Below are positions 1 to 64,000 of a stretch of DNA of 64,000 bases, piece after piece. Made by a program: the position numbers and the translations under genes. Under the pieces are notes generated by a model. It was given only the letters and a program-made list of their open reading frames with translations. It was not told the origin of the DNA and made no database searches. Every line of letters begins with the position of its first letter. Within the stretch, counting starts at the first letter, position 1. This stretch comes from Sphingobacterium hotanense (GTDB lineage Bacteria; Bacteroidota; Bacteroidia; Sphingobacteriales; Sphingobacteriaceae): positions 3,471,618 through 3,535,617 of the forward strand of contig NZ_CP030848.1 in NCBI RefSeq assembly GCF_008274825.1, given 5' to 3'.

Positions 1-1396
1 TTTTGATGTTATCGATACGATATCCAGCCTTATTCTCTGCAGCTTGGGCTGAAATCTCTACAGTTAAGTTTGCAGCACTCGCAATACCGTTGATTGCAAC
101 CTCGCTAAACTGGTTCTGCCCCCCTAAGGTTCCACTCGTTGGATAATCTACTCCATTGATCTTAACCTTCAGTGCAGCAATGTCAGCGTTATTTCCATTA
201 GCAGCTTGCTCATAGGTCATTCTTAACTTCGTATAGCCCGCAGCATTGATATTTTCAATCTTCCTACCCGTCGTTCTGTTGGCCGGAAACCAAACATGTG
301 TATCCATGGTTGATGTTTGGCGAATATCTGCCCAACTGTCGGTGTACAAATCACTATATTTAACCGTTTTATTTTTAAAGTCTGAATAGGTTGCAAATCT
401 ACCACGAGGATTTGATCTAGGCCCTTGTTCACCAAAATCTTCTTCAAAAAAAACTTGTTCAACGCCAACCGGGTCGATCGGTTTGATAGGCTCTTTGTCT
501 TTATCCAAAATAACGCTGCTACCAGGCACAATCACCCAATCCGTAATCGTTGTTTCACCGATCTCAACAGCTTTTGTTATTCCCGCTTCCGTACGTAATT
601 CGATGGTGTGATTGTATTTTTTTCCAGCTTCTAAATTGTAGGTAGTAGGCAATTTCCAAGTGAAGGAATTAGTGCCGATCGTGAATACAACGTCTTTTCC
701 GCCATAAACTTCCGGAATCAAAATCGCTTCAACTGTTGAACCTGTTGTTCCAGCAGTAACTTTTGTCGAAATGTTTGTCGCAGTGGTCGGCGCTGTTAAA
801 TTCCCGCTCGCTAAATCTAGTGAAGTCTGTGATAGTATGTTCTGGTAAGTAACAGCTAAACCATCTAAATTAGTAACACCAGGGCCTGCTTTAACTGTAA
901 TCTCTACTTTCGATAAGCTATGCTTGAAATTCAGCTTTGCAATTTCAGAGTCCTTGCTAAAACCTGTCGCATTATTAGAATAAAGGACGTCGATGGCAGA
1001 CTGATTGCTCTGATCAGCAACATTGATTGCTACGCTTTTATCTCGAAGATCTGCCTTAAAAGGATAGTATGCAACAAAGTCTACAGTACCTTCATTAGGG
1101 TAGTTGATAATATCGTCTCCTGTGGCAGTAAAATTACCATTCCCAGCAGTGCTATATTTTTTATTTCCCGCAATTACATTACTTAAACCTGTACCTTGCT
1201 TCATAAAAACACCGATCGCATCGTCCTTGTCCCAAGAATTTCCGGATACGCGAGTTGTGCTATTTCCTGCTATCGTAGATGTGAATTGTACTCCATTTTC
1301 TGCCGTTTCTTCTAGATCACGGTAGGCATCGTTCTTACACGAGCTTCCTAGCAATAAGGCCAAGAAAGCCACGCTCAATATTTTTTTTGTGTTCAT
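1..1396 (-). CDS. fimbrillin-like surface lipoprotein, truncated by the window edge
   Basis: The reading frame starts at the ATG at 1394-1396 and stays open to base 1, so the C-terminus lies outside the window (about 465 codons visible). The N-terminus is a lipoprotein signal peptide with lipobox LLGSSC, followed by Lys-Asn-Asp. The next part resembles the Mfa1/fimbrillin family: TTRVSGNSWD, then GVFMKQG, and a PFKADLRD-like strand, close in pattern to the N-terminus of the neighbouring 1432-3000 gene. The last 150 or so visible residues (EEDFGEQGPRSNPRG onwards, ending YRIDNIK) read like a jelly-roll beta-sandwich module of the kind used for carbohydrate or surface binding; that is inference. 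It lies 35 bases downstream of the fimbrillin-nuclease gene on the same strand, so the two are probably cotranscribed. It is probably outer-membrane anchored. Confidence 0.75.
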   Translation of the reverse strand, partial: MNTKKILSVAFLALLLGSSCKNDAYRDLEETAENGVQFTSTIAGNSTTRVSGNSWDKDDAIGVFMKQGTGLSNVIAGNKKYSTAGNGNFTATGDDIINYPNEGTVDFVAYYPFKADLRDKSVAINVADQSNQSAIDVLYSNNATGFSKDSEIAKLNFKHSLSKVEITVKAGPGVTNLDGLAVTYQNILSQTSLDLASGNLTAPTTATNISTKVTAGTTGSTVEAILIPEVYGGKDVVFTIGTNSFTWKLPTTYNLEAGKKYNHTIELRTEAGITKAVEIGETTITDWVIVPGSSVILDKDKEPIKPIDPVGVEQVFFEEDFGEQGPRSNPRGRFATYSDFKNKTVKYSDLYTDSWADIRQTSTMDTHVWFPANRTTGRKIENINAAGYTKLRMTYEQAANGNNADIAALKVKINGVDYPTSGTLGGQNQFSEVAINGIASAANLTVEISAQAAENKAGYRIDNIK

Positions 1397-1431
1397 TGAA
1401 TGAGTAATTATTTGTAAAAAAAGTAAAAAAT

Positions 1432-3000
1432 TTATCGCCAGATTTGATTGTCTATTGTCCGTTTGACCGAAGGATCCAAGCCTGGAAAAAATGTCAAGCC
1501 TGTTAACTCTTCTAGGTCCGCCACACTTAATCGGTGGCTCATAAAATTATTGTCTGTCGGGAAGTATTTATTATCCATCTTAAAGCCGATGGCGTAGTAA
1601 TTGCTACCTCGTTTGACCGCCAAAGCCTTGTAATAATACTTTGGACGTGCAATTCTGTTCCTCCCCCTATCCATAACATAGTCGATCGTTTGGTCGTCTT
1701 TCGTTTGAATGACAGCGCCTGTAACGACATACATCGTATCAACAGCCGACTGAAAAGTCCAATTGCGTATCTTGTCTTCCAAACGCATCCATAGGCCTTG
1801 ATTCAAGAATGACTCCTGAGCCGTCATATTGGTATAATAAAATGTCGTCGCATTTTCAGCGAAGTTCTTCGTGCGGTCCGCGCTCGGTAATTGGTGGCCG
1901 CGATCAATGCCCGTTATACCAAAACCACTGGAAAGAAATGGTTGTGTATTTTGAGGAAATAGAGGATCGTAGCTCCAAGCATTCGTGCGTCGCTGAGAAC
2001 CTACATAGTCGCGACTCAGCGGATAAGCAACCCAATGAGCTAACCTATTTACCTTATCATATAGCATCGAAAAGTTTCGCTTCGACCCATCAGGTGTCAT
2101 TCGGAACTTATATTCTAGATTTGCATTGGCTTCGATCCTCGGCACTTCTAGATAACTAGTCTTTACCTCAGGAAGTACTTCTCCTCCACGCAACGTGAGC
2201 TCATACTGATAACGATTACCTGCCATAAGTGGAAGGTTCATCTCACCAATATTCCATGTATAAGTACCTCCATTCGCATCATGGATTACCAGTTGTGATG
2301 AGCGAGGTAACTGTCTAGGAAATAGCATCCATTCCACTGTCGTTTCCTGCTTATTATTCTTCGAAACAAATCCCTCTACATCCTTTAGAACGTCATATAG
2401 ATCAAGATCCTTATTTGCTAGGTCATAAGTCGCCCTCGTTGGAACCTGTTTTAGGGTTGCCTTCAAATTTGATCTTGAAGTATTACTTAGCGTAATCTGA
2501 AACTTAACCATCAATCGCTCGAATACCAAGGAAACAGGGTCCTGTTTAGATATGGGACCTGCCTCGCTCTGCCCATGTAAAAAGTCAAGCGCTGATTGAT
2601 TCTGCTGGTTCTCAATATCTAATAAACGTGTCAGCAACGGAACGCGCTGAAAAGGATGGAAAGCTAAAAAACGAACTTCTTTATCTTTGGGAAACTGAAA
2701 TGATTCGTTGACATCGGCAGGGCGCAAATTCCCGCCTCTAGAAGCGATAAACTTTTTATTGAAAGCCTGGGGGAGGATGCTTCCGCTTGTGAACTTATCC
2801 GTTTCATACATATATATACTCAGCGAGTCCTCAGTATCCCATACATTACCAGACACGCGCGTGATGCTCTCTCCCGAGATTTTACTACTGAAAAGAACAG
2901 AAGAATCCTGTTCTATGACGTCGGAAAGGTTCGCCTCCTTTCGACAAGATTGCGTTATAGTTAAAATTAAAAATAAATAAATTAATCCGACTCTTTTCAT
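1432..3000 (-). CDS. fimbrillin-like lipoprotein fused to a DNA/RNA non-specific endonuclease
   Basis: 522 residues. It begins with a lipoprotein signal peptide and lipobox (TITQSC, Cys19). Residues about 30-270 look like a fimbrillin-family N-terminal beta domain (ITRVSGNVWDTEDSLSIYMY, then VRFLAFHPF). Residues about 300-520 are an Endonuclease_NS domain of the Serratia nuclease superfamily: the signature DRGH lies at about 366-369 inside GIDRGHQLPSADRT, and the metal-site Asn in YYTNMTAQ lies near 391, followed by NQGLW. Known members cut DNA and RNA without sequence preference, with Mg2+. All expected catalytic residues are visible, so it should be active. A lipid-anchored nuclease joined to a pilin-like domain suggests degradation of extracellular nucleic acid at the cell surface; that role is inferred. 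A 10-codon frame at 3000-3032 ends in TAATG, sharing one base with this start. Confidence 0.85.
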   Translation of the reverse strand: MKRVGLIYLFLILTITQSCRKEANLSDVIEQDSSVLFSSKISGESITRVSGNVWDTEDSLSIYMYETDKFTSGSILPQAFNKKFIASRGGNLRPADVNESFQFPKDKEVRFLAFHPFQRVPLLTRLLDIENQQNQSALDFLHGQSEAGPISKQDPVSLVFERLMVKFQITLSNTSRSNLKATLKQVPTRATYDLANKDLDLYDVLKDVEGFVSKNNKQETTVEWMLFPRQLPRSSQLVIHDANGGTYTWNIGEMNLPLMAGNRYQYELTLRGGEVLPEVKTSYLEVPRIEANANLEYKFRMTPDGSKRNFSMLYDKVNRLAHWVAYPLSRDYVGSQRRTNAWSYDPLFPQNTQPFLSSGFGITGIDRGHQLPSADRTKNFAENATTFYYTNMTAQESFLNQGLWMRLEDKIRNWTFQSAVDTMYVVTGAVIQTKDDQTIDYVMDRGRNRIARPKYYYKALAVKRGSNYYAIGFKMDNKYFPTDNNFMSHRLSVADLEELTGLTFFPGLDPSVKRTIDNQIWR

Positions 3001-3343
3001 TATTTCTTAGCTATTCTATTGTACAGGCGCATAAAACTATATTTAGCTGTTTTGAGCGCTCGATGCTAAATTAAAAATGAAATAATAACTTTAAATATCT
3101 TGCTTATTAAGCAATTGTTATTAATCTAAAGTTTTCAAGGATTTAACAGGGTAGAATAAAAATGTTGGAGTACAAACAGTAGGAAGAACCGAGAAACCGC
3201 TGGCTATATTTTCTTAACGTAGAGAGACTAGCTTAACGAAAAAACTCCCATGTTTCCTTCGACAACAGCAAAACAATAAAAATGCTCAATGGTCTGCGAA
3301 AACAATCAGATTGCGTAAGGACAGAATTCAGAAAGATTAAGGC
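3001..3343. other. intergenic region upstream of the fimbrillin-nuclease operon
   Basis: AT-rich spacer without a convincing gene. The only item of note is a minus-strand 10-codon frame (MRLYNRIAKK, 3032 down to 3000) whose stop overlaps the start of the nuclease gene as TAATG. It may be a leader that couples translation, or chance. No clear TAnnTTTG element was found on the minus strand. Confidence 0.35.
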
Positions 3344-3370
3344 AAAAAAAAATCACTATTTCTAGTGATT
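3344..3370 (-). terminator. intrinsic terminator of msrA, containing its stop codon
   Basis: On the minus strand, arms AATCACTA (3363-3370) and TAGTGATT (3351-3358) enclose a 4-base loop and are followed by a run of seven or more T. The msrA stop codon TAG (3362-3364) lies inside the stem-loop. Confidence 0.8.
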
Positions 3371-3877
3371 TAAACTCTTTAGGTATTTGTTGAGCTTCGG
3401 CGCGATGACGACCTGACAAAACTGATTCTGAGGATTCTGATTGAAGTAATCATGATGATATGCTTCGGCCTCCCAAAATCTCGAAGCAGGTTCAACTGCA
3501 GTAACGATAGGACTATCAAATACTTTCTCAGACTCTAATGCCTGAATAAAATCCATTGCTGCTAGTTTTTGCGCTTCATCGTGATAGAATACTACCGAAC
3601 GATATTGCGTACCTACATCTGCGCCCTGACGGTTTAACGTAGTAGGATCATGCGTCTTAAAAAACACTTCCAATAACTTCTGAAAACCAATCTGGCTCTC
3701 ATCAAAGTCTATTTCAATAACCTCCACATGACCTGTCGCACCTGAACAAACCTGCTCGTAAGTCGGATTTTCACGCTCTCCGCCCATATAGCCCGGACGT
3801 ACCGAATTAACCCCTGCTGTATTTTGAAAGATAACTTCTGTACACCAAAAGCATCCCCCTCCGAATGTTGCCTTCAT
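3362..3877 (-). CDS. msrA: peptide methionine sulfoxide reductase A
   Basis: 171 residues, a usual length for stand-alone MsrA. The active-site motif GCFWC is at residues 8-12, with Cys9 the expected nucleophile. Further family blocks are GYMGG, YEQVCSGATGHVEV, and THDPTT followed by GTQYRS. The enzyme reduces the S-epimer of methionine sulfoxide in proteins using thioredoxin. There is no signal peptide, so it is cytoplasmic. The gene lies 42 bases downstream of the asparaginase-family gene on the same strand and may share its promoter. The start is fixed by proximity to the active-site motif. No MsrB domain is fused. Confidence 0.95.
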   Translation of the reverse strand: MKATFGGGCFWCTEVIFQNTAGVNSVRPGYMGGERENPTYEQVCSGATGHVEVIEIDFDESQIGFQKLLEVFFKTHDPTTLNRQGADVGTQYRSVVFYHDEAQKLAAMDFIQALESEKVFDSPIVTAVEPASRFWEAEAYHHDYFNQNPQNQFCQVVIAPKLNKYLKSLNH

Positions 3878-3919
3878 TTCTTTTCCTTTATTTTTACATA
3901 CAAATTTACAAAGAATTGC

Positions 3920-4981
3920 CTACTTAGCCGTCTCGCTTTTGTAATGGAACTTTCCTTTTTCAATGAGATCTTGCTTTTCCGTATCGCAAACTGCAAAAGT
4001 AAACCCATCCTGCAGCGCATAAGATCCATACTCACCCTGCTTATTCAGTGCCAGAAAACCAACCTGTATATCCTTAGCAATCTCTGGTTTTTTCTTAACA
4101 ATACGGAGCACCGCCTCTTTGCAGGCATCCTCTGGAGAATAACCTTGTCGCATCAATTCAACGACCAAAAAACTCCCCACTGTACGAATGACCTCCTCGC
4201 CGACTCCAGTAGAAGTTGCACCACCAATCTCATTATCTACATACAGTCCTGCTCCGATAATCGGGCTATCACCCACACGACCATGCATTTTGAATGCCAT
4301 TCCGCTTGTTGTACAAGCACCAGACAAATTTCCATTAGCATCTAAGGCCAACATACCAATGGTATCATGATTATATTGGTTCCCGGGTAAACGATCCGTC
4401 GCAAACGACTTATTCTCAATATTCATTACCGGTTCATATTTCTTCTCTTTTAACCATTCTTTCCAAGCCTTATCAGCCTCAGGTGTCAATAAATTATCCT
4501 TCTGAAATCCACTCTCCAAGGCAAATTGCATTGCCCCCTCACCTACTAGCATAACGTGCGGCGTTTTTTCCATCACTAAGCGCGCAACAGATATAGGATG
4601 GGCGATATGCTCCATCGCGGCTACTGAACCACAATTTCCAAACTCATCCATGATACACGCGTCTAGCGTGACATGTCCGTCCCGATCAGGATATCCCCCT
4701 TTTCCAACCGTATGATTTGATAAATCTGCTTCCGCAACTTTTACGCCCTGTTCAACGGCATCTAACGCCCGTCCATTCTTCCCTAGAACCTCCCATGCAG
4801 CTTGATTTGCAGCAACGCCAAAGTCCCAAGTTGAAATGACAATAGGTTTTTTTCCTTTAGATTTGGATGGACTCGGCTGAGCGCAAGATACAGCCGATGC
4901 CAACGTGCCTAAACTCGCAGCACTGAGGACGCCCTGTTTAATGAATGTTCTTCTGGAATGCATAAATTTTTTATTATTCAT
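3920..4981 (-). CDS. Tat-exported N4-glycosylasparaginase / isoaspartyl peptidase family hydrolase
   Basis: 353 residues. The N-terminus carries a twin-arginine motif (SRRTFIKQG) and then a hydrophobic stretch ending in SAVSC, which could also act as a lipobox, so a periplasmic or lipid-anchored location is likely. The Ntn-hydrolase fold is recognised from NHDTIG (residues 204-209), where Thr207 would become the N-terminal nucleophile after autocleavage, and from TSGMAFK...GRVGDSPIIGAG and ATSTGVGE in the beta subunit. The closest known type is the flavobacterial glycosylasparaginase, which cleaves the GlcNAc-Asn bond; isoaspartyl peptidase activity is the alternative. Translation could start at Met1 or Met7. 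The gene is followed by msrA. Confidence 0.88.
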   Translation of the reverse strand: MNNKKFMHSRRTFIKQGVLSAASLGTLASAVSCAQPSPSKSKGKKPIVISTWDFGVAANQAAWEVLGKNGRALDAVEQGVKVAEADLSNHTVGKGGYPDRDGHVTLDACIMDEFGNCGSVAAMEHIAHPISVARLVMEKTPHVMLVGEGAMQFALESGFQKDNLLTPEADKAWKEWLKEKKYEPVMNIENKSFATDRLPGNQYNHDTIGMLALDANGNLSGACTTSGMAFKMHGRVGDSPIIGAGLYVDNEIGGATSTGVGEEVIRTVGSFLVVELMRQGYSPEDACKEAVLRIVKKKPEIAKDIQVGFLALNKQGEYGSYALQDGFTFAVCDTEKQDLIEKGKFHYKSETAK

Positions 4982-4998
4982 AATGGTTACTTAAACAA

Positions 4999-5006
4999 CA
5001 AATATA
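4999..5006 (-). promoter_or_regulatory. probable -7 promoter element for the asparaginase-msrA operon
   Basis: The minus strand reads TATATTTG, an exact match to TAnnTTTG. It sits 18 bases before the ATG at 4981, implying a very short leader. No clear -33 TTG was seen at the usual distance. Confidence 0.5.
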
Positions 5007-5196
5007 GAGGTTTCGACCGAAATTAAACGTTTTAGTAAAATGTCAATTAATGCAGTAATTCTAAAATAATCTTGCAAGAAATTGCATACTTTTTTACGAT
5101 TGTGGATAAAAAAGCTAGGGAAATCGAGGTTATCACCATATTTATTCGCATATTTATGCACATTTACCTCAGTTTTAGCAATTTTAATCGATACCA

Positions 5197-6408
5197 ATGA
5201 ACAAGAAAATTATTCATATTGTTTGTTTATCCCTATTCGCTGTACAATTCAGTTACGCACAAAGCGATTCCACAACTTTTAAAAAAATACAAGCGGTTGT
5301 AGCACAAGCAAAACAAAACTTTGCTCCTGACAAGCGGACGAAAATAGTTGCTATCACAAAAGCAGACGCCAATAATAACCAGTACTTTATTGAATCAACG
5401 GAACCTGCAGCGAACGACTATATTCTGCAGCAGGTAAAAGAATTGAAAGCAGAAGTTAAGATCAACAATCTGCCGGATAGTTCAGTTGCCGACAAAACGC
5501 ATGGAGTGATAAATTTGTCGGTGGCGAATCTACGTACGCAGCCCGGACATGCTTCTGAAATGGCAACTCAAGCCATATTAGGAACTCAGGTCGATATACT
5601 CCAAAAAGATAAGGGCGAGTTTCGCGTGAGAACACCTGAAGGCTATATTTCTTGGATTCCTGCTTCATCGGTTGTACCTATGGACAAAGCTACTTTCGAA
5701 AAATGGAAAAAACAGCAGAAGATTATCTATACCCAGGATTTCGGAAAATCGTATTCTAAACCCGATAATCAGAGCATACGTGTATCAGACTTAGTTTATG
5801 GCAATATTCTTAGCTTGCTCGGGAAGGAAAAAGGATTCTATAAAGTAGCTTACCCCGACAACCGTATTGCCTATATCCCCACTTCCGAAGCTATTAGCTT
5901 CGATCAATGGATATCGACTAGAAAACTGACATCCGATAATGTTTTAGAAAGTGCGAAAACGATGATGGGTCTTCCCTATCTTTGGGGCGGCACGTCTGTA
6001 AAAGGTGTGGATTGTAGCGGATTTACAAAGACTGCTTTCTATATGAATGGCGTGGTCATTCCTCGCGATGCTTCTCAACAAGTATTGGCTGGAGAAAAAG
6101 TCGATATACTAGACGCTGAAGGGCATTTCGAACCTACAAAAGCATTGAAAAACTTAAAACCTGCCGACTTATTATTCTTTGCTTCTGGAAAAAACAGCAA
6201 CCCAAATGCACGCGTAACACACGTCGCGTTGTATATTGGCAATGGCGAATTCATTCACTCAGCAGGAACAGTTCGAATCAACTCTATGCTAAAAGACGCG
6301 GCAAACTACGACGATTTCCAAACCCGTACGGTAGTTGCTGCAAAACGCTATATCGGGGTCGACGATCCACAGATACAAACCATAAAGAACAATCCGTATT
6401 ATAATTAA
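5197..6408 (+). CDS. SH3b plus NlpC/P60 murein endopeptidase
   Basis: 403 residues. A Sec signal peptide ends near SYAQS (residues 20-22). Residues about 105-160 and 185-235 look like two bacterial SH3-like domains (NLSVANLRTQPG...VRTPEGYISWIP and the second ending RIAYIP). Residues about 245-385 form an NlpC/P60 cysteine peptidase domain: LPYLWGGTSVKGVDCSGF with Cys273, and RVTHVALYIGNG with His342. Known members of this architecture cut the gamma-D-Glu bond in murein peptides, releasing L-Ala-D-Glu. The dipeptide epimerase gene begins 7 bases after the stop, which supports that product. It should act in the periplasm on cell-wall fragments. It heads the plus-strand operon running to the SusD gene at 12160. 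Confidence 0.92.
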   Translation: MNKKIIHIVCLSLFAVQFSYAQSDSTTFKKIQAVVAQAKQNFAPDKRTKIVAITKADANNNQYFIESTEPAANDYILQQVKELKAEVKINNLPDSSVADKTHGVINLSVANLRTQPGHASEMATQAILGTQVDILQKDKGEFRVRTPEGYISWIPASSVVPMDKATFEKWKKQQKIIYTQDFGKSYSKPDNQSIRVSDLVYGNILSLLGKEKGFYKVAYPDNRIAYIPTSEAISFDQWISTRKLTSDNVLESAKTMMGLPYLWGGTSVKGVDCSGFTKTAFYMNGVVIPRDASQQVLAGEKVDILDAEGHFEPTKALKNLKPADLLFFASGKNSNPNARVTHVALYIGNGEFIHSAGTVRINSMLKDAANYDDFQTRTVVAAKRYIGVDDPQIQTIKNNPYYN

Positions 6409-6415
6409 CAAACCA

Positions 6416-7465
6416 ATGAGTGCAGCTTGGCAATCAAAAAAAATGGGGAAATTCACCCTACGCTACAGACCTTACACGTTAGAGTTACGTCATGTTTTTA
6501 CTGTAGCATCCTTCAGCCGTTCAACAACACCAGTTGTGCTGACCGAACTTGAATATGATGGAATAATCGGATACGGCGAGGCAAGCATGCCCCCCTATTT
6601 AGGCGAGACGCAGGAAAGCGTAATCAACTTTCTAAGCAAGTTAGATCTTTCTGCCTTTTCTTCACCTTTTGAAACTGCAGAAATTCTGAGCTATGTCGAT
6701 CAGGTCGACAGCAAAAACACAGCAGCAAAGGCCGCTCTAGACATCGCCTTGCATGATCTATTGGGAAAAATCATGCAGCAACCTTTCTACAAAATCTGGG
6801 GCTTAAACCCTGATCTTATCCCAGCAACATCTTATACCATAGGTATTGATACGGAGGATATGATCCGAAAGAAAGTAGAGGAAGCCGAACAGTTTAAGAT
6901 ATTAAAAGTAAAGCTGGGCCTAGATACCGATAAGATGATTATTGACACCATTCGTTCGGTGACTGATGTGCCACTATGTGCTGACGTGAACCAAGGATGG
7001 AAAAATAAAGAAGAGGCCTTAGAGATGGCGAACTGGCTTCATGAACGCAACGTTGTGTTTTTAGAGCAACCCATGCCAAAAGAAATGATTGACGAGAATG
7101 CCTGGCTTACCGAGCACTCGCCAATTCCAACGATCGCTGATGAGGGCTGCCAACGTCTAGCTGATGTAACCGCATTACAGGGGGTATATACGGGGATTAA
7201 CATTAAGCTGATGAAATGCACAGGCATGCGTGAAGCAAAACAAATGGCTGAATTAGCGAGAGCATTGGATATGAAAGTCATGCTAGGATGTATGACGGAG
7301 ACATCCTGCGCCATTTCGGCTGCTGCGCAATTAGCGCCGTTAGTGGATTGGGCGGATCTTGACGGAGCATTACTGATTGGAAATGACATATACGAGGGGA
7401 TGTATGTGGAGAATGGACTCTGCAGACTACCCGACCGACCGGGAATCGGTATTATAAAAGCTTAA
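6416..7465 (+). CDS. L-Ala-D/L-Glu-type dipeptide epimerase (enolase superfamily)
   Basis: 349 residues of the muconate-lactonising-enzyme subgroup. The catalytic lysine pair is in KVKLG (Lys164 and Lys166), the metal ligands are Asp190 (ADVNQGW), Glu217 (FLEQPM) and Asp242 (ADEG), and the second acid/base lysine is Lys264 (INIKLMK). Family members interconvert L-Ala-D-Glu and L-Ala-L-Glu so that murein peptides can be degraded as normal peptides. The immediate upstream NlpC/P60 gene would supply that substrate. No signal peptide is present, so it is cytoplasmic. The second Met (residue 10, MGKFTLRY) is an equally good start. The substrate is inferred from context; other dipeptides are possible in this family. 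Confidence 0.9.
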   Translation: MSAAWQSKKMGKFTLRYRPYTLELRHVFTVASFSRSTTPVVLTELEYDGIIGYGEASMPPYLGETQESVINFLSKLDLSAFSSPFETAEILSYVDQVDSKNTAAKAALDIALHDLLGKIMQQPFYKIWGLNPDLIPATSYTIGIDTEDMIRKKVEEAEQFKILKVKLGLDTDKMIIDTIRSVTDVPLCADVNQGWKNKEEALEMANWLHERNVVFLEQPMPKEMIDENAWLTEHSPIPTIADEGCQRLADVTALQGVYTGINIKLMKCTGMREAKQMAELARALDMKVMLGCMTETSCAISAAAQLAPLVDWADLDGALLIGNDIYEGMYVENGLCRLPDRPGIGIIKA

Positions 7466-7505
7466 AAAACAAAAAATACCTAGAAACATTTTAAACACCT
7501 AGATT

Positions 7506-10500
7506 ATGAAACATCATTTACTCACTTCACTGTGCGTCATGGCCTGTAGTAGCCTACAAGTCGTTAATGCGCAACAGATTGCAGTAGCCGGAAAAGTTTC
7601 AGACCAAAATGGCGCTTCGATAGCGGGCGTCACAGTAACTGTAAAAGGTACTTCCATCAGTACCTCTACGAACGAAAATGGTCTCTTTACTTTAAATGCG
7701 GATCACAACGCCACATTAATTATTTCGGCAATCGGTTATCAACGCCAAGAAATCCCTTTGGCAGGCAGAAAAACAATCAACATCAATCTGACCAGCGCCG
7801 ATGAGGCGATCGACGAAGTTATTGTAGTCGCTTACGGTACTGCCAAGAAAAGTGCTTTCACCGGATCAGCAACACAAGTTGACTTTGGAAAAGAGGCGGG
7901 CGACGTCCCGGTAAACTCTTTTGAACAAGCATTGGTTGGGAAGCTTCCGGGCGTTCAGATCAATACCACAACGGGACAGGCGGGAGCAACATCCAGCATA
8001 CAGGTTCGTGGTATCGGATCGATGAATGCCGGAACAGAACCTTTGTATGTTGTCGACGGTATTCCGGCACACAGTGGAAACTCTGGCCAAATGCAGTCCG
8101 CATTAGCAGGTACGTCCAACAATATCATGGCGACCATCAACCCGAACGATATTGAATCCATTACGGTATTAAAAGACGCTGCGGCTTCATCACTTTATGG
8201 ATCCCGTGCAGCAAATGGTGTCGTTTTGATTACGACAAAATCTGGAAAAGCAGGAAAACCAAAAATCGACTTCCGCACCTCTTTGGCAACCACGCCAGAC
8301 TGGGCGGTAGACAATTATAAACCGGGAAGTGTACAAGATCAAATCCAATATTTCTATCAGATTTTCCACGACTATAGAACTTCCAACGGAAAAACAGAGG
8401 CCGAGGCAAATAAATATGCATTAGATCGCATGAATACTCGTTTTGGGATACATGGTTATAGCTTCTCAAGTGAAGGCACAGGTCTCTATGATAAAATTAT
8501 TATTACCGGAAAGACCGATGGTGTGGAAAATAGAGATGGTAAATACTTCGACTGGAATGATGCTTTATTCCGCACGGGAAGACATCAAGCCAACGACCTC
8601 TCCTTTTCTGGAGCTAACGAAAAAACAAGATACTATTCTTCGTTAAACTATACCAAAGAACTTGGTAGAGCTATCACCAACGAGTTCGAGCGAATCAGCG
8701 GGCGAGTAAATATCTCCCAAAAGCTGCATGATATTGTGGAATTCGGTGCTAATATCAACGTCACGCACAATAATAAAGAGGGATACAACGACACTAGAAA
8801 TACCGGAACAAACTATTTCTATCTGGCGAACAACTTACTGTTTCCTTTCTATTGGCCTACGGATTACAAGACAGGACAGGAATATAGCACCCGTTATAGT
8901 TCTTTAGGATATAACCCCTTATTCTACGATAAACAATGGGAAAACAATTCTAAAACTTTCCGTGTGATCGCATCGCCTTCATTGACGGTAAACATCTTGC
9001 CGGAACTAACAGGAAAGACAATATTCTCTTATGATAACGCTGAAGTCAAAGATCATTTGTACTATAGCCCACTGCACTATCATACGACTTATGGAGCGAC
9101 AGCTAATGGTTCTGTTTTCGAATACAGCACCAACTACCGTATTTTGGTTTCTTCCTCGACTTTAACCTACGACAAGAAGTTCAACAACCATAATTTAAAC
9201 GCATTATTGGGTTTTGAAGCGCAAAAAAATGAAACCGATTATCAGTATGCTGCAGGTTCGAATCTTCCAAACTCTGCGCTACATACTGTAGCAACGGCAG
9301 GGGTAAAAGATGCTAATGCCTATTCTTGGGGACACAATATGCTGTCTGTATTCTCTAGAATGGAGTACAACTATTTAGATACCTACTACCTATCAGGATC
9401 TATCCGTCGTGATGGTTCATCAAGAGTAGGACCAAAAGATCGCTGGGCAAACTTCTGGTCTTTATCGGGGGCTGTGAACTTGAAAAATACAGCTTTTTTA
9501 ACGGATGTTAATGAAGTGAGCTTCCTGAAACTTAAAGCGTCCTATGGAACAAACGGAACCCTTGCAGATTCTAACTTCGGTTGGCGATCGCTTGCAGGTT
9601 TTGGCATGAATTATATGAACCAACCTGGAGGATCCATCAACACGATTGCCGATGAAAACTTACGTTGGGAGCAAAACTTAAACTTTAACGTAGGAACGGA
9701 ATTCGGATTATTCAATAGCCGACTTAACGGTTCGATCGAATATTTCTCGAGAACTTCCAAAGATCTATTACAAGCCGTAAATATTTCACTCGTTACAGGT
9801 TTCCCAAGTACTTTGAGAAACATCGGTAAAATCAATAATAGTGGAGTGGAAATCGCGTTGAGCGGAGATATCATGAGAAATGACAATTTCCGTTGGTCTG
9901 CTAATGCAAACACCTCATTATTGACATCAAAAGTGAAGTCTTTGTATGCAGGTCAGGACATCCTTTGGTCTGACCCTACTGGCGGAGATGCCCGCGTTCC
10001 TTTTATTTACCGTGAAAACGAACCTGTCTATTCCTTCTATATCAGAGAGTGGGCGGGAGTAGATAAAACAAACGGTAAACCAGTGTGGTATGTTAATGAT
10101 CCTGAAAATCCAGATGGCGACTTCCTATATAACGGCAGAGGCGCATCTAACTCAGTATCTAAGGCGAAGCAAATTATTGCTGGAAGTCCGATCCCGAAAG
10201 CATATGGTGGTTTTGGAACCGAACTGGAATATAAAGGTATTAGCTTAGGCATGACCTTTACCTACAAAATCGGAGGTAAACTTTATGATGCAGGATCTAA
10301 AGATGTAGCAGAAGACGGTTATTACTGGGAAAGAATTCGCTCGGAGCATGGGATCAAAGAAGTGTGGAGACCAGACTATACCGACGCATTATTACCTAAA
10401 GTTAGCGGAAATGACCCGGAAGACGGAATTACCAATTCAACGCGTCACCTTTATGATGCTTCATTCTTACGTTTAAAACAAATTAATTTAGCTTATCGAA

Positions 10501-10682
10501 TTCCTGCATCAATCACCGAAAAAGCGAGAATCAGTAATGCTAGAATCTTTTTCAATGGTACAAATCTATTGACCTTCTCCAAATTTAAGCTAGCGGATCC
10601 CGAAGTTAATCAGTACGGAACACGTGGATGGGAAACCCCATTCGGAAAGACTTATTCATTTGGTTTAGAATTTAGTTTATAA
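7506..10682 (+). CDS. SusC/RagA-type TonB-linked outer-membrane transporter
   Basis: 1058 residues. A signal peptide ends near VNAQQ. A carboxypeptidase-regulatory-like domain follows (VAGKVSDQNGASIAGVTVTV...YQRQEI), then the TonB-box/plug region (EVIVVAYGTAKKSAFTGS) with the SusC signature LPGVQINTTTGQAGATSSIQVRG and LYVVDGIP, and a C-terminal beta-barrel ending FGLEFSL. Transporters of this family import oligomers, classically glycans but also peptides, together with a SusD lipoprotein. The gene follows the epimerase by 40 bases and precedes susD by 20 bases. The locus therefore points to uptake of murein peptides rather than a polysaccharide; that substrate is inferred. There is no STN domain, so no sigma/anti-sigma signalling is expected. 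Confidence 0.93.
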   Translation: MKHHLLTSLCVMACSSLQVVNAQQIAVAGKVSDQNGASIAGVTVTVKGTSISTSTNENGLFTLNADHNATLIISAIGYQRQEIPLAGRKTININLTSADEAIDEVIVVAYGTAKKSAFTGSATQVDFGKEAGDVPVNSFEQALVGKLPGVQINTTTGQAGATSSIQVRGIGSMNAGTEPLYVVDGIPAHSGNSGQMQSALAGTSNNIMATINPNDIESITVLKDAAASSLYGSRAANGVVLITTKSGKAGKPKIDFRTSLATTPDWAVDNYKPGSVQDQIQYFYQIFHDYRTSNGKTEAEANKYALDRMNTRFGIHGYSFSSEGTGLYDKIIITGKTDGVENRDGKYFDWNDALFRTGRHQANDLSFSGANEKTRYYSSLNYTKELGRAITNEFERISGRVNISQKLHDIVEFGANINVTHNNKEGYNDTRNTGTNYFYLANNLLFPFYWPTDYKTGQEYSTRYSSLGYNPLFYDKQWENNSKTFRVIASPSLTVNILPELTGKTIFSYDNAEVKDHLYYSPLHYHTTYGATANGSVFEYSTNYRILVSSSTLTYDKKFNNHNLNALLGFEAQKNETDYQYAAGSNLPNSALHTVATAGVKDANAYSWGHNMLSVFSRMEYNYLDTYYLSGSIRRDGSSRVGPKDRWANFWSLSGAVNLKNTAFLTDVNEVSFLKLKASYGTNGTLADSNFGWRSLAGFGMNYMNQPGGSINTIADENLRWEQNLNFNVGTEFGLFNSRLNGSIEYFSRTSKDLLQAVNISLVTGFPSTLRNIGKINNSGVEIALSGDIMRNDNFRWSANANTSLLTSKVKSLYAGQDILWSDPTGGDARVPFIYRENEPVYSFYIREWAGVDKTNGKPVWYVNDPENPDGDFLYNGRGASNSVSKAKQIIAGSPIPKAYGGFGTELEYKGISLGMTFTYKIGGKLYDAGSKDVAEDGYYWERIRSEHGIKEVWRPDYTDALLPKVSGNDPEDGITNSTRHLYDASFLRLKQINLAYRIPASITEKARISNARIFFNGTNLLTFSKFKLADPEVNQYGTRGWETPFGKTYSFGLEFSL

Positions 10683-10702
10683 CCTATCAATTATTATCAA
10701 TC

Positions 10703-12160
10703 ATGAAAAAGAAATCAATATTCATCATAGCACTTGCAAGTATATCATTATTCTCATGCAAGGATTTCCTCGATGTAAAACCGACAAACTCCATTGATTC
10801 CGGAGAAACGATCACAACGGTAGCTGATGCCAAGGTGATGACAAACGGCTTATTACGCAGCTTGGTCACAACAAGTTATTATGGCCGCAACTTTATGATA
10901 TATGGCGACGCAAAGGGGGGGGATGCAACGATCGTTTCACAGGGTCGTGGACTAGATGCTCTTTATGTATTCAACCATAGCGTCACGAACAATAACTACA
11001 GCGGCTTTTGGGCTGACGGATACAACGCTATATTACAAGCAAACAATATTATACAAAGTATCGATGACATCGTTGCCAATGGCTCTACATTGGATTTCAA
11101 TACCTATAAGGGGCAAGCATTAACCTTGCGTGCATTAGTTCACTTCGATCTGGTTCGCCTCTACGGCAAAACCTATACAGATGATCCAGCTTCCTTTGGT
11201 GTGCCAATTGTAACCGAGAAACTGAAGCACGACGCTAGATTACTAAGAAATTCCGTAACAGACGTTTACAAGCAAATCTTAGAGGATTTAAAAGATGCTG
11301 AAGCCTTATTGCCGAAAACAAAAACAAATGGTTATGTGAATTACTACGCCAATAAAGCCATTCAGGCACGCGTGTATTTGACTATGGGCGACTTTACGAA
11401 TGCATTTGCTGCTGCGGAAGAAGTAATAAACTCGAAAGTTTACTCTCTATACAGTAATTCCGAATGGGTAAGTTCTTGGGCAGCGCAGTTCGGTAAGGAG
11501 TCTATTTTCGAAATTGCTATCGCTAAAGATCAAGGCGACTTAGGTTCGGGTTCATTAGGTTTCTATTATCTGAAAAGTAAACAAAATAATGCCCTTGGAA
11601 ACTTCACAGCATCGGATTATTATGTAAACCGTTTAGGCGAAGACGCTGATGATGTGCGTTGGGGCGTAATAACCGAGGATGAGTTAGAAAGGAAAGCTGC
11701 AGTTTATAAGTATGTTGGTGGCATCAGTCAACCTTTTAAAGGCGACGGTAAAGACGTATTTACTGCAGTAAACATCAAAGTTATTCGCTTGTCAGAGATT
11801 TACTTAATTGCGGCAGAGGCAGCGTTGAAAAAAGCGGGCCCCGATGCTGCCAAAGCGGCAACATACTTGAATGAGATCCGCAAGCGATCACCGAATTTAG
11901 TAGCAGCGACCGCAGCGACAGTTACTGAAGACATGATCCTGAACGAGAAAAGTAAAGAGCTTTACGGTGAAGGACAACGCTATTGGGACATGATACGTAA
12001 CAATAAGACAATCACCTTCAATGATGAGCACGTGGGTGTCTCTCTTCAACATAGACAGAAGACCATCAACCGCAGCTTCTACAAAACAATCCTTCCAATT
12101 CCACAGGTTGAAATCGATGCCAACCCGGAACTTGAAAAACAACAAAACTCGGGATATTAA
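10703..12160 (+). CDS. SusD/RagB-type substrate-binding lipoprotein
   Basis: 485 residues. Lipobox SISLFSC is followed by KDFLDVKPTNSID, the standard start of mature SusD proteins. The TPR-like helices and the C-terminal block ERYWDMIRN-like sequence (GEGQRYWDMIRNNKT), then FYKTILPIPQVEIDANP, are typical. It forms the lid over the SusC channel at the outer membrane and binds the imported oligomer. It is the last gene of the operon and is followed by a strong hairpin at 12169-12204. Ligand specificity cannot be read from the sequence; the neighbouring murein-peptide enzymes suggest a peptide ligand. Confidence 0.92.
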   Translation: MKKKSIFIIALASISLFSCKDFLDVKPTNSIDSGETITTVADAKVMTNGLLRSLVTTSYYGRNFMIYGDAKGGDATIVSQGRGLDALYVFNHSVTNNNYSGFWADGYNAILQANNIIQSIDDIVANGSTLDFNTYKGQALTLRALVHFDLVRLYGKTYTDDPASFGVPIVTEKLKHDARLLRNSVTDVYKQILEDLKDAEALLPKTKTNGYVNYYANKAIQARVYLTMGDFTNAFAAAEEVINSKVYSLYSNSEWVSSWAAQFGKESIFEIAIAKDQGDLGSGSLGFYYLKSKQNNALGNFTASDYYVNRLGEDADDVRWGVITEDELERKAAVYKYVGGISQPFKGDGKDVFTAVNIKVIRLSEIYLIAAEAALKKAGPDAAKAATYLNEIRKRSPNLVAATAATVTEDMILNEKSKELYGEGQRYWDMIRNNKTITFNDEHVGVSLQHRQKTINRSFYKTILPIPQVEIDANPELEKQQNSGY

Positions 12161-12168
12161 CTCCCTTA

Positions 12169-12204
12169 AATAATAAGAGCTGGCAAATGCCAGCTCTTAT
12201 TATT
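12169..12204. terminator. bidirectional intrinsic terminator
   Basis: Perfect 17-base arms (12169-12185 and 12188-12204), with core AAGAGCTGGCA/TGCCAGCTCTT, separate the convergent SusD and M14 peptidase genes. The A-rich left arm and T-rich right arm suit termination in both directions. Confidence 0.8.
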
Positions 12205-12276
12205 TTGAAGTATCTGTTTTCAAAGGCCATCAAGAACTTTCATTCCTGTTGGTGTTTCAATGGAAACATAAAAGTT

Positions 12277-13785
12277 TTATTGTATTCTATTCTTCAGCAA
12301 TCCTATATCTTTCACCGACTTTGACAAATCAATCAAATAACCATTTAAGATCGCATATTTCAAGTTTCCTGTAGAATCCCCAATATAGAAATTAGTCGTT
12401 CCACCTAAGTCAATAAAAGGCGTTGCTGCAAAAGCGGTTTTGCTAAAAACCTGAATCGGTAGACTATGTAGCATCCCTTCTTCAGCAGGCAAAAGCTTAG
12501 CCACCTGCACGCCCATATACCCCTTTTTCAGTAGATCATAGGCAACTTCTGGCGTTAGTATTGATAAATCCGGGATAGCTTGCGGTGCTATTTTTCCTGC
12601 AATAAATCTTAAACCATCAGCTTCCACTTCATCGTAACCATAAGATTCCGGCAAATCGCCAATATCTTCAACGCGACCGCGGACAAAATAATCACCAGCT
12701 ACTGTTGTCTCTCCTCTGCGGATTGCAATATCGCTCTTTAGCGGAATGGAGTCATTACCGAAGGAAAGTCCACGGATAACGATATCATGCATCTGGCTCG
12801 CATTGAATGGAATCTCCTCATAACCCTTTGCATCATAGTTCTCATAAGTGCCTTGCGCAATCTCCATCAAAGCATTAAGGATAATTATAAAATTGAGTTT
12901 CCGAATCTGCTGTTTTTCCGGATCACCTTTCAGTCCACCCGATTCAATTAAAACGGTGCTCGCTCCCCAAGATTGGAAATTATCTCCAAAGCCCCGAGGC
13001 GTATATGTATCGTCGTATTTAGCAACAGCATCAGGAACATATTGCTGTAAAATTTTATTCATCCCTACAATAATCTGCATCGCTCCTTCCCGCACTTCGT
13101 TGACATCTCGCTCCGTATTATAAGCCGGCGCCAGCAAAGATATCGTTACTGGATTCTTGGTATCCGGCACATTGTAATAAATATTCTGATCATGAAGATT
13201 GAATCCATAACGAGGATTAAACTCCTTTGCCCGTGATTTTAGCAATGCTCCCTCTACCGTTTGATTCGCGCGCGCATCTCTATTCAAGTCTATGCTTTGG
13301 GCATTTCGACGTAAGAAGCGCTCTGCGCCGTCCGGGTTTAGCATAGGTATAAATCGAATACTTAGATTTTCTTGAAGCAGGTTCCGAATGCTATCAAAGC
13401 CATCCCCCTTGCCTTCCAGAAAGTTGAATATATCAAACAGCGCCATGGTTGCAGTAGGCTCATCGCCGTGCATTTGAGACCATAGCATAACCTTCTTGTC
13501 TCCTTTGCCATAGGCAATCTCATAAATTGCTCTCCCCTCGACAGATTTTCCAATTTGCGAAATATTAAACAACCCGCTGTTGCGATGCACTTGGATAAGT
13601 GAGTCGACATCTTTGTGTTTAAACCGCCTGTGAAACAGAGCAGACTCTTTGTATGATGCATGCATGGAATTCCATTGGCTACTATCCACCTGCATTCCCA
13701 TTTTTAAAGTTTGTTTTGAACTGCTAAATGGATTACTACAAGTTGTCGCGGCCAATAGACCTAAGGAAACTAAGAATAACTTCAT
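12277..13785 (-). CDS. M14-family zinc carboxypeptidase, lipoprotein
   Basis: 502 residues. The N-terminus (MKLFLVSLGLLAATTC) looks like a lipoprotein signal peptide. The zinc-binding HxxE is in QMHGDEPTA. Other M14 blocks are MLNPDGAERFLRRN...IDLNRDAR, FNLHDQN (second zinc His) and SWGASTVLIESGG, whose Glu is the expected general base. A further domain of about 180 residues follows the catalytic core. It lies one base downstream of the S66 LD-carboxypeptidase gene, and both converge on the murein-peptide import operon. Members of this branch include gamma-D-Glu-diaminopimelate peptidases, so a role in trimming murein peptides in the periplasm is likely but not proven. Confidence 0.85.
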   Translation of the reverse strand: MKLFLVSLGLLAATTCSNPFSSSKQTLKMGMQVDSSQWNSMHASYKESALFHRRFKHKDVDSLIQVHRNSGLFNISQIGKSVEGRAIYEIAYGKGDKKVMLWSQMHGDEPTATMALFDIFNFLEGKGDGFDSIRNLLQENLSIRFIPMLNPDGAERFLRRNAQSIDLNRDARANQTVEGALLKSRAKEFNPRYGFNLHDQNIYYNVPDTKNPVTISLLAPAYNTERDVNEVREGAMQIIVGMNKILQQYVPDAVAKYDDTYTPRGFGDNFQSWGASTVLIESGGLKGDPEKQQIRKLNFIIILNALMEIAQGTYENYDAKGYEEIPFNASQMHDIVIRGLSFGNDSIPLKSDIAIRRGETTVAGDYFVRGRVEDIGDLPESYGYDEVEADGLRFIAGKIAPQAIPDLSILTPEVAYDLLKKGYMGVQVAKLLPAEEGMLHSLPIQVFSKTAFAATPFIDLGGTTNFYIGDSTGNLKYAILNGYLIDLSKSVKDIGLLKNRIQ

Positions 13786-13786
13786 A

Positions 13787-14833
13787 TTAAATCAACGCTT
13801 TTTCTAGGATTTCTATTGTTCCCTTTGTCGCATCTAAGCGAACTTTCACGCCCACCGGCAACAGAAACTGATCATCAATATGGCCAATAACTGCCCCAGT
13901 ATAAGCCGGGATGTTTAGGGGTTTGATAAAATCGCGAAGGATTTGGTCGAGATTTAAGGAGCCGTATCCTGCCGACGGTGAGCAACCTGTGCATTTACCG
14001 AAAACGAAGCCTTTGATCTGTGAAAGTATACCTGCATTCATTAATTGGCAGAACATACGATCCACCTTCTCGGGGGTCTCATTAATCTCTTCCAGGAACA
14101 AAATGCTGTCTTTAAAATCTGGAAGATATGGAGAACCGCAAAGGCCGGAAATCAGTGTTAAGTTACCACCAAGTAGTTTACCTTCAACCACGCCTGGATT
14201 AATCGTCGTTATACGATCCTTATATTGTACGATGTTATCGCCTTTTTTATCAGGGTTCGAAAAAGTCACGAGTTTATTATCAATAAACTGATCATTAAAC
14301 GTCTTCGCTACGAAATTGCTCCAGTTCGATGTACCAACAGGCCCATGGAAAGTAACTAAACCTACTTTCGCTTGGAACGCCATGATCAAAGCCGTGATAT
14401 CGCTGTAGCCCAGTAACACCTTTGGATTATTTGCGATAAGTTGATAATCTATTTTCGAAAGTAATCGGGACGCTCCGGCGCCTCCGCGAATACAAAGAAT
14501 TCCCGCAACAGATTTATCCGCAAACATGGTATGCAGATCTTCCAGACGCTGTGCGTCAGTACCTGCCAAATTCCCATAACGCTCGCGTATATATTTTCCT
14601 TCTTTCACTTTGAAACCGAAATAAGTTAGCACTTCTTTCGTCAAAGTGATAGCATCCTCGTCACCTAATGCACTAGCAGGAGTAATGATACCAATGGTAT
14701 CTCCCGCTTTCAACACTTTTCCTTTCAATAAAGGTCTTACCTGCGCTGCCATGGCTAAGGCATCCGAACTGCCCGCAAATGGGATGGCAGCCATCCCCAA
14801 CCCTAAAGATTTTAAGAATGAACGTTTATCCAT
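13787..14833 (-). CDS. S66-family LD-carboxypeptidase (LdcA/MccF type)
   Basis: 348 residues. The N-terminus KRSFLKSLGLGMAA resembles a Tat signal with KR in place of RR, so export is likely. The S66 fold is shown by KAGDTIGIITPAS, CIRGGAGASRLL, the nucleophile elbow LGYSDITAL (Ser), GGNLTLISGLCGSPY, ILFLEEINE (Glu) and GAVIGHIDDQ (His), giving a complete Ser-Glu-His triad. LdcA removes the terminal D-Ala from the murein tetrapeptide and is required for murein recycling. It sits between pyrC (2-base gap) and the M14 peptidase (1-base gap) on the minus strand. MccF-like hydrolysis of peptide-nucleotide antibiotics is the alternative. Confidence 0.9.
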   Translation of the reverse strand: MDKRSFLKSLGLGMAAIPFAGSSDALAMAAQVRPLLKGKVLKAGDTIGIITPASALGDEDAITLTKEVLTYFGFKVKEGKYIRERYGNLAGTDAQRLEDLHTMFADKSVAGILCIRGGAGASRLLSKIDYQLIANNPKVLLGYSDITALIMAFQAKVGLVTFHGPVGTSNWSNFVAKTFNDQFIDNKLVTFSNPDKKGDNIVQYKDRITTINPGVVEGKLLGGNLTLISGLCGSPYLPDFKDSILFLEEINETPEKVDRMFCQLMNAGILSQIKGFVFGKCTGCSPSAGYGSLNLDQILRDFIKPLNIPAYTGAVIGHIDDQFLLPVGVKVRLDATKGTIEILEKALI

Positions 14834-14835
14834 TA

Positions 14836-16170
14836 TTATCTATTAAAAAGTAAACGATGTCCAGAACCAACTTCGACGATAGCACCATTGCTATAGGCAA
14901 TATTTCCTGAAACCAAAGTATGTTCGATCGTAGAAGAGAATGTATAATCCTCAAATGGCGACCAGCCACATTTAGAAAGTATATTCGATTTATTTACCGT
15001 ATAAGGTTTATTCAAGTCAACCAAAACTAAATCGGCCCAATAATCTTCGCGTATATAGCCGCGTTGCTCAATTTGGAATAAAGTCGCTGTATTATGCGCC
15101 GACTTTTGAACTAATTGTTCCAAGGTCATCTTGCCTTGCTTTACTAGGTCGATCAATGCTTGTAAAGCATGCTGTACCAATGGCCCACCTGATGGCGCCT
15201 GTAAATAACCTTGTGACTTCTCTTCAATGGTATGAGGCGCGTGATCCGTTGCGATCACATCGATATGCCCATCCAATACCGCTTTTAAGATGGCGTCGCG
15301 GTCATCAGCTGTCTTTACGGCAGGATTCCATTTAATAAAATTCCCTTTCGTTTTATAGTCGGCATCCGAAAACCAAAGATGGTGTATGCACGCTTCTGCC
15401 GTGATGCGCTTCTGCTCTAAGGGAATGGAATTATCGAATAAACCGGTTTCTCTGGCCGTTGAAATATGAAGAATATGTAATCGCGTATTATTTTTCTTAG
15501 CCAATTCCACCGCTTTGGAAGAAGAAAGATAACAAGCCTCTGCCGAACGAATCAGTGGGTGCATCTCTATCGTTACGTTGTCGCCATACTTTTCCTTATA
15601 GGCCGCTAAATTTGCTTGAATCGTAGCCTCATCTTCGCAGTGCGTTGCAATCAATGTTGGTGCCTGACTGAAAATTGCCTCCAGCGATTGTTCATTATCG
15701 ACAAGCATATTTCCCGTCGAAGAACCCATAAATATCTTAATGCCACAAACATCGCGTGGATTAGTTTTCAATACCTCATCCAGATTATCGTTTGCCGCCC
15801 CCATAAAAAATGAGTAGTTGGCTAAAGAGCTATCCTGTGCGATATCATACTTATCTTGCAATAATTTCTGCGTTAATGTATTAGGAACGGTGTTGGGCAT
15901 CTCCATAAAAGAGGTCGTCCCGCCGGCAACAGCAGCGCGACTCTCAGTATAGATATTCGCCTTATGCGTTAGTCCTGGCTCGCGAAAATGAACCTGATCG
16001 TCAATCAATCCTGGAAAAAGATGAAGCCCCTCCGCATTTATCTCTTTATCAGCAGAAATATCAATCGTCCCAGCGATTTTTTCTATACGACCATTTTTAA
16101 TCCATAGATCTTGCGCCTTGACCTCCCCTTCATTTACGACCTGCGCATTTTTGATAAGTATTGTAGACAT
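14836..16170 (-). CDS. pyrC: dihydroorotase
   Basis: 444 residues, the usual length for class I enzymes. The metal motif is LIDDQVHFREPG (family form D-x-H-x-H-x-R is altered here to DDQVHFR). Later blocks are SFMEMPNT, HCEDE, HILHIST and IATDHAPHT with the catalytic Asp. The enzyme closes carbamoyl-aspartate to dihydroorotate in pyrimidine synthesis. No signal peptide. The gene is tightly packed with the exported LD-carboxypeptidase downstream (2-base gap), so an operon is likely although the functions are unrelated. The altered first His of the metal motif (Gln in DDQVH) deserves alignment, since hydantoinase-type relatives differ there. Confidence 0.88.
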   Translation of the reverse strand: MSTILIKNAQVVNEGEVKAQDLWIKNGRIEKIAGTIDISADKEINAEGLHLFPGLIDDQVHFREPGLTHKANIYTESRAAVAGGTTSFMEMPNTVPNTLTQKLLQDKYDIAQDSSLANYSFFMGAANDNLDEVLKTNPRDVCGIKIFMGSSTGNMLVDNEQSLEAIFSQAPTLIATHCEDEATIQANLAAYKEKYGDNVTIEMHPLIRSAEACYLSSSKAVELAKKNNTRLHILHISTARETGLFDNSIPLEQKRITAEACIHHLWFSDADYKTKGNFIKWNPAVKTADDRDAILKAVLDGHIDVIATDHAPHTIEEKSQGYLQAPSGGPLVQHALQALIDLVKQGKMTLEQLVQKSAHNTATLFQIEQRGYIREDYWADLVLVDLNKPYTVNKSNILSKCGWSPFEDYTFSSTIEHTLVSGNIAYSNGAIVEVGSGHRLLFNR

Positions 16171-16235
16171 GTATATTTATTTTTAGGATAAACAAATATA
16201 CTAAATAGGAATTCCTAAAGCGGATTAATTGCGGA

Positions 16236-16919
16236 TTATGGTTCAAATGTCCCTTCCGGAACATAAAACATTTCCAACTCTTCTTTTTTCGCCAACTTTC
16301 TACAAGCGCCATTGTCCATGAGAATGATTTGATCGCTAATCTCCAAAACATTGTGATAATCATGATCGGAAATTAAAATGCTCTTCGAATTGCGAAAATT
16401 GAGAATCAATTCCTGAACATTTTCCTTTAGCAACGGCGAAAGCCCCGAGAAGGGCTCGTCCAACATGAGGAAAGTAGCTTTTTGATTAAGCAGCAATAAT
16501 ATCTCCAAATATCGCAACTCACCGCCTGAGATATTGGCAACCCGTTCACCTAACAATAGGCGAATGACCGCGTTATCTTTTACTTGTTGAATAGATTGCT
16601 TGTCACCAATCATCATATCGATCGCTTTTTCTACCGTAAACCATGTGGGCAAGAACGAATCTTGTGGTAGATAACAAACATCTTTTGTTAAGTAGGCTGT
16701 TTTTACGCGCTTGCCATTTAGTCTAACAAAGGCCTCCGAAGGCTTGAGCGTACCGAATAAGATTTTCATCAAGGTCGATTTACCACAACCATTGCGACCC
16801 AACAATCCGTAAATAATTCCGGGATGCATAATGATAACTGCCCCATTTATTAATCTCTGATTGTAGATATACTCGAATGCAATCGAGTCGGCGTAAAACT
16901 CCTTCATCACCTCTTCCAT
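16236..16919 (-). CDS. ABC transporter ATP-binding protein
   Basis: About 227 residues from the ATG at 16919. Walker A is GRNGCGKST, the signature is NISGGELRY, Walker B is FLMLDEPF, and the switch His is in SDHDYHN. The usual LSGGQ is replaced by ISGGE. Starts at 16919 (MEEVMKEF) or 16907 (MKEF) both fit; the second forms TGATG with the upstream membrane protein's stop, a sign of translational coupling. A longer TTG-initiated form to 16958 is less likely. The only neighbouring membrane partner is a very small protein, so the permease may be encoded elsewhere or be a minimal one. Substrate unknown. Confidence 0.85.
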   Translation of the reverse strand: MEEVMKEFYADSIAFEYIYNQRLINGAVIIMHPGIIYGLLGRNGCGKSTLMKILFGTLKPSEAFVRLNGKRVKTAYLTKDVCYLPQDSFLPTWFTVEKAIDMMIGDKQSIQQVKDNAVIRLLLGERVANISGGELRYLEILLLLNQKATFLMLDEPFSGLSPLLKENVQELILNFRNSKSILISDHDYHNVLEISDQIILMDNGACRKLAKKEELEMFYVPEGTFEP

Positions 16920-17191
16920 AGCATACTGATTAATAAAATAAAAAATGCGGGCACACAATTAAGAATCCAACAGTGAAACCAAAGTTTAGCACGCGAATAT
17001 CCTAAATTTCGAAAAAGGTAGGTGAAGCGTATTAAGAACAACTCCGAAAGCAGCATCGAAATACCAAATCCAAACAGTAGAAATGAAAAAGCCAAACTCC
17101 AAGTTGACATGTTAAAGAATGCCGTAATAAAGAGATTGATAATCAATGCAGGAACATAAATAGGTTTGATATGTTTGAATTGGATAGGCAT
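16907..17191 (-). CDS. small membrane protein coupled to the ABC ATPase
   Basis: About 94 residues from the ATG at 17191; a GTG-initiated form would reach 17320 and add 43 non-hydrophobic residues. It has roughly three hydrophobic segments: IYVPALIINLFITAFF, WSLAFSFLLFGFGISMLL and FHCWILNCVPAFFILL. Its stop shares a base with a possible ATPase start (TGATG). I do not recognise the family. Given the coupling it is probably a membrane partner of the ATPase, but it is much shorter than a normal ABC permease domain. Confidence 0.6.
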   Translation of the reverse strand: MPIQFKHIKPIYVPALIINLFITAFFNMSTWSLAFSFLLFGFGISMLLSELFLIRFTYLFRNLGYSRAKLWFHCWILNCVPAFFILLISMLWKR

Positions 17192-17320
17192 TCTTAAAAA
17201 TATTGAAAAAGGCTGATAATCAATAACAGCGACGGCGTTCTTAACAAGTTTTAACTTATAGTATCTAAAACTAGGTTGGCTAAAGGGCGACAATATCAAA
17301 TGTGATCTAGCGAAAACCAC

Positions 17321-17819
17321 TACATCTAACTAGTAGAAAATTATCAGAGGCACAGCTATAGAAGATTCCGTTGCAGTACGACGACTGTATCCTTGCCCTA
17401 ACTAGCATCCTCTACATCGCTTGCAAAAAGTACCTTCTCTTCGAAAACAACAGCGTCTTTTACAGATTGCTTCTGCTGTGATTTTAAAGTCGTTATTAGC
17501 CCGAAACTAGTACTCTGTACCTGTATATCGAACTGGTTAATCTCCTTTAAGTTGTCCATAAACGTTTTCGCTATTTGAATGCAACCTTAAACGGTATCTC
17601 CAAGCACCATTCATGCTTAGAATTACAATAATCATGCAAAAAAAGTCTCGCAATTTTTATAAATCTGGTAATAAAAAACGCTACTGTAGAAGTTTTTCTA
17701 TAAAAAGAGTTTTTACCACATATGAAGCATTTTTATTTTCTATTTTTAACTAATATTACTACAATATCATATTGTGAAAAATGATTCTACCTCAACGAAC
17801 ATCGGGATAATCCTTTCGG
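17321..17819. other. intergenic region with one possible 53-codon gene
   Basis: Between the divergent membrane-protein and regulator genes. On the minus strand an ATG at 17559 opens a 53-residue frame to a TAG at 17398 (MDNLKEINQFDIQVQSTSFG..., acidic end FASDVEDAS). No homologue is recognised and it may be chance. On the plus strand a 9-codon frame starts at 17781 and ends at 17810, ten bases before the regulator's GTG. The rest is AT-rich and featureless. Confidence 0.3.
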
Positions 17820-18854
17820 GTGACCATCTACGATCTCGTTTTAATTATTTGTGCCATGCTTCTTAAAATCTGGGATTTAATCTCTAATCGACATCTTACA
17901 CAACAAAATCCAAATCAGCCAAGACTGATACAACTTAAAATCATTAATCGGCTAACCCTTGGGATTTCAATCAGCATCTTTGTTCATGTCTTACGTGATT
18001 ATTTTATTTTTGATTTCAGTTGGAACTGGCTATACAGTGCAAGAATCATTCTAAGCGCTTTTTTACTATACTGCTTTTTTCATTTCAAAGCTCGCTTCAA
18101 AAGCCTTTTTCAATTCATTATCTACGTTATCATCGGCGCTCTAATATTTGTTATGAGTCTCCATTATGGCTTGCAAAGTTGCTTTTATCTTTACTTTTTC
18201 CCTTATTTAGGAAGTTTCAGCTTAATTTTCAACGACAGAGACAACATCAAATATACTATTCTGCTATATAGCATCACTTTCCTAATGATACTGGGGCTTC
18301 ATAGATTCCAATTCGAGCCGTGGTACTTTGGTATTACCATTCAAGATCAGATCCAACAGAACATTAGACTCAACAGTATTTTAGAGGTTTTGATACTTAC
18401 TGGATTCAATAGTTTTTATGTGTTTGAAAAAAACGTTAAGCTGATGTCATTAAATAACAATTATCAAAACAGCAATGAAGAGCTTATTGCGTTAAAAGCT
18501 GTCGTCGAAGATACCCAAATCAACAATATGGAAGAACTGCTCGACTTAGCAAAATCAGGCGATCCCGGATTCCTTTCCTTATTCCAATATATTTTCCCTG
18601 GACTTCGCGACGCTCTTTCTGAAATAAACCCCAGTTTCGGGCAAGAAGAATTTAAATTATGTGCCTACATAAAATTAGGTTTCAATACGAAAGAAATTGC
18701 TCATTTCAACCATCTCTCAATTCGAACTGTACAGACGAAAAAAAGTCGCTTGAGGAAAACGTTCAATATCCCTTCGCAAAAAAACCTCTATGTCTGGGTA
18801 TCCGAAATTAGCGAAAACATACCTTTTCCCGTTCACTCTACTGTCGAGGATTAA
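17820..18854 (+). CDS. membrane-anchored LuxR-type transcriptional regulator
   Basis: 344 residues from a GTG; an ATG at codon 13 (17856) is the alternative and an in-frame stop lies at 17808. Residues 1-215 contain about six or seven hydrophobic segments (for example LVLIICAMLLKIWDL, LFQFIIYVIIGALIFVM, YTILLYSITFLMILGL). A short linker follows, probably helical (NNNYQNSNEELIALKAVVED). Residues about 270-335 form a GerE/LuxR-like helix-turn-helix: KLCAYIKLGFNTKEIAHF...LSIRTVQTKKSRLRKTFNI. This 7TM-plus-HTH layout is seen in Bacteroidota regulators that sit next to surface-protein genes. The peptide gene begins about 165 bases downstream on the same strand, followed by the FISUMP lipoprotein, so it may control them; that is inference. 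Confidence 0.75.
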   Translation: MTIYDLVLIICAMLLKIWDLISNRHLTQQNPNQPRLIQLKIINRLTLGISISIFVHVLRDYFIFDFSWNWLYSARIILSAFLLYCFFHFKARFKSLFQFIIYVIIGALIFVMSLHYGLQSCFYLYFFPYLGSFSLIFNDRDNIKYTILLYSITFLMILGLHRFQFEPWYFGITIQDQIQQNIRLNSILEVLILTGFNSFYVFEKNVKLMSLNNNYQNSNEELIALKAVVEDTQINNMEELLDLAKSGDPGFLSLFQYIFPGLRDALSEINPSFGQEEFKLCAYIKLGFNTKEIAHFNHLSIRTVQTKKSRLRKTFNIPSQKNLYVWVSEISENIPFPVHSTVED

Positions 18855-18979
18855 AAAATCCATAGATTAAGTAGTTTATACCAGTATCTCTGGCACAAAC
18901 AGTATAAAAAGTAGCTTTTGCGTATCTCAACAGAACTTTTGTTGTAGCAAACGCTTCTTTTTCATCATTTCTTTCGGCT

Positions 18980-18987
18980 TATGTTTG
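18980..18987 (+). promoter_or_regulatory. probable -7 promoter element for the peptide-FISUMP operon
   Basis: TATGTTTG matches TAnnTTTG exactly and sits 31 bases before the peptide's ATG at 19019. No good -33 TTG at 19-20 bases upstream, so an activator may be needed. Confidence 0.5.
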
Positions 18988-19018
18988 CATCCGTAATAAG
19001 CTAAAAATCATTAAACGC

Positions 19019-19168
19019 ATGAAAAAAACAAATTACCAAACCCCAAGAATTAACTTGGAAGTCATCGAGCTAGAATGTGGAATTGCGGCGGAATCTACCG
19101 GAACCGTCACGGTTGGTCCTCCGGGAATTGAAGAACCACCGGAAGAAGAAGTTATTATCGAAATCTAA
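19019..19168 (+). CDS. 49-residue peptide upstream of the FISUMP lipoprotein
   Basis: The frame starts MKKTNYQTPRINLEV, continues IELECGIAAES, and ends in a Pro/Glu-rich acidic tail (IEEPPEEEVIIEI). There is no signal peptide or lipobox. It ends 36 bases before the lipoprotein gene at 19205. A peptide with the same plan precedes the fimbrillin gene at 61571-63229 (63255-63415, out of frame by one base): shared positions are MK, TP-x-I, E-x-E and IAA-x-S. Short genes of this form are, as I recall, widespread and unnamed next to fimbrillin-like genes in Bacteroidota. Two independent copies in the same relative position support a real gene. Function unknown; leader-type precursor or cofactor of the lipoprotein are possibilities. 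Confidence 0.65.
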   Translation: MKKTNYQTPRINLEVIELECGIAAESTGTVTVGPPGIEEPPEEEVIIEI

Positions 19169-19204
19169 TTAGGAGAAATTTAAATTAATTGAGAAACAAA
19201 AAAA

Positions 19205-20722
19205 ATGAAAACATTTAATTTCATTAAACAATGTACGGCTGTTTGCCTAACGCTGGGCCTATTCTTGCTACAAGGTTGTGAGAAAAGTGAAACAGCAGCC
19301 GACAATGACGGAAATACCACCGTATTGGTAAAGGTAGTGGGGTCAAAAACAAATGAAGCATCCACTACGCTTCCTCAAGTAAAAGCTTTTGATGTAGATA
19401 TCAAAAGTGATAACGCCGAGAACGCCCAAGTACAGATTACAGCGGAATCAAGTGTTGAAAATGGATTTATCTCTAGTCAATCAAATTTGATCAGCTCGTC
19501 AAAGCGTTCTACTGCCACGGGGTTAAAAGCAGCAACAAATGCCGAAAAGGGTGCAAAATATCGCTTGATGTTATACTACAAGGATAGCGGAAAATTCTAT
19601 AAATCAATGATGATGAACGCCGATGAGTTGGCGAAATTGGAACTTCCAAGCTATAACACTTTTACTTGGGTCGCCTATTCACACAACGAGAATAAGGACA
19701 TCGCCGTACCAAGTGATGTGCAAAACCCAAAAATCACTTCTTCCATCAATAAACCATTGTTGTATTCAAGTGGTGAAATCGAAGTAGAAGGCGGCCAAGT
19801 CACGCTTGATATCCAATTTAAATACCTACAGGCACAAGTAGTTGTGGAGTTGAACGCGACTCAAATGTACGGCAAATTGGTTTCTGTAAAAGCGAAGTTC
19901 GATAAAACTGACTATATCAAAACTGGAACCCTAAATTTGAGGACAGGAAAAATGGAGAATGTCCAAAGTGCTAATATCAGCGATTTGACATTCTATGATG
20001 ACGTAGAAGGGGCAACAAAATACGCTTCCTACTATACGATCGAACCGGAAAGACTTACTCAAATAGGCGTTATTTTTTCAGAAATTCAGGTGAAACTTGA
20101 TGAAAGTGGTGAAATCCGCTCCGGATTGACAAATGCTGGAGTAGCACAATTGGTAAAATTCCCTTTTACAAACCCAGGAGCTTCAAAAACGCTTAAAGCG
20201 AAATTGATGGTTACAGGAGGCTACTACCTCGTACGCGGAATTAAATGGTCTCCGGGCTATTTATATATCCATTCTGATGGAAGTTACCGATTCCGTGCGG
20301 ACCAGAAATACATAGGATATCGCGACTGCGAATTCTACTGGAACTGGAAATCGACTACTCCAAAAGGTAAACCAGGTAGCGGAGACCCTTGTTTGAAGGT
20401 TTATCCAGAAGGTAACTGGCGGATGCCGACACATGCGGAGATCACTAAAATGGCGGGCACTAAATTAGCTGGCGGATCTAACTATGTCGCGTACCCAGAT
20501 GACCAAAGCCCAAATAAATTTATGTACTTGATGACGCACGGAATCATGTGTGGCAATTATTGCACAGCATCATGCACTGGATATGGAAAGATTTGGTCGA
20601 GCACCCAAAAATCAAGCTGCTACGCCTATATTTTGGAAATCGAACCAACTTGTAGAAAAGCGTGGGTGACGCATTTATCGACTACTTATCGACTACCAGT
20701 CCGTTGCGTAAAAAACAATTAA
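19205..20722 (+). CDS. fimbrillin-like lipoprotein with C-terminal FISUMP domain
   Basis: 505 residues. A lipoprotein signal peptide ends in LLQGC (Cys25). The middle (residues about 40-330) is a fimbrillin-like beta-rich region with blocks such as KYRLMLYYKDSGKFYKSMMMNADE and VTLDIQFKYLQAQVVVELN. Residues about 345-505 form a Fib_succ_major (FISUMP) domain: CLKVYPEGNWRMPTHAEIT, then KIWSSTQKSSCYAYILEI and the closing TYRLPVRCVKNN. This domain is common on Bacteroidota surface proteins and may bind glycans or protein partners; its role is not firmly known. The domain holds several Cys that could form disulfides. The peptide gene lies directly upstream and the hairpin at 20839-20860 ends the unit. 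Confidence 0.82.
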   Translation: MKTFNFIKQCTAVCLTLGLFLLQGCEKSETAADNDGNTTVLVKVVGSKTNEASTTLPQVKAFDVDIKSDNAENAQVQITAESSVENGFISSQSNLISSSKRSTATGLKAATNAEKGAKYRLMLYYKDSGKFYKSMMMNADELAKLELPSYNTFTWVAYSHNENKDIAVPSDVQNPKITSSINKPLLYSSGEIEVEGGQVTLDIQFKYLQAQVVVELNATQMYGKLVSVKAKFDKTDYIKTGTLNLRTGKMENVQSANISDLTFYDDVEGATKYASYYTIEPERLTQIGVIFSEIQVKLDESGEIRSGLTNAGVAQLVKFPFTNPGASKTLKAKLMVTGGYYLVRGIKWSPGYLYIHSDGSYRFRADQKYIGYRDCEFYWNWKSTTPKGKPGSGDPCLKVYPEGNWRMPTHAEITKMAGTKLAGGSNYVAYPDDQSPNKFMYLMTHGIMCGNYCTASCTGYGKIWSSTQKSSCYAYILEIEPTCRKAWVTHLSTTYRLPVRCVKNN

Positions 20723-20838
20723 GCAAGTACAAACAACGTTGAGAAAACATTTTTTTTATACATAAAGGTTTCAATTTATAATTGTTTTTTCATGTTAGCT
20801 TTCCATTTACCTATGGAAAATTGACTATTGCTTTACAA

Positions 20839-20860
20839 AGCTCCCCCGCTCGGGGGAGCT
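20839..20860 (+). terminator. intrinsic terminator after the FISUMP lipoprotein
   Basis: Arms AGCTCCCCC and GGGGGAGCT flank a 4-base loop, followed by GCGTTTTAG. It lies between two convergent genes. Confidence 0.75.
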
Positions 20861-20870
20861 GCGTTTTAGG

Positions 20871-21683
20871 CTAATGGTAACCTTCGTAGTATTCCCCTCC
20901 GCAGGTGGGTTGTTTTGGATCGAATATCGAAAGTGTTTTAAATAAGGAGATCGCCATCTCCTTATGTCCTTGTCCATTTGGATGCAAGGGATCATTCAAC
21001 AGCTTCCTAGACCATTGCTCTTTATACTTTTCCTTCAACTCCCCGTTCCAAATTTCCCACTGATTGACGAAAATAACCTGTTCCTTCTTGACCAACGCTA
21101 CCATCTTAACAACATAGGCCTTCAGGTTTGCACGCTCAGGCGCATGGGATTCTAAAATAGGAGTCGGACTGAGTACTACCGGAATAGCACCGATAGCACG
21201 GATCTTTCTAATCAAATTCTCTAGATTTTTTCCGTATTGCTCCACAGAGATAGATTTATCACTTGCCGCATCGTTAGTTCCGATCATTAGAAAAACTACC
21301 TGCGGTTTGCTATGCGCAACGCGCCAATCAAAATCGTCTAGAATATTTTTAGTTGTATTTCCACTTACTGCGGTATTAACGATCAAATCGCGTGATCGTC
21401 CCATCTCGTAACGCACGCGCTCAAAGAATATCTCCGAATAGATCCGCATACCGTGGGTATGTTTCGCCCCTTGGGTAATACTGTTCCCTGTAAATAACCA
21501 GGTGATAGGCGTCTTGCTTTTAAGCATCTCGGCGATCGCACGCTTGTCCTTTTCGAGCGAATCGACTAAAGTGTGACTGGCAGCAGTTTCCAAATGCGTT
21601 TTAGCATAATCCACTGGCGTCAGACTTGCATGATATAGAAATAGAGATGTAAAGCAAGTTAAGATTGCATTGTTCAGGTTCAT
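20871..21683 (-). CDS. exported SGNH/GDSL-family esterase or lipase
   Basis: 270 residues with a probable signal peptide (hydrophobic residues 5-20). Block I is TGNSITQG, with Asn67-Ser68 in place of the commoner Asp-Ser, Ser68 being the nucleophile. Block II is AVSGNTT (Gly108), block III GTNDAA (Asn137) and block V NDPLHPNGQGH (Asp231, His234). All four SGNH residues are present, so it should be active. Likely acts in the periplasm or outside on ester or acetyl groups of carbohydrates, but the substrate is not readable. It stands alone and converges with the FISUMP gene. Confidence 0.85.
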   Translation of the reverse strand: MNLNNAILTCFTSLFLYHASLTPVDYAKTHLETAASHTLVDSLEKDKRAIAEMLKSKTPITWLFTGNSITQGAKHTHGMRIYSEIFFERVRYEMGRSRDLIVNTAVSGNTTKNILDDFDWRVAHSKPQVVFLMIGTNDAASDKSISVEQYGKNLENLIRKIRAIGAIPVVLSPTPILESHAPERANLKAYVVKMVALVKKEQVIFVNQWEIWNGELKEKYKEQWSRKLLNDPLHPNGQGHKEMAISLFKTLSIFDPKQPTCGGEYYEGYH

Positions 21684-21806
21684 GGTAGGATTGATTTTTT
21701 GATTGAACTTAAGTTACGATTTTTGTAAGAGTTTTGACGTCAATATGCGCCGCTTATCTACAAAAAAAGCTGTCCTTCAAAAGATCAATCCTAAATGCGA
21801 CCTTCT

Positions 21807-22163
21807 TTACTGTTTTTTTAAGGAGATCCAGTTCTTTGGTTCTATCTCAAATTTTAGAGTTGACCCACTGACTTCAAACGGCATTTTAAACGATCCGTCC
21901 TCAACGATTACGCCCTTATTGGTCTTCGTATCGAACGTGTATGTCCCTTCCCAGTCGTTAGGCTGATTGTATCCTTCAACTTTTCCGCCGGTCTTAAATT
22001 CTAGGGTAATTTTAACGGGTTCCGGCAGCCCTCCAAACGTCCCTCTTCCTTCCCATTTAGTATCAACCAAATTGATCACTTCGGTCTCAGTCGAGTCGTC
22101 ATCCTTGCTGCAAGAAAATAAGGTAATAGATAGCAATAGGAAAGCATAGATTAGTTTTTTCAT
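21807..22163 (-). CDS. small lipoprotein of unknown function
   Basis: 118 residues. Signal peptide with lipobox ITLFSC, then an acidic KDDDSTETE stretch that is normal for surface-exposed Bacteroidota lipoproteins. The rest looks like one small beta-barrel or lipocalin-like domain: TKWEGRGTFGG, VKITLEFKTGGKVEGY, WEGTYTFDTKTNKGVIVEDGSF and a final WISLKKQ. Such patterns match the general 'DTKWEG' lipoproteins in this phylum, which have no assigned role. It has no obvious operon partner. Confidence 0.75.
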   Translation of the reverse strand: MKKLIYAFLLLSITLFSCSKDDDSTETEVINLVDTKWEGRGTFGGLPEPVKITLEFKTGGKVEGYNQPNDWEGTYTFDTKTNKGVIVEDGSFKMPFEVSGSTLKFEIEPKNWISLKKQ

Positions 22164-22237
22164 AGTGTGTGATTTATGTGTGTGTGATAAAAAATTTAAT
22201 CAAACACTATGCCGCTTAAGGTCTGCTTTTATTCTTA

Positions 22238-22308
22238 CCCAATTCAAACCCCATGTATAACCCTTTCGGAGCGGTTCTGATACGGTTATGTATTGGGTTT
22301 GAATTGGG
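22238..22308. repeat. long palindrome of the CCCAAT-CAAACCC family
   Basis: Arms CCCAATTCAAACCC (22238-22251) and its exact complement (22295-22308) enclose an inner pair ATAACC/GGTTAT (22257-22262, 22284-22289). A relative with the same words lies at 50519-50575. Confidence 0.8.
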
Positions 22309-22326
22309 GTTGAAAGGGAATTGAGG

Positions 22327-22380
22327 TTTAGATGTTAGATATTAGATGTGAGACATTAGAGGTGAGACATTAGACTTTTT
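22327..22380. repeat. TTAGAYATTAGA-type direct repeats
   Basis: Six or so imperfect copies of a 9-11 base unit (TTAGATGTTAGATATTAGA, then GAGACATTAGA twice) ending in a T-run. The same unit precedes terminators at 49947-49985, 50654-50684 and 54739-54750, here without a hairpin. Confidence 0.7.
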
Positions 22381-22389
22381 TAAATATTC

Positions 22390-22463
22390 TGAACCAGGAA
22401 AGGAAGGATGCAAGGATAGACAAGATCCTGTTTATCGTTTTTTTTCCTTCCTTTCCTGGTTCA
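22390..22463. repeat. inverted repeat of the AACCAGGAAAGGAAGGA family
   Basis: Perfect 19-base arms: TGAACCAGGAAAGGAAGGA at 22390-22408 and its complement at 22445-22463, spaced by 36 bases. The same word occurs in both orientations at 50088-50460. Confidence 0.85.
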
Positions 22464-22527
22464 AAGACAATGCGCCCATCCTAAATCCTTTTTTCCGGTT
22501 CAGACAATGGGGGTCTATTATCTAAAA

Positions 22528-22550
22528 AAAGAGGCCTCGAGGGCCTCTTT
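22528..22550 (-). terminator. intrinsic terminator of the trypsin-like protease gene
   Basis: AAAGAGGCC and GGCCTCTTT flank a 5-base loop; on the minus strand seven T follow. It lies 26 bases past the stop of the protease gene. Confidence 0.8.
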
Positions 22551-22575
22551 TTATACTGAAAATGTTCTATTGAAT

Positions 22576-23460
22576 TTAGTTGATTAATTCCTTGAGGGTA
22601 ATCACTGGTTTTGTACCTTTTACTACCATCTGCAAGTCTCTTTGCTGATGTGGGTTGTAATAGATAGAAGATGTTGTTGATACGGTTCCGATAAGGTTTC
22701 CTTTATTATCAACGACAGGTGCTCCACTGGATCCTGCGGCATAATCTGCTGTGATTTCCATCTCTGGATATTTCGTGCTATTTCCCGAACGATCGCTCTT
22801 CATGTAGTTTCTAGCAACAATACCTTTTGAGAAGTAGAACAACATATTGTTTGGGTTGCTTAATACAAAGACGTCAGCACCTAATTTTGCGGTATTTCCT
22901 AATCCAAATGGTGTGAGTTTGTCTCCTTTGGTATCTACTCGTAGAATTGCTAAGTCATTTTCTTTGGAGTTGGTCAATACCTCCATGACAGGGTAGACTT
23001 TGCCCTTCGCTGTCATGATCTGTAGCAATAATTTGTTTCCCGCAGTGTCTGCATAGGCTTCCACCACGTGGTGGTTAGTTACGATCAAGCCGTCTTCATC
23101 AATTACATAGCCAGAAGCAGCATTCACGTGTGTTTTATCACATTTACCGCATAGGTAGGCTTCACTGACAACAACGGTTGATTCTAAAGCACGTTCAGCG
23201 ATCGCTTCAGCGCTAAGCTCCTTTGTAGCCGGCTTGACAGATTGCACTTTCACTTTTTTATTTGCATTCGCTTTCAATTGCGCAACGGCATCTTGTGGTG
23301 TCAAGAATTTGGCTGTGGACATATTTGCTGTTGCTTCCTTTTCCATTAAATCGAAGTATGCTTGATTGTCGTGGAAGATATGATCTACTTTTTTTTGTTG
23401 TGCCTGCACGTTCAAGACGAACAACACGGCTAAAATGGATAATTTAAATGGGGCTTTCAT
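22576..23460 (-). CDS. exported trypsin-like serine protease (S1/DegP-like, no PDZ)
   Basis: 294 residues with a Sec signal peptide ending near NVQAQ (residue 21). Residues 22-100 are an alpha-helical lead with no recognised domain. A CGKC motif lies at 104-107, just before the protease domain. The triad is His131 (VTNHHVVEA), Asp169 (ENDLAIL) and Ser245 (ADYAAGSSGAPVV). The domain ends without a PDZ module, unlike DegP. The two Cys could form a disulfide or bind metal. It likely acts in the periplasm or at the surface in protein quality control or processing; substrate unknown. It is a single-gene unit with a strong terminator, and a possible -7 element TATATTCG lies at 23513-23520 on the minus strand. 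Confidence 0.85.
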   Translation of the reverse strand: MKAPFKLSILAVLFVLNVQAQQKKVDHIFHDNQAYFDLMEKEATANMSTAKFLTPQDAVAQLKANANKKVKVQSVKPATKELSAEAIAERALESTVVVSEAYLCGKCDKTHVNAASGYVIDEDGLIVTNHHVVEAYADTAGNKLLLQIMTAKGKVYPVMEVLTNSKENDLAILRVDTKGDKLTPFGLGNTAKLGADVFVLSNPNNMLFYFSKGIVARNYMKSDRSGNSTKYPEMEITADYAAGSSGAPVVDNKGNLIGTVSTTSSIYYNPHQQRDLQMVVKGTKPVITLKELIN

Positions 23461-23824
23461 TCGTTTTTAATTTGGTTTATTGTTCTTGTTTATATTTTCA
23501 ATGAAATCATTGCGAATATATTAATTATGACGTGCTTATATCCTCTTAATTAATATACTTTCTGTTTTGTATAAAAAATAATACAAACAATTATAATTTT
23601 AGCAATGGTTTACACTCTTTATTTAATTTATTACAGGTTTTTATGGACTTAGATTCGAGAATGTTATGGATTAGAATGGCTTTCGTATCTGTTACGGGAT
23701 GGCTGTCTATCGTTATATGGGAAGATGTTTTAATTTGCTTTTGAAGATGGTCTATTTCGTTGTTGAAAGACCGCCGATTTTATTGTGAAAAGACGTGCTA
23801 TCCTATGCCGAAAAACGTGCTAGC
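23461..23824. other. AT-rich intergenic region
   Basis: Contains the probable promoter of the protease gene (minus strand, near 23513). A plus-strand 33-codon frame at 23643-23744 (MDLDSRMLWIRMAF..., Trp-rich) has no recognised homologue and is not called as a gene. Confidence 0.4.
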
Positions 23825-23941
23825 GGAGCCCTTTAGTGAAAGGGCTCTACGCGGTTCGTCCTGGCTAATCCCTATATAGATTCAAATTTATAGGTGTTAA
23901 ATATGTCGCCAATGCGTAGAGCCCTTTCACTAAAGGGCTCC
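23825..23941. repeat. paired REP/BIME-like palindromes
   Basis: Two 28-base arms that are exact inverted copies of each other, at 23825-23852 and 23914-23941, with a 61-base spacer. Each arm is itself a palindrome (GAGCCCTTT-AGTG-AAAGGGCTC) followed by the tail TACGC pointing inwards. This is the geometry of a bacterial interspersed mosaic element made from two REP units. No RAYT transposase is present in the window. Confidence 0.8.
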
Positions 23942-24017
23942 AACAATACAGTCCAAAGTATATTTTATAGAATGTTTCGATGTATGAATAGTTAATGCTC
24001 TTATTATCTGTTTTATT

Positions 24018-24073
24018 TTTGCTAATAATTTTAGTTTTAAACATTCCTTGTTTGCTAATTATTTTAGTATTAA
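24018..24073 (+). promoter_or_regulatory. tandem 23-base operator candidates in the imuA promoter
   Basis: Two near-identical 23-mers, TTTGCTAATAATTTTAGT-TTTAA (24018-24040) and TTTGCTAATTATTTTAGT-ATTAA (24051-24073), lie 33 bases apart, about three helical turns. The second covers the space between a -33 TTG (24048-24050) and a -7 element TAATTTTG (24071-24078), 20 bases apart. A repressor bound there would block the promoter; damage control of imu genes makes this attractive, but the binding protein is unknown. Confidence 0.6.
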
Positions 24074-24103
24074 TTTTGTTTTGAAAGCCTTGAACAAGGA
24101 GGT

Positions 24104-24841
24104 ATGATGTTAAGAAACAGAGAAGCATTAATCAGTCAGCTAAAAAACGACATGTTGCTTTGGCAGGGGGTAAAACCTCGGGACAGCCAAGAGGAGCGTC
24201 TTGGTTTAGGACCTATTGAGGAAGCTTTTCCCAATGGTATCTTTCCTAAGGGCAGCATTCATGAGTTTATCAGTAGAGGTCGAGAAGAGGGTGCTAGTTC
24301 CTGTGGTTTCATGAGTGTTTTGCTTGGGAAGCTAATGAAGAGCAAGGGTGTCTGTCTGTGGATCAGCAGCTTTAAATCTTTATTTCCTATTTCTATAAAG
24401 AGTTTTGGTGTTGAGCCTGAGCGTGTTGTTTTCATCTGCATGCAAAGGGAGAAAGATGTGCTTTGGGCGATGGAGGAGGCATTAAAATGTCCGGGCATTG
24501 CCGGGGTTATTGCGGAGGTGCACCAACTGGATTATACACAGACGCGCAAATTACAGCTTGCTGCAGAAAAGACCCAAGGTGTTGGTTTTATTTTACGTCA
24601 TAATCCGCGCAGTTTGGCGGCCACTGCCTGCACAGCACGTTGGCAGATTAAGCCTTTGGCGAGCTATGCCGAGGAGGGTTTGCCGGGCATCGGCTTTCCA
24701 CGCTGGGATGTAGAACTCCTCAAGGTTCGAAATGGTAACCCCGGGCGTTGGGAAATGGAGTTTTCCAATTTAGGTCTACGTCCTATTTTTCAAAAATCGA
24801 ATACATCTGTTTTATGCAGCAAAACACAGCAGACAGGTTAA
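24104..24841 (+). CDS. imuA: ImuA, RecA-like mutasome component
   Basis: 245 residues. Recognised from LGLGPIEEAFPNGIFPKGSIHEFI near the start, a RecA/SulA-like core (VCLWISS, ERVVFICMQREKDVLWAMEEALKCPGIAGVIAEV) and HQLDYTQTRKLQLAAEKTQGVGFILR. ImuA joins ImuB and DnaE2 in an SOS-type error-prone replication complex. The first gene of a three-gene unit; ImuB starts 7 bases later. A rare strong Shine-Dalgarno AAGGAGG (24096-24102) sits too close to the ATG at 24104 and suits the ATG at 24107 better. The whole unit looks richer in G+C than its flanks, hinting at transfer as a cassette. Confidence 0.88.
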   Translation: MMLRNREALISQLKNDMLLWQGVKPRDSQEERLGLGPIEEAFPNGIFPKGSIHEFISRGREEGASSCGFMSVLLGKLMKSKGVCLWISSFKSLFPISIKSFGVEPERVVFICMQREKDVLWAMEEALKCPGIAGVIAEVHQLDYTQTRKLQLAAEKTQGVGFILRHNPRSLAATACTARWQIKPLASYAEEGLPGIGFPRWDVELLKVRNGNPGRWEMEFSNLGLRPIFQKSNTSVLCSKTQQTG

Positions 24842-24847
24842 TGCGTC

Positions 24848-26350
24848 ATGAAAAAGAGATATGCTTCCATCTGGTTTCCCTATCTGACAACAGATTGGCA
24901 AAGCAAGCGTCAACCCGCTTTGCGAGATACCCCTTTTGTGTTTGCCCATCCTGTACATGGGCGTATGTTGATCAGTGCTGCTAATGCTGCTGCAGAGAAG
25001 CACGCCGTGGTACAAGGGATGGTTGTGGCCGATGCGAAAGCCTTTCTTCCTTCGTTGGAGGTGCTGGATGAGCGCCTCGGGCTTCAGGAGAAATTATTGA
25101 AAGCTATAGGTCTTTGGTGTATTCGCTTCACTCCTATTGTTGCCTTAGACGAGCCTGATGGACTTATCCTTGATATCAGCGGCTGTGCGCATCTTTGGGG
25201 CGGCGAAAAAAAATACCTACAACATATTATTTCACGTTTTGCACAATACGGTTATCAGGCTCGCATGGCTATCGCCGACAGCATAGGAGCTGCCTGGGCA
25301 GTAACCCGCTACGGAAAGAGCAATTCTATTGTTGAGAGCAACACCCAACTGGAGGCACTATTAAACCTCCCTCCTATGGCTCTACGTCTGGAGGTACCTA
25401 TTGTGGAGCGGATGTACCGCTTGGGCTTAAAGAAAATCAAAAGCTTTGCGGGCATGCCACGTTCCGTACTGCGGAGGCGCTTTGGCGATCATACGGTTTT
25501 AAGATTAGCGCAAGCCATAGGCTCTGAGGAGGAGTTTATCCTTCCCCTAAAACCTATTGCGCCTTATGAGGAGCGACTTCCCTGCTTAGAACCTATCAAT
25601 ACCGACAAGGGGATTGAAATTGCTATCGAGAAATTGTTGGAGGCGCTTTGTGGGCGACTGGCAAATGAGGGCAAGGGCATTCGGGAAGCCAGTCTGATTG
25701 GGCACCGCCTGGATGGCAAAGTGGAGCAGATCAGCATCGGCACCAGCCGTTCGACCGCCCATATCCCGCATCTTTTCAAGTTATTTGCGTTGAAGATATC
25801 GCAGATTGAGCCTGCCTTAGGGATTGAGCTCTTTATCTTACAAGCCCATAAGGTAGAAGATGCGGAAGCGAATCAGGAAATTTTATGGGATACCCGCACG
25901 GGACTGGAGGACAGCAATCTGACGGAGCTATTGGACCGCTTGAAGAACAGGGATACGGCCTGCGAGATCTTTCGTTACTTCCCGGATCAGCATTATTGGC
26001 CGGAACGCTCCATGCGTCAAGTTTCTTCCATCATAGAAAAGGCTGGCTTCGACTGGCCTTTGGACCGGCCTCGTCCGACTCGGCTATTGGCCCGTCCTGA
26101 GCGCATCCATGTAACAGCTCCCATCCCGGATTATCCGCCTATGGTTTTTCAATACAAAGGTGTCCGTCATCCGATTCGGAAGGCGGACGGACCGGAGCGC
26201 ATTGAAAGAGAGTGGTGGATCGACCCGGGGGAGCACCGGGATTACTATGCGGTAGAAGATGATCAGGGGCAGCGATATTGGTTATACCGTTCGGGGCATT
26301 ATGGGGATAAGGAGTCGGATGAGTGGTTTATACATGGATTTTTTGCATAA
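24848..26350 (+). CDS. imuB: ImuB, Y-family polymerase-like protein
   Basis: 500 residues. The Y-family palm/fingers region reads MKKRYASIWFPYLTTDW, then RMLISAANAAAEKHAVVQGM and LDISGCAHLWGGEKKY; the little-finger region follows, and the C-terminal extension ends RYWLYRSGHYG...WFIHGFFA. The first catalytic acidic motif of Y-family enzymes appears replaced by WFPYLTTDW, in line with the known idea that ImuB is not itself a polymerase but bridges DnaE2 to the beta clamp. It overlaps neither neighbour: 6 bases after imuA and 3 before dnaE2, so the three genes are one operon. Cytoplasmic, expected to act at lesion-stalled forks. Confidence 0.9.
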   Translation: MKKRYASIWFPYLTTDWQSKRQPALRDTPFVFAHPVHGRMLISAANAAAEKHAVVQGMVVADAKAFLPSLEVLDERLGLQEKLLKAIGLWCIRFTPIVALDEPDGLILDISGCAHLWGGEKKYLQHIISRFAQYGYQARMAIADSIGAAWAVTRYGKSNSIVESNTQLEALLNLPPMALRLEVPIVERMYRLGLKKIKSFAGMPRSVLRRRFGDHTVLRLAQAIGSEEEFILPLKPIAPYEERLPCLEPINTDKGIEIAIEKLLEALCGRLANEGKGIREASLIGHRLDGKVEQISIGTSRSTAHIPHLFKLFALKISQIEPALGIELFILQAHKVEDAEANQEILWDTRTGLEDSNLTELLDRLKNRDTACEIFRYFPDQHYWPERSMRQVSSIIEKAGFDWPLDRPRPTRLLARPERIHVTAPIPDYPPMVFQYKGVRHPIRKADGPERIEREWWIDPGEHRDYYAVEDDQGQRYWLYRSGHYGDKESDEWFIHGFFA

Positions 26351-26353
26351 ACG

Positions 26354-29300
26354 ATGGGTTATATAGAATTACAGGTGACGAGCAATTTCAGCTTCCTCCG
26401 CGGAGCCTCCCATCCGGATGAATTGATGGAGCAGGCTGCGCTTTTGGGCTATCAAGTTCTTGCTATCAACGATCGTAATACTTTTGCGGGGATTGTCCGT
26501 GCGCATGTTGCAGCCAAGAAACATGGCATCCGTCTGATTCCCTCCTGTCGCTTAGATTTATTGGATGGACCTAGCTTGCTAGCTTACCCTACAGATCGAG
26601 CAGCTTATGGGCGTTTATCCACCTTGTTGAGCGTGGGGAACCTACGTGCAGAAAAAGGACAATGTCATCTGTATAGAAAGGATGTGTATGAACATGCCGA
26701 AGGGCTCAAGTTTGTGGTATTACCGCCGGAGAAGCTGGATGCAGCTTTCTGTTTGGACATTGCCTATATGCAGGATATTCGCGATTATCGGGATAATCTA
26801 GGTTCAGATCTTTATCTCGGCATCAACAAACTGTATCGAGGAGATGATGCGAAGATGATTTTCCGCCTACATCAATTAGCGAAAGAGCTGAACGTGAAGT
26901 TGGTCGCCTTGGGCGATGTCTATTACCATAGTCCGGAGCGGCGTGAGCTACAGGATGTCCTGACCTGCATACGGGAGAAATGTACGATACACAATGCCGG
27001 TTTTAAGCTGCATGCGAATGCGGAGCGTTATTTAAAGCCTGCTGAAGAGATGGAACGTTTATTTCGACAGTATCCGGACGCTATCGCCCATACGGAGGAA
27101 ATAGCTCAGGCTTGCAATTTCTCTTTAGACAGCCTAGAATATGTCTACCCGACCGAGTTAGCACCTGACGGCCGTACGCCTCAGGAAGAGCTCGTTCGTT
27201 TAACCTGGGAGGGCGCAAGGGCTAAATTTGGAGAAGATATCCCGAAGCATATTCTCGACACGATACATATGGAGCTGGAATTTATTGAGCGTAAGAATTA
27301 TGCTTCTTATTTTCTAACGGTGCATGACTATGTTCGTTTTGCGCGTGAGCGTGGCATCCTTTGTCAGGGTCGCGGTTCGGCGGCCAACTCAACGGTTTGC
27401 TTTTGTTTAGGCATTACCTCGGTTGACCCCTCGAAGATCAAACTGCTGTTTGCACGTTTTATGTCGGATGCGCGGGATGAACCACCCGATATTGATGTTG
27501 ATTTTGAGCATGAGCGCCGTGAGGAGGTCATACAATACATTTATGAGAAGTATGGGCGCAATCGCGCCGCTATAGTAGCGACGGTTACCCAAGTTCGTTC
27601 GAAGGGCGCATTACGGGACGTGGCAAAGGCGATGGGCTTATCATTGGATGCCGTAGGTCGCTTGTCTGGGGTTATCAGCAGCTATTGGGATAACCATGTG
27701 GATCAGGAACGCTTGATTGAACAGGGTTTTAATCCTGAGGATCCGAATCTGCAAAAGGTCTTGGCACTCGCTTATCAGTATATGGGTTTCCCTCGACAAT
27801 TGGGGCAGCATACGGGCGGTTTCGTGATTACGCAAGGGAATCTGCATGAGCTATGCCCATTGATCAATGCGCGGATGGAGGGGCGAACTAATTTGGAATG
27901 GAACAAGGACGATCTGGAAGCCTTGGGATTCTTAAAGGTAGATGTGCTGGCCTTGGGTATGCTGACCTGCGTACGTAAGGCATTTGACCTAGCGAAAAAG
28001 CATTATAAGGAAGATTTTACGCTAGCTAATATCAAGCAGGATGACCCCAAAGTTTATGATATGATCTGTAAGGCCGACACCTTAGGGGTCTTTCAGATTG
28101 AGAGTCGCGCGCAGATGTCTATGCTTCCGCGATTGCGGCCGCGGAAGTTCTATGACTTGGTTATTGAGGTTGCTATTGTTCGTCCGGGGCCTATACAGGG
28201 CGATATGGTACACCCTTACCTGCGTCGCAGGAATGGTGAGGAGCCGGAGGAATATCCGAAGGAGGAGCTACGGGGCGTATTGGAAAGGACAAAGGGCGTT
28301 CCTCTATTTCAGGAACAGGCGATGGAGATTGCTATTGTTGCTGCGGGATTTACGCCGGCAGAGGCGGATGAACTTCGTCGCAGTATGGCGACCTTTAAAG
28401 CGAAGGGCAAAGTATCTGCTTTCCATAAAAAGATGATTGATGGCATGGTCAGCCGTGGGTATACGCAAGAGTTTGCAGAACGGGTATTCCGACAGCTGGA
28501 GGGATTCGGGAGCTATGGTTTTCCGGAGAGCCATGCTGCTTCTTTTGCTCTGTTGGTATATATATCTTCCTGGATCAAATGCCATTATCCGGATATTTTT
28601 GCAGCGTCTCTACTGAACAGTCAACCTATGGGCTTTTACCAGCCTGCACAGATTATCATCGATGCGCAGAAACATGGCATCCAGATTCTTCCTATTGACG
28701 TCAACCTCTCCTCTTGGGACAATACTTTAGAAGGAAAAACCGGCAGTAAATGGCATGCTATCCGATTGGGATTGCGCCAGGTTAAGGGTTTACAAGCTGA
28801 GGATGCGGAGCGCTTGCTTGCCGGTCGGATAAAGCCTTATCAGTCGATCAACAGTTTAATTGACGCAGGGCTCACGACTGCATTATTGGAGCGATTAGCG
28901 GATGCGGATGCTTTTGGCTCCCTAGGTCTGGATCGTCGGCAAGCCTTATGGGAGATATCGGCACTTGCAGATACTCCTATTGCGCTATTTGAGGGACAGG
29001 CCTCGGAAAGCACACAGGAAGGACAAATTGAACTGCCATTGATGAGCCAAAGCGAGCATGTTGTGCAGGACTACGCTGCTACGGCCTTATCCATCAAAGC
29101 ACATCCTGTTAGTTTTTTACGCAGGAAATTGGATTTATTGCATGTAATCCCAACTGCTAAGCTATCTGAGGTAAGGAATGATATGCCTGTCAAGGTATGT
29201 GGATTGATCACGGTGAGGCAGCGCCCGGGAACAGCAAAGGGGGTTCTCTTTGTGACGATTGAGGATGAAACGGGTTTTGCTAACTTGGTTATCTGGGGTA

Positions 29301-29491
29301 CTGTTTTTGAGAAATATAGACGAGAGGTGCTGCGGGCAAAACTCTTCATGGTGTCTGGCAAAGTACAGAAAGAAGGGGATGTCATCCATGTGATTGCGCA
29401 ACGTTGTTTTGATGTTACGGGTTTATTGAAGGATTTAACAGAAGATCAGCATAGTGAAGAGGCTTTTCATAAGGGAAGGAATTTTCATTAG
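26354..29491 (+). CDS. dnaE2: error-prone DNA polymerase III alpha subunit DnaE2
   Basis: 1045 residues, typical for DnaE2 and shorter than DnaE1. The N-terminal PHP domain opens with YIELQVTSNFSFLRGASHPDELMEQA. The palm contains QGRGSAANSTVCFCLGIT and DEPPDIDVDFEHERREEVIQYIYEKYGR, with the catalytic PDIDVDF acidic residues intact. Finger and thumb blocks (GGFVITQG, TLGVFQIESRAQMSMLPRL, FRQLEGFGSYGFPESHAASF) and a C-terminal OB fold (VCGLITVRQRPGTAKGVLFVTIEDETG) follow. DnaE2 performs mutagenic lesion bypass with ImuA and ImuB. It is the last gene of the operon, and no clear terminator is seen in the 48 bases before the convergent esterase gene. Confidence 0.95.
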   Translation: MGYIELQVTSNFSFLRGASHPDELMEQAALLGYQVLAINDRNTFAGIVRAHVAAKKHGIRLIPSCRLDLLDGPSLLAYPTDRAAYGRLSTLLSVGNLRAEKGQCHLYRKDVYEHAEGLKFVVLPPEKLDAAFCLDIAYMQDIRDYRDNLGSDLYLGINKLYRGDDAKMIFRLHQLAKELNVKLVALGDVYYHSPERRELQDVLTCIREKCTIHNAGFKLHANAERYLKPAEEMERLFRQYPDAIAHTEEIAQACNFSLDSLEYVYPTELAPDGRTPQEELVRLTWEGARAKFGEDIPKHILDTIHMELEFIERKNYASYFLTVHDYVRFARERGILCQGRGSAANSTVCFCLGITSVDPSKIKLLFARFMSDARDEPPDIDVDFEHERREEVIQYIYEKYGRNRAAIVATVTQVRSKGALRDVAKAMGLSLDAVGRLSGVISSYWDNHVDQERLIEQGFNPEDPNLQKVLALAYQYMGFPRQLGQHTGGFVITQGNLHELCPLINARMEGRTNLEWNKDDLEALGFLKVDVLALGMLTCVRKAFDLAKKHYKEDFTLANIKQDDPKVYDMICKADTLGVFQIESRAQMSMLPRLRPRKFYDLVIEVAIVRPGPIQGDMVHPYLRRRNGEEPEEYPKEELRGVLERTKGVPLFQEQAMEIAIVAAGFTPAEADELRRSMATFKAKGKVSAFHKKMIDGMVSRGYTQEFAERVFRQLEGFGSYGFPESHAASFALLVYISSWIKCHYPDIFAASLLNSQPMGFYQPAQIIIDAQKHGIQILPIDVNLSSWDNTLEGKTGSKWHAIRLGLRQVKGLQAEDAERLLAGRIKPYQSINSLIDAGLTTALLERLADADAFGSLGLDRRQALWEISALADTPIALFEGQASESTQEGQIELPLMSQSEHVVQDYAATALSIKAHPVSFLRRKLDLLHVIPTAKLSEVRNDMPVKVCGLITVRQRPGTAKGVLFVTIEDETGFANLVIWGTVFEKYRREVLRAKLFMVSGKVQKEGDVIHVIAQRCFDVTGLLKDLTEDQHSEEAFHKGRNFH

Positions 29492-29539
29492 GAGAAAGAC
29501 CTCGAGAAGATCAACACATCCCTTTTCCTGTTAAGCAGA

Positions 29540-30421
29540 TTATTCATTAACAGACATGTTTGAGGTTAAAAACTTATCTATGGTATTGATTTCATTCATG
29601 GTTATATAATTGTAAATGGCGTGTCCCATATTTTTTAGTATATGAATCTCAGATTGTTGAATACCCAGGTCCTTCATTTTTTTATGAAGCGCATAGGCGT
29701 ACGCGACATTTATTAATTCATCTTGTTCCCCATGAAACGTTAGCAATGGGGAAGCATTCTGTTGGATATCATCTGTATTTGATAGTCCTCCCCAAAAATT
29801 AACAACGCAGCGAATGGGCATTACTTTTTGCTTGGAGCGATAAGCCGTATATAGCGCTGTCATCGCCCCGGCAGAACCACCAGAAATAGCAACTCTGTTA
29901 GTATCCAACGCATAGGTTCCTGCGTTTTCTTTGATCCATTGCAATGCTAATTCGGTATCAGCAGACGCTATTTTTACCGCCGTTTCTAAACCGTCATGGA
30001 ACTTTCCAGCTTTTGGAAGTCCGTCCTTCATATTGGCACCTGCAGATGCCCCTTGAATCTTATTTTGCTTTAAATAGAGATAGTAATTTATAGAGACTAC
30101 CGCATAGCCTTTGATCGCAATTTTTTTGCATAACGCCACATTCCCTTTTGCACTCTTGTCGCCACCAGAAAAACCTCCTCCATGGATAAAAACTAACACT
30201 GGCAGCCTATTCGCAGACTTCAAATTGGGGAGATATAGATCTAATAATCGATCTGAAGACGTATCCTGGGCAATCCCCTCCGGCGCTGCAGCATACCTTA
30301 TATCACGTTTTACCGTAACTACCGCAGTGTCTGAAACGGACTGTGCCTGTGAATACAGGAACGCATAAATGAGCATTGGTATCATTAGCATGATCCTAAT
30401 TACAAATTGTTTGCGTCGCAT
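29540..30421 (-). CDS. exported alpha/beta-hydrolase (BD-FAE-like esterase)
   Basis: About 293 residues from the ATG at 30421 (MRRKQFVIRIMLMIPMLIYAF), which puts a Sec signal peptide at the N-terminus; the frame is open to an ATG at 30466. The oxyanion motif is FIHGGGFSGGDKS, the nucleophile elbow is AISGGSAGAMTA, and the acid/His part is TFHGEQDELINVAYA and MGHAIYNY. The HGGG plus GGSAGG pattern is that of hormone-sensitive-lipase and acetyl-esterase families, often used on sugar esters. It lies at the distal end of the FecR/SusC locus but about 200 bases past the sigma gene, so its link to that locus is uncertain. Confidence 0.82.
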   Translation of the reverse strand: MRRKQFVIRIMLMIPMLIYAFLYSQAQSVSDTAVVTVKRDIRYAAAPEGIAQDTSSDRLLDLYLPNLKSANRLPVLVFIHGGGFSGGDKSAKGNVALCKKIAIKGYAVVSINYYLYLKQNKIQGASAGANMKDGLPKAGKFHDGLETAVKIASADTELALQWIKENAGTYALDTNRVAISGGSAGAMTALYTAYRSKQKVMPIRCVVNFWGGLSNTDDIQQNASPLLTFHGEQDELINVAYAYALHKKMKDLGIQQSEIHILKNMGHAIYNYITMNEINTIDKFLTSNMSVNE

Positions 30422-30668
30422 ATTATTTACGTTTTGTCTTGAATTCGCCATAGTTTTATATATCATTACTTTCCCGCCAGTGACAGCAGTTCCTTGGATA
30501 GAGATTTTATTAAGAGCCTTCTAAAAATTATAGTAGAGAAGTAAACCTAAATAAAGAATGCCTGAGCCATGGATAGAAACTGTTAATTGTCTTTATTGAA
30601 TATACGACTTTATTTTTTGGGAAAATAAAGCGTTTTTGGCTACTTAATTAAACCTCAAACGTTTTTGA

Positions 30669-31271
30669 TTAAAACATGCTAAATACGGCAATGATGCCAT
30701 ATAGGCTTATATCTTTCTTTTTAAATACTAGTTTCAAAGCTGCCATTGCTTTCGAACGAGCAAAGTATATGTTATTTGCCGTTGTACCTAGTGTCGTACA
30801 GATTTCATTGGTATCCATTCCTTCTAAATAAGTCATTCGAAATACTTCAGCTTGATATTTCGGCAGCTTATCCAGTTCCAATATAATTTGCTCAATAAGT
30901 TCTGAATAAATGATATCAGTTAGAACATCAGATCGATTTTCGATTTTATCCCACAACAGCTCCTCTCCTAGATCCACCGTCTTCCGAAAAGCAGAACCTA
31001 CATGATCATAACATGCATTTCGTGTAATAAGAAAAAGGAAAGACTTAATAGCTTGTAATGAAGATGCATTAGCTCGATTAAACCACAGTTTGCAAAACGA
31101 TTCGGATACAATTTCTTCAGCTGCTTCGCGGTTTTTGGTAATCCTATATGCAAATACAAATAATTGCTCAGCGTATTGGCTCATAAAATAACGAAGCCCC
31201 AGCTCGTCTCCGAGTTGCAACTTTTCAAGATATTGGCTATCTAGGGTAGATTTTTGGTTGAACTGTTTCAC
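30669..31271 (-). CDS. ECF-type RNA polymerase sigma-70 factor
   Basis: 200 residues. Region 2 reads YFMSQYAEQLFVFAYRITKNREAAEEIVSESFCKLW with FLFLITRNACYDH; region 4 is LPKYQAEVFRMTYLEGMDTNEICTTLGTTANNIYFARSKAMAAL, a helix-turn-helix. In Bacteroidota such sigma factors are controlled by a FecR anti-sigma factor that hears an STN-bearing SusC. Both partners exist here (40375-41568 and 36652-40200), but the sigma gene lies at the far end of the locus instead of just upstream of fecR. A -7 match TAGGTTTG (31295-31302, minus strand) 24 bases before the ATG suggests its own promoter. Confidence 0.9.
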   Translation of the reverse strand: MKQFNQKSTLDSQYLEKLQLGDELGLRYFMSQYAEQLFVFAYRITKNREAAEEIVSESFCKLWFNRANASSLQAIKSFLFLITRNACYDHVGSAFRKTVDLGEELLWDKIENRSDVLTDIIYSELIEQIILELDKLPKYQAEVFRMTYLEGMDTNEICTTLGTTANNIYFARSKAMAALKLVFKKKDISLYGIIAVFSMF

Positions 31272-31294
31272 AATGAGCGTAAAAGTAGCTATAA

Positions 31295-31302
31295 CAAACC
31301 TA
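31295..31302 (-). promoter_or_regulatory. probable -7 promoter element of the ECF sigma gene
   Basis: Minus strand TAGGTTTG fits TAnnTTTG and would give a leader of about 15-20 bases before the ATG at 31271. No matching -33 TTG was seen. Confidence 0.4.
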
Positions 31303-31363
31303 GTAAGGTTACCTAATATCGTTATTTTTTTGTTAACTATATGTAGCCAAATTTGTCATATGA

Positions 31364-32386
31364 TTATTTTAACATTCCATCCTTCCAAGTGAGTCTTTCA
31401 CCCCAAAAAGGAATCATCGTTTTATCACATTTTACAGCGGGCAAATGTTCCATTGTTTTCGTAATTGAGGCTTGTCCATGCGGATATGGCTTATGTCTCA
31501 GTTCAATTAAATGGGTCAATACCGCATAATCCGGTTGAACTTGCCCTTCGGCCGTTCCCAAAAGATTGTTTTCTCGCTTCTCTCCCCATCGCATAACTAA
31601 TAAATTAACCGGTCCTTGAATCTTTGTAAAATTTGCAGGAGTAAAGCCTGCATCTCCGCAATGTAACAAAGAGAATGATCCAGCATCAGTTCCACAGTCG
31701 ATTCGTGCCATGGATATGAACTTTGGAAACTTCGGATTAGCAAGGTGGTCGTCCATATCAGTGCGAATCGTAACATTCCCAATTTGATAGCTGGTTGGTA
31801 CTACAGAATGATAAGCCGAGCCCGGCTTATAGAAGTTGGAAATAACGGGTTTACCTAGGTTTGTCATCGCCTCCATCAACTTAACATTCGCATGGTCACC
31901 ATGATTGTGTGTTATGTACAGGAAATCAAGATATGGGGCAAATTGCCAAGCTAGTCTATGATCTACATCAATACCGAAGCAAGCTGAAGGTGTTTTAACG
32001 ATAAAACCCATATTATAAAGCAACCAAACTTGCGCAGTACCTTTTTTAACTTTATTATTCTTCACTTCATTCAGAACCTTGTCAAAGCCTTTTCTATAAG
32101 CATAAAGAATGGGAACTTTCCGCTCCATTTCCACTGCGTCATCTTCAGACATTGCCAAATAAGCCTTGAATTCATCGGGAGGAAAGCTATCCGAATATCG
32201 TTCTATCGTTTTTAGCAATTCAATTCTGTTTGGACTTAGATCGAAGGCGGTTGTTTTCTCTAGGCTTTTCCAAGTTTTGATCGCTTCATTAATTTCACTT
32301 TTTATGCTGCTCTCCTGAACGAGACCTTGTCCGGATGAAACAAACACCAAAAGGTACATGGAGAGGGATAATAACAATCTTTTCAT
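31364..32386 (-). CDS. exported metallo-beta-lactamase-fold hydrolase
   Basis: 340 residues with a Sec signal peptide (LLLSLSMYLLVFVSSGQG). Residues 25-120 are helical with no recognised domain. The metal-binding motif is YITHNHGDHAN, followed by a strand MDDHL and the later HCGDAGFTPANF and LTHLIELRHKPYPHG. This spacing fits the UlaG/lactonase-like branch of the fold more than true beta-lactamases. Two metal ions expected. It lies about 130 bases after the SusE/F-like gene at 32520 and 90 before the sigma gene, so it may be part of the nutrient locus. Substrate unknown. Confidence 0.78.
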   Translation of the reverse strand: MKRLLLSLSMYLLVFVSSGQGLVQESSIKSEINEAIKTWKSLEKTTAFDLSPNRIELLKTIERYSDSFPPDEFKAYLAMSEDDAVEMERKVPILYAYRKGFDKVLNEVKNNKVKKGTAQVWLLYNMGFIVKTPSACFGIDVDHRLAWQFAPYLDFLYITHNHGDHANVKLMEAMTNLGKPVISNFYKPGSAYHSVVPTSYQIGNVTIRTDMDDHLANPKFPKFISMARIDCGTDAGSFSLLHCGDAGFTPANFTKIQGPVNLLVMRWGEKRENNLLGTAEGQVQPDYAVLTHLIELRHKPYPHGQASITKTMEHLPAVKCDKTMIPFWGERLTWKDGMLK

Positions 32387-32519
32387 AGGATAAACTTAGT
32401 TTTAGGTTTTTGATTTATATAGGTAATAGTAATAAACAAAATTATTCTTCCTAGTCGCCTAATTAGAATGACTAGGAAGAATAATATTTCTCATTGGATA
32501 ACTCCTAATATAGGGTCCT

Positions 32520-33203
32520 TTAAGGAATAACTGTCTCCAAATAATTCGGAGTTATTAAGGTATCAATATCATTTGCATTGATCAAATACCTCGTTTTACT
32601 TCTAACTAATCCACCTTTTTTAGGGTTGACCATTGTTAGAGTTCTAACGACTAATTCTTCTTTGGTAAACGTTCCATCGTTTTGTTCGTAACTTACCAAA
32701 TTATCAACGGCTCCCACCCTGTTATCAAAATTAATGACTCCATTATCTTGAGTAAATCTGACCGTTGATGGCAACAGCGTGTTGATGTAATTATCACCAT
32801 AAACATAGCCCCCCTTATCCGTCATTAGGGATTTATTACCAAAGGTATCTACATTCCAAGCTTCGATCAGAATATTGCCCTCAATGTCGGGCATCTCTAA
32901 CGTCGCGAAGTAACCGCCAAACTCTTCATGATAATTACTGTCGATGTAATCCACTTTCAGTGAATCTCTTGAGCCCGCGGCGGTATTCCACCGCAACATA
33001 AAGAATGATTTATTCACATCTTCTGCTGGCACCACAACTACGGCCACTTTATTAAATCCGGACTTAACGTTTATATCAGCGATACGCGCTGCATAAACAA
33101 TAGGACCATCTTTAACATACTGATTTAATAGATCGTCCGCATTATCACAGCCGACCTGCAAAAAGGAAAAAATCGCTCCTAGTATATATATTAACTTCTT
33201 CAT
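32520..33203 (-). CDS. SusE/F-like lipoprotein with a DUF4998-type domain
   Basis: About 227 residues from the ATG at 33203 (MKKLIYILGAIFSFLQVGC, lipobox at Cys); the frame is open further to 33272 but that extension overlaps the upstream gene and lacks a signal. After the lipobox the block YVKDGPIVYAARIADINVKSG and a fibronectin-like repeat (FMLRWNTAAGSRDS) match the DUF4998 pattern. The C-terminal third has no recognised domain. It follows the DUF5000-type lipoprotein by 28 bases. Proteins in this position are surface-exposed accessories of SusC/D transporters. Confidence 0.75.
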   Translation of the reverse strand: MKKLIYILGAIFSFLQVGCDNADDLLNQYVKDGPIVYAARIADINVKSGFNKVAVVVVPAEDVNKSFFMLRWNTAAGSRDSLKVDYIDSNYHEEFGGYFATLEMPDIEGNILIEAWNVDTFGNKSLMTDKGGYVYGDNYINTLLPSTVRFTQDNGVINFDNRVGAVDNLVSYEQNDGTFTKEELVVRTLTMVNPKKGGLVRSKTRYLINANDIDTLITPNYLETVIP

Positions 33204-33231
33204 CTTTAAATACTTTAATCTATATATTCTG

Positions 33232-34584
33232 CTAATATGATTTAAGCACTTCTCCGAACATCTTGAATTCATTGATCGTGTAAAACGTTTCGGTTGGTGT
33301 GTAGGACTCCATCAGCTGCAATCTCATGTAACGGAAGGACTCCGTCGGTTTTGCATCAGGATTCTTATTGTCTTCGGAAACTGCGTACTCCTGTTTATTG
33401 TAGAAATAATCTGTTTCTTCTTGTGTGATACTAGCCATATTTGCAGGCATCTTTCCTTCGTACTCCCCGATTAAAATCCATCCTTCCGGGAACTTCGACC
33501 ATCGGGTAGTATTTGCATCATTCGTTCCCCAAATCCTGAATCTCTTCACACTAGAACGCGCATACAGATAACTGGCGGATGGACGAGGATAGATTTGTAC
33601 TCTACTCAATCGTAAATCTTGATTTAAGTCAAAAGTGACATATAAGTCATGTACGTAGGTCCGCTGAGTTGGCTGGCCTTCCGGGATCTTAAAGAACTTA
33701 TAGGCTAAGAAGTTGTTAGCAGCTGTGATACCATTGAACATCGTTTGAGGACCAAAGTTGGCACTGTGTGCTATCCCATCATTTTGTACCCCCGTCTCTA
33801 AATTATATCCAAACAGCGCATAGTCTTTACCCGAGGTTCCATATGATGGGTTGAAGTAAGCAACAGGTTTCACTGTATTGAAATCAATCAGCTGTTCTTT
33901 GAATGGTGTAATCAATTCAATCAGTGTGTCCGTCCTATTTCCCCACTTATCTGATAATACAAATCCAAATTTCTGCTCCACATTATCATACTGTCTGATA
34001 TAAGTTGCCGTATTCAATGAGTCTGAGCTGTAAATTGTCTTAGAAGGATCCTCTATAAGTGTCTTTTCGCCCATTTGAATTTGATCTTCCGTCAATATGT
34101 GAATCGCGAAGGGCTGTGCCTCTTTATTTTCCCATTCTAGCTTAACACCTCCAAATGCGGGAGTAGCCAACAAACTTTGACGTGCAATTTCAACAGGTGA
34201 TAACAATGGCTTTTCCCTAACTTGAGTTATGTCGGATTTATTACCGCCCTCATCCACAACCGCTAATTCCACGGATACCTCATTGGTTCCTGTAAAGCCT
34301 TCAACTAAAATGATATGGCTATAGCGAGAAACTTTAAATTCCACTTCATTGCCGGCTTTATTTATATAGGTTGCAATAACTTGTGAATGTTTAGGGTTGC
34401 CGGCCGGCAGACTAAAGTGAATCTCTAATGCACCTGGCTTCGAAACCACTTTGTCGACGGTTAATTTTTCAGGCTTGCCACCGCCTAAATCCAATTGTTC
34501 AATCCCTAAGTAGGAATCCATGCAAGAAAGAAGCGATAAGCTACTTACCAAACATAAGAACAAGTATATAATATATCTTTTCAT
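33232..34584 (-). CDS. SusE/F-like lipoprotein with DUF4959-DUF5126-DUF5000-type domains
   Basis: 450 residues with lipobox SLLSC. Residues about 30-125 form a first fibronectin-like domain (KLTVDKVVSKPGALEIHFSLPAGNPKHSQVIATY), residues 130-230 a second (GVKLEWENKEAQPFAIHILTED...FGFVLSDKWGNRTDT), and residues 265-450 an F5/8-type-C-like jelly roll (TMFNGITAANNFLAY, VTFDLNQDLRLSRVQIYPRP, RFRIWGTNDANTTRW, SFRYMRLQLMES). This order is known from SusC/D-linked surface lipoproteins, and the last domain usually binds glycans. It lies 15 bases after the SusD gene, in the same operon. Confidence 0.8.
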   Translation of the reverse strand: MKRYIIYLFLCLVSSLSLLSCMDSYLGIEQLDLGGGKPEKLTVDKVVSKPGALEIHFSLPAGNPKHSQVIATYINKAGNEVEFKVSRYSHIILVEGFTGTNEVSVELAVVDEGGNKSDITQVREKPLLSPVEIARQSLLATPAFGGVKLEWENKEAQPFAIHILTEDQIQMGEKTLIEDPSKTIYSSDSLNTATYIRQYDNVEQKFGFVLSDKWGNRTDTLIELITPFKEQLIDFNTVKPVAYFNPSYGTSGKDYALFGYNLETGVQNDGIAHSANFGPQTMFNGITAANNFLAYKFFKIPEGQPTQRTYVHDLYVTFDLNQDLRLSRVQIYPRPSASYLYARSSVKRFRIWGTNDANTTRWSKFPEGWILIGEYEGKMPANMASITQEETDYFYNKQEYAVSEDNKNPDAKPTESFRYMRLQLMESYTPTETFYTINEFKMFGEVLKSY

Positions 34585-34599
34585 CGTTTTATCAATTAA

Positions 34600-36615
34600 T
34601 TACCAGCCTGGATTTTGAACTAAGTTTCTATTTTGAAGCAAGGTATTGGTCTCAATTGGCATCAAATAATCTTTCATTGAAAACCTCGGCTGCACAAGAA
34701 CCTTCAAGGTGAAGAAATCTTTTTTATTCTCGCCTTCTTTATTCCAACCCATAATTGGTTTGTTATAAACTAATTCGCCAATTAACCATCGACGAACATC
34801 GTAGTAGTAATGGCCTTCAAACGCTAATTCATTGATGCGTTCCTGCTGCACAATCTTTCTTAAGCCTGCTTGACTTTCAGGCTTAGATTTAAATGCTGGA
34901 GAAGCATATTTCGCCCAACTCACAACCACACCTTCCATTCCAGAACGTTGTCGAATCTGATCTAAATAGTAGTAAGCATTATTACCTCTAGAATCCGTCT
35001 TGCCCGGGCCACCTGCTTCGTTTAATGATTCGGCTAATAGCAAATACAAATCGGCTAAACGAATAATTGGAAAGGAATAACGTTCATAAACCAATTCAAC
35101 GCGCGTTGCAGTATAGGTTGTTTTTAAATGGGTCAGCTTTTTTGCTAAATAACCAGACAGGGGATAATAGCCATAAGTCTCTCCATATTTAAATCCGCTA
35201 CCCATATGTCTCATAAAGTTTGGAAAAGCAGGGTTTGACAATTGCTGCGAACGACCTTCCCAAATTCCGCCGTCGAATCCCACCGATGCGTAGAAGCGTA
35301 AAGAGCGGTGGTGATGAAGTAATGCGGTCTCCTGTCCACTTTTTATGAAGTACTTCGTATGATTTTCATCTGGTAGCTGCGTTGTATATCTATTCTGATA
35401 CCACCCGTTCGTTTCCCATTCCTGGTCCTCTTCAATCGGAACGCCATTGGAAGAATAAAATGATTCAACGATATTCAACGTCGGAGAGTGGCGTTGTCCA
35501 ATATCGGGAGCACCGGAGCCTGCAATATTCTCCCACTCTGAATTACTGAGCATACTGGAAAAACGTTGAAGCTGTCTTGTTGCCTCATTGGTTGCCCAGA
35601 TAAGCTCTGGATTCCATGGTGAAGTAACAGCTTGTCTTAAGCTTACCATCGCCTTCGTCTCTGGACTGATATTGGTCGTATTTACATCCGGGATGGCACC
35701 GGCGCCAGCATCTGCAGTAATCAATAAATGGTTTCCGTCTTCCTCCGCAGAACGAACAGCCTCATCACAAGCCAACAATGCCCGCTCCCATCTTTGCTTA
35801 CTATCACCGACCGGAAATAGATCAATACCTCGTTTATCTTTAAATCCTGTATAATAATTATTGTTATTAAAAATTGGACTAGCTGCTAGGACTAGTGTCT
35901 TTGCTTTAATTGAGCGTGCAATAGTCTTCGTGAAACGTCCGTATTCCGTAGAGGGGTCCAATTCAGCCGTTGTTGGCAATGCTTCGATCGCTTCATCCAA
36001 TAGGTTGACAATGTAGTCTGTCACTTTATCAACCGGTTCGCGATGGAAATCAAGTTCCTCCCCCTTCGCTGCGATAGGAATAACCTTATCAACAATGGGT
36101 ATCGGTCCGTAAAGTTGGAACAAATAGAAATTGAGGTAGGCCTTAATCGTTTTGACTTCAGCAATCCATTTGGCGCGTTCCATCTCATCCATGTCTCTTG
36201 GACCGCCATCCTCTAGTTTGATATGTTCTAAGAAGACATTACAGTTGCGGATTCCTTGCCAAATGTTTCGGCTCGCTCCATTCTTACCATCCCAGAAATT
36301 CATATATGGACGTACTGCGTTATTACCGTTGAAGAATAGTAAAACAGTATTCGGGACGTTTGCCGGATTACCACCCGGCATATTCCGAGGATCCGAGACA
36401 ACATCACCTCCAGCTGTAAGTCCTAAGGTATTATCCGGATTAGCAACATTTGGAAGAGCCGAGTAACAGGTGAAAAGATATTTCTCGGCGTTAAAGCGAT
36501 CTTTGAACGCGTCCTCCAGCACCGGTTTGTCGTCTGGTAAAATATCTAGATATTTATTACATCCTGAGAGTGCCATGATAAGGACACCCATTGATATAAA
36601 AATTATACGCTTCAT
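34600..36615 (-). CDS. SusD/RagB-type substrate-binding lipoprotein
   Basis: About 671 residues from the ATG at 36615 (MKRIIFISMGVLIMALSGC, lipobox at Cys); upstream ATGs at 36633 and 36639 would precede the signal peptide. The mature start NKYLDILPDDKPV and the block YYDVRRWLIGE, then LMPIETN...NPGW, are SusD marks. It is longer than the average SusD (about 500-550), owing to extended loops in the middle. The partner SusC ends at 36652, 37 bases upstream. It binds the imported oligomer at the cell surface. Confidence 0.9.
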   Translation of the reverse strand: MKRIIFISMGVLIMALSGCNKYLDILPDDKPVLEDAFKDRFNAEKYLFTCYSALPNVANPDNTLGLTAGGDVVSDPRNMPGGNPANVPNTVLLFFNGNNAVRPYMNFWDGKNGASRNIWQGIRNCNVFLEHIKLEDGGPRDMDEMERAKWIAEVKTIKAYLNFYLFQLYGPIPIVDKVIPIAAKGEELDFHREPVDKVTDYIVNLLDEAIEALPTTAELDPSTEYGRFTKTIARSIKAKTLVLAASPIFNNNNYYTGFKDKRGIDLFPVGDSKQRWERALLACDEAVRSAEEDGNHLLITADAGAGAIPDVNTTNISPETKAMVSLRQAVTSPWNPELIWATNEATRQLQRFSSMLSNSEWENIAGSGAPDIGQRHSPTLNIVESFYSSNGVPIEEDQEWETNGWYQNRYTTQLPDENHTKYFIKSGQETALLHHHRSLRFYASVGFDGGIWEGRSQQLSNPAFPNFMRHMGSGFKYGETYGYYPLSGYLAKKLTHLKTTYTATRVELVYERYSFPIIRLADLYLLLAESLNEAGGPGKTDSRGNNAYYYLDQIRQRSGMEGVVVSWAKYASPAFKSKPESQAGLRKIVQQERINELAFEGHYYYDVRRWLIGELVYNKPIMGWNKEGENKKDFFTLKVLVQPRFSMKDYLMPIETNTLLQNRNLVQNPGW

Positions 36616-36651
36616 ATCTTTATGATTAATCATTAACATTTCGATTCCAGA

Positions 36652-39600
36652 TTAGAAATTAACCTGCATACCTAAATTGAACACTTTTTGCAGTGGATAA
36701 GCCAAGCCATTCCCACGCATTTCCGGATCCCATAATTTGAAATCGGAAAGCGTAAAGAGGTTTGTTCCGCTTGCATAGATACGAGGACTAATTCCTCGGA
36801 ATTCCTTGAACTTATACCCCATTTCAACGGATTTCAATCGAATAAAACTTGCAGAACGCATCCAGTAGTTACTACGAACAAAATTGTTCGCATTGCCCAC
36901 CGCGCTATTTCCAGCCTCTGGTGATAATCGTGGCCAGTGAGCGTATAGGTCTCTATTCGTTTCTGTCCATAAACTTTCTTTGATGAAGTTCAGCATCGCT
37001 CTGTTCCCTCTCCTTTCAACTCCCTTTTCTACTAGAGTTACATTGACAAATGGTGCCATTTTATTTGCATCCAAGAAAAAAGAGAAACGCGAGGAGCCTT
37101 GAACGAAAACAGAAACATCAAAATTCTTATAACCAAATGACCCTCCGATACCATATTGAATTTCGGGATTGGTAGGGTAGCCAATCGGTACGATATCGAA
37201 AGTATTGATCACGCCATCGCCATTGATATCACGGTACTTAATATCGCCTGCCTGATACACAACCGAATTCCCGTTAACCATTTGAACCGGTGAGTTCAAC
37301 ACTTCGTTATCATCGATAAATAGACGCTCCGCAACATAGCCCTGTGACTGTCCCACTTTCCGGCCCACAACAGATTTCCATGGAGCGAAGCCTGAATAGT
37401 CTAGCTCATCATAGACTGTGATCTTAGATGTACCATAGGTAAAATTACCCCGAACGATATACCACATTCCGTTGGCTAGAGACTTGTTATAGTTTAAAGT
37501 CAAGTCAAGACCTTTTCCTTTCGCTTCACCGTAGTTTGTTTTAACGCTTGAAGTCAATCCTACAACAGATGGAATATCCTGTCGTTCTTGTACAATATTC
37601 GTCCGGTTCTCTAAGTAAACCTCAGCAATCAAGGATAGATCATCATTTAGAAAACCCAGCTCCACCGCTAAGTTTGTTTTATAAGAAACCTCCCAAGTAA
37701 TGTTTGGATTCGCATAGCGTAAAATATCAATGGTCGGTCTGGTGAAGGTCGAGTTTACATTATTTCCGAAATATCCAGCCTGCGGCCCGTTCAGATTGAT
37801 ATTCGAGGTAAAGAAAAAGCGATCGATATCATCAACAATAATGTCATTTCCGACTAGACCGTATGTACCGCGTAGTCTGAGCTTAGAAAACGTAGGTTTT
37901 AGGCTTTCAAAAAATGGCTCGTCAGACACTTGCCAGCCCAACCCTACTGACGGGAAGAAACCCCAACGAAACCTTGGATCGAATCGTTCGGAACCGTTGA
38001 GTCCAAAGTTTAATTCCGCGAAGTACTTATTAGAATAACCGTATGTAAATCTTCCGGCTAACGAAACGTTACGCGAAGGCAACGAAGAGTCTAAGTTCTG
38101 CGGACTGCCATCCAATCGATCTTTGATAGACCCCACTAATAAACCTCCTAAGTCATGTGTCCCGAAACGACGATTATACAACACCGCACCTTCGGCATAA
38201 CCCCTAGCTTCCACAAACTTGTTACCTGCGGTATAATCAATATGGTCTGAGCCTTTTTCAGGATTTAATACTGATAACTGATAAGGATATGCATTAGTCG
38301 GATCATATGTCCCTTTGATATACTGATAATAGAACGGATTATAGCTACGCTGAATATTGAATCCCGAATATCGCGTAATACTTCCTATAAAGCGAGCTTT
38401 TAAGCCCGGCGTGATGGACTCTAAGTTCTGATGCAATTCTAACTGAGTCAATAACGTACTATTTCTTACATCCTCATAGCCTTTCATGATATCCGCATAT
38501 GGGTTGATATAGCCTGGTTCTCCATTTCCGTAATCATCTCCAGAGTAGTTACCGAACAAAATACGGTCAACAAATTCCGTGGCGTGGTCAGGTTGATAAT
38601 ATGCTGGGAATAATACAGGATTGGCTAATAAAGTCTTGCCGTAGGTGTTTGCTCCTCCACTGCCAGACTCACCGATAGGACCTGTATAATCGTCGAAAGT
38701 CGCACTCAAACGAACCTTCGCTTCCAAGGTTTTATGGAGAAACAAGTTCACGTTCGAACGAACTGAATACTTCTTTAGATTGATATTGGAGTTGAATGGA
38801 TTCTTCTCATCAACTTTCAATATACCGTTATCTTGAGAAAAAGAGCCTGCTAAATAATAGGTCGCGGCATTTCCACCCCCCGTCAAGTTTATGTTCGTAC
38901 GATGGTTTAAGGAATGGTCTCTGGTTAACATTTCTTTCCAATCGACCGCGGGATACACATTGGGATTGCGGTTTGGATCTTTAGTAAAGTTGATCTTACT
39001 TTGCGGATAGACCAATTCGCCAAAGCGCGTCATCTGTGCGATATTGGCATACTCCATATAACTAACCGGATCTGCTAAATCAACTTTGGTAGTCGGAGTG
39101 GATACGGAAGATTCATGTCTGAAAGAAACTTTTACATTTCCCTTCTCCCCTTCTTTGGTTGTCACTAACACCACCCCATTTGCACCGCGCGCTCCATAGA
39201 GCGCTGTTGCCGACGCATCTTTCAGAATAGAGAAACTTGCGATATCGTCGGGGTTTAATCGAGCTAGATCCCTTGATGACATCTCAATATTATCGATCAA
39301 TATTAAGGGAGCTGTTAAACCACTACCGAATGAAGTCACACTTCGCACAAAGAATTGCGCATCTTCCTCTCCTGGAGCTCCAGTTGATTGATACGCAACT
39401 AAACCCGCCATGCGACCAGCCAATGCTGTTGTTAAGTTACTCGCCGGAGTTCTCAGATCCCTGACATTTACCGTCGTAATCGACGAAACAATACTTTCTT
39501 TCGCTTGTCTACCGAAAGCAACAACTACTGTCTCTTCCAGCTCACGATTATCTTTCGAGAGCCGAATATTGATAACCTTTGCACTGCCCACCAAGATACG

Positions 39601-40200
39601 CTGAGTCGAATAACCGACCATTGAGAAGATCAACGAGTCGCCTTCATTTACCGCTAATTCGTAGACACCATCACCATCGGTACGAGTGCCGACTGCTGTT
39701 CCTTTCACAAAAACACTTACACCCGCCATCGCTGAATCATCAATGGCATCCGTAACTTTACCTGTCACCATGTTCTGTTGTCGCACCGGCTGTATTGGCA
39801 CTCCTTCCCTAACAGGTACTGAAGCGACATTTTTCGAGGCAACGCGTGCCTGTGGTTTTATTACAATGGTATTGCCTTGAAGCAACCACTCTGCGGATTT
39901 ATCTTGCAGCAACTTGCGCATAGTCCCCTCTATTGGCAAGTCTTTAATGTCCGCATGAATCTTCATATCAGCCAATACTTTGCTCTTGATGAAGAATTCA
40001 TATTTTGTTTGTTGTTGAATAGTCTTCATCACTTTCAGCAATGAAATACCATCAGCTTTCAATGTCACGTTCTGCGCCATACCATCGGCCATAACCGTCG
40101 TGATATTGAGCAGTATGAGTACAACGATCCATTTCATAATTAGGGAACATCGGTTTATAGAAGACCAGTGCCGGTCTTCCAGATTTTTTTTAAAATTCAT
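36652..40200 (-). CDS. SusC-type TonB-dependent transducer with N-terminal STN domain
   Basis: 1182 residues. The N-terminus is a short cytoplasmic lead, then a signal segment (MKWIVVLILLNITTVMA). Residues about 44-95 form an STN (secretin/TonB short N-terminal) domain (VTLKADGISLLKVMKTIQQQTKYEFFIKS...LQGNTIVIKP), the part that touches FecR. A carboxypeptidase-like domain follows (VTGKVTDAIDDSAMAGVSVFV), then the plug (ETVVVAFGRQAKESIVSSITT, GRMAGLVAYQSTGAPGEEDAQFFVRG-like, LILIDNIEM) and a barrel ending LGMQVNF. The STN domain means this transporter both imports and signals. FecR lies 175 bases upstream and the sigma factor downstream of the operon. Confidence 0.92.
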   Translation of the reverse strand: MNFKKNLEDRHWSSINRCSLIMKWIVVLILLNITTVMADGMAQNVTLKADGISLLKVMKTIQQQTKYEFFIKSKVLADMKIHADIKDLPIEGTMRKLLQDKSAEWLLQGNTIVIKPQARVASKNVASVPVREGVPIQPVRQQNMVTGKVTDAIDDSAMAGVSVFVKGTAVGTRTDGDGVYELAVNEGDSLIFSMVGYSTQRILVGSAKVINIRLSKDNRELEETVVVAFGRQAKESIVSSITTVNVRDLRTPASNLTTALAGRMAGLVAYQSTGAPGEEDAQFFVRSVTSFGSGLTAPLILIDNIEMSSRDLARLNPDDIASFSILKDASATALYGARGANGVVLVTTKEGEKGNVKVSFRHESSVSTPTTKVDLADPVSYMEYANIAQMTRFGELVYPQSKINFTKDPNRNPNVYPAVDWKEMLTRDHSLNHRTNINLTGGGNAATYYLAGSFSQDNGILKVDEKNPFNSNINLKKYSVRSNVNLFLHKTLEAKVRLSATFDDYTGPIGESGSGGANTYGKTLLANPVLFPAYYQPDHATEFVDRILFGNYSGDDYGNGEPGYINPYADIMKGYEDVRNSTLLTQLELHQNLESITPGLKARFIGSITRYSGFNIQRSYNPFYYQYIKGTYDPTNAYPYQLSVLNPEKGSDHIDYTAGNKFVEARGYAEGAVLYNRRFGTHDLGGLLVGSIKDRLDGSPQNLDSSLPSRNVSLAGRFTYGYSNKYFAELNFGLNGSERFDPRFRWGFFPSVGLGWQVSDEPFFESLKPTFSKLRLRGTYGLVGNDIIVDDIDRFFFTSNINLNGPQAGYFGNNVNSTFTRPTIDILRYANPNITWEVSYKTNLAVELGFLNDDLSLIAEVYLENRTNIVQERQDIPSVVGLTSSVKTNYGEAKGKGLDLTLNYNKSLANGMWYIVRGNFTYGTSKITVYDELDYSGFAPWKSVVGRKVGQSQGYVAERLFIDDNEVLNSPVQMVNGNSVVYQAGDIKYRDINGDGVINTFDIVPIGYPTNPEIQYGIGGSFGYKNFDVSVFVQGSSRFSFFLDANKMAPFVNVTLVEKGVERRGNRAMLNFIKESLWTETNRDLYAHWPRLSPEAGNSAVGNANNFVRSNYWMRSASFIRLKSVEMGYKFKEFRGISPRIYASGTNLFTLSDFKLWDPEMRGNGLAYPLQKVFNLGMQVNF

Positions 40201-40374
40201 ACATTTGTACTGATTAGATCATATTGTAATTATTAAATTCAAAATTTTCTCTTAGCCGAGAGATTGTAATGCGATAGACATCTAAAGAATTGGCGGGCAG
40301 TGTTGGAGCACTGTCCGTTTCCTTATTATCTATCCTTTCCTTAATAGTTCCGTTTCCTCATTCCTTATTCCTGT

Positions 40375-41568
40375 TTAGTTAAAAATTGATAGTTTGTTCC
40401 TTTCCCCTATGCGTTCGAGTTTAAACTTAAACCCGCTGCCTTCAATTATCTTTAGCACCTCCTTTAAATTCTTTCCACGGCTAATACTTGCGTAGAGATA
40501 TGTTCGCTTAACGCGATCATCAATTTCAAAATCGAAATCGTACCATCTACTAAGTATTCTCATCGCTTCGCCCAACTCCACTTCTTCAAATACAAATTGA
40601 TTATCCTTCCAAGCGACGTATTGACCTATATCCACCTGCTTTTTATGTAGACCTCGTTGATCAATAAATCCCTGTTCACCCGCTTTTAGAGGCAGTATCT
40701 TCCCCGCTGCGTGCAACACGACAGATCCTTCCACCAGCGTCGTACGATTCTCATATTGCTCGTCAGCATATGCTTTTAAATTAAACTGAGTTCCAGTCAC
40801 TTCCACCACTTGTTCAGACGTTTTGATTTTAAATGGGATCTTTTTCCCGCCGACAATCTTACTTTCTACATCGAAATATGCCTCACCGTCCAATTCTACG
40901 ACGCGTTCTTTTCCTCGCATCGTTAATGGATAGGTCAATTTAGAGTCTGCATTTAACCATACCTTTGTCCCATCCGACAAGGTTATCTGATACTGGCCGC
41001 CTCTCGGCGTAGAAATCGTCGCGTAGCTATCCTCATCATTGTTCAGATCTTGAATCAATGTGCCATCCGCATAAGCGAGTTCATCCCCCATAACGACAGC
41101 GTCCTGATTCTCATTTAATTCAATTACGCGACCATCTGCCAACGTGATTTTGGCTTTATTGCCGCCTGGCGCTAAATCACTAATCGAAATAGCTTTTGTC
41201 TGATTGATTTGACTTCTGTATAATATCAAACCAATTCCTAGTACTGAAATCAGTAGCGCAGCACACGATAAATACCATCCCCAATTTGTTTTCTTCCGCG
41301 GAGGATGTTCACCTTCTGCATCGCGCACTTTTGCTAAGGTCTTTTCCTCGAATTTCATCAGCCAGTCTGATTTTGAATGATCAGATTTAATGGCCAGTCT
41401 ATTTTTCAATTCTGATAATAAAAGTTCCTCATCCTCTACTTTCTTCAAAAGATCCGAAAACAAAGGATCGGAAGCCCCCCAGCTCTCAAGCATGCGTAGC
41501 TCTTGCTCAGTGATGGTTCCTTCCATCCGCTTTCTTATTAAAGACACTATCTCAGCGTTGCTATTCAT
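40375..41568 (-). CDS. FecR-family anti-sigma factor
   Basis: 397 residues. An N-terminal cytoplasmic anti-sigma part (residues 1-90, ITEQELRMLESWGASDP) is followed by one transmembrane helix (WYLSCAALLISVLGIGLILY, about 97-116), a periplasmic FecR domain (ISTPRGGQYQITLSDGTKVWLNADSKLTYP, then VVELDGEAYFDV) and a C-terminal STN-like DUF4974 domain (FEEVELGEAMRILSRWYDFDFEI). It relays the state of the STN-SusC to an ECF sigma factor. The usual upstream sigma gene is missing: the next 240 bases hold no gene. The ECF sigma at 30669-31271 is the only candidate partner in the window. Confidence 0.92.
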   Translation of the reverse strand: MNSNAEIVSLIRKRMEGTITEQELRMLESWGASDPLFSDLLKKVEDEELLLSELKNRLAIKSDHSKSDWLMKFEEKTLAKVRDAEGEHPPRKKTNWGWYLSCAALLISVLGIGLILYRSQINQTKAISISDLAPGGNKAKITLADGRVIELNENQDAVVMGDELAYADGTLIQDLNNDEDSYATISTPRGGQYQITLSDGTKVWLNADSKLTYPLTMRGKERVVELDGEAYFDVESKIVGGKKIPFKIKTSEQVVEVTGTQFNLKAYADEQYENRTTLVEGSVVLHAAGKILPLKAGEQGFIDQRGLHKKQVDIGQYVAWKDNQFVFEEVELGEAMRILSRWYDFDFEIDDRVKRTYLYASISRGKNLKEVLKIIEGSGFKFKLERIGERNKLSIFN

Positions 41569-41810
41569 GGTTATAGATGTTGGCTTGTTTTATTCGTCGA
41601 TCAGATCGACTGTTATTAATACGAACGACTCTGGAAAACCTTAGAAAAAAAGTTAAAAAAATTTATAACGAAGTAAAAAAGCATATGAATTACTATTGAA
41701 AAACCACCATAGCAAACACGAAAAGAGGGTTTTGAAGAGTTAAAAAATTTTAGACAGAACTTATTAAAGCGCCAAATGTTTATTATATAGTCACACTAAA
41801 AACGATAAAA

Positions 41811-42149
41811 ATGATTAGTTCAAAATTTCAATCCTGTATAGAAGCTTGTTTAGAATGCGTAGCAACATGTAACTTGTGTGCTACGGCATGTCTTAATGAA
41901 AAAGATGTGGACCATCTTCGGAAGTGTATTCAACTCGACCTTGAATGTGCAGCAATCTGTCAAGCCGCAGCTAATGTGCTAAGTTTAAACGGTCAGTTTA
42001 GTGCTGAAATTTGTAGACTTTGTGCAGATATCTGTAATGCCTGCGCCGAGGAATGTGAAAAACACGCAAAAATGGGCATGGATCACTGTAAAGAATGTGC
42101 TGAAGTATGCCGTAAATGTGCGCAGGAGTGCGAAAAGATGGCAGCGTAA
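41811..42149 (+). CDS. Cys-rich four-helix-bundle copper-storage-like protein
   Basis: 112 residues with 19 Cys, mostly as CxxC and CxxxC on predicted helices (CIEACLECVATCNLCATAC, then CRLCADICNACAEEC and CKECAEVCRKCAQEC). The pattern is that of the DUF326/Csp family, cytosolic or exported four-helix bundles that fill their core with Cu(I). There is no signal peptide, so this copy resembles the cytosolic Csp3 type. The gene stands alone, divergent from fecR. No copper-exporter gene is nearby. Confidence 0.9.
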   Translation: MISSKFQSCIEACLECVATCNLCATACLNEKDVDHLRKCIQLDLECAAICQAAANVLSLNGQFSAEICRLCADICNACAEECEKHAKMGMDHCKECAEVCRKCAQECEKMAA

Positions 42150-42276
42150 TAACAATTCATATTTTGTACAGCAGGGCGCTCGAAAGACGTCCCGCTGTAT
42201 TAATAAACTCGTTATTAGTAAGTGTATCAGCTAATCTATTATCTATAATAATAGATTTAAGGATGTATTCAGGTTT

Positions 42277-42825
42277 CTATTTCGTTGGCGAGTAATAAAG
42301 TATAATTGCTCCGTTGTTGAAAACTTTCGCCCTTTTGAGTTGAAAGACGGTCCGATTTTCTATATCCTCAAATAATGAGATTCCTGGTCCTGCAATAACC
42401 GGCTGGATACAAAGTTGTAGTTCATCGATTAAATTCAAGTTCATTAACTGAACTATCAAACTGCGGCTTCCAATCAGGATGTCTTTTCCTTCTTCCTTCA
42501 TTAGCTCATTAATTACTTCCACTAGTGGCTTAGTTGCAATTTCAGCAGTCTCCCAATTTGTCTTTTTGAGCGTTTGAGAAAAAACGATTTTTGGAATTTT
42601 GTCTATTGATTTAGCGAATTCGTTCAATTCTTGTTCATCGGATGGATGTAGTAGCATTGTCTGCCAATATTGCATCAATTCAAAAGTAATTCGTCCGTAA
42701 AGGATTTTGCCTGCATTTTCCAAAAGACTAGTATAGTGTTTATGCAACTCTTGGTCTGCAATTCCAGCAGTGTGGTCACAATTTCCGTCGATTGTGGTAT
42801 TGAATGCTGCGATAACTTTTCTCAT
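42277..42825 (-). CDS. RibD C-terminal / dihydrofolate reductase-like protein
   Basis: 182 residues. The start MRKVIAAFNTTIDG, the NADPH-site block ILYGRITFELMQYW, SKSIDKIPKIVFSQTL-like strand and the end GKDILIGSRSLIVQLMNLNLIDELQLCIQPVIAGPG are standard for the RibD_C family of stand-alone reductases. Such proteins are common single genes in Bacteroidota with unproven substrates; true DHFR activity is not implied. Cytoplasmic. Confidence 0.85.
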   Translation of the reverse strand: MRKVIAAFNTTIDGNCDHTAGIADQELHKHYTSLLENAGKILYGRITFELMQYWQTMLLHPSDEQELNEFAKSIDKIPKIVFSQTLKKTNWETAEIATKPLVEVINELMKEEGKDILIGSRSLIVQLMNLNLIDELQLCIQPVIAGPGISLFEDIENRTVFQLKRAKVFNNGAIILYYSPTK

Positions 42826-42992
42826 AATTTATTCTGTTGCTGTTAGGAGGTTAACAATTACAATGGACATTTATGTAGATGAAGTATAAACCTAATAATA
42901 AATATGTAGATGCTATTATTTAATATCCCTAGAGGCGGACAAAATGCACGATCTTTCAATATTTCCTTAACCAGCATATCCCAAAACCGATG

Positions 42993-43541
42993 TTATAGGG
43001 AGTTTGATTTTGGTACTTTAAAAAGTAGAACAATTGAATAAATCTGTAAAGCCGCTTGGACAACATTAATAATACCGACTATCGGATTCAATAATATGTT
43101 CATAATAATAGTTGGAATTCCAATTAACCCTAAAATCATAAAAACTAACAAAACATATTTTATCCAGTCATCACCTTTACTTACTAAGTAGCCAATACCA
43201 ATTAACATTCCTAACGTGAGTATTGCAACTTTAATTCCGAAACTATTGTTGAATATCGCAGGACTTAGAATTACATTAATTATACCTAATCCTGCTGATA
43301 AATAAATTAAATTAGCTGCTTTTTTGTGATTTGGATGGATTATTTTTGCATTTTCTTTATTCTTTTCAGATATCAAAGATGTTAATCTTTGCGTTTCTAA
43401 TTCGGTAAATTCTCTACCTCTTGATTTAAGAATTTCAAATGCTAATATATTCGCTTCAGGAACAAATCTATTTCCTTCCTTAATATATTCTTCTAGTTCT
43501 CTGTCAGTTTTAGTTTCTAAAACACTCTTTTTTACACTCAT
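42993..43541 (-). CDS. membrane protein of unknown function
   Basis: 182 residues. Residues 1-75 are charged and helical (KTDRELEEYIKEGNRFVPEANILAFEILKSRGREFTE). Four hydrophobic segments follow (LIYLSAGLGIINVILSP, KVAILTLGMLIGIGYLV, WIKYVLLVFMILGLIGIPTI, VGIINVVQAALQIYSIVLLF). I do not recognise a named family beyond general Bacteroidota membrane proteins with a cytoplasmic N-terminal helix pair. It has lower G+C than its neighbours and no operon partner. Confidence 0.65.
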   Translation of the reverse strand: MSVKKSVLETKTDRELEEYIKEGNRFVPEANILAFEILKSRGREFTELETQRLTSLISEKNKENAKIIHPNHKKAANLIYLSAGLGIINVILSPAIFNNSFGIKVAILTLGMLIGIGYLVSKGDDWIKYVLLVFMILGLIGIPTIIMNILLNPIVGIINVVQAALQIYSIVLLFKVPKSNSL

Positions 43542-43796
43542 AGATTGTTAATAACTGTCTATAACATACTGTTTAGCGAAGCTAACATACAAATATTTCA
43601 CCGATCAGGATCTATTAATGTACCTCGCCTTACAAATTCAAAGACAATATAATAATCTATATTTTAACGGGTTGACACAACATTAAATATCGTTATCCAT
43701 ATGGAGAAAACAATTATTATATGTAAATCGTTTTCTAGATATGGCTAGTTTAATTTACAATCCTCATTATTTGGCAATTCTAAAACCGATGAAGTA

Positions 43797-44225
43797 ATGA
43801 AAAATGTAGCTGAAAAAATGGGCCTCAAGGAAAAAGCGTGTGCATACTTTGCAAACGCTCCGAAAGAAGCTATCGAAAACATGCATCTTCCTGAAATAGA
43901 GATATCAAAAATATTAGAAGGAGAATTTGATTATATTCATTTTTTTGCAAAAACTCAGGCGGAACAGACAGAGCTGTTCCCAAAACTGAAAGCGCATTTA
44001 AAATTAGATGGAATGCTCTGGGTATCGTGGCCGAAAGGCGGACAGTTGAACAGCAACCTTACCCTACCAAAAGTTGTCAAAATAGGCTATGAATTCGGAT
44101 TGATAGAAAGCACTTGTTTGAGCATCAATAATGTTTGGTCCGCTTTAAAATTTACGCACCCCAAAAAAGGAAAAACCTATAATAATAGCCACGCAAAACT
44201 GAAATCAAGAACAACGAATCGCTAA
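43797..44225 (+). CDS. DUF3052-like protein
   Basis: 142 residues. The core EGEFDYIHFFAKTQAEQTELFPKLKAHLKLDGMLWVSWPKGG and the end VWSALKFTHPKK fit the DUF3052 family, small cytoplasmic proteins with a methyltransferase-like Rossmann strand but no known reaction. Family members usually begin with a short stretch like the one here (MGLKEKACAYFANAPKEA), so the start is probably correct or a few residues short. Function unknown. Confidence 0.75.
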   Translation: MKNVAEKMGLKEKACAYFANAPKEAIENMHLPEIEISKILEGEFDYIHFFAKTQAEQTELFPKLKAHLKLDGMLWVSWPKGGQLNSNLTLPKVVKIGYEFGLIESTCLSINNVWSALKFTHPKKGKTYNNSHAKLKSRTTNR

Positions 44226-44359
44226 CAAGAGATTCTAGAATGAGCCGCTTCAAATCCTTCATGTGTGGCAGGATTGCTTCAGCCCCACAGCCCCAAACTC
44301 AACCCTGAAGCTCCTACGGATCGAACCGCGGCTCGAATCTCCCACACCCGAACACAAAA

Positions 44360-44385
44360 AAAGCCCTAACTTTCGTTAGAGCTTT
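44360..44385 (-). terminator. intrinsic terminator of tRNA-Pro
   Basis: Minus strand AAAGCTCTAAC and GTTAGGGCTTT with a GAAA loop, followed by seven T; begins 9 bases past the tRNA's 3' end. Confidence 0.8.
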
Positions 44386-44393
44386 ATTTTCTG

Positions 44394-44467
44394 TCGGGGT
44401 GGCAGGATTCGAACCTACGACCTCCACATCCCAAATGTGGCGCGATACCGGGCTACGCTACACCCCG
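44394..44467 (-). tRNA. tRNA-Pro (anticodon TGG)
   Basis: 74 bases. Acceptor stem CGGGGTG pairs with CACCCCG, discriminator A. The anticodon stem-loop is CCACA-TTTGGGA-TGTGG with TGG as anticodon, and the T loop GTTCGAATCC is standard. CCA is not encoded. Upstream on the minus strand a promoter with -33 TTG (44525-44527) and -7 TATATTTG (44498-44505), 19 bases apart, fits the phylum consensus. Confidence 0.95.
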
Positions 44468-44497
44468 AAAAGGTATCACCTTTGTTTTTGTGTGGCA

Positions 44498-44527
44498 CAA
44501 ATATACGGCGAAAAATATATTTGTCAA
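44498..44527 (-). promoter_or_regulatory. promoter of tRNA-Pro
   Basis: Minus strand TTG (44525-44527), 19 bases, TATATTTG (44498-44505); the -7 element ends about 30 bases before the tRNA 5' end. Confidence 0.7.
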
Positions 44528-44649
44528 GATAAATTTTAAAAAACATGCTAAAACACTCATACAACGCACTTTACAGTTTTAGCAATCCTCGAAAAATAAT
44601 TTTTTAAAAATATTTTCACAATAACTTTCATATAATCAAGCTGTTTTCC

Positions 44650-44657
44650 TATCTTTG
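44650..44657 (+). promoter_or_regulatory. probable -7 promoter element of rplS
   Basis: TATCTTTG fits TAnnTTTG. It implies a leader of about 115 bases before the ATG at 44778, long enough for ribosomal-protein feedback control, although no known L19 leader fold was verified. Confidence 0.5.
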
Positions 44658-44777
44658 CACCCACCTCAAATAGAGGAACATAATTTTTAAAAAAAGTATT
44701 TTTTTATATCAGATAAAAGCTGTAATATTGCATTCCGATTTTTACAGGATATAAATCGTTTTTAATTACACAGAATC

Positions 44778-45125
44778 ATGGATTTAGTAAAATTTGTAGA
44801 AGAACAAGCGGTAGTAAAAAATGAAATTCCCGCTTTCAAAGCAGGAGATACCATCAGCGTTCATTATAAAATTCGCGAAGGAAATAAAGAGCGTGTACAG
44901 GTGTACCAAGGGGTGGTAATTCAATTAAACAGCGAAGGTGCTAACGCAACTTTTACCGTTCGTAAAATCTCTAACGGTGTAGGTGTTGAACGTATTTTCC
45001 CTGTAAACTCTCCTAACATCGAGAAAATTGACGTTAACTCAGTAGGTAAAGTTCGTCGCGCAAAATTATTCTATTTACGCGGACTTACTGGTAAAGCTGC
45101 TCGCATCAAAGCGAAAAGAGTTTAA
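44778..45125 (+). CDS. rplS: 50S ribosomal protein L19
   Basis: 115 residues, full length. Family blocks: [55 protein letters not shown] and the basic end [24 protein letters not shown] structural protein at the 30S-50S interface. It is a single-gene unit here, bounded by a promoter at 44650 and a strong hairpin at 45151, unlike the rpsP-rimM-trmD-rplS order in many other phyla. Confidence 0.98.
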
Positions 45126-45150
45126 TTACGATATTTCTTTTAAAGAAGAA

Positions 45151-45182
45151 AAGGGACTTACAAATTGTAAGTCCCTTTTTTT
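45151..45182 (+). terminator. intrinsic terminator of rplS
   Basis: AAGGGACTTACAA and its complement are nearly contiguous (45151-45177) and are followed by a T-run; the real loop must be several bases wide. Confidence 0.85.
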
Positions 45183-45207
45183 ATGCCCGATCAACCAGCC
45201 ATTCGAA

Positions 45208-46197
45208 TTAGTTCCGGATAACAACAGGCTTAGTTCCCATGATCACATCAATACGCTCCTTAACCTCTGCCGTAATTAATGGAAGAACTTCCAATGCTTT
45301 TAAATTTTCAGTCAACTGGCTCTCGCGTGTTGCACCCAAGATAGCAGTCGTTACATTCGGGTTACTTAAGCACCATGCAATACTCAATGTTGGCAATGAT
45401 ACACCCAGCTCATGTGCGAAATCACCTAAAGCCTTTACCCGGCTCAACTTATCTTCTACAACTGCTCGTTCTTTCAGCCACTCATAACCTTCCAAAGACA
45501 TTCTAGATCCTTCGGGAATTCCATCGTTATACTTACCTGTCAATATTCCGGATGCTAAGGGACTCCAAATCGTCGTTCCCATCCCGACATTTCTAAAGAT
45601 AGGCTCATAGTCCACCTCCATTTTCATGCGGTTGAATAAATTGTATTCGGGCTGCTCGACGGACGGACCTTCCAACCCCAAATCCCTAGCGACCATGTGC
45701 GCTTCCATAATCTCGGCAGCTGACCATTCGCTGGTTCCCCAGTAAAAGATCTTGCCTTGCTGAATCAATGTATTCATCGTACGTACCACTTCCTCAATTG
45801 GAACATTACGATCAGGACGATGACAATAATATAAGTCCAAATATTCAACTTGAAGGCGCTGCAAAGCCTCCTCACAAGCCTCCATCAAGTGCTTTCTGCT
45901 CAGACCATGCTGATTAGGTTTCTTATCCTCGCCCTTCCAGCCGAAATAAGCCTTGCTCGACAAAACATAGGAAGATCGATCCCAGTTCACTTTCTTTAAT
46001 ACACGACCCATCATTTCTTCTGATAATCCCGCAGAATACACCTCCGCATTATCAAAAAAATTCACACCGGCATCGTATGCCTGCATCATCAATCGTTCGT
46101 TCGTATGATCATCTGTTTGTCTAGCAAAGGTTACCCAAGACCCAAAGGAAAGCGCACTCAACTGTAGGCCGGTTTTACCCATTCTTCTGTATTCCAT
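45208..46197 (-). CDS. aldo/keto reductase of the Kv-beta / YghZ type
   Basis: 329 residues. Start MEYRRMGKTGLQLSALSFGSW; catalytic Asp and Tyr in FFDNAEVYSAGLSE, Lys in VLSSKAYFGW, His in LYYCHRPD. NADPH-site blocks are GTSEWSAAEIMEA and ILGATRESQLTENL. The SW...FDNAEVY and EQPEYNLFNR pattern places it in the AKR6/AKR14-type branch near potassium-channel beta subunits. It would reduce aldehydes such as methylglyoxal; substrate not proven. Cytoplasmic, single gene. Confidence 0.9.
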   Translation of the reverse strand: MEYRRMGKTGLQLSALSFGSWVTFARQTDDHTNERLMMQAYDAGVNFFDNAEVYSAGLSEEMMGRVLKKVNWDRSSYVLSSKAYFGWKGEDKKPNQHGLSRKHLMEACEEALQRLQVEYLDLYYCHRPDRNVPIEEVVRTMNTLIQQGKIFYWGTSEWSAAEIMEAHMVARDLGLEGPSVEQPEYNLFNRMKMEVDYEPIFRNVGMGTTIWSPLASGILTGKYNDGIPEGSRMSLEGYEWLKERAVVEDKLSRVKALGDFAHELGVSLPTLSIAWCLSNPNVTTAILGATRESQLTENLKALEVLPLITAEVKERIDVIMGTKPVVIRN

Positions 46198-46390
46198 TCT
46201 GTAGATTTTTTATTAAAGTTACTCCATTCAAGGCTATTTCTGTATTTTATTTTCCACTAAAAGTGTAAAATTTCAGCAATTATTTAGGCTATGACAGTGT
46301 GGAAAACCTGCCAATCAATTAATCTTCAAATCAATCCATCGAAGATTACCCTAAACGATTTTTTTTAGAGCAGATTGAAGAAAAAATTTG

Positions 46391-46442
46391 TACCTTCGTA
46401 TCCCGTACATAGAGCAGATGAGGCGGTATAAAAAGACCTCAT
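46391..46442 (+). promoter_or_regulatory. possible pyrG promoter and leader hairpin
   Basis: TACCTTCG (46391-46398) is a one-mismatch -7 element. The leader then holds ATGAGG and CCTCAT separated by 13 bases, a weak hairpin before the pyrG ATG at 46468. A regulatory role is speculative. Confidence 0.35.
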
Positions 46443-46467
46443 TCTATATTAGAAATCCATTATTGCT

Positions 46468-48078
46468 ATGACTAAATATATCTTTGTTACGGGCGGCGTA
46501 ACTTCGTCGTTAGGGAAAGGAATTATTGCTGCTTCCCTTGCCAAACTACTTCAGGCGCGCGGTTTAAAAGTAACCATCCAAAAGTTTGACCCGTACATCA
46601 ATATCGATCCAGGAACGTTAAACCCTTATGAACATGGCGAATGTTATGTTACAGAAGACGGTGCTGAAACCGACTTGGACCTTGGTCACTACGAACGATT
46701 CCTAAATGTTCCCACTTCTCAAGCTAACAACGTTACAACAGGTCGTATCTACAGCCATGTTATCGAGCAAGAGCGTGCAGGTGCATACTTAGGAAAAACA
46801 GTTCAAGTAGTTCCCCACATCACCGATGAAATCAAACGTCGTATGTTGCTTCTTGGTCAGACAGGCGAATACGATATCGTTATCACCGAGCTTGGTGGTA
46901 CTGTTGGCGATATCGAGTCCCTTCCTTTCATTGAGGCCGTACGTCAATTACGTTGGGAATTAGGCAACAACGACTGCCTAGTTATCCACCTAACCCTTGT
47001 TCCTTACTTAGCTGCGGCCGGCGAGTTGAAAACAAAACCTACGCAGCACTCCGTAAAAACCTTATTGGAATATGGTGTACAACCTGATATTTTAGTTTGT
47101 AGAACCGAGCATAAGTTGAATAATGATATTCGTAAGAAATTAGCATTATTCTGCAATGTGAATATCAATGCGGTAGTAGAGTCGATCGATGCGCCTACGA
47201 TCTATGATGTTCCTTTGAACATGCTAAAAGAGCAATTGGATAAAACAGTATTAGCAAAATTAAAACTATCGACGAAGAACGAACCAGATCTTGAGAACTG
47301 GAAAGCCTTCTTAGGTCGTTTGAAAAACCCAACCAACGAGGTATGCATTGGTCTTGTGGGTAAGTATGTAGAATTACCAGACGCCTACAAATCTATTGCA
47401 GAAGCCTTCATCCACGCGGGTGCAACCAACGAAACCAAAGTAAAAGTTAAATATATCGCTGCAGAAAGCGTAAGCGACGACAATGTTGCTGAGAAATTAA
47501 AAGGCCTTGATGGTGTTTTAGTTGCTCCAGGCTTCGGCGAACGCGGCTTAGAAGGAAAACTAACCACTATTAAATATGTTCGTGAGAACAAGGTTCCCTT
47601 CTTTGGTATCTGTTTAGGTATGCAATGTTCGGTAATCGAGTTTGGTCGCAATGTTTTAGGACTTAAAGGAGCAAACAGCTTCGAAATGGACGAAACAACA
47701 CCGCATCCGGTAATCAACTTGATGGAAGAGCAAAAGAACATTACCAACATGGGCGGAACGATGCGCTTAGGAGCTTATGATTGTGAAATCAAAAAAGGAA
47801 CAAAAGCGTTTGGTATCTATGGGAAAGCTAAAATCTCCGAAAGACACCGTCATCGTTATGAATTCAACAACGCGTATTTAAAAGATTACGAAGCTGCAGG
47901 AATGATTGCCTCAGGCTTCAATCCGGATACTGGATTAGTTGAAATCGTAGAATTGAAAGACCATCCTTTCTTCGTCGCTGGACAATTTCATCCAGAATTA
48001 AAGTCAACGGTAGTAAATCCTCACCCACTTTTTGTTAGCTTTGTAGCCGCTTCTTTAGCGCACAAGAAATCACAGTAG
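46468..48078 (+). CDS. pyrG: CTP synthase
   Basis: 536 residues, full length. The N-terminal synthetase domain begins [18 protein letters not shown] with ATP-site GKG, and carries [33 protein letters not shown]. The glutaminase domain has the nucleophile in [10 protein letters not shown] and the His-Glu pair in FHPELKST. It converts UTP to CTP with glutamine as nitrogen donor. yidC follows after 38 bases and is probably cotranscribed. Confidence 0.98.
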
Positions 48079-48116
48079 TTAAAACACACTACGCGAGATA
48101 CAGTAAATATTATAAA

Positions 48117-49946
48117 ATGGATAGAAACAATCTAATAGGATTCATCTTAATCTTTGCCATCCTGGGGGGCTCCTTCTACTTAATGAAGCCATCTCAAGAG
48201 GAAATCAAAAAGGAACAGCAGCTCCAAGACTCGATAAAAAGAGTAAAAGAAGGAGTGGTTGTTACAAAAGACTCCACAAGAATCACTAGCCCTGCAGAAG
48301 CCGTAGCAGATTCTGTATTGGCGAAGCAACCTTTCGGCGTTGCATCGGTTGGTACCGAACAAGTGATTACCTTACAAAACGAACGCATCGCTGTAAACTT
48401 AAGCAGCAAAGGTGGTCGCGTAAAATCAGTAGAACTGAAAGAAGAGAAAAATTACGACGATTCTAAACTGATCTTATTCGACGGCGATAATAACCGCTTT
48501 GGATTAGAATTTAACGTTCCTGGAAAAGCAGTAAAGACCAACGACCTTTACTTTCAACCGCAAGGATCTAGCTTCACTGTTTCAGGCGAAGAATCTAAAT
48601 CGGTAACTATGCGCCTTTCTTATAGCGCAGACCAGTACATCGATTATATCTATACCCTTGCCGGAAACGACTATAACTTAAAGTTAGACATCCGCACGGT
48701 AGGTTTGAACGACCTGATCGATGTTAAGAACAAAAGTCTTCTTTTAAACTGGGAAACGACATTAACACAAAAAGAGCGTAACGTAAAATCAGAGCGTGAG
48801 AAATCTGCGATCTTCTTCCGCGATGTAGAAGGCGAAGTAGATCACCTTTCTGAAACTAGCGACGAAAAAGAAACTGTTGAAAATAAACTAAGCTGGATCG
48901 CCTACAAACAACACTTCTTCTCGACCGTATTGACGAGTAAAGAAGGATTAAGCAATGTCAACTTAAACTCTGTTTTCTTAAACGAGCAAGGTTTGGTAAA
49001 AACTTACCAAACAACAGCAGACTTAGCTTATACAGGCCAAAAAGAAAACCAATATGGCTTTAGCTTTTTCTTTGGACCTAACAAATACAAAACCCTGAAA
49101 GCTGAAGGAAACGACTTTGATAAGATTATCAATATGGGATGGGGACCAATGGGATGGATCAACAAATTCATCACCGTGCCGATCTTTGATTTCTTAGATG
49201 GTTTCCATATGGGTTACGGGATTGTGATCTTGATCTTAACTTTATTCCTAAAGTTCATCATGTTCCCATTAACATTCAAATCTTACCAGTCTATGGCGAA
49301 GATGCGTGTGTTAAAACCACAGTTAGATGAGATCAAAGAGAAAGTTGGTGAAGACAACCCTATGCTATTGCAGCAGGAGCAAATGAAGCTGTACAAGCAA
49401 GCAGGCGTAAACCCGCTTGGAGGATGTTTGCCTTTATTATTGCAAATGCCTTTCACGCTAGCCTTCTTCTTCTTCTTCCCGAACTTGTTCGAACTGCGCG
49501 GAGAAAGCTTCCTTTGGATCAAAGACCTTTCAACCTATGATGCGCCAATTACATTCGCGAACATCCCCGTAATCAATGTAGACCACATTTCCTTAATGTG
49601 TGTGTTGATGACATTGACTACTTTGTTAACGACTTGGTACAACAACGCAACATCAGGAGCTGCAAACAACCAGATGAAATACATTGGTTATATCATGCCA
49701 TTAGTATTCTTCTTCGTGTTGAACAGCTTCCCTGCAGGTCTGAACTACTACTATTTCCTTTCTGCCGTTCTTACTTTCTTAACGCAGGTAATTATCCGTC
49801 AATTTATCGACGATGATAAAATCTTAGCGAAAATCGAAGAAAAGAAAAGCAAACCCCAAGCAGAAAAGAAAAAATCATCCTTCCAAAAGAAAATGGAAGA
49901 TATGATGAGAGCACAACAAGCAGCTCAACAAAATAAGAAAAACTAG
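48117..49946 (+). CDS. yidC: membrane protein insertase YidC
   Basis: 609 residues. One N-terminal transmembrane helix (NLIGFILIFAILGGSFYLM), a periplasmic beta domain (about 50-330), then the conserved core from VPIFDFLDGFHMGYGIVILILTL with FKSYQSMAKMRVLKPQLDEIKEK and NPLGGCLPLLLQMPF, and further helices ending ILAKIEEKKSK. The C-terminus is Lys/Gln-rich, as in Bacteroidota YidC. It inserts membrane proteins with or without SecYEG. A TTAGAYATTAGA repeat and a terminator follow the stop. Confidence 0.97.
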   Translation: MDRNNLIGFILIFAILGGSFYLMKPSQEEIKKEQQLQDSIKRVKEGVVVTKDSTRITSPAEAVADSVLAKQPFGVASVGTEQVITLQNERIAVNLSSKGGRVKSVELKEEKNYDDSKLILFDGDNNRFGLEFNVPGKAVKTNDLYFQPQGSSFTVSGEESKSVTMRLSYSADQYIDYIYTLAGNDYNLKLDIRTVGLNDLIDVKNKSLLLNWETTLTQKERNVKSEREKSAIFFRDVEGEVDHLSETSDEKETVENKLSWIAYKQHFFSTVLTSKEGLSNVNLNSVFLNEQGLVKTYQTTADLAYTGQKENQYGFSFFFGPNKYKTLKAEGNDFDKIINMGWGPMGWINKFITVPIFDFLDGFHMGYGIVILILTLFLKFIMFPLTFKSYQSMAKMRVLKPQLDEIKEKVGEDNPMLLQQEQMKLYKQAGVNPLGGCLPLLLQMPFTLAFFFFFPNLFELRGESFLWIKDLSTYDAPITFANIPVINVDHISLMCVLMTLTTLLTTWYNNATSGAANNQMKYIGYIMPLVFFFVLNSFPAGLNYYYFLSAVLTFLTQVIIRQFIDDDKILAKIEEKKSKPQAEKKKSSFQKKMEDMMRAQQAAQQNKKN

Positions 49947-50012
49947 GGTTTAGATATTAGATATTAGATTTTAGACATTAGATATAAGAGCCTGCCTAGC
50001 GGGCTCTTTTTT
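49947..50012 (+). terminator. yidC terminator preceded by a TTAGAYATTAGA repeat
   Basis: Directly after the stop come four or five copies of the unit (TTTAGATATTAGATATTAGA, then TTTTAGACATTAGATAT). They run into the hairpin AAGAGCC...GGGCTCTT (49986-50009) and a T-run. The unit plus hairpin recurs in inverted orientation at 50634-50684. Confidence 0.8.
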
Positions 50013-50627
50013 CATTTAAGATGTTGGAGGTGAGATTTTTGACATTTGATAGCGTTTTTTTCTGAACCTTCGGTTTTGAAATTTGTCTTGAACCAGGAAA
50101 GGAAGGAAAGTTTGTTTTGAACCAGGAAAGGAAGGATTTTAGGATTAACAGGATCAGGTTTAACTGCTATTTCTGGTGCAGACAAATTTCCCTTTCCACA
50201 AGATCCTGATTATCCTTGAATCCTTTCTTTCCTGGTTCAAAGACAAAATATCCTGAACATCCTTGAATCCTTTCTTTCCTGATTCAAAGACAAATATCCT
50301 GCCCATCCTTGAATCCTTCCTTTCCTGGTTCAAAGAAAAAACATCCTGCCCATTCTTGAATCCTTGCTTTCCTGGTTCAAAGAAAAAACATCCTGCCCAT
50401 CCTTGCATCCTTCCTTTCCTGGTTCAAAGAAAAAACATCCTCGCATCCTTCCTTCCTAGTTCAAAACATATCCTTCCTAATAAGTAGGACTCAGTCCCCT
50501 TTCAAACCCAATGCAAACCCAATGCATAACCCAATCAAACCCTTCCGAAAGGGCTTTGATTGGGTCATACATTGGTAATAAAAAGAACAGCAGTCGAAGC
50601 TGTTCTCAAGCATTTAAAAATCCGGCA
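50013..50627. repeat. intergenic repeat array, 47-base tandem units with inverted copies and a palindrome
   Basis: Two forward copies of TTGAACCAGGAAAGGAAGGA start at 50088 and 50117. From 50213 to 50460 the reverse form recurs as about six tandem units of about 47 bases, each CCTTGAATCCTTTCTTTCCTG plus GTTCAAAGA and an A-rich, ATCCTG-CCCAT end. Units differ at scattered sites. At 50519-50575 lies a palindrome (CCCAATCAAA...TTTGATTGGG, perfect over 50530-50564 apart from the loop) related to that at 22238. An 82-codon frame over the repeats is an artefact. No gene. Confidence 0.85.
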
Positions 50628-50684
50628 ATAAAAAAGAGCCTTTGCAGGCTCTTATATCTAATGTCTAATATCTAAAATCTAGAC
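50628..50684 (-). terminator. acyl-CoA dehydrogenase terminator preceded by a TTAGAYATTAGA repeat
   Basis: On the minus strand the stop is followed by GTCTAGATTTTAGATATTAG, then ACATTAGATATAAGAGCCTGC, the hairpin AAGAGCC...GGCTCTT (50634-50653) and six T. The stretch ACATTAGATATAAGAGCCTG is identical to that after yidC. Confidence 0.8.
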
Positions 50685-52034
50685 CTAAACAAAAGCACTA
50701 AATCCGGTAATACTTCTACCGACGATCAGGGAGTTAATCTCTTTGGTTCCTTCATAGGAGTAAATTGATTCGGCGTCGGCGAGGAAGCGGGCTACATTGT
50801 ATTCTAGCAGAATACCATTACCGCCCATCACTTCGCGTGCTCGCGACACGATATCGCGCGTTCTAAGCGTACAGAATACCTTGGCTAGGGATGCGTGCTC
50901 ATCTTTCAGTTTATCGTCGTCTTGAAGCTCAGAAAGTCTAAACACGAGTGTTTGCATGGCGGTCAGGTTGGACAGCATCTCGACCAAGTGATTTTGTATC
51001 AGCTGGAAGGATGCGATAGGTTTTCCAAATTGTTCTCGCTGCAGGGTGTACTCCAAAGCATTTTCATAGGCTCCGCGTGCACATCCTACCGCCATCCAGG
51101 CCACCCCTGCCCTCGTCATCTGCAATACTTTCGCAGTATCTCTGAACGAATTTGCATTTACCAAGCGGTCAGACTCTGGCACTTCGCAATTCGTTAAAGT
51201 GATCAAGCCGTTTTGGACGATTCGTAATGCCATCTTTCCTTTAATCTTTTCAACCGAGAACCCTGGATTCTCTTTACGGACGATAAATCCTTTCACCTGC
51301 TGATCGTCTAAATCTCGAGCCCAGATAACCGTCATGTCGGAGAAAGTAGAATTTCCTATCCATTTTTTCTGACCATTCAAAATCCATTTGTCACCCTCGC
51401 GTTTACAGGTCGTTGTTAATCCGCCTGCTGTTCCGGAGCCTACCAATGGCTCCGTCAGGCCGAATGCGCCGATCTTCTTCAATTGCTGCATAGCCGGGAG
51501 CCATTCCGCTTTCTGTTCTTCAGAGCCACAAAGGTAAATGGACCCCATCGCTAAGCCACTTTGAACACCCAAGAACGTTGCGATGGAAGGGTCGACACGT
51601 CCGAACTCACTAGCGATGATACCATCCATAAGGGAAGTCCCCCCTGCACAGCCGTAGCCCTCATATACATAACCGCATACATTAAGCTCAGCTAGCTTCG
51701 GTATAATTTCAAAAGGGAATTCATCATGCAACCAATATTTATTGACTACAGGCTTTATTTCGGCTTCTAAAAATGCGCGCACCTTTAATTGCAGTGCTCG
51801 ATCTTCTGGTGAAAGCTTAGCGCTTATATCGTAAAAATCGGCATCGATGGGTGGCGGATCCTTTTTCTTTTTACTTCCGGTCAACATTTTCATCGCCATT
51901 TTAAGCTGATTTTCGTCCATCTTTGATACAGCGCCTAAAACTTCGGCTAAATCGACCTTCTTTGATATCTTTTCTAATTGCTCCAAATCAACTGATTTAA
52001 AGAGCTTTACCATATTCTTCAGTTTATCTATCAT
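50685..52034 (-). CDS. acyl-CoA dehydrogenase with N-terminal helical extension
   Basis: 449 residues, about 50-60 longer than usual. The first 55 or so residues are a charged helix (LEQLEKISKKVDLAEVLGAVSKMDENQLKMAMKMLTGSKKKK) with no recognised domain. The flavoenzyme core follows: IGAFGLTEPLVGSGTAGGLTTT, WILNGQKKWIGNSTFSDMTVIWAR, REQFGKPIASFQLIQN and the C-terminal YSYEGTKEINSLIVGR, where the Glu of YEGT is the expected catalytic base. Overall pattern resembles the glutaryl-CoA dehydrogenase branch. It introduces a double bond in acyl-CoA using FAD; chain specificity not readable. Confidence 0.88.
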   Translation of the reverse strand: MIDKLKNMVKLFKSVDLEQLEKISKKVDLAEVLGAVSKMDENQLKMAMKMLTGSKKKKDPPPIDADFYDISAKLSPEDRALQLKVRAFLEAEIKPVVNKYWLHDEFPFEIIPKLAELNVCGYVYEGYGCAGGTSLMDGIIASEFGRVDPSIATFLGVQSGLAMGSIYLCGSEEQKAEWLPAMQQLKKIGAFGLTEPLVGSGTAGGLTTTCKREGDKWILNGQKKWIGNSTFSDMTVIWARDLDDQQVKGFIVRKENPGFSVEKIKGKMALRIVQNGLITLTNCEVPESDRLVNANSFRDTAKVLQMTRAGVAWMAVGCARGAYENALEYTLQREQFGKPIASFQLIQNHLVEMLSNLTAMQTLVFRLSELQDDDKLKDEHASLAKVFCTLRTRDIVSRAREVMGGNGILLEYNVARFLADAESIYSYEGTKEINSLIVGRSITGFSAFV

Positions 52035-52085
52035 ATTCTTTCTTTAAAATCTTAACAGAAATATAACAAAAAATGTTTTTTATTG

Positions 52086-52115
52086 TTGCAAATCAACAAA
52101 ACAGTAGTATATTTG
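52086..52115 (+). promoter_or_regulatory. strong consensus promoter of the 72-residue lipoprotein gene
   Basis: TTG (52086-52088), 19 bases, TATATTTG (52108-52115), a full match to the phylum consensus. The leader of about 150 bases contains a direct repeat GGTTACC/GGTTACT (52197-52217 region). Confidence 0.65.
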
Positions 52116-52270
52116 CGCTGCTCAAAGCAAATAACGAATATTAAACAACTGAAATTCAGCCGGTTTAATAAATTTTTAAAAAAAAGTTATTTTTTGGGTT
52201 ACCTTTTTAGGTTACTGGTATTAAAGATTAAATAAACAAATTTGTTTCAACTAAATAGAAAATTAAAAAA

Positions 52271-52489
52271 ATGAAAAATTTATTCAAATTCGGATTCTTA
52301 GGATTAGCTTTAACTGTAGCAGTTGCATCTTGTAACAACGCTGAAACTAAAACTGAAGCTGCTGCTGATTCAATCGCTGACCAAGTAGAAGCTACAACTG
52401 ATTCAATCGCTGATTCATTAGAAAACGTTGCTGATTCAGTAAAAGCAACTGGTGATTCTATCGCTGATTCTTTGAAAAACGTTCAATAA
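52271..52489 (+). CDS. small repetitive lipoprotein
   Basis: 72 residues. Signal peptide with lipobox AVASC. The mature part is built from degenerate repeats of about 11 residues (ADSIADQVEAT, TDSIADSLENV, ADSVKATG, DSIADSLKNV), acidic and helical, so it is probably a rod or coiled coil like small Lpp-type proteins. It has a consensus promoter and its own terminator (52514-52540), which suggests high expression. Homologues in this phylum are hypothetical; no enzymatic role is apparent. Confidence 0.8.
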   Translation: MKNLFKFGFLGLALTVAVASCNNAETKTEAAADSIADQVEATTDSIADSLENVADSVKATGDSIADSLKNVQ

Positions 52490-52513
52490 TCCGAACTAAA
52501 TTAAAAATACTTC

Positions 52514-52540
52514 AAAAGCCTGTTTTAGAAACAGGCTTTT
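52514..52540 (+). terminator. intrinsic terminator of the small lipoprotein gene
   Basis: AAAAGCCTGTTT and AAACAGGCTTTT around a short loop, followed by GTTGTTTT. Confidence 0.85.
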
Positions 52541-52560
52541 GTTGTTTTATAACCTTTGGG

Positions 52561-52591
52561 TTGGTATAGGTCTACGAATTTCTTATTTTTG
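52561..52591 (+). promoter_or_regulatory. promoter of purB
   Basis: TTG (52561-52563), 20 bases, TATTTTTG (52584-52591). Transcription would begin near 52598, which rules out a start codon upstream at 52556 and supports the ATG at 52613. Confidence 0.65.
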
Positions 52592-52612
52592 CCTCACAAA
52601 AGATTTTATACC

Positions 52613-53962
52613 ATGACATTATCATCCTTAACTGCCGTTACACCTATCGACGGGAGGTACTACAATAACACCAAAGAGCTTGCTAATTACTTTTCAGAAT
52701 TTGCGCTGATCAAGTATCGTGTTTTGGTAGAAGTGGAATATTTTATCGCTTTATCAGAATCGGGTATTCCTCAATTAGCACATTTTGATGGTTCGTTGAA
52801 CGATAAATTGCGTGATATATACCGCAACTTTACGGAAGAGGATGCGCAATGGATAAAGGATACCGAGAGAGTAACTAACCATGACGTTAAGGCCGTGGAA
52901 TACTTTTTGAAAAATGAATTTGAGAAATTAGGTCTTACGGACTCTTTAGAATTCATCCACTTCGGGTTAACATCACAGGACATTAACAATACCGCTATTC
53001 CATTGTCATGGAAAGAGGCTATTCAACAGGTGTACTCGCCGGGCATCAATGAATTGTTGGGCGAATTAAGATTATTGTCTGCAGAATGGAACGAGGTTTC
53101 CATGTTAGCACGTACGCATGGTCAGCCGGCCTCTCCTACACGTTTAGGAAAAGAGATCAAGGTTTTTATCGAGCGTATCGAAAGACAATTAGATTTGTTA
53201 GCACAGGTTCCCTATTCAGCAAAGTTCGGCGGTGCAACGGGTAACTTCAACGCACACCACGTTGCTTATCCTGCGAACGACTGGGTTGCATTCGGAAACA
53301 ACTTCGTTAATGAAAAACTTGGTTTAAACCGCTCGCAGACTACTACGCAGATTGAGCACTACGATAACTTTGCTGCAAGTTGCGATAGCCTGAAACGCAT
53401 CAACAATATCATCATCGACCTATGTCGTGATATCTGGACATATATCTCCATGGATTACTTTAAGCAAAAGATTACTGCTGGACAAATCGGTTCATCAGCT
53501 ATGCCGCATAAAGTTAATCCAATCGACTTTGAAAATGCAGAAGGCAATTTGGGTATCGCGAATGCAATTTTCGAGCACTTGGCAGCTAAGCTTCCTATTT
53601 CCAGACTTCAACGCGATTTAACAGACTCTACGGTATTACGTAATATTGGTGTACCATTCGCACATACGTTAATCGCTTTCAAATCGACATTACGCGGATT
53701 GCGCAAGTTGATCTTAAATGAAGCGGCTTTCCAAGCAGACCTAGAGAACAATTGGGCGGTAGTAGCAGAAGCAATTCAAACGATTTTACGTCGCGAGGGG
53801 TATCCAAAACCATACGAGGCATTGAAAGATCTGACCCGTACAAATACGCACGTTACGCAAGCAACGATTGCTGAATTTGTAGACAACTTGAATGTTTCTG
53901 ATGAAATTAAGGCGGAGATCAAAGCAATTTCTCCAAGCAATTACACCGGCGTACAGTTATAA
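52613..53962 (+). CDS. purB: adenylosuccinate lyase
   Basis: 449 residues from the ATG at 52613 (MTLSSLTAVTPIDGRY), the normal PurB start; the frame is open to 52556 but that lies upstream of the promoter. Family blocks: EYFLKNEFEKLGL...IHFGLTSQDINNTAIPL, ARTHGQPASPTRLGKE with the catalytic His, and the flexible signature loop GSSAMPHKVNPIDFENAEGN with catalytic Ser. It acts twice in purine synthesis, releasing fumarate from SAICAR and adenylosuccinate. Its length and sequence match the E. coli-type subfamily. Confidence 0.97.
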   Translation: MTLSSLTAVTPIDGRYYNNTKELANYFSEFALIKYRVLVEVEYFIALSESGIPQLAHFDGSLNDKLRDIYRNFTEEDAQWIKDTERVTNHDVKAVEYFLKNEFEKLGLTDSLEFIHFGLTSQDINNTAIPLSWKEAIQQVYSPGINELLGELRLLSAEWNEVSMLARTHGQPASPTRLGKEIKVFIERIERQLDLLAQVPYSAKFGGATGNFNAHHVAYPANDWVAFGNNFVNEKLGLNRSQTTTQIEHYDNFAASCDSLKRINNIIIDLCRDIWTYISMDYFKQKITAGQIGSSAMPHKVNPIDFENAEGNLGIANAIFEHLAAKLPISRLQRDLTDSTVLRNIGVPFAHTLIAFKSTLRGLRKLILNEAAFQADLENNWAVVAEAIQTILRREGYPKPYEALKDLTRTNTHVTQATIAEFVDNLNVSDEIKAEIKAISPSNYTGVQL

Positions 53963-54002
53963 GCTTTTACGCAGTAATGACGCTGTCATTTGCGGAATGA
54001 GT

Positions 54003-54010
54003 TATATTTG
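54003..54010 (+). promoter_or_regulatory. probable -7 promoter element of the nfu gene
   Basis: TATATTTG, exact TAnnTTTG, 26 bases before the ATG at 54036. No TTG at the usual distance. Confidence 0.5.
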
Positions 54011-54035
54011 TCCATTATTTTAGAACGATTACAAC

Positions 54036-54590
54036 ATGGCAACAATAAACGTATATACAGAGAGCACGCCGAACCCATCAACGATGAAGTTTTTGGTGAA
54101 CAAGCTTTTAATCAACGGAAGCTTAGATTACTCGGATAGAGAGAAGGCGCAGGAGTCGGCTTTTGCACGTGAGTTATTTAAGTTCAATTTCGTAAATGGC
54201 GTATTCTTCGCAAGCAACTTCGTAACAGTTACAAAAACTGACGATGCAGAATGGTCGGATATCGAGGCTTTATTAAAAGAATTCGTGAAAGGTGCTGTGG
54301 AATCAGAATTGGCGGTAAAGCCAGAAGAACACTCTGAGGATGTAGTTTTCGAAGGATCAGACGTAGAAGTGAAAATACAACAAGTATTGCACGACTATGT
54401 ACGTCCAGCCGTGGAACAAGACGGTGGGGCAATTGCCTACAAAGCATTCGAGAACGGTGTAGTAACAGTAGAATTGAGAGGATCATGCTCAGGCTGTCCT
54501 TCCTCTACGATTACGTTGAAAGCCGGTATCGAAGGTTTGTTGAAACGTATGGTTCCAGAAGTAGAAGAAGTTGTAGCAGAAGCGATGTAA
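54036..54590 (+). CDS. Nfu-type iron-sulfur cluster carrier
   Basis: 184 residues. The N-terminal Nfu_N domain reads INVYTESTPNPSTMKFLVNKLL...FVNGVFFASNFVTVTK; the C-terminal NifU-like domain (residues about 107-180) contains IQQVLHDYVRPAVEQDGGAI and the cluster-binding CSGCPSST. It carries a 4Fe-4S cluster from the scaffold to target enzymes. Both domains are complete, unlike C-terminal-only NifU fragments. Cytoplasmic, single gene with its own promoter and terminator. Confidence 0.93.
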   Translation: MATINVYTESTPNPSTMKFLVNKLLINGSLDYSDREKAQESAFARELFKFNFVNGVFFASNFVTVTKTDDAEWSDIEALLKEFVKGAVESELAVKPEEHSEDVVFEGSDVEVKIQQVLHDYVRPAVEQDGGAIAYKAFENGVVTVELRGSCSGCPSSTITLKAGIEGLLKRMVPEVEEVVAEAM

Positions 54591-54632
54591 TCGCGAATGC
54601 AAATAGATAAATTCTCAAAATAAAGATATGAA

Positions 54633-54660
54633 GGCCAGGAAGATTATCCTGGTCTTTTTT
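54633..54660 (+). terminator. intrinsic terminator of the nfu gene
   Basis: AGGCCAGGA and TCCTGGTCT flank a 6-base loop, followed by a T-run. Confidence 0.8.
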
Positions 54661-54704
54661 GTTGTAATGGTTTAGATACAAGGTCACGAGATCATCCCCC
54701 ACCA

Positions 54705-54750
54705 TTAAAAAAGAGCATGGCTATCCCGCCATGCTCTTATATCTAAAGTC
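54705..54750 (-). terminator. tex terminator with a short TTAGATAT element
   Basis: Minus strand TAGACTTTAGATATAAGAGC runs into the hairpin AAGAGCATGGC...GCCATGCTCTT (54711-54738) and T-run. The lead-in matches those of yidC and the acyl-CoA dehydrogenase (AGACATTAGATATAAGAGC). Confidence 0.8.
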
Positions 54751-56972
54751 TATTTAAACTTACTAGCCAAAGCTGCCAGTTTACTTGCCATATCCGTTTC
54801 CGGCGCACGGTTTTCTTTTCGCTCTGTCCGTTTTCTAGGCGCTTTCTCTTCCGTCTTCATGGTCAAGCTGATGCGATTACGTTTTTCATCAACCTCCGTC
54901 ACAGTAACCATTACAGCTTGCTGTACTTTTACCACTTCGTGCGGATCGCTTACAAAATGATTTGCAAGCTGACTTAAGTGTACCAAACCATCTTGGTGCA
55001 CACCGATATCGACAAATGCACCGAAGTTGGTAATATTTGTTACGATTCCTGGAAGTTTCATTCCAACGCGTAAATCGCTTACACTATTTACCCCTTCTGT
55101 AAAGGAGAAGGCTTCGAACTGCTCACGCGGATCCAGTCCTGGTTTCGCCAATTCGGCAAGAATATCATTCAATGTTGGCAAACCGACCTCATCACTCATG
55201 TATTTCTTTAGGTCTAAGCTCTTTCTTAGCTTCTCGTCCTTCATAAGTTCCGGGATGGAAACATTCAGGTCTTTCGCCATTTGTTCTACCAATGCATAGC
55301 GCTCTGGGTGAACGGCTGAAGCGTCTAAAGGATGTTCGGCGTTTCTGATGCGAAGGAATCCTGCTGCTTGCTCGAATGCCTTCTCCCCTAAACGTGGAAC
55401 CTTCTTCAATTCGCGGCGCGAAGTGAATGGGCCGTTCTCTTTGCGGAAGTTAACAATTTGCTGTGCAAGTGCTGGTCCTAAGCCAGAAATATAAGATAGG
55501 ATTTGCTTAGAAGCTGTATTTAATTCGACACCTACGGCATTTACACATGAAATCACCGTGTCGTCCAATGCAGACTGCAACTTATTCTGATCGACATCAT
55601 GCTGGTATTGACCAACACCGATAGATTTAGGATCGATTTTTACGAGTTCTGCCAAAGGATCCATCAAACGTCTACCGATAGATACAGCGCCACGCACCGT
55701 AACATCCTGATCCGGGAATTCCTCACGTGCGGTCTCGGATGCAGAGTAAATCGATGCACCGCTCTCATTGACCATTACGATGACCACATTCGCTAACTTC
55801 ATCTTACGAACAAAATCTTCCGTTTCTCGGCCTGCTGTACCATTACCAATAGCAATCGCTTCGACATCGTACTTCGAAACTAGGTGTTTGATTGCCTTTT
55901 CAGCTTCCAGGGCAGCATTTGCTCCACTATGGGGATACACTGCTGTATTTTCTAAAAGATTGCCCTGAGCGTCTAAAACTACGGTCTTACAGCCCGTGCG
56001 GAAACCAGGGTCTAAAGCTAGTAAGCGCTTTTGACCAAGCGGAGCCGCTAATAACAATTGGCGCACATTATCTGCAAAAACTTTGATAGCTTCCTCATCG
56101 GCCTTTTGTCTGGTCAATACGCGAATTTCTGTTTCCATGGATGGTTTCAGAAGACGCTTGTAACTATCCATCATTGCTAATTCCACCTGCTTTGAAGCCT
56201 CGTTATTTCCCTTCACAAATTGCTTAGCAATTTTAGGAAGTACATTTTCCTCTGCCACTTCAATATCCAGGTAAAGCAATTCCTCTTTCTCACCGCGGCG
56301 CATCGCCAAAACACGATGCGAAGGCGCATCTTTTAAGGACTCAGACCATTCGTAATAGTCTTTGAACTTCAAGGCTGCCTCCTCTTTGCCCGGCACGACA
56401 CGTGAAACAAATTCGCCTTTATTCAAGAATACCTGACGGGTATTTGCTCTCACTTCCGCATCCTCAGCAATTTGCTCGGCAATGATATCTCTAGCCCCTG
56501 CCAATGCTTCTTCTAGGGAAGAAACGCCTTTCTCTTCATCTAGATAGGCAGCAGCTTCATTTTCTAAATCGATATTATTTTGAGCTAAAATTAGCTCTGC
56601 TAAAGGGGCAAGTCCTTTTTCGCGAGCTACGGAAGCACGCGTTTTGCGCTTAGGTTTGTATGGTAGATAAATATCTTCCAATATCGCCATCGTCTCGGCC
56701 GCTTTCACTTGCTCTTCTAAGGCAGGTGTTAACTTGCCCTGATCGGTAATAGATTTTAAGACAGCTTCCTTACGTTTATCTAAATCACGTAGCTGTTGAA
56801 TTCTATCGCGAATAGCCGTAATCTGCACCTCATCAAGACTACCCGTCAACTCTTTTCTGTAACGAGAAATAAACGGGATGGTCGCGCCCTCATCCAATAA
56901 TGCGATTGTTGTACGAACTTGTTTCTCAGCAAGAGATAATTCTTGCGAAACGATCATTTCGTGTGATGTCAT
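54750..56972 (-). CDS. tex: Tex-family S1 RNA-binding transcription accessory protein
   Basis: About 740 residues from the ATG at 56972 (56975 is equally possible; the frame is open to 56996). The N-terminal helical part begins QVRTTIALLDEGATIPFISRYRKELTG; the YqgF-like RNase fold includes LLALDPGFRTGCKTVVLD and IAIGNGTAGRETE; helix-hairpin-helix repeats read LGPALAQQIVNFRKENGPF; the C-terminal S1 domain is GIVTNITNFGAFVDIGVHQDGLVHLSQ. Tex proteins bind nucleic acid and affect transcription, toxin expression and stress survival. The C-terminal tail after S1 is Lys/Arg/Glu-rich. Confidence 0.95.
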   Translation of the reverse strand: MTSHEMIVSQELSLAEKQVRTTIALLDEGATIPFISRYRKELTGSLDEVQITAIRDRIQQLRDLDKRKEAVLKSITDQGKLTPALEEQVKAAETMAILEDIYLPYKPKRKTRASVAREKGLAPLAELILAQNNIDLENEAAAYLDEEKGVSSLEEALAGARDIIAEQIAEDAEVRANTRQVFLNKGEFVSRVVPGKEEAALKFKDYYEWSESLKDAPSHRVLAMRRGEKEELLYLDIEVAEENVLPKIAKQFVKGNNEASKQVELAMMDSYKRLLKPSMETEIRVLTRQKADEEAIKVFADNVRQLLLAAPLGQKRLLALDPGFRTGCKTVVLDAQGNLLENTAVYPHSGANAALEAEKAIKHLVSKYDVEAIAIGNGTAGRETEDFVRKMKLANVVIVMVNESGASIYSASETAREEFPDQDVTVRGAVSIGRRLMDPLAELVKIDPKSIGVGQYQHDVDQNKLQSALDDTVISCVNAVGVELNTASKQILSYISGLGPALAQQIVNFRKENGPFTSRRELKKVPRLGEKAFEQAAGFLRIRNAEHPLDASAVHPERYALVEQMAKDLNVSIPELMKDEKLRKSLDLKKYMSDEVGLPTLNDILAELAKPGLDPREQFEAFSFTEGVNSVSDLRVGMKLPGIVTNITNFGAFVDIGVHQDGLVHLSQLANHFVSDPHEVVKVQQAVMVTVTEVDEKRNRISLTMKTEEKAPRKRTERKENRAPETDMASKLAALASKFK

Positions 56973-57044
56973 CATAAAAATTAAAATGAAAAACAAAGCT
57001 GTTGAAGGATTTCAACAGCTTAGGCATATAATAAAATAATATTG

Positions 57045-57572
57045 TTAGGCATTTTTTGTAGGCTCTTCTTTCGAAGGATTATTATCAGTGGAAGGAGTAT
57101 CCTCTGTATTCGTCTCAGCAGCTTCATCTGAAGGTGTTTCTGGACTATCATTATTTGCAAAATGATCATTGTAGCCATAACTGTAATAATCATCAGCAGT
57201 AGGTGTTTGATAAGGCTGATGTTCGTATGTACCCGATGGTGCTGTAAATTGAGGCGCCTTCTTCTCTTTCTTCGCTAGTCCTTCGCCGTTCTCTCCAGTC
57301 ACCTCGCTGGTCTCCTCAGGCTTCTGCTCCGCCACGCGCGTCTCAGGCTCCTTCTCTATATCAGCTTTAACATCCTCTATCTCCTTTTCAAAATTATTGA
57401 TCTGATCGGATATCTCGCGCTTAATCCCTTCTGAGGCATCTTTAAACTCACGGATTCCACGTCCCAATCCTCTAGCTAACTCTGGTAATTTCTTACCACC
57501 AAACAACAACAAGGCCACCAAAACGATCAACATCATCTCTTGAGTACCTATGTTCAAAAACGCTAAATTCAT
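57045..57572 (-). CDS. tatA: Tat translocase subunit TatA/B family
   Basis: 175 residues. The single N-terminal helix and amphipathic segment (MLIVLVALLLFGGKKLPELARGLGRGIREFKDASEGIKRE) carry the FGGKKLPE signature. The rest is a long, acidic, Pro/Thr-rich tail (EKEPETRVAEQKPEETSE...) plus a Tyr-rich stretch, longer than E. coli TatA (about 89 residues) and probably disordered. It forms the translocation pore for folded Tat substrates; the asparaginase-family protein at 3920 and probably the S66 enzyme are Tat clients. It is the first gene downstream of the twintron. Confidence 0.92.
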   Translation of the reverse strand: MNLAFLNIGTQEMMLIVLVALLLFGGKKLPELARGLGRGIREFKDASEGIKREISDQINNFEKEIEDVKADIEKEPETRVAEQKPEETSEVTGENGEGLAKKEKKAPQFTAPSGTYEHQPYQTPTADDYYSYGYNDHFANNDSPETPSDEAAETNTEDTPSTDNNPSKEEPTKNA

Positions 57573-57779
57573 CTCTATTCCTTTTTCTAGTAGAAAGCTA
57601 AGGTAAGTTTATTATCGTTTTATATCAATATCTCGCTGTAATTATTTCGAAACAAAATCAAGGGAAAGAAGGAAAAAATAAGGGAGAGATTGGGATATAA
57701 TCGAGTAGGAAGATAGGGATTATTTCCCTATCTGTCCTCTCACACCACCCGGCATACGGATCCGTACCAAGGCGGTTTG

Positions 57780-59054
57780 TTAGAATAACGTCGTTTGATG
57801 CGTTGTTCTCCAGTAATAGTAGTCTGCAAATCCTTCGTAACCTAATTTAGTAAAGTATGAGTTTGTTAGCGTTGTTTGAACGATAGGACTTGTCCCTGTC
57901 CGAGTATAGGATTTACGGGTGTTCGCATGTTGGTAGGCAAGCCAGCGTTGGGCTCCCAGTTTCATTAAGTTCCGAATTCGATTACCTGCCGTCTTCCATT
58001 GTTTCCAAAGCAGAACACGCAAGCGTCTTCGCACTAGTTTATCTAGTGCTACCATCACCTTCTTATTCGTTGCTATACGAAAGTAATCCACCCAGCCGTG
58101 AATAATTTACCGTAGTTTAGTCAGTCGCTCATGCATAGGAGTGACTGTATTACGTCGAGTATTTTGACGTAACTTCTCTCGGATTCGTTCGATACTCTTT
58201 GCAGAGATACGAATCTGCCAATCTCCTTGAGTTTTGAAGAAACTAAAGCCGAGTAAACTACTTTGGGAAGGTCTGCTTAACTTACTCTTTTCACGGTTCA
58301 CTTTCAGCTTTAGTGTAGATTCGATGTAGCTGGTGATGTTGCGCATAATACGAGTGGCGGATTTATTGCTCTTCGTGTAGATACTACAGTCATCCGCATA
58401 GCGTACAAATCGATGTCCACGGGAGCTGAGTTCCGTATCCAGTTCGTTCAGGATGATGTTTGACAAAAGTGGACTTAAAGGACTGCCCTGTGGTGTGCCC
58501 TTGGTTCGCTTTTGTTCAAGACCATGATCCATAATCCCACAACGAAGGTATTTCCCGATCAGGGCTAGGACTCGACGATCCGTAATCTTCTTGCTCAAAA
58601 GGTGCATCAGTTTGTCGTGGTTCACTTGATCGAAGAATTGTTCCAAATCAAGTTCAACGACCCACGTGTAGCCCAAGTTCAGATACTCTTGCGCTTTACT
58701 GACGGCCTGATGAGCATTACGATTCGCACGGAAGCCGTAGCTGTTATCGTGAAAATCACCCTCATACTTTAACCCAAGCCATTGGGAAATGCTTTGCTGA
58801 ATAACTCGGTCGATGACCGTTGGAATACCCAGCATACGCTTGCCGCCACTTGCTTTGGGAATCTCTACTTTCCGAACAGCTTGTGGGCGGTAAGTGCCAG
58901 AGAGAATATCCGACCGAAGGGTTTTCCAATTCGTATTGAGGTAGTCACGAAGGTTATCGATCTGCATACCATCAATCCCGCTGGCACCTCCATTAGAGAT
59001 GACACGATCAACTGCGTGTTTGACATTTCGGATGTGTAATATCTCTTCCAGCAT
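57780..59054 (-). pseudogene. ltrA: RT/maturase of the outer IIC intron, interrupted by one in-frame stop
   Basis: Starts at the ATG at 59054 (MLEEILHIRNVKHAVDRV). RT motifs are intact: YRPQAVRKVEIPK, ELDLEQFFDQVNHDKL, TKGTPQGSPLSPLLSN and FVRYADDCSIY. A TAA at 58107-58109 follows HERLTKLR, and the same frame continues IIHGWVDYFRIATNKK with the group II maturase domain (LRVLLWKQWKTAGNRI...LTNSYFTKLGY) to 57780. Homologues normally read through this point with Lys or a similar residue, so a single base change (for example AAA to TAA) explains it. The truncated protein lacks most of domain X, so it should be inactive unless the stop is read through. It lacks an HNH domain, as IIC enzymes do. 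Confidence 0.88.
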
Positions 59055-59274
59055 AGTATTACTAAAAAAAAAAAAATTCCTCAGGCATTGTGTCCGTTGG
59101 TTGCACAACTAGGCTAAGCTCCTCTTACATTCTACTATCGGTTTCCGACCTACCCTCATGTAAGCAGTTCTCTTAAGTGGTTCGGCTTTTAGCGCTTCGT
59201 CATAAACTTCTTGGTTCCTTTGCCATTCTAACATTCAGACCTTCCCCTGTAGAAAATAGAGAAACAGGGTACTA

Positions 59275-61141
59275 GTCGAGTAGATAAGGACATTTCAGTC
59301 CAAACCTCTCACAGAACCGTGCGTAAAGATCTCCCTTTACACGGCTCTTATTATCCAACCGACAACTTTATCCCTATATACCAGTGTTCAAACAGATGCG
59401 GACTTCTTTCGGAAATCTCTGACATCCATTTTATGGCTCTGACTTTTCGGTTCCGTAGCCTTTTATATTTCCGCATAGCCCATCTTACCAGTAACCTGTT
59501 CATGTGCTGAAGTACTTTGTGTAGCTCTGTTTTGTAGAAAGCTCCGTAGTAATTGATCCATCCTCTGAGGACTGGATTTATATACCGGGACAACGTTTCT
59601 AAGTCACTGCCTCCTCTTCTGTGCAATTGCCATGTCCGCATCTTTTCTCGTATGGAAACTTTAGCTTTATTGCTGACTGCAGGAAGAAAACTGGTAAAGT
59701 TCAATCCCTGTTTGGTCTGAGCTTTTCGTCTTTTGAACGTATACCCTAGAAAGTCGAAGGCAATTATGGGATAGGATTTCTGTCGTTCTTTTCTGCCACA
59801 ATACACGATCTTGGTTTTCTCTGGATGCAGTTCAAGTCCACAGGCTTTTAGTCTGTGTTCTAATGCTTTCTTCAGTTCCACTGTTTGTATTTCTGTTTTA
59901 CAGTGTATCACACTATCATCAGCATATCGTTCAAACGGACAGTCCGGATAGTTAATTCGTAACCATTCATCCATACAGTAGTGTAAAAAGAGGTTAGCGA
60001 GCAGCGGACTGATAACTGCTCCTTGCGGCGTCCCTTTTGATCTCTCTGTAAGAATCCCATTGGATTGCTGTACCGGTGTTTTAAGCCACCTTTCAATATA
60101 CAGCAAGATCCATGGGCAATCTGTGTGCTTACGAACTGCTCTCATAAGCAGCTCGTGTGGTATGTTGTCGAAGAAACCTTTGATATCAAGATCCAGAACC
60201 CAATCATACTTCCAACATCGCTCTCTAGCTGTTCCCACCGCCTCCTTTGCACTTTTGTTGGGGCGATAGCCATAAGAGTCCTTATGAAATATCTTATCCA
60301 ACTTTGGTTCCAGAAACAGTGTGACCACCGTTTGAGCAATGCGATCTGTTATCGTGGGTACTCCAAGTGGACGTGTCCCCCCTCCTTTCTTGGGAATTTC
60401 TACTAGTAGAACTGGCATGGGCATATAGCTGCCAGAACTCATCCGATTCCATAGTCGATAGAGGTGTTTCCAGCTATCTGCTTTGAAATCCTCTAAGCTC
60501 ATGCCATCTACTCCAGCACTACCACGGTTTTGTTGTACCCGCTGGTAGGCTTCCAGTACTATGGACTGAGAAATAATAAATGGTTTTGTCTTAATCATTC
60601 CTGTACCTCCTATGGTTTGTACCATAGTTTTCTTTGTGATAAGAACTGGATAATACACCCCCTTCGCTCCATCTCCATTACAGAGACTTCATCACTACTA
60701 CGAGATGTTCCGCCCGTGTGCTTCGCATCGGTACTTTTGCTCTTGTGGGGCTACCACTTGAGGGTTTCCCTTAACATCGAAACGACACGTTCTCACGTTC
60801 CGCCTAAATGCCTATAATAGCTTCACGCCATCTTTACGCCGGATATCACGGAAGCAGTAATCAGGTTTCCCTTCCGTTTGTCCCAGAGCAAGGTCAAGAC
60901 TCTGGTTTCGATATCATCTATTCAGCTTTCGACGCTTCATCGATGGTTCTCTTTCGTTCGTCTCTCTATTACATACCTGACATCTTTAACTATGCCTTTT
61001 CCTTTATCGCTTCTCACCAGATCTCTTTAACCCAGCAACATAAAGGTGGTTTGAAGCCTGCGCCTGAACGTCGACTTCGAGGGGCCTACCCTCATCATTT
61101 AAACAGCACCAAAGCAATATCATGCTTTGTTCGTGACACAC
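59275..61141 (-). mobile_element. inner group II intron (class D-like) nested in the outer intron
   Basis: 5' end at 61141 reads GTGTGTCACGAAC and 3' end at 59275 reads CTACTCGAC. It contains an RT gene (59351-60598) and a domain V of a different type from the outer one (GAGCCGTGTAAAGGGAG...CACGGTTC, 59314-59347) four bases after the RT stop, then domain VI and the end. Length 1867 bases. Its removal joins GAGGACA to TAGTACCCTG, restoring the outer intron's domain II-III region (compare GAAGTCATAGTACCCTG in the O. iheyensis intron). Boundaries rest on this restoration and on GTGTG/AC ends. Confidence 0.88.
59351..60598 (-). CDS. ltrA: reverse transcriptase/maturase of the inner group II intron
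   Basis: 415 residues from the ATG at 60598 (MIKTKPFIISQSIVLEAYQRV), chosen because a strong Shine-Dalgarno AGGAGG lies 7 bases upstream; the frame is open to a GTG at 60658. RT motifs: VEIPKKGGGTRPLGVPTITDR, DLDIKGFFDNIPHELL, TPQGAVISPLLANLFLHY and FERYADDSVIH (catalytic YADD). Maturase domain X: LSRYINPVLRGWINYYG. The end KRLRNRKVRAIKWMSEISERSPHLFEHW resembles the RmInt1 class (class D), which lacks the HNH endonuclease. No frameshift or stop is seen, so the protein should be functional, and might act for the damaged outer intron only if specificity allows. Confidence 0.93.
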   Translation of the reverse strand: MIKTKPFIISQSIVLEAYQRVQQNRGSAGVDGMSLEDFKADSWKHLYRLWNRMSSGSYMPMPVLLVEIPKKGGGTRPLGVPTITDRIAQTVVTLFLEPKLDKIFHKDSYGYRPNKSAKEAVGTARERCWKYDWVLDLDIKGFFDNIPHELLMRAVRKHTDCPWILLYIERWLKTPVQQSNGILTERSKGTPQGAVISPLLANLFLHYCMDEWLRINYPDCPFERYADDSVIHCKTEIQTVELKKALEHRLKACGLELHPEKTKIVYCGRKERQKSYPIIAFDFLGYTFKRRKAQTKQGLNFTSFLPAVSNKAKVSIREKMRTWQLHRRGGSDLETLSRYINPVLRGWINYYGAFYKTELHKVLQHMNRLLVRWAMRKYKRLRNRKVRAIKWMSEISERSPHLFEHWYIGIKLSVG

Positions 61142-61511
61142 TGTCCTCTGCTGACTTCTGACTAAAGCATACTAGCATCATTATTCTGCTATATGTTTCT
61201 TCGCGGGCATTCGCGTATACCTTTGACAGAGTTTAGTCAGATCTCCCCAGGTAAGAACAATAACTTTCACCTCATATATCCGCTACATTTACCATAGTGT
61301 TTCCGTACAGTTTGGGGCTTTGGCTTGTTTTGCAGCCTCACCCAACACTTGCGGCCTTGTATGTAGTTTCTGTTCGTCGGACCGAGGTTTTGCCTCAGAC
61401 TTCCTTCAGATTCCACCTCGCGGTGGACACCCTTGTCCTAAGCTAACACTTCCCACTGTAAAGGCGTGTTCGGGACTTACACCCTAAAGTTATTGCCCAT
61501 GCTGGGCACAC

Positions 61512-61544
61512 AAACAAAGATAGCCTCCCGATGAGGAGGCTATC
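61512..61544 (-). terminator. intrinsic terminator of the fimbrillin gene and IIC intron target
   Basis: Minus strand GATAGCCTCC-TCATCG-GGAGGCTATC (61519-61544) followed by TTTGTTT (61512-61518). The outer intron begins at the next base. Confidence 0.9.
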
Positions 61545-61570
61545 TGAATTCATATTTTAAGTTTCAAACC

Positions 61571-63229
61571 TTATTGTGTACAAGAAATCTTGGCCTTTCC
61601 ATAACCACGTCCAATAACGATCGTATTGTTGGAAACTTTCTGGTTGATTTCGATCACGTTATTTCCTGTAGCATTCCACACAATAGCTGGGTTAAATCGA
61701 GCCTTATTTCTTAACCGTAATTGTACCAACGGCCCATTACTGCTCTTACTTCCCAATATGGAGATTGCACCAGCTTTACTGATCGACACGCGAATAATCG
61801 GTGTAGCATAGGATGTAGCTTTTAAATCCCAAATCGGTGGGATTTTCCATTTGTTCCAGTTCGCTGACCCACTTTTATCCGAGTACTCCGAACCATCGAT
61901 AAACTCAATATTTCTAGTGATAATCCCTTCATTATTTGCAGTATTGTTGTACGTTTGGAATTGTATCTGTTGCTCGTCCTCATCTAATACCATCCATTGC
62001 CCGTTAATCTTCATGTTAAAGGCATTGTCTAACTGAAGGAAATCGAACGTGAAACCATAGTTTGACGCAGGTGCAGTAAATGATTTGGTCAGCAATTGAC
62101 CATTTGGAATCGTGACATTCCCTGGACCAATCACACCGGTCTGGTTACTATTTTCCTTATAATTCCAATTTAAAACGTCGTCTGCTATTTTTACTTCCTG
62201 TGTACATGTTCTGAACTTCAGAATTAGGTTATACTTGTGTCCTGGAGTAACTTTGATATTCGGAACGGAGTAGTTTGTTTTGGATTCATCGTCCATGGCG
62301 AAGGTTCCAAAGCTCAAACTCTTATCGGTAGCAGCCGGATTAATTACTAATGTGGAATGGCTCGTAACGGTTCTCAAACCCGCTCCAAGGTCTGGAAAAG
62401 AAACTGGCGCCGAACCATAATTCTGATTATTGTAGGAGATACCACCCGTAGCAAATTTATAGTTAGCACTGCTGCTCACATTATTAAATTTGACATTGCC
62501 TAAGGCTGTTATGAAACCATTCATATTACTTCCCATTTCAATCGTCGTCGTAATCAAGCTAAATTTATGTTTCATAACCACGTCAAGTCTGTTCGTACCG
62601 TAAACCAACGTTTTATTCTTAAGCACATAGACCATCAAATCCTGGTTTACATTTGTCAGCTGCACATTATCGAATGTCTTTACACCATTTTCGTAAGTTA
62701 CCGTAGCGGGTTCGGTTGTAGTGCTACCGAAAGAATACACAATAAAACTGTAGGTTTTACCCGCATCCAACTTCATACTATCTTGGATAGCTTCACTTCC
62801 GTGTACATAGGCACGTTCCGTTACATAATTTCCATTATTATCAAAGGCAATCATACGATAATGGGTTCCTATCGCAATTCTATTGATTTGAGAAACAGCT
62901 GCTGCTTTGATCCCGCCGCCGCTTCCCGATCCTGGACGATTCAATTTCATATCTTCCAATTTCGTGTCAATCAATTGTACATCGACCATATGTTCCCCAA
63001 ACTTCATGGTCGTATCGCTTACAACAGGATTGATAGCCGTTGCTCTAGTGCTCGCCTTGGTTTCAAATTGGAAATCATCACCTGCAAGAAAATCTTCGGC
63101 TAGATTAAGTTCTATATATGCTTTTCCGGGTTCAATGTTTTCGTTGATAACATCCTTTTGGCAAGATGAAATTCCGAAGGTTAAAAAAGCAATAACGCTT
63201 AGAAATAATGTTTTATTTACTTTATTCAT
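61571..63229 (-). CDS. fimbrillin-like surface lipoprotein
   Basis: 552 residues. Lipobox GISSC, then KDVINENIEPGKAYIELNL. The region to about 340 is fimbrillin-like: THYRMIAFDNNGNYVTERAYVHGSEAIQ, TYSFIVYSFGSTTTEPA, LDVVMKHKFSLITTTIEMG and VTPGHKYNLILKFRTC. The same 'HYRMI...DNNGNY' plan occurs in the 19205 gene. The C-terminal 200 residues (GFTFDFLQLDNAFNMKING... to GRGYGKAKISCTQ) form a different, unrecognised beta-rich domain. A peptide gene lies 25 bases upstream and the terminator holding the twintron lies downstream. Probably outer-membrane anchored. Confidence 0.8.
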   Translation of the reverse strand: MNKVNKTLFLSVIAFLTFGISSCQKDVINENIEPGKAYIELNLAEDFLAGDDFQFETKASTRATAINPVVSDTTMKFGEHMVDVQLIDTKLEDMKLNRPGSGSGGGIKAAAVSQINRIAIGTHYRMIAFDNNGNYVTERAYVHGSEAIQDSMKLDAGKTYSFIVYSFGSTTTEPATVTYENGVKTFDNVQLTNVNQDLMVYVLKNKTLVYGTNRLDVVMKHKFSLITTTIEMGSNMNGFITALGNVKFNNVSSSANYKFATGGISYNNQNYGSAPVSFPDLGAGLRTVTSHSTLVINPAATDKSLSFGTFAMDDESKTNYSVPNIKVTPGHKYNLILKFRTCTQEVKIADDVLNWNYKENSNQTGVIGPGNVTIPNGQLLTKSFTAPASNYGFTFDFLQLDNAFNMKINGQWMVLDEDEQQIQFQTYNNTANNEGIITRNIEFIDGSEYSDKSGSANWNKWKIPPIWDLKATSYATPIIRVSISKAGAISILGSKSSNGPLVQLRLRNKARFNPAIVWNATGNNVIEINQKVSNNTIVIGRGYGKAKISCTQ

Positions 63230-63254
63230 GTTTTTCTGTCTTAGTGTGAAGGAA

Positions 63255-63415
63255 TTACCAGTCTAGCGTTCTTACGTCATCATCGTCTTTCATCCATTCT
63301 TCTTGAACCAAATGGTCCCTGTTCTCAGGACGAACTACAGCTGAGCCAGCAGCAATATCCGATTCCATCTCGACGTATGTAACCCGGATAACAGGAGTTA
63401 GGTAGGTGTTTTCAT
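63255..63415 (-). pseudogene. fimbrillin-associated peptide gene with a one-base deletion
   Basis: From the ATG at 63415 the sequence is ATGAAAACACCTACC and then TAA. Adding one A to the A-run gives a 53-residue frame, MKNTYLTPVIRVTYVEMES then DIAAGSAVVRPENRDHL and the acidic end DDDDVRTLDW, ending at 63255. Without the correction no start codon exists in that frame before an internal ATG (63364 region). The restored peptide matches the intact 19019-19168 peptide at MK, TP-x-I, E-x-E and IAA-x-S and occupies the same position before a fimbrillin gene. A homopolymer sequencing error, true frameshift or slippage are all possible. Confidence 0.6.
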
Positions 63416-63906
63416 TTTTACTTAATAGTTTAAAAGGAAAGATACGTGCGAGTTCAGATATAACTTTTGAATCACCTTTTCTCGAAAAAAAGGCACCTAA
63501 AAATTAATTAGTGAAATCTCTTAGTGACGTAAATTTCATTAATAGTGTGTTGTGTGTGTGTTGTTGATAGAGATCAAGAACAATGCAAAAGTACAAATCT
63601 TCGGGTCTTTGAGATAGTATTTTAGCCTATGGAAAAGCGCTATTGAAAAAGTTGTAGAACATTTACTACGATAGTTACCAAAATATCCCAGTAGAGGGCA
63701 AATCAGCGCTGATGTTCATTTAAAAAAGGTAGACAAAGGTAACCCCGCTTTTCCAGAAAAAGTAGATTAATTACGACAGTGGTTTCCTATGAACTATAGC
63801 GGATAAAAAAAAATCGACTAATCATATCGAAACTAAAAGATAACGTCAGCAAGACATTTTTCCCCAAATACTCTTTGTACCTTTGCGGTTCTTATTATTT
63901 GCAGAT
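63416..63906. other. intergenic region with two promoters
   Basis: A minus-strand -7 element TACTTTTG (63586-63593) could serve the peptide-fimbrillin unit with a leader of about 165 bases. A plus-strand -7 element TACCTTTG (63878-63885) could serve the MATE gene. A GT-rich run (GTGTGTGTGT, near 63545-63560) lies between. No gene seen. Confidence 0.45.
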
Positions 63907-64000
63907 ATGTTCCAAAAGTACAAAGCCAACAAAAGGTATTACCTAAGCAGCATGGCATTGGCAGGCCCTGTTGTTATTTCTCAGCTAGGACACACGCTCG
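63907..64000 (+). CDS. MATE-family multidrug efflux transporter, N-terminal fragment
   Basis: 31 codons before the window edge: MFQKYKANKRYYLSSMAL, then AGPVVISQLGHTL. The YYLSSMALAGPVVISQLGHTLV-type start is characteristic of MATE (NorM-like) transporters, which expel cationic drugs by Na+ or H+ antiport. The remainder is outside the window. A TAnnTTTG element ends 21 bases before the ATG. Confidence 0.75.
   Translation, partial: MFQKYKANKRYYLSSMALAGPVVISQLGHTL

Follow-up and report, generated by a model that had tools for sequence, protein, structure and literature searches.

Organization of the locus

The window analysed here (the whole 64,000-nt stretch of the Sphingobacterium hotanense genome) contains one complete gene and part of a second from an operon that continues beyond its left end. 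The operon comprises six genes, all on the minus strand, which encode in this order a fimbrillin–nuclease fusion, a fimbrillin-like protein with a beta domain, a TonB-receptor-like barrel, a DUF5689 lipoprotein, an EEP-family nuclease and a clostripain, with successive gaps from gene 1 to gene 6 of 35, 78, 12, -1 and -4 bp. The features are listed below in window coordinates or, where prefixed, in those of the surrounding locus (L002) or of the contig in the full genome (G000:C1).

1432..3000, minus strand: gene 1, fimbrillin-like/DRGH nuclease fusion lipoprotein, whole ORF of 522 aa with ATG start (PF13149 and PF01223; AlphaFold2 model; Foldseek)
2944..3000, minus strand: lipoprotein signal peptide and lipobox ITQS-C19, residues 1-19, followed by R-K-E (Cys19 conservation; LES comparison)
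2878..2892, minus strand: predicted first beta strand (A1-like), residues 37-41 (DSSP on the AlphaFold2 model)
2857..2859, minus strand: Arg48, in the low-confidence loop 44-50 between the first two strands (AlphaFold2 model; column conservation)
2173..2862, minus strand: Mfa_like_1 fimbrillin-like domain, residues 47-276 (Pfam; matches to 4k4k and 3ufi by sequence and fold)
1474..2124, minus strand: Endonuclease_NS domain, residues 293-509 (Pfam; matches to Serratia nuclease, NucA, EXOG and EndoG)
1894..1905, minus strand: DRGH motif, residues 366-369, with the general base His369 (sequence; conservation in fusions)
1801..1803, minus strand: Asn400, metal-ligand Asn in NQGLWMRLED (aligned with Serratia nuclease)
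1777..1779, minus strand: Glu408, conserved active-site Glu (aligned with Serratia nuclease)
2..1396, minus strand: gene 2, fimbrillin-like lipoprotein with a C-terminal beta domain, 470 aa, running off the left end of the window; in full at L002:13602-15014 (PF13149, E = 1.5e-52); it starts 35 bp downstream of gene 1
L002:10764-13523, minus strand, outside the window: gene 3, barrel of 919 aa with an N-terminal carboxypeptidase-regulatory domain
L002:9399-10751, minus strand, outside the window: gene 4, DUF5689 lipoprotein
L002:8356-9399, minus strand, outside the window: gene 5, EEP-family nuclease
L002:7430-8359 (G000:C1:3465429-3466358), minus strand, just outside the window: gene 6, clostripain-family (C11) lipoprotein

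The ORFs were called mechanically, and the domain calls in relatives come from profiles built in this analysis. In the gene 1 product, PF13149 (Mfa_like_1) matches residues 47-276 with E = 2e-29, far over its gathering score, and PF01223 (Endonuclease_NS) matches residues 293-509 with E = 5e-45, covering profile positions 4-221 of 223 at 154 bits against a cut-off of 23. No other PF01223 match exists across the 4.49-Mb complete genome, and the protein falls into no NCBIfam family. Serratia nuclease and NucA themselves are secreted as free enzymes and have no display domain fused to them.

Cys19 of the lipobox is invariant among 17 aligned fusions. From this residue the gene 1 product reads CRKE, a near match, with one acidic residue instead of two, to C-X-K-(D/E)2, the signal for surface export published for Capnocytophaga (PMC5080379). 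Because of this near match the protein is predicted to reach the cell surface, where it is probably lipid-anchored on the outer face of the outer membrane. No Bacteroidota-type promoter pattern was found upstream of gene 1.

Among the remaining genes, the C-terminal beta domain of the gene 2 product resembles that of the DUF5689 protein. The barrel has neither a SusC-type barrel match nor a plug match in Pfam, only its N-terminal domain matches among PDB sequences, and a search for solved relatives of the barrel, the DUF5689 protein and the EEP nuclease returned none that were useful. The C11 gene contains an in-frame stop, after which about 70 residues corresponding to the C terminus of its relatives follow in the same frame. 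ComEC is encoded in the same genome. We found no account of the fimbrillin–nuclease fusion or of the operon in the open literature; subscription papers and preprints lay mostly outside this search, and an earlier description is possible.

Active site and predicted fold

The DRGH motif, Asn400 and Glu408 of gene 1 align with Serratia nuclease, the catalytic stretch there being NQGxWxRLED. The catalytic His, Asn and Glu occur in all 72 non-redundant fusions, and the full DRGH in 70 of them. The nuclease active site is apparently intact, as a sequence-only reading of this DNA had claimed for the DRGH motif and the metal-binding Asn; the catalytic His, whose loss in relatives that reading had named as evidence against itself, is kept throughout.

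The AlphaFold2 model of gene 1, built from 48 sequences, has a mean pLDDT of 86.7 and supersedes a poor earlier model from 17 sequences (pLDDT 71.2). In Foldseek searches its N-terminal half matches the fimbrillin 4k4k (E = 1.7e-15; TM 0.75 by target) as well as 3ufi, while its C-terminal half matches Serratia nuclease (1qae/1ql0; TM 0.76), Anabaena NucA, EXOG and EndoG. Pfam, the lipobox and the predicted folds thus agree with the proposal, also made in the sequence-only reading, of a fimbrillin-like domain and a Serratia-type nuclease on one lipoprotein: the domain search it had suggested recovered both families, and the fimbrillin fold that it expected before residue 290 is present in the predicted structure.

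Spread of the fusion and its linkage to the barrel

Scanning the named genomes with the fusion as query yielded 76 loci, with full-length fusions in Sphingobacterium, Pedobacter, Mucilaginibacter, Elizabethkingia, Odoribacter, Dysgonomonas, Bacteroides, Phocaeicola, Rikenellaceae and Prevotellaceae. The sequence-only reading had called the arrangement not a standard textbook one; it is indeed unusual in that sense, but it is widespread in Bacteroidota. A gene 3-type barrel lies within 10 kb in about 29 of the 76 loci (in Sphingobacterium, Elizabethkingia, Odoribacter, Dysgonomonas, Phocaeicola, Bacteroides and Prevotellaceae), though genomes usually hold one or two barrel copies. The 72 non-redundant fusions adjoin gene 2 in 56 cases, the barrel in 31 and clostripain in 35, and all 35 fusions beside a clostripain also have gene 2. 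Within Sphingobacterium, the barrel was found only where the fusion was found (7/7 genomes). Where the barrel is missing, the fusion either has gene 2 and clostripain as neighbours (Pedobacter and Mucilaginibacter) or stands by itself (many Sphingobacterium).

As a control from the barrel side, we examined an unbiased sample of 396 Bacteroidota genomes, of which 62 carry the barrel. DUF5689 adjoins nearly all of the 59 barrel loci of this phylum sample and EEP about two thirds, and a DRGH nuclease adjoins only four of the 59. All four belong to a single family (f31, inferred to be Bacteroidaceae from contigs in common with Bacteroides ihuae and Bacteroidales bacterium records), where they make up four of four loci, and the 55 loci examined outside it have no adjoining DRGH nuclease. 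The generality of the core in the phylum sample, together with the restriction of the nuclease to f31, suggests that the core is old and that the nuclease marks one branch. Outside the phylum sample, further nuclease–barrel neighbours occur in other Bacteroidales and in Sphingobacteriaceae.

Several individual loci extend this picture. The whole six-gene operon of Elizabethkingia miricola and E. occulta (L167, L168) falls inside the Sphingobacterium group in trees, which suggests its acquisition by horizontal transfer. In a Rikenellaceae genome, three DRGH nuclease genes in a row are followed by EEP, barrel and DUF5689 (L230:5018-9606).

An exchangeable display domain

The domain that carries the nuclease is not constant. 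In Dysgonomonas (L203), the nuclease beside the same genes bears a BACON domain in place of the fimbrillin-like one, and in a Bacteroidales genome a single 801-aa protein combines BACON, DUF5689 and the DRGH nuclease (L238:8264-10669). Conversely, a 626-aa protein of genome G416 fuses a fimbrillin-like domain to a polysaccharide lyase (L138:5163-11457); the same row holds a gene 2-like protein, a clostripain gene and a further fimbrillin-like protein. Comparisons of this kind suggest that fimbrillin-like domains serve as general enzyme holders at the surface, and the exchange of fimbrillin, BACON and DUF5689 as nuclease display modules argues against a role in a pilus.

Such a role had been proposed in the form of a pilus with a nuclease tip. 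Gene 1 would then encode the tip subunit of a type V pilus: the operon's clostripain would cleave it at Arg48, and strand exchange would link it to the stalk subunits. Arg-specific proteases mature type V pilins (PMC7616799; PMC11316588), which, like the gene 1 product, are made as lipoproteins; the model shows a fimbrillin fold with a strand before the flexible loop that holds Arg48, a possible trypsin-like processing site. Clostripain is Arg-specific (PMC11296011), and its confinement to loci with gene 2 fits this scheme. A pilus is conceivable above all in Sphingobacterium mizutaii, whose operon ends with one more fimbrillin-like gene, for a single-domain protein about 298 aa long and a possible stalk subunit (L039:16812-17687, also L163:19617-20513).

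Even so, we consider this reading very improbable and have given it up as the leading idea. The six genes of the operon include no stalk or anchor subunit, and a search of the window's genome, confined to the Mfa_like_1 family, found no short single-domain protein, the other members there being gene 2 and four ORFs of 565-709 aa. Gene 1 and gene 2 both carry large C-terminal domains in the position of the donor strand of a type V stalk pilin; the C terminus of gene 1 is the nuclease domain and offers no such strand, although a tip subunit would not need one. In addition, BACON replaces fimbrillin as display domain in sister loci, where BACON or DUF5689 carries the nuclease, and the genes that stably accompany gene 1 elsewhere encode an outer-membrane barrel, DUF5689 and a second nuclease. 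The link with proteolysis fares no better. Arg or Lys occupies the Arg48 column in 51 of 56 fusions with gene 2 versus 6 of 16 without it (Fisher p = 3e-5), but the association is not significant once independent pairs on the tree are compared (median p = 0.5). Bacteroidales operons keep the Arg though they have no clostripain, and the clostripain gene of the window's genome is the one with the in-frame stop. We therefore rejected clostripain as the maturation protease of the fimbrillin-like proteins and keep it as a lead only.

Solitary fusions

Some Sphingobacterium lineages have lost gene 2 and the importer and kept gene 1; on the tree they are nested inside operon-bearing lineages. About 15 solitary fusions, with neither gene 2 nor barrel, keep every catalytic residue. 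For the nuclease domain, most solitary pairs have a dN/dS of 0.03-0.06 (a single very close pair is uninformative) and operon pairs have 0.01-0.06, which indicates that the nuclease domain of solitary copies is under strong purifying selection. The fimbrillin-like domain is under weaker constraint in solitary pairs (0.13-0.30) than in most operon pairs (0.07-0.13). The constraint on the nuclease in solitary copies points to nuclease activity as the trait under selection, and its retention without the importer implies that it is useful on its own. In Sphingobacterium multivorum NCTC11343, the solitary fusion contains several stops and is apparently decaying, unlike its relatives (L054:3855-5443, L199).

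The survival of every catalytic residue in solitary genes, their strong purifying selection and their origin inside operon-bearing lineages would all be expected of an autonomous surface nuclease that degrades extracellular DNA, be it for food, biofilm control or the removal of foreign DNA, and for which the adjacency of an importer would be a matter of convenience, not mechanism. We nevertheless consider this fairly unlikely, given that no Sphingobacterium genome of the sample has the barrel but lacks the fusion and that the linkage recurs in several families with swapped display domains, including a DUF5689–nuclease fusion.

Homology to the Riemerella DNA-uptake locus

In a transposon screen of Riemerella anatipestifer, RA0C_RS04915, a carboxypeptidase-regulatory outer-membrane protein, and RA0C_RS04920, a DUF5689 protein, were essential for natural transformation; comEC and recA of this species are RS04895 and RS04870, respectively (PMC8459023). 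In one genome of our collection (G111), recA is followed by four genes, comEC, two further genes, an EEP nuclease, the barrel and DUF5689. Because this order equals that implied by the RA0C tags, we took G111 to be R. anatipestifer. The G111 barrel is similar to gene 3 along its entire length (E = 1.7e-103); the EEP nuclease of G111 matches gene 5 (E = 1.4e-77) and its DUF5689 protein matches gene 4 (E = 2.8e-17). In the reverse search, the G111 barrel picked out gene 3 alone from the window's genome (1.1e-95) and gave weak matches only (about 1e-15) in two members of the genus that have no gene 3; a homologue is present in 145 of 150 genomes of the bacterial family of G111. By these comparisons genes 3 and 4 are homologues of RA0C_RS04915 and RA0C_RS04920, and gene 5 is homologous to the neighbouring RS04910.

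This homology brings in a further explanation, in which the operon is a transformation uptake machine and the DRGH nuclease, like EndA and NucM, makes the ends for import. Besides the relation of genes 3 and 4 to the essential Riemerella pair, it can draw on the presence of ComEC in the window's genome and on the precedent of DRGH nucleases that act in the competence of pneumococcus and Moraxella (PMC6384898). Several observations make it decidedly unlikely. The core stands without a neighbouring DRGH nuclease in every phylum-sample locus outside f31, E. miricola and E. occulta hold a Riemerella-type barrel as well as the six-gene operon, and a free-acting surface nuclease would destroy transforming DNA too. 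Moreover, in a quick tree of the barrels, made without bootstrap and with some rows on long branches, 30 rows, 29 of them nuclease-linked, form one group (SH-aLRT 93) that includes an inner group of 26 (support 100) and lies apart from the Weeksellaceae (Riemerella-type) group; the 30th row, the Bacteroides ihuae barrel, was later found to adjoin a nuclease too. As the nuclease-linked barrels branch apart from the Riemerella ones, their function is not simply transferable, and the direct carry-over of natural transformation from Riemerella is weakened by this tree and by the two barrels in Elizabethkingia.

A candidate nucleic-acid import complex

Considering the operon as a whole, we think it reasonably likely that the gene 1 product does the cutting at the cell surface for an outer-membrane complex that imports nucleic acids. 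The fimbrillin-like domain would hold the nuclease off the cell surface, next to its partners, and the DRGH nuclease would cut extracellular DNA, possibly also RNA, using a divalent metal. The DUF5689 protein and the gene 2 product would hold the cut pieces, the barrel would import them and the EEP nuclease would trim them. Two predictions of the sequence-only reading accord with this scheme: surface display of the gene 1 product is probable, and extracellular nucleic acid is its likely substrate. Against it count the occurrence of the fusion without the barrel, which means that it can work without this importer, the separate branch of the nuclease-linked barrels, the near match only to the export signal, and the lack of an adjoining DRGH nuclease at most barrel–DUF5689 pairs of the phylum sample.

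For such an import complex, the scavenging of phosphate, nitrogen and nucleosides appears to be the most likely purpose. We favour scavenging over transformation because the operon has two built-in nucleases, because the nuclease is kept after loss of the importer and because Elizabethkingia has both barrels. A secreted inosine-uridine nucleoside hydrolase adjoining the nuclease–EEP–barrel locus of a Prevotella (L219:358-1407) points the same way, as a single case. A contribution of the operon to natural transformation is possible. A broader and on balance doubtful proposal is that these loci form a second TonB-receptor-like DNA-uptake machine in Bacteroidales and Sphingobacteriaceae, whose dedicated entry nuclease sits at the surface on a display domain that can be swapped (fimbrillin, BACON or DUF5689). 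Such a machine would supply the missing nuclease step of pilus-independent DNA import in this phylum and serve both nutrition and transformation.

How DNA passes the outer membrane of Bacteroidota is poorly known, and the components proposed in the Riemerella work were a barrel and a DUF5689 protein, with no nuclease among them. The locus described here ties a putative surface nuclease to that machinery in gut, oral and soil species. If the proposed function is correct, it would explain how such bacteria feed on, or take up, extracellular DNA, and the fimbrillin-like domains here would be enzyme holders, not pilus parts.

Comparison with known systems

The operon has features in common with several known systems and differs from each in others. 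With the Riemerella pair it has in common a barrel with an N-terminal carboxypeptidase-regulatory domain, a DUF5689 gene directly after it and an adjacent EEP gene, the barrel and the EEP nuclease being homologous to genes 3 and 5 over their full length. The Riemerella locus, however, has neither DRGH nuclease nor fimbrillin-like genes alongside, and the barrel of the present operon sits on a separate, nuclease-linked branch. Like type V pilins and Mfa_like_1 fimbrillins (4k4k, 3ufi; Porphyromonas FimA and Mfa1), gene 1 has the fimbrillin fold, a lipoprotein precursor and a basic residue past the first strand, but a C-terminal nuclease takes the place of the donor strand, and stalk and anchor genes are absent from the operon. 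Sus-like glycan uptake loci likewise encode surface lipoproteins and hydrolases together with an outer-membrane barrel; here, by contrast, the operon has no SusD, the barrel has no SusC-type match in Pfam and the enzymes are nucleases. Finally, gene 1 shares its nuclease fold, the DRGH motif and the active-site Asn and Glu with Serratia nuclease, NucA, EndA of Streptococcus pneumoniae and NucM of Moraxella; unlike in Serratia nuclease and NucA, a lipid-anchored fimbrillin-like domain precedes the nuclease. With its DRGH motif and lipobox, the gene 1 product may be a candidate for an envelope-held nuclease of the kind that EndA and NucM provide in competence.
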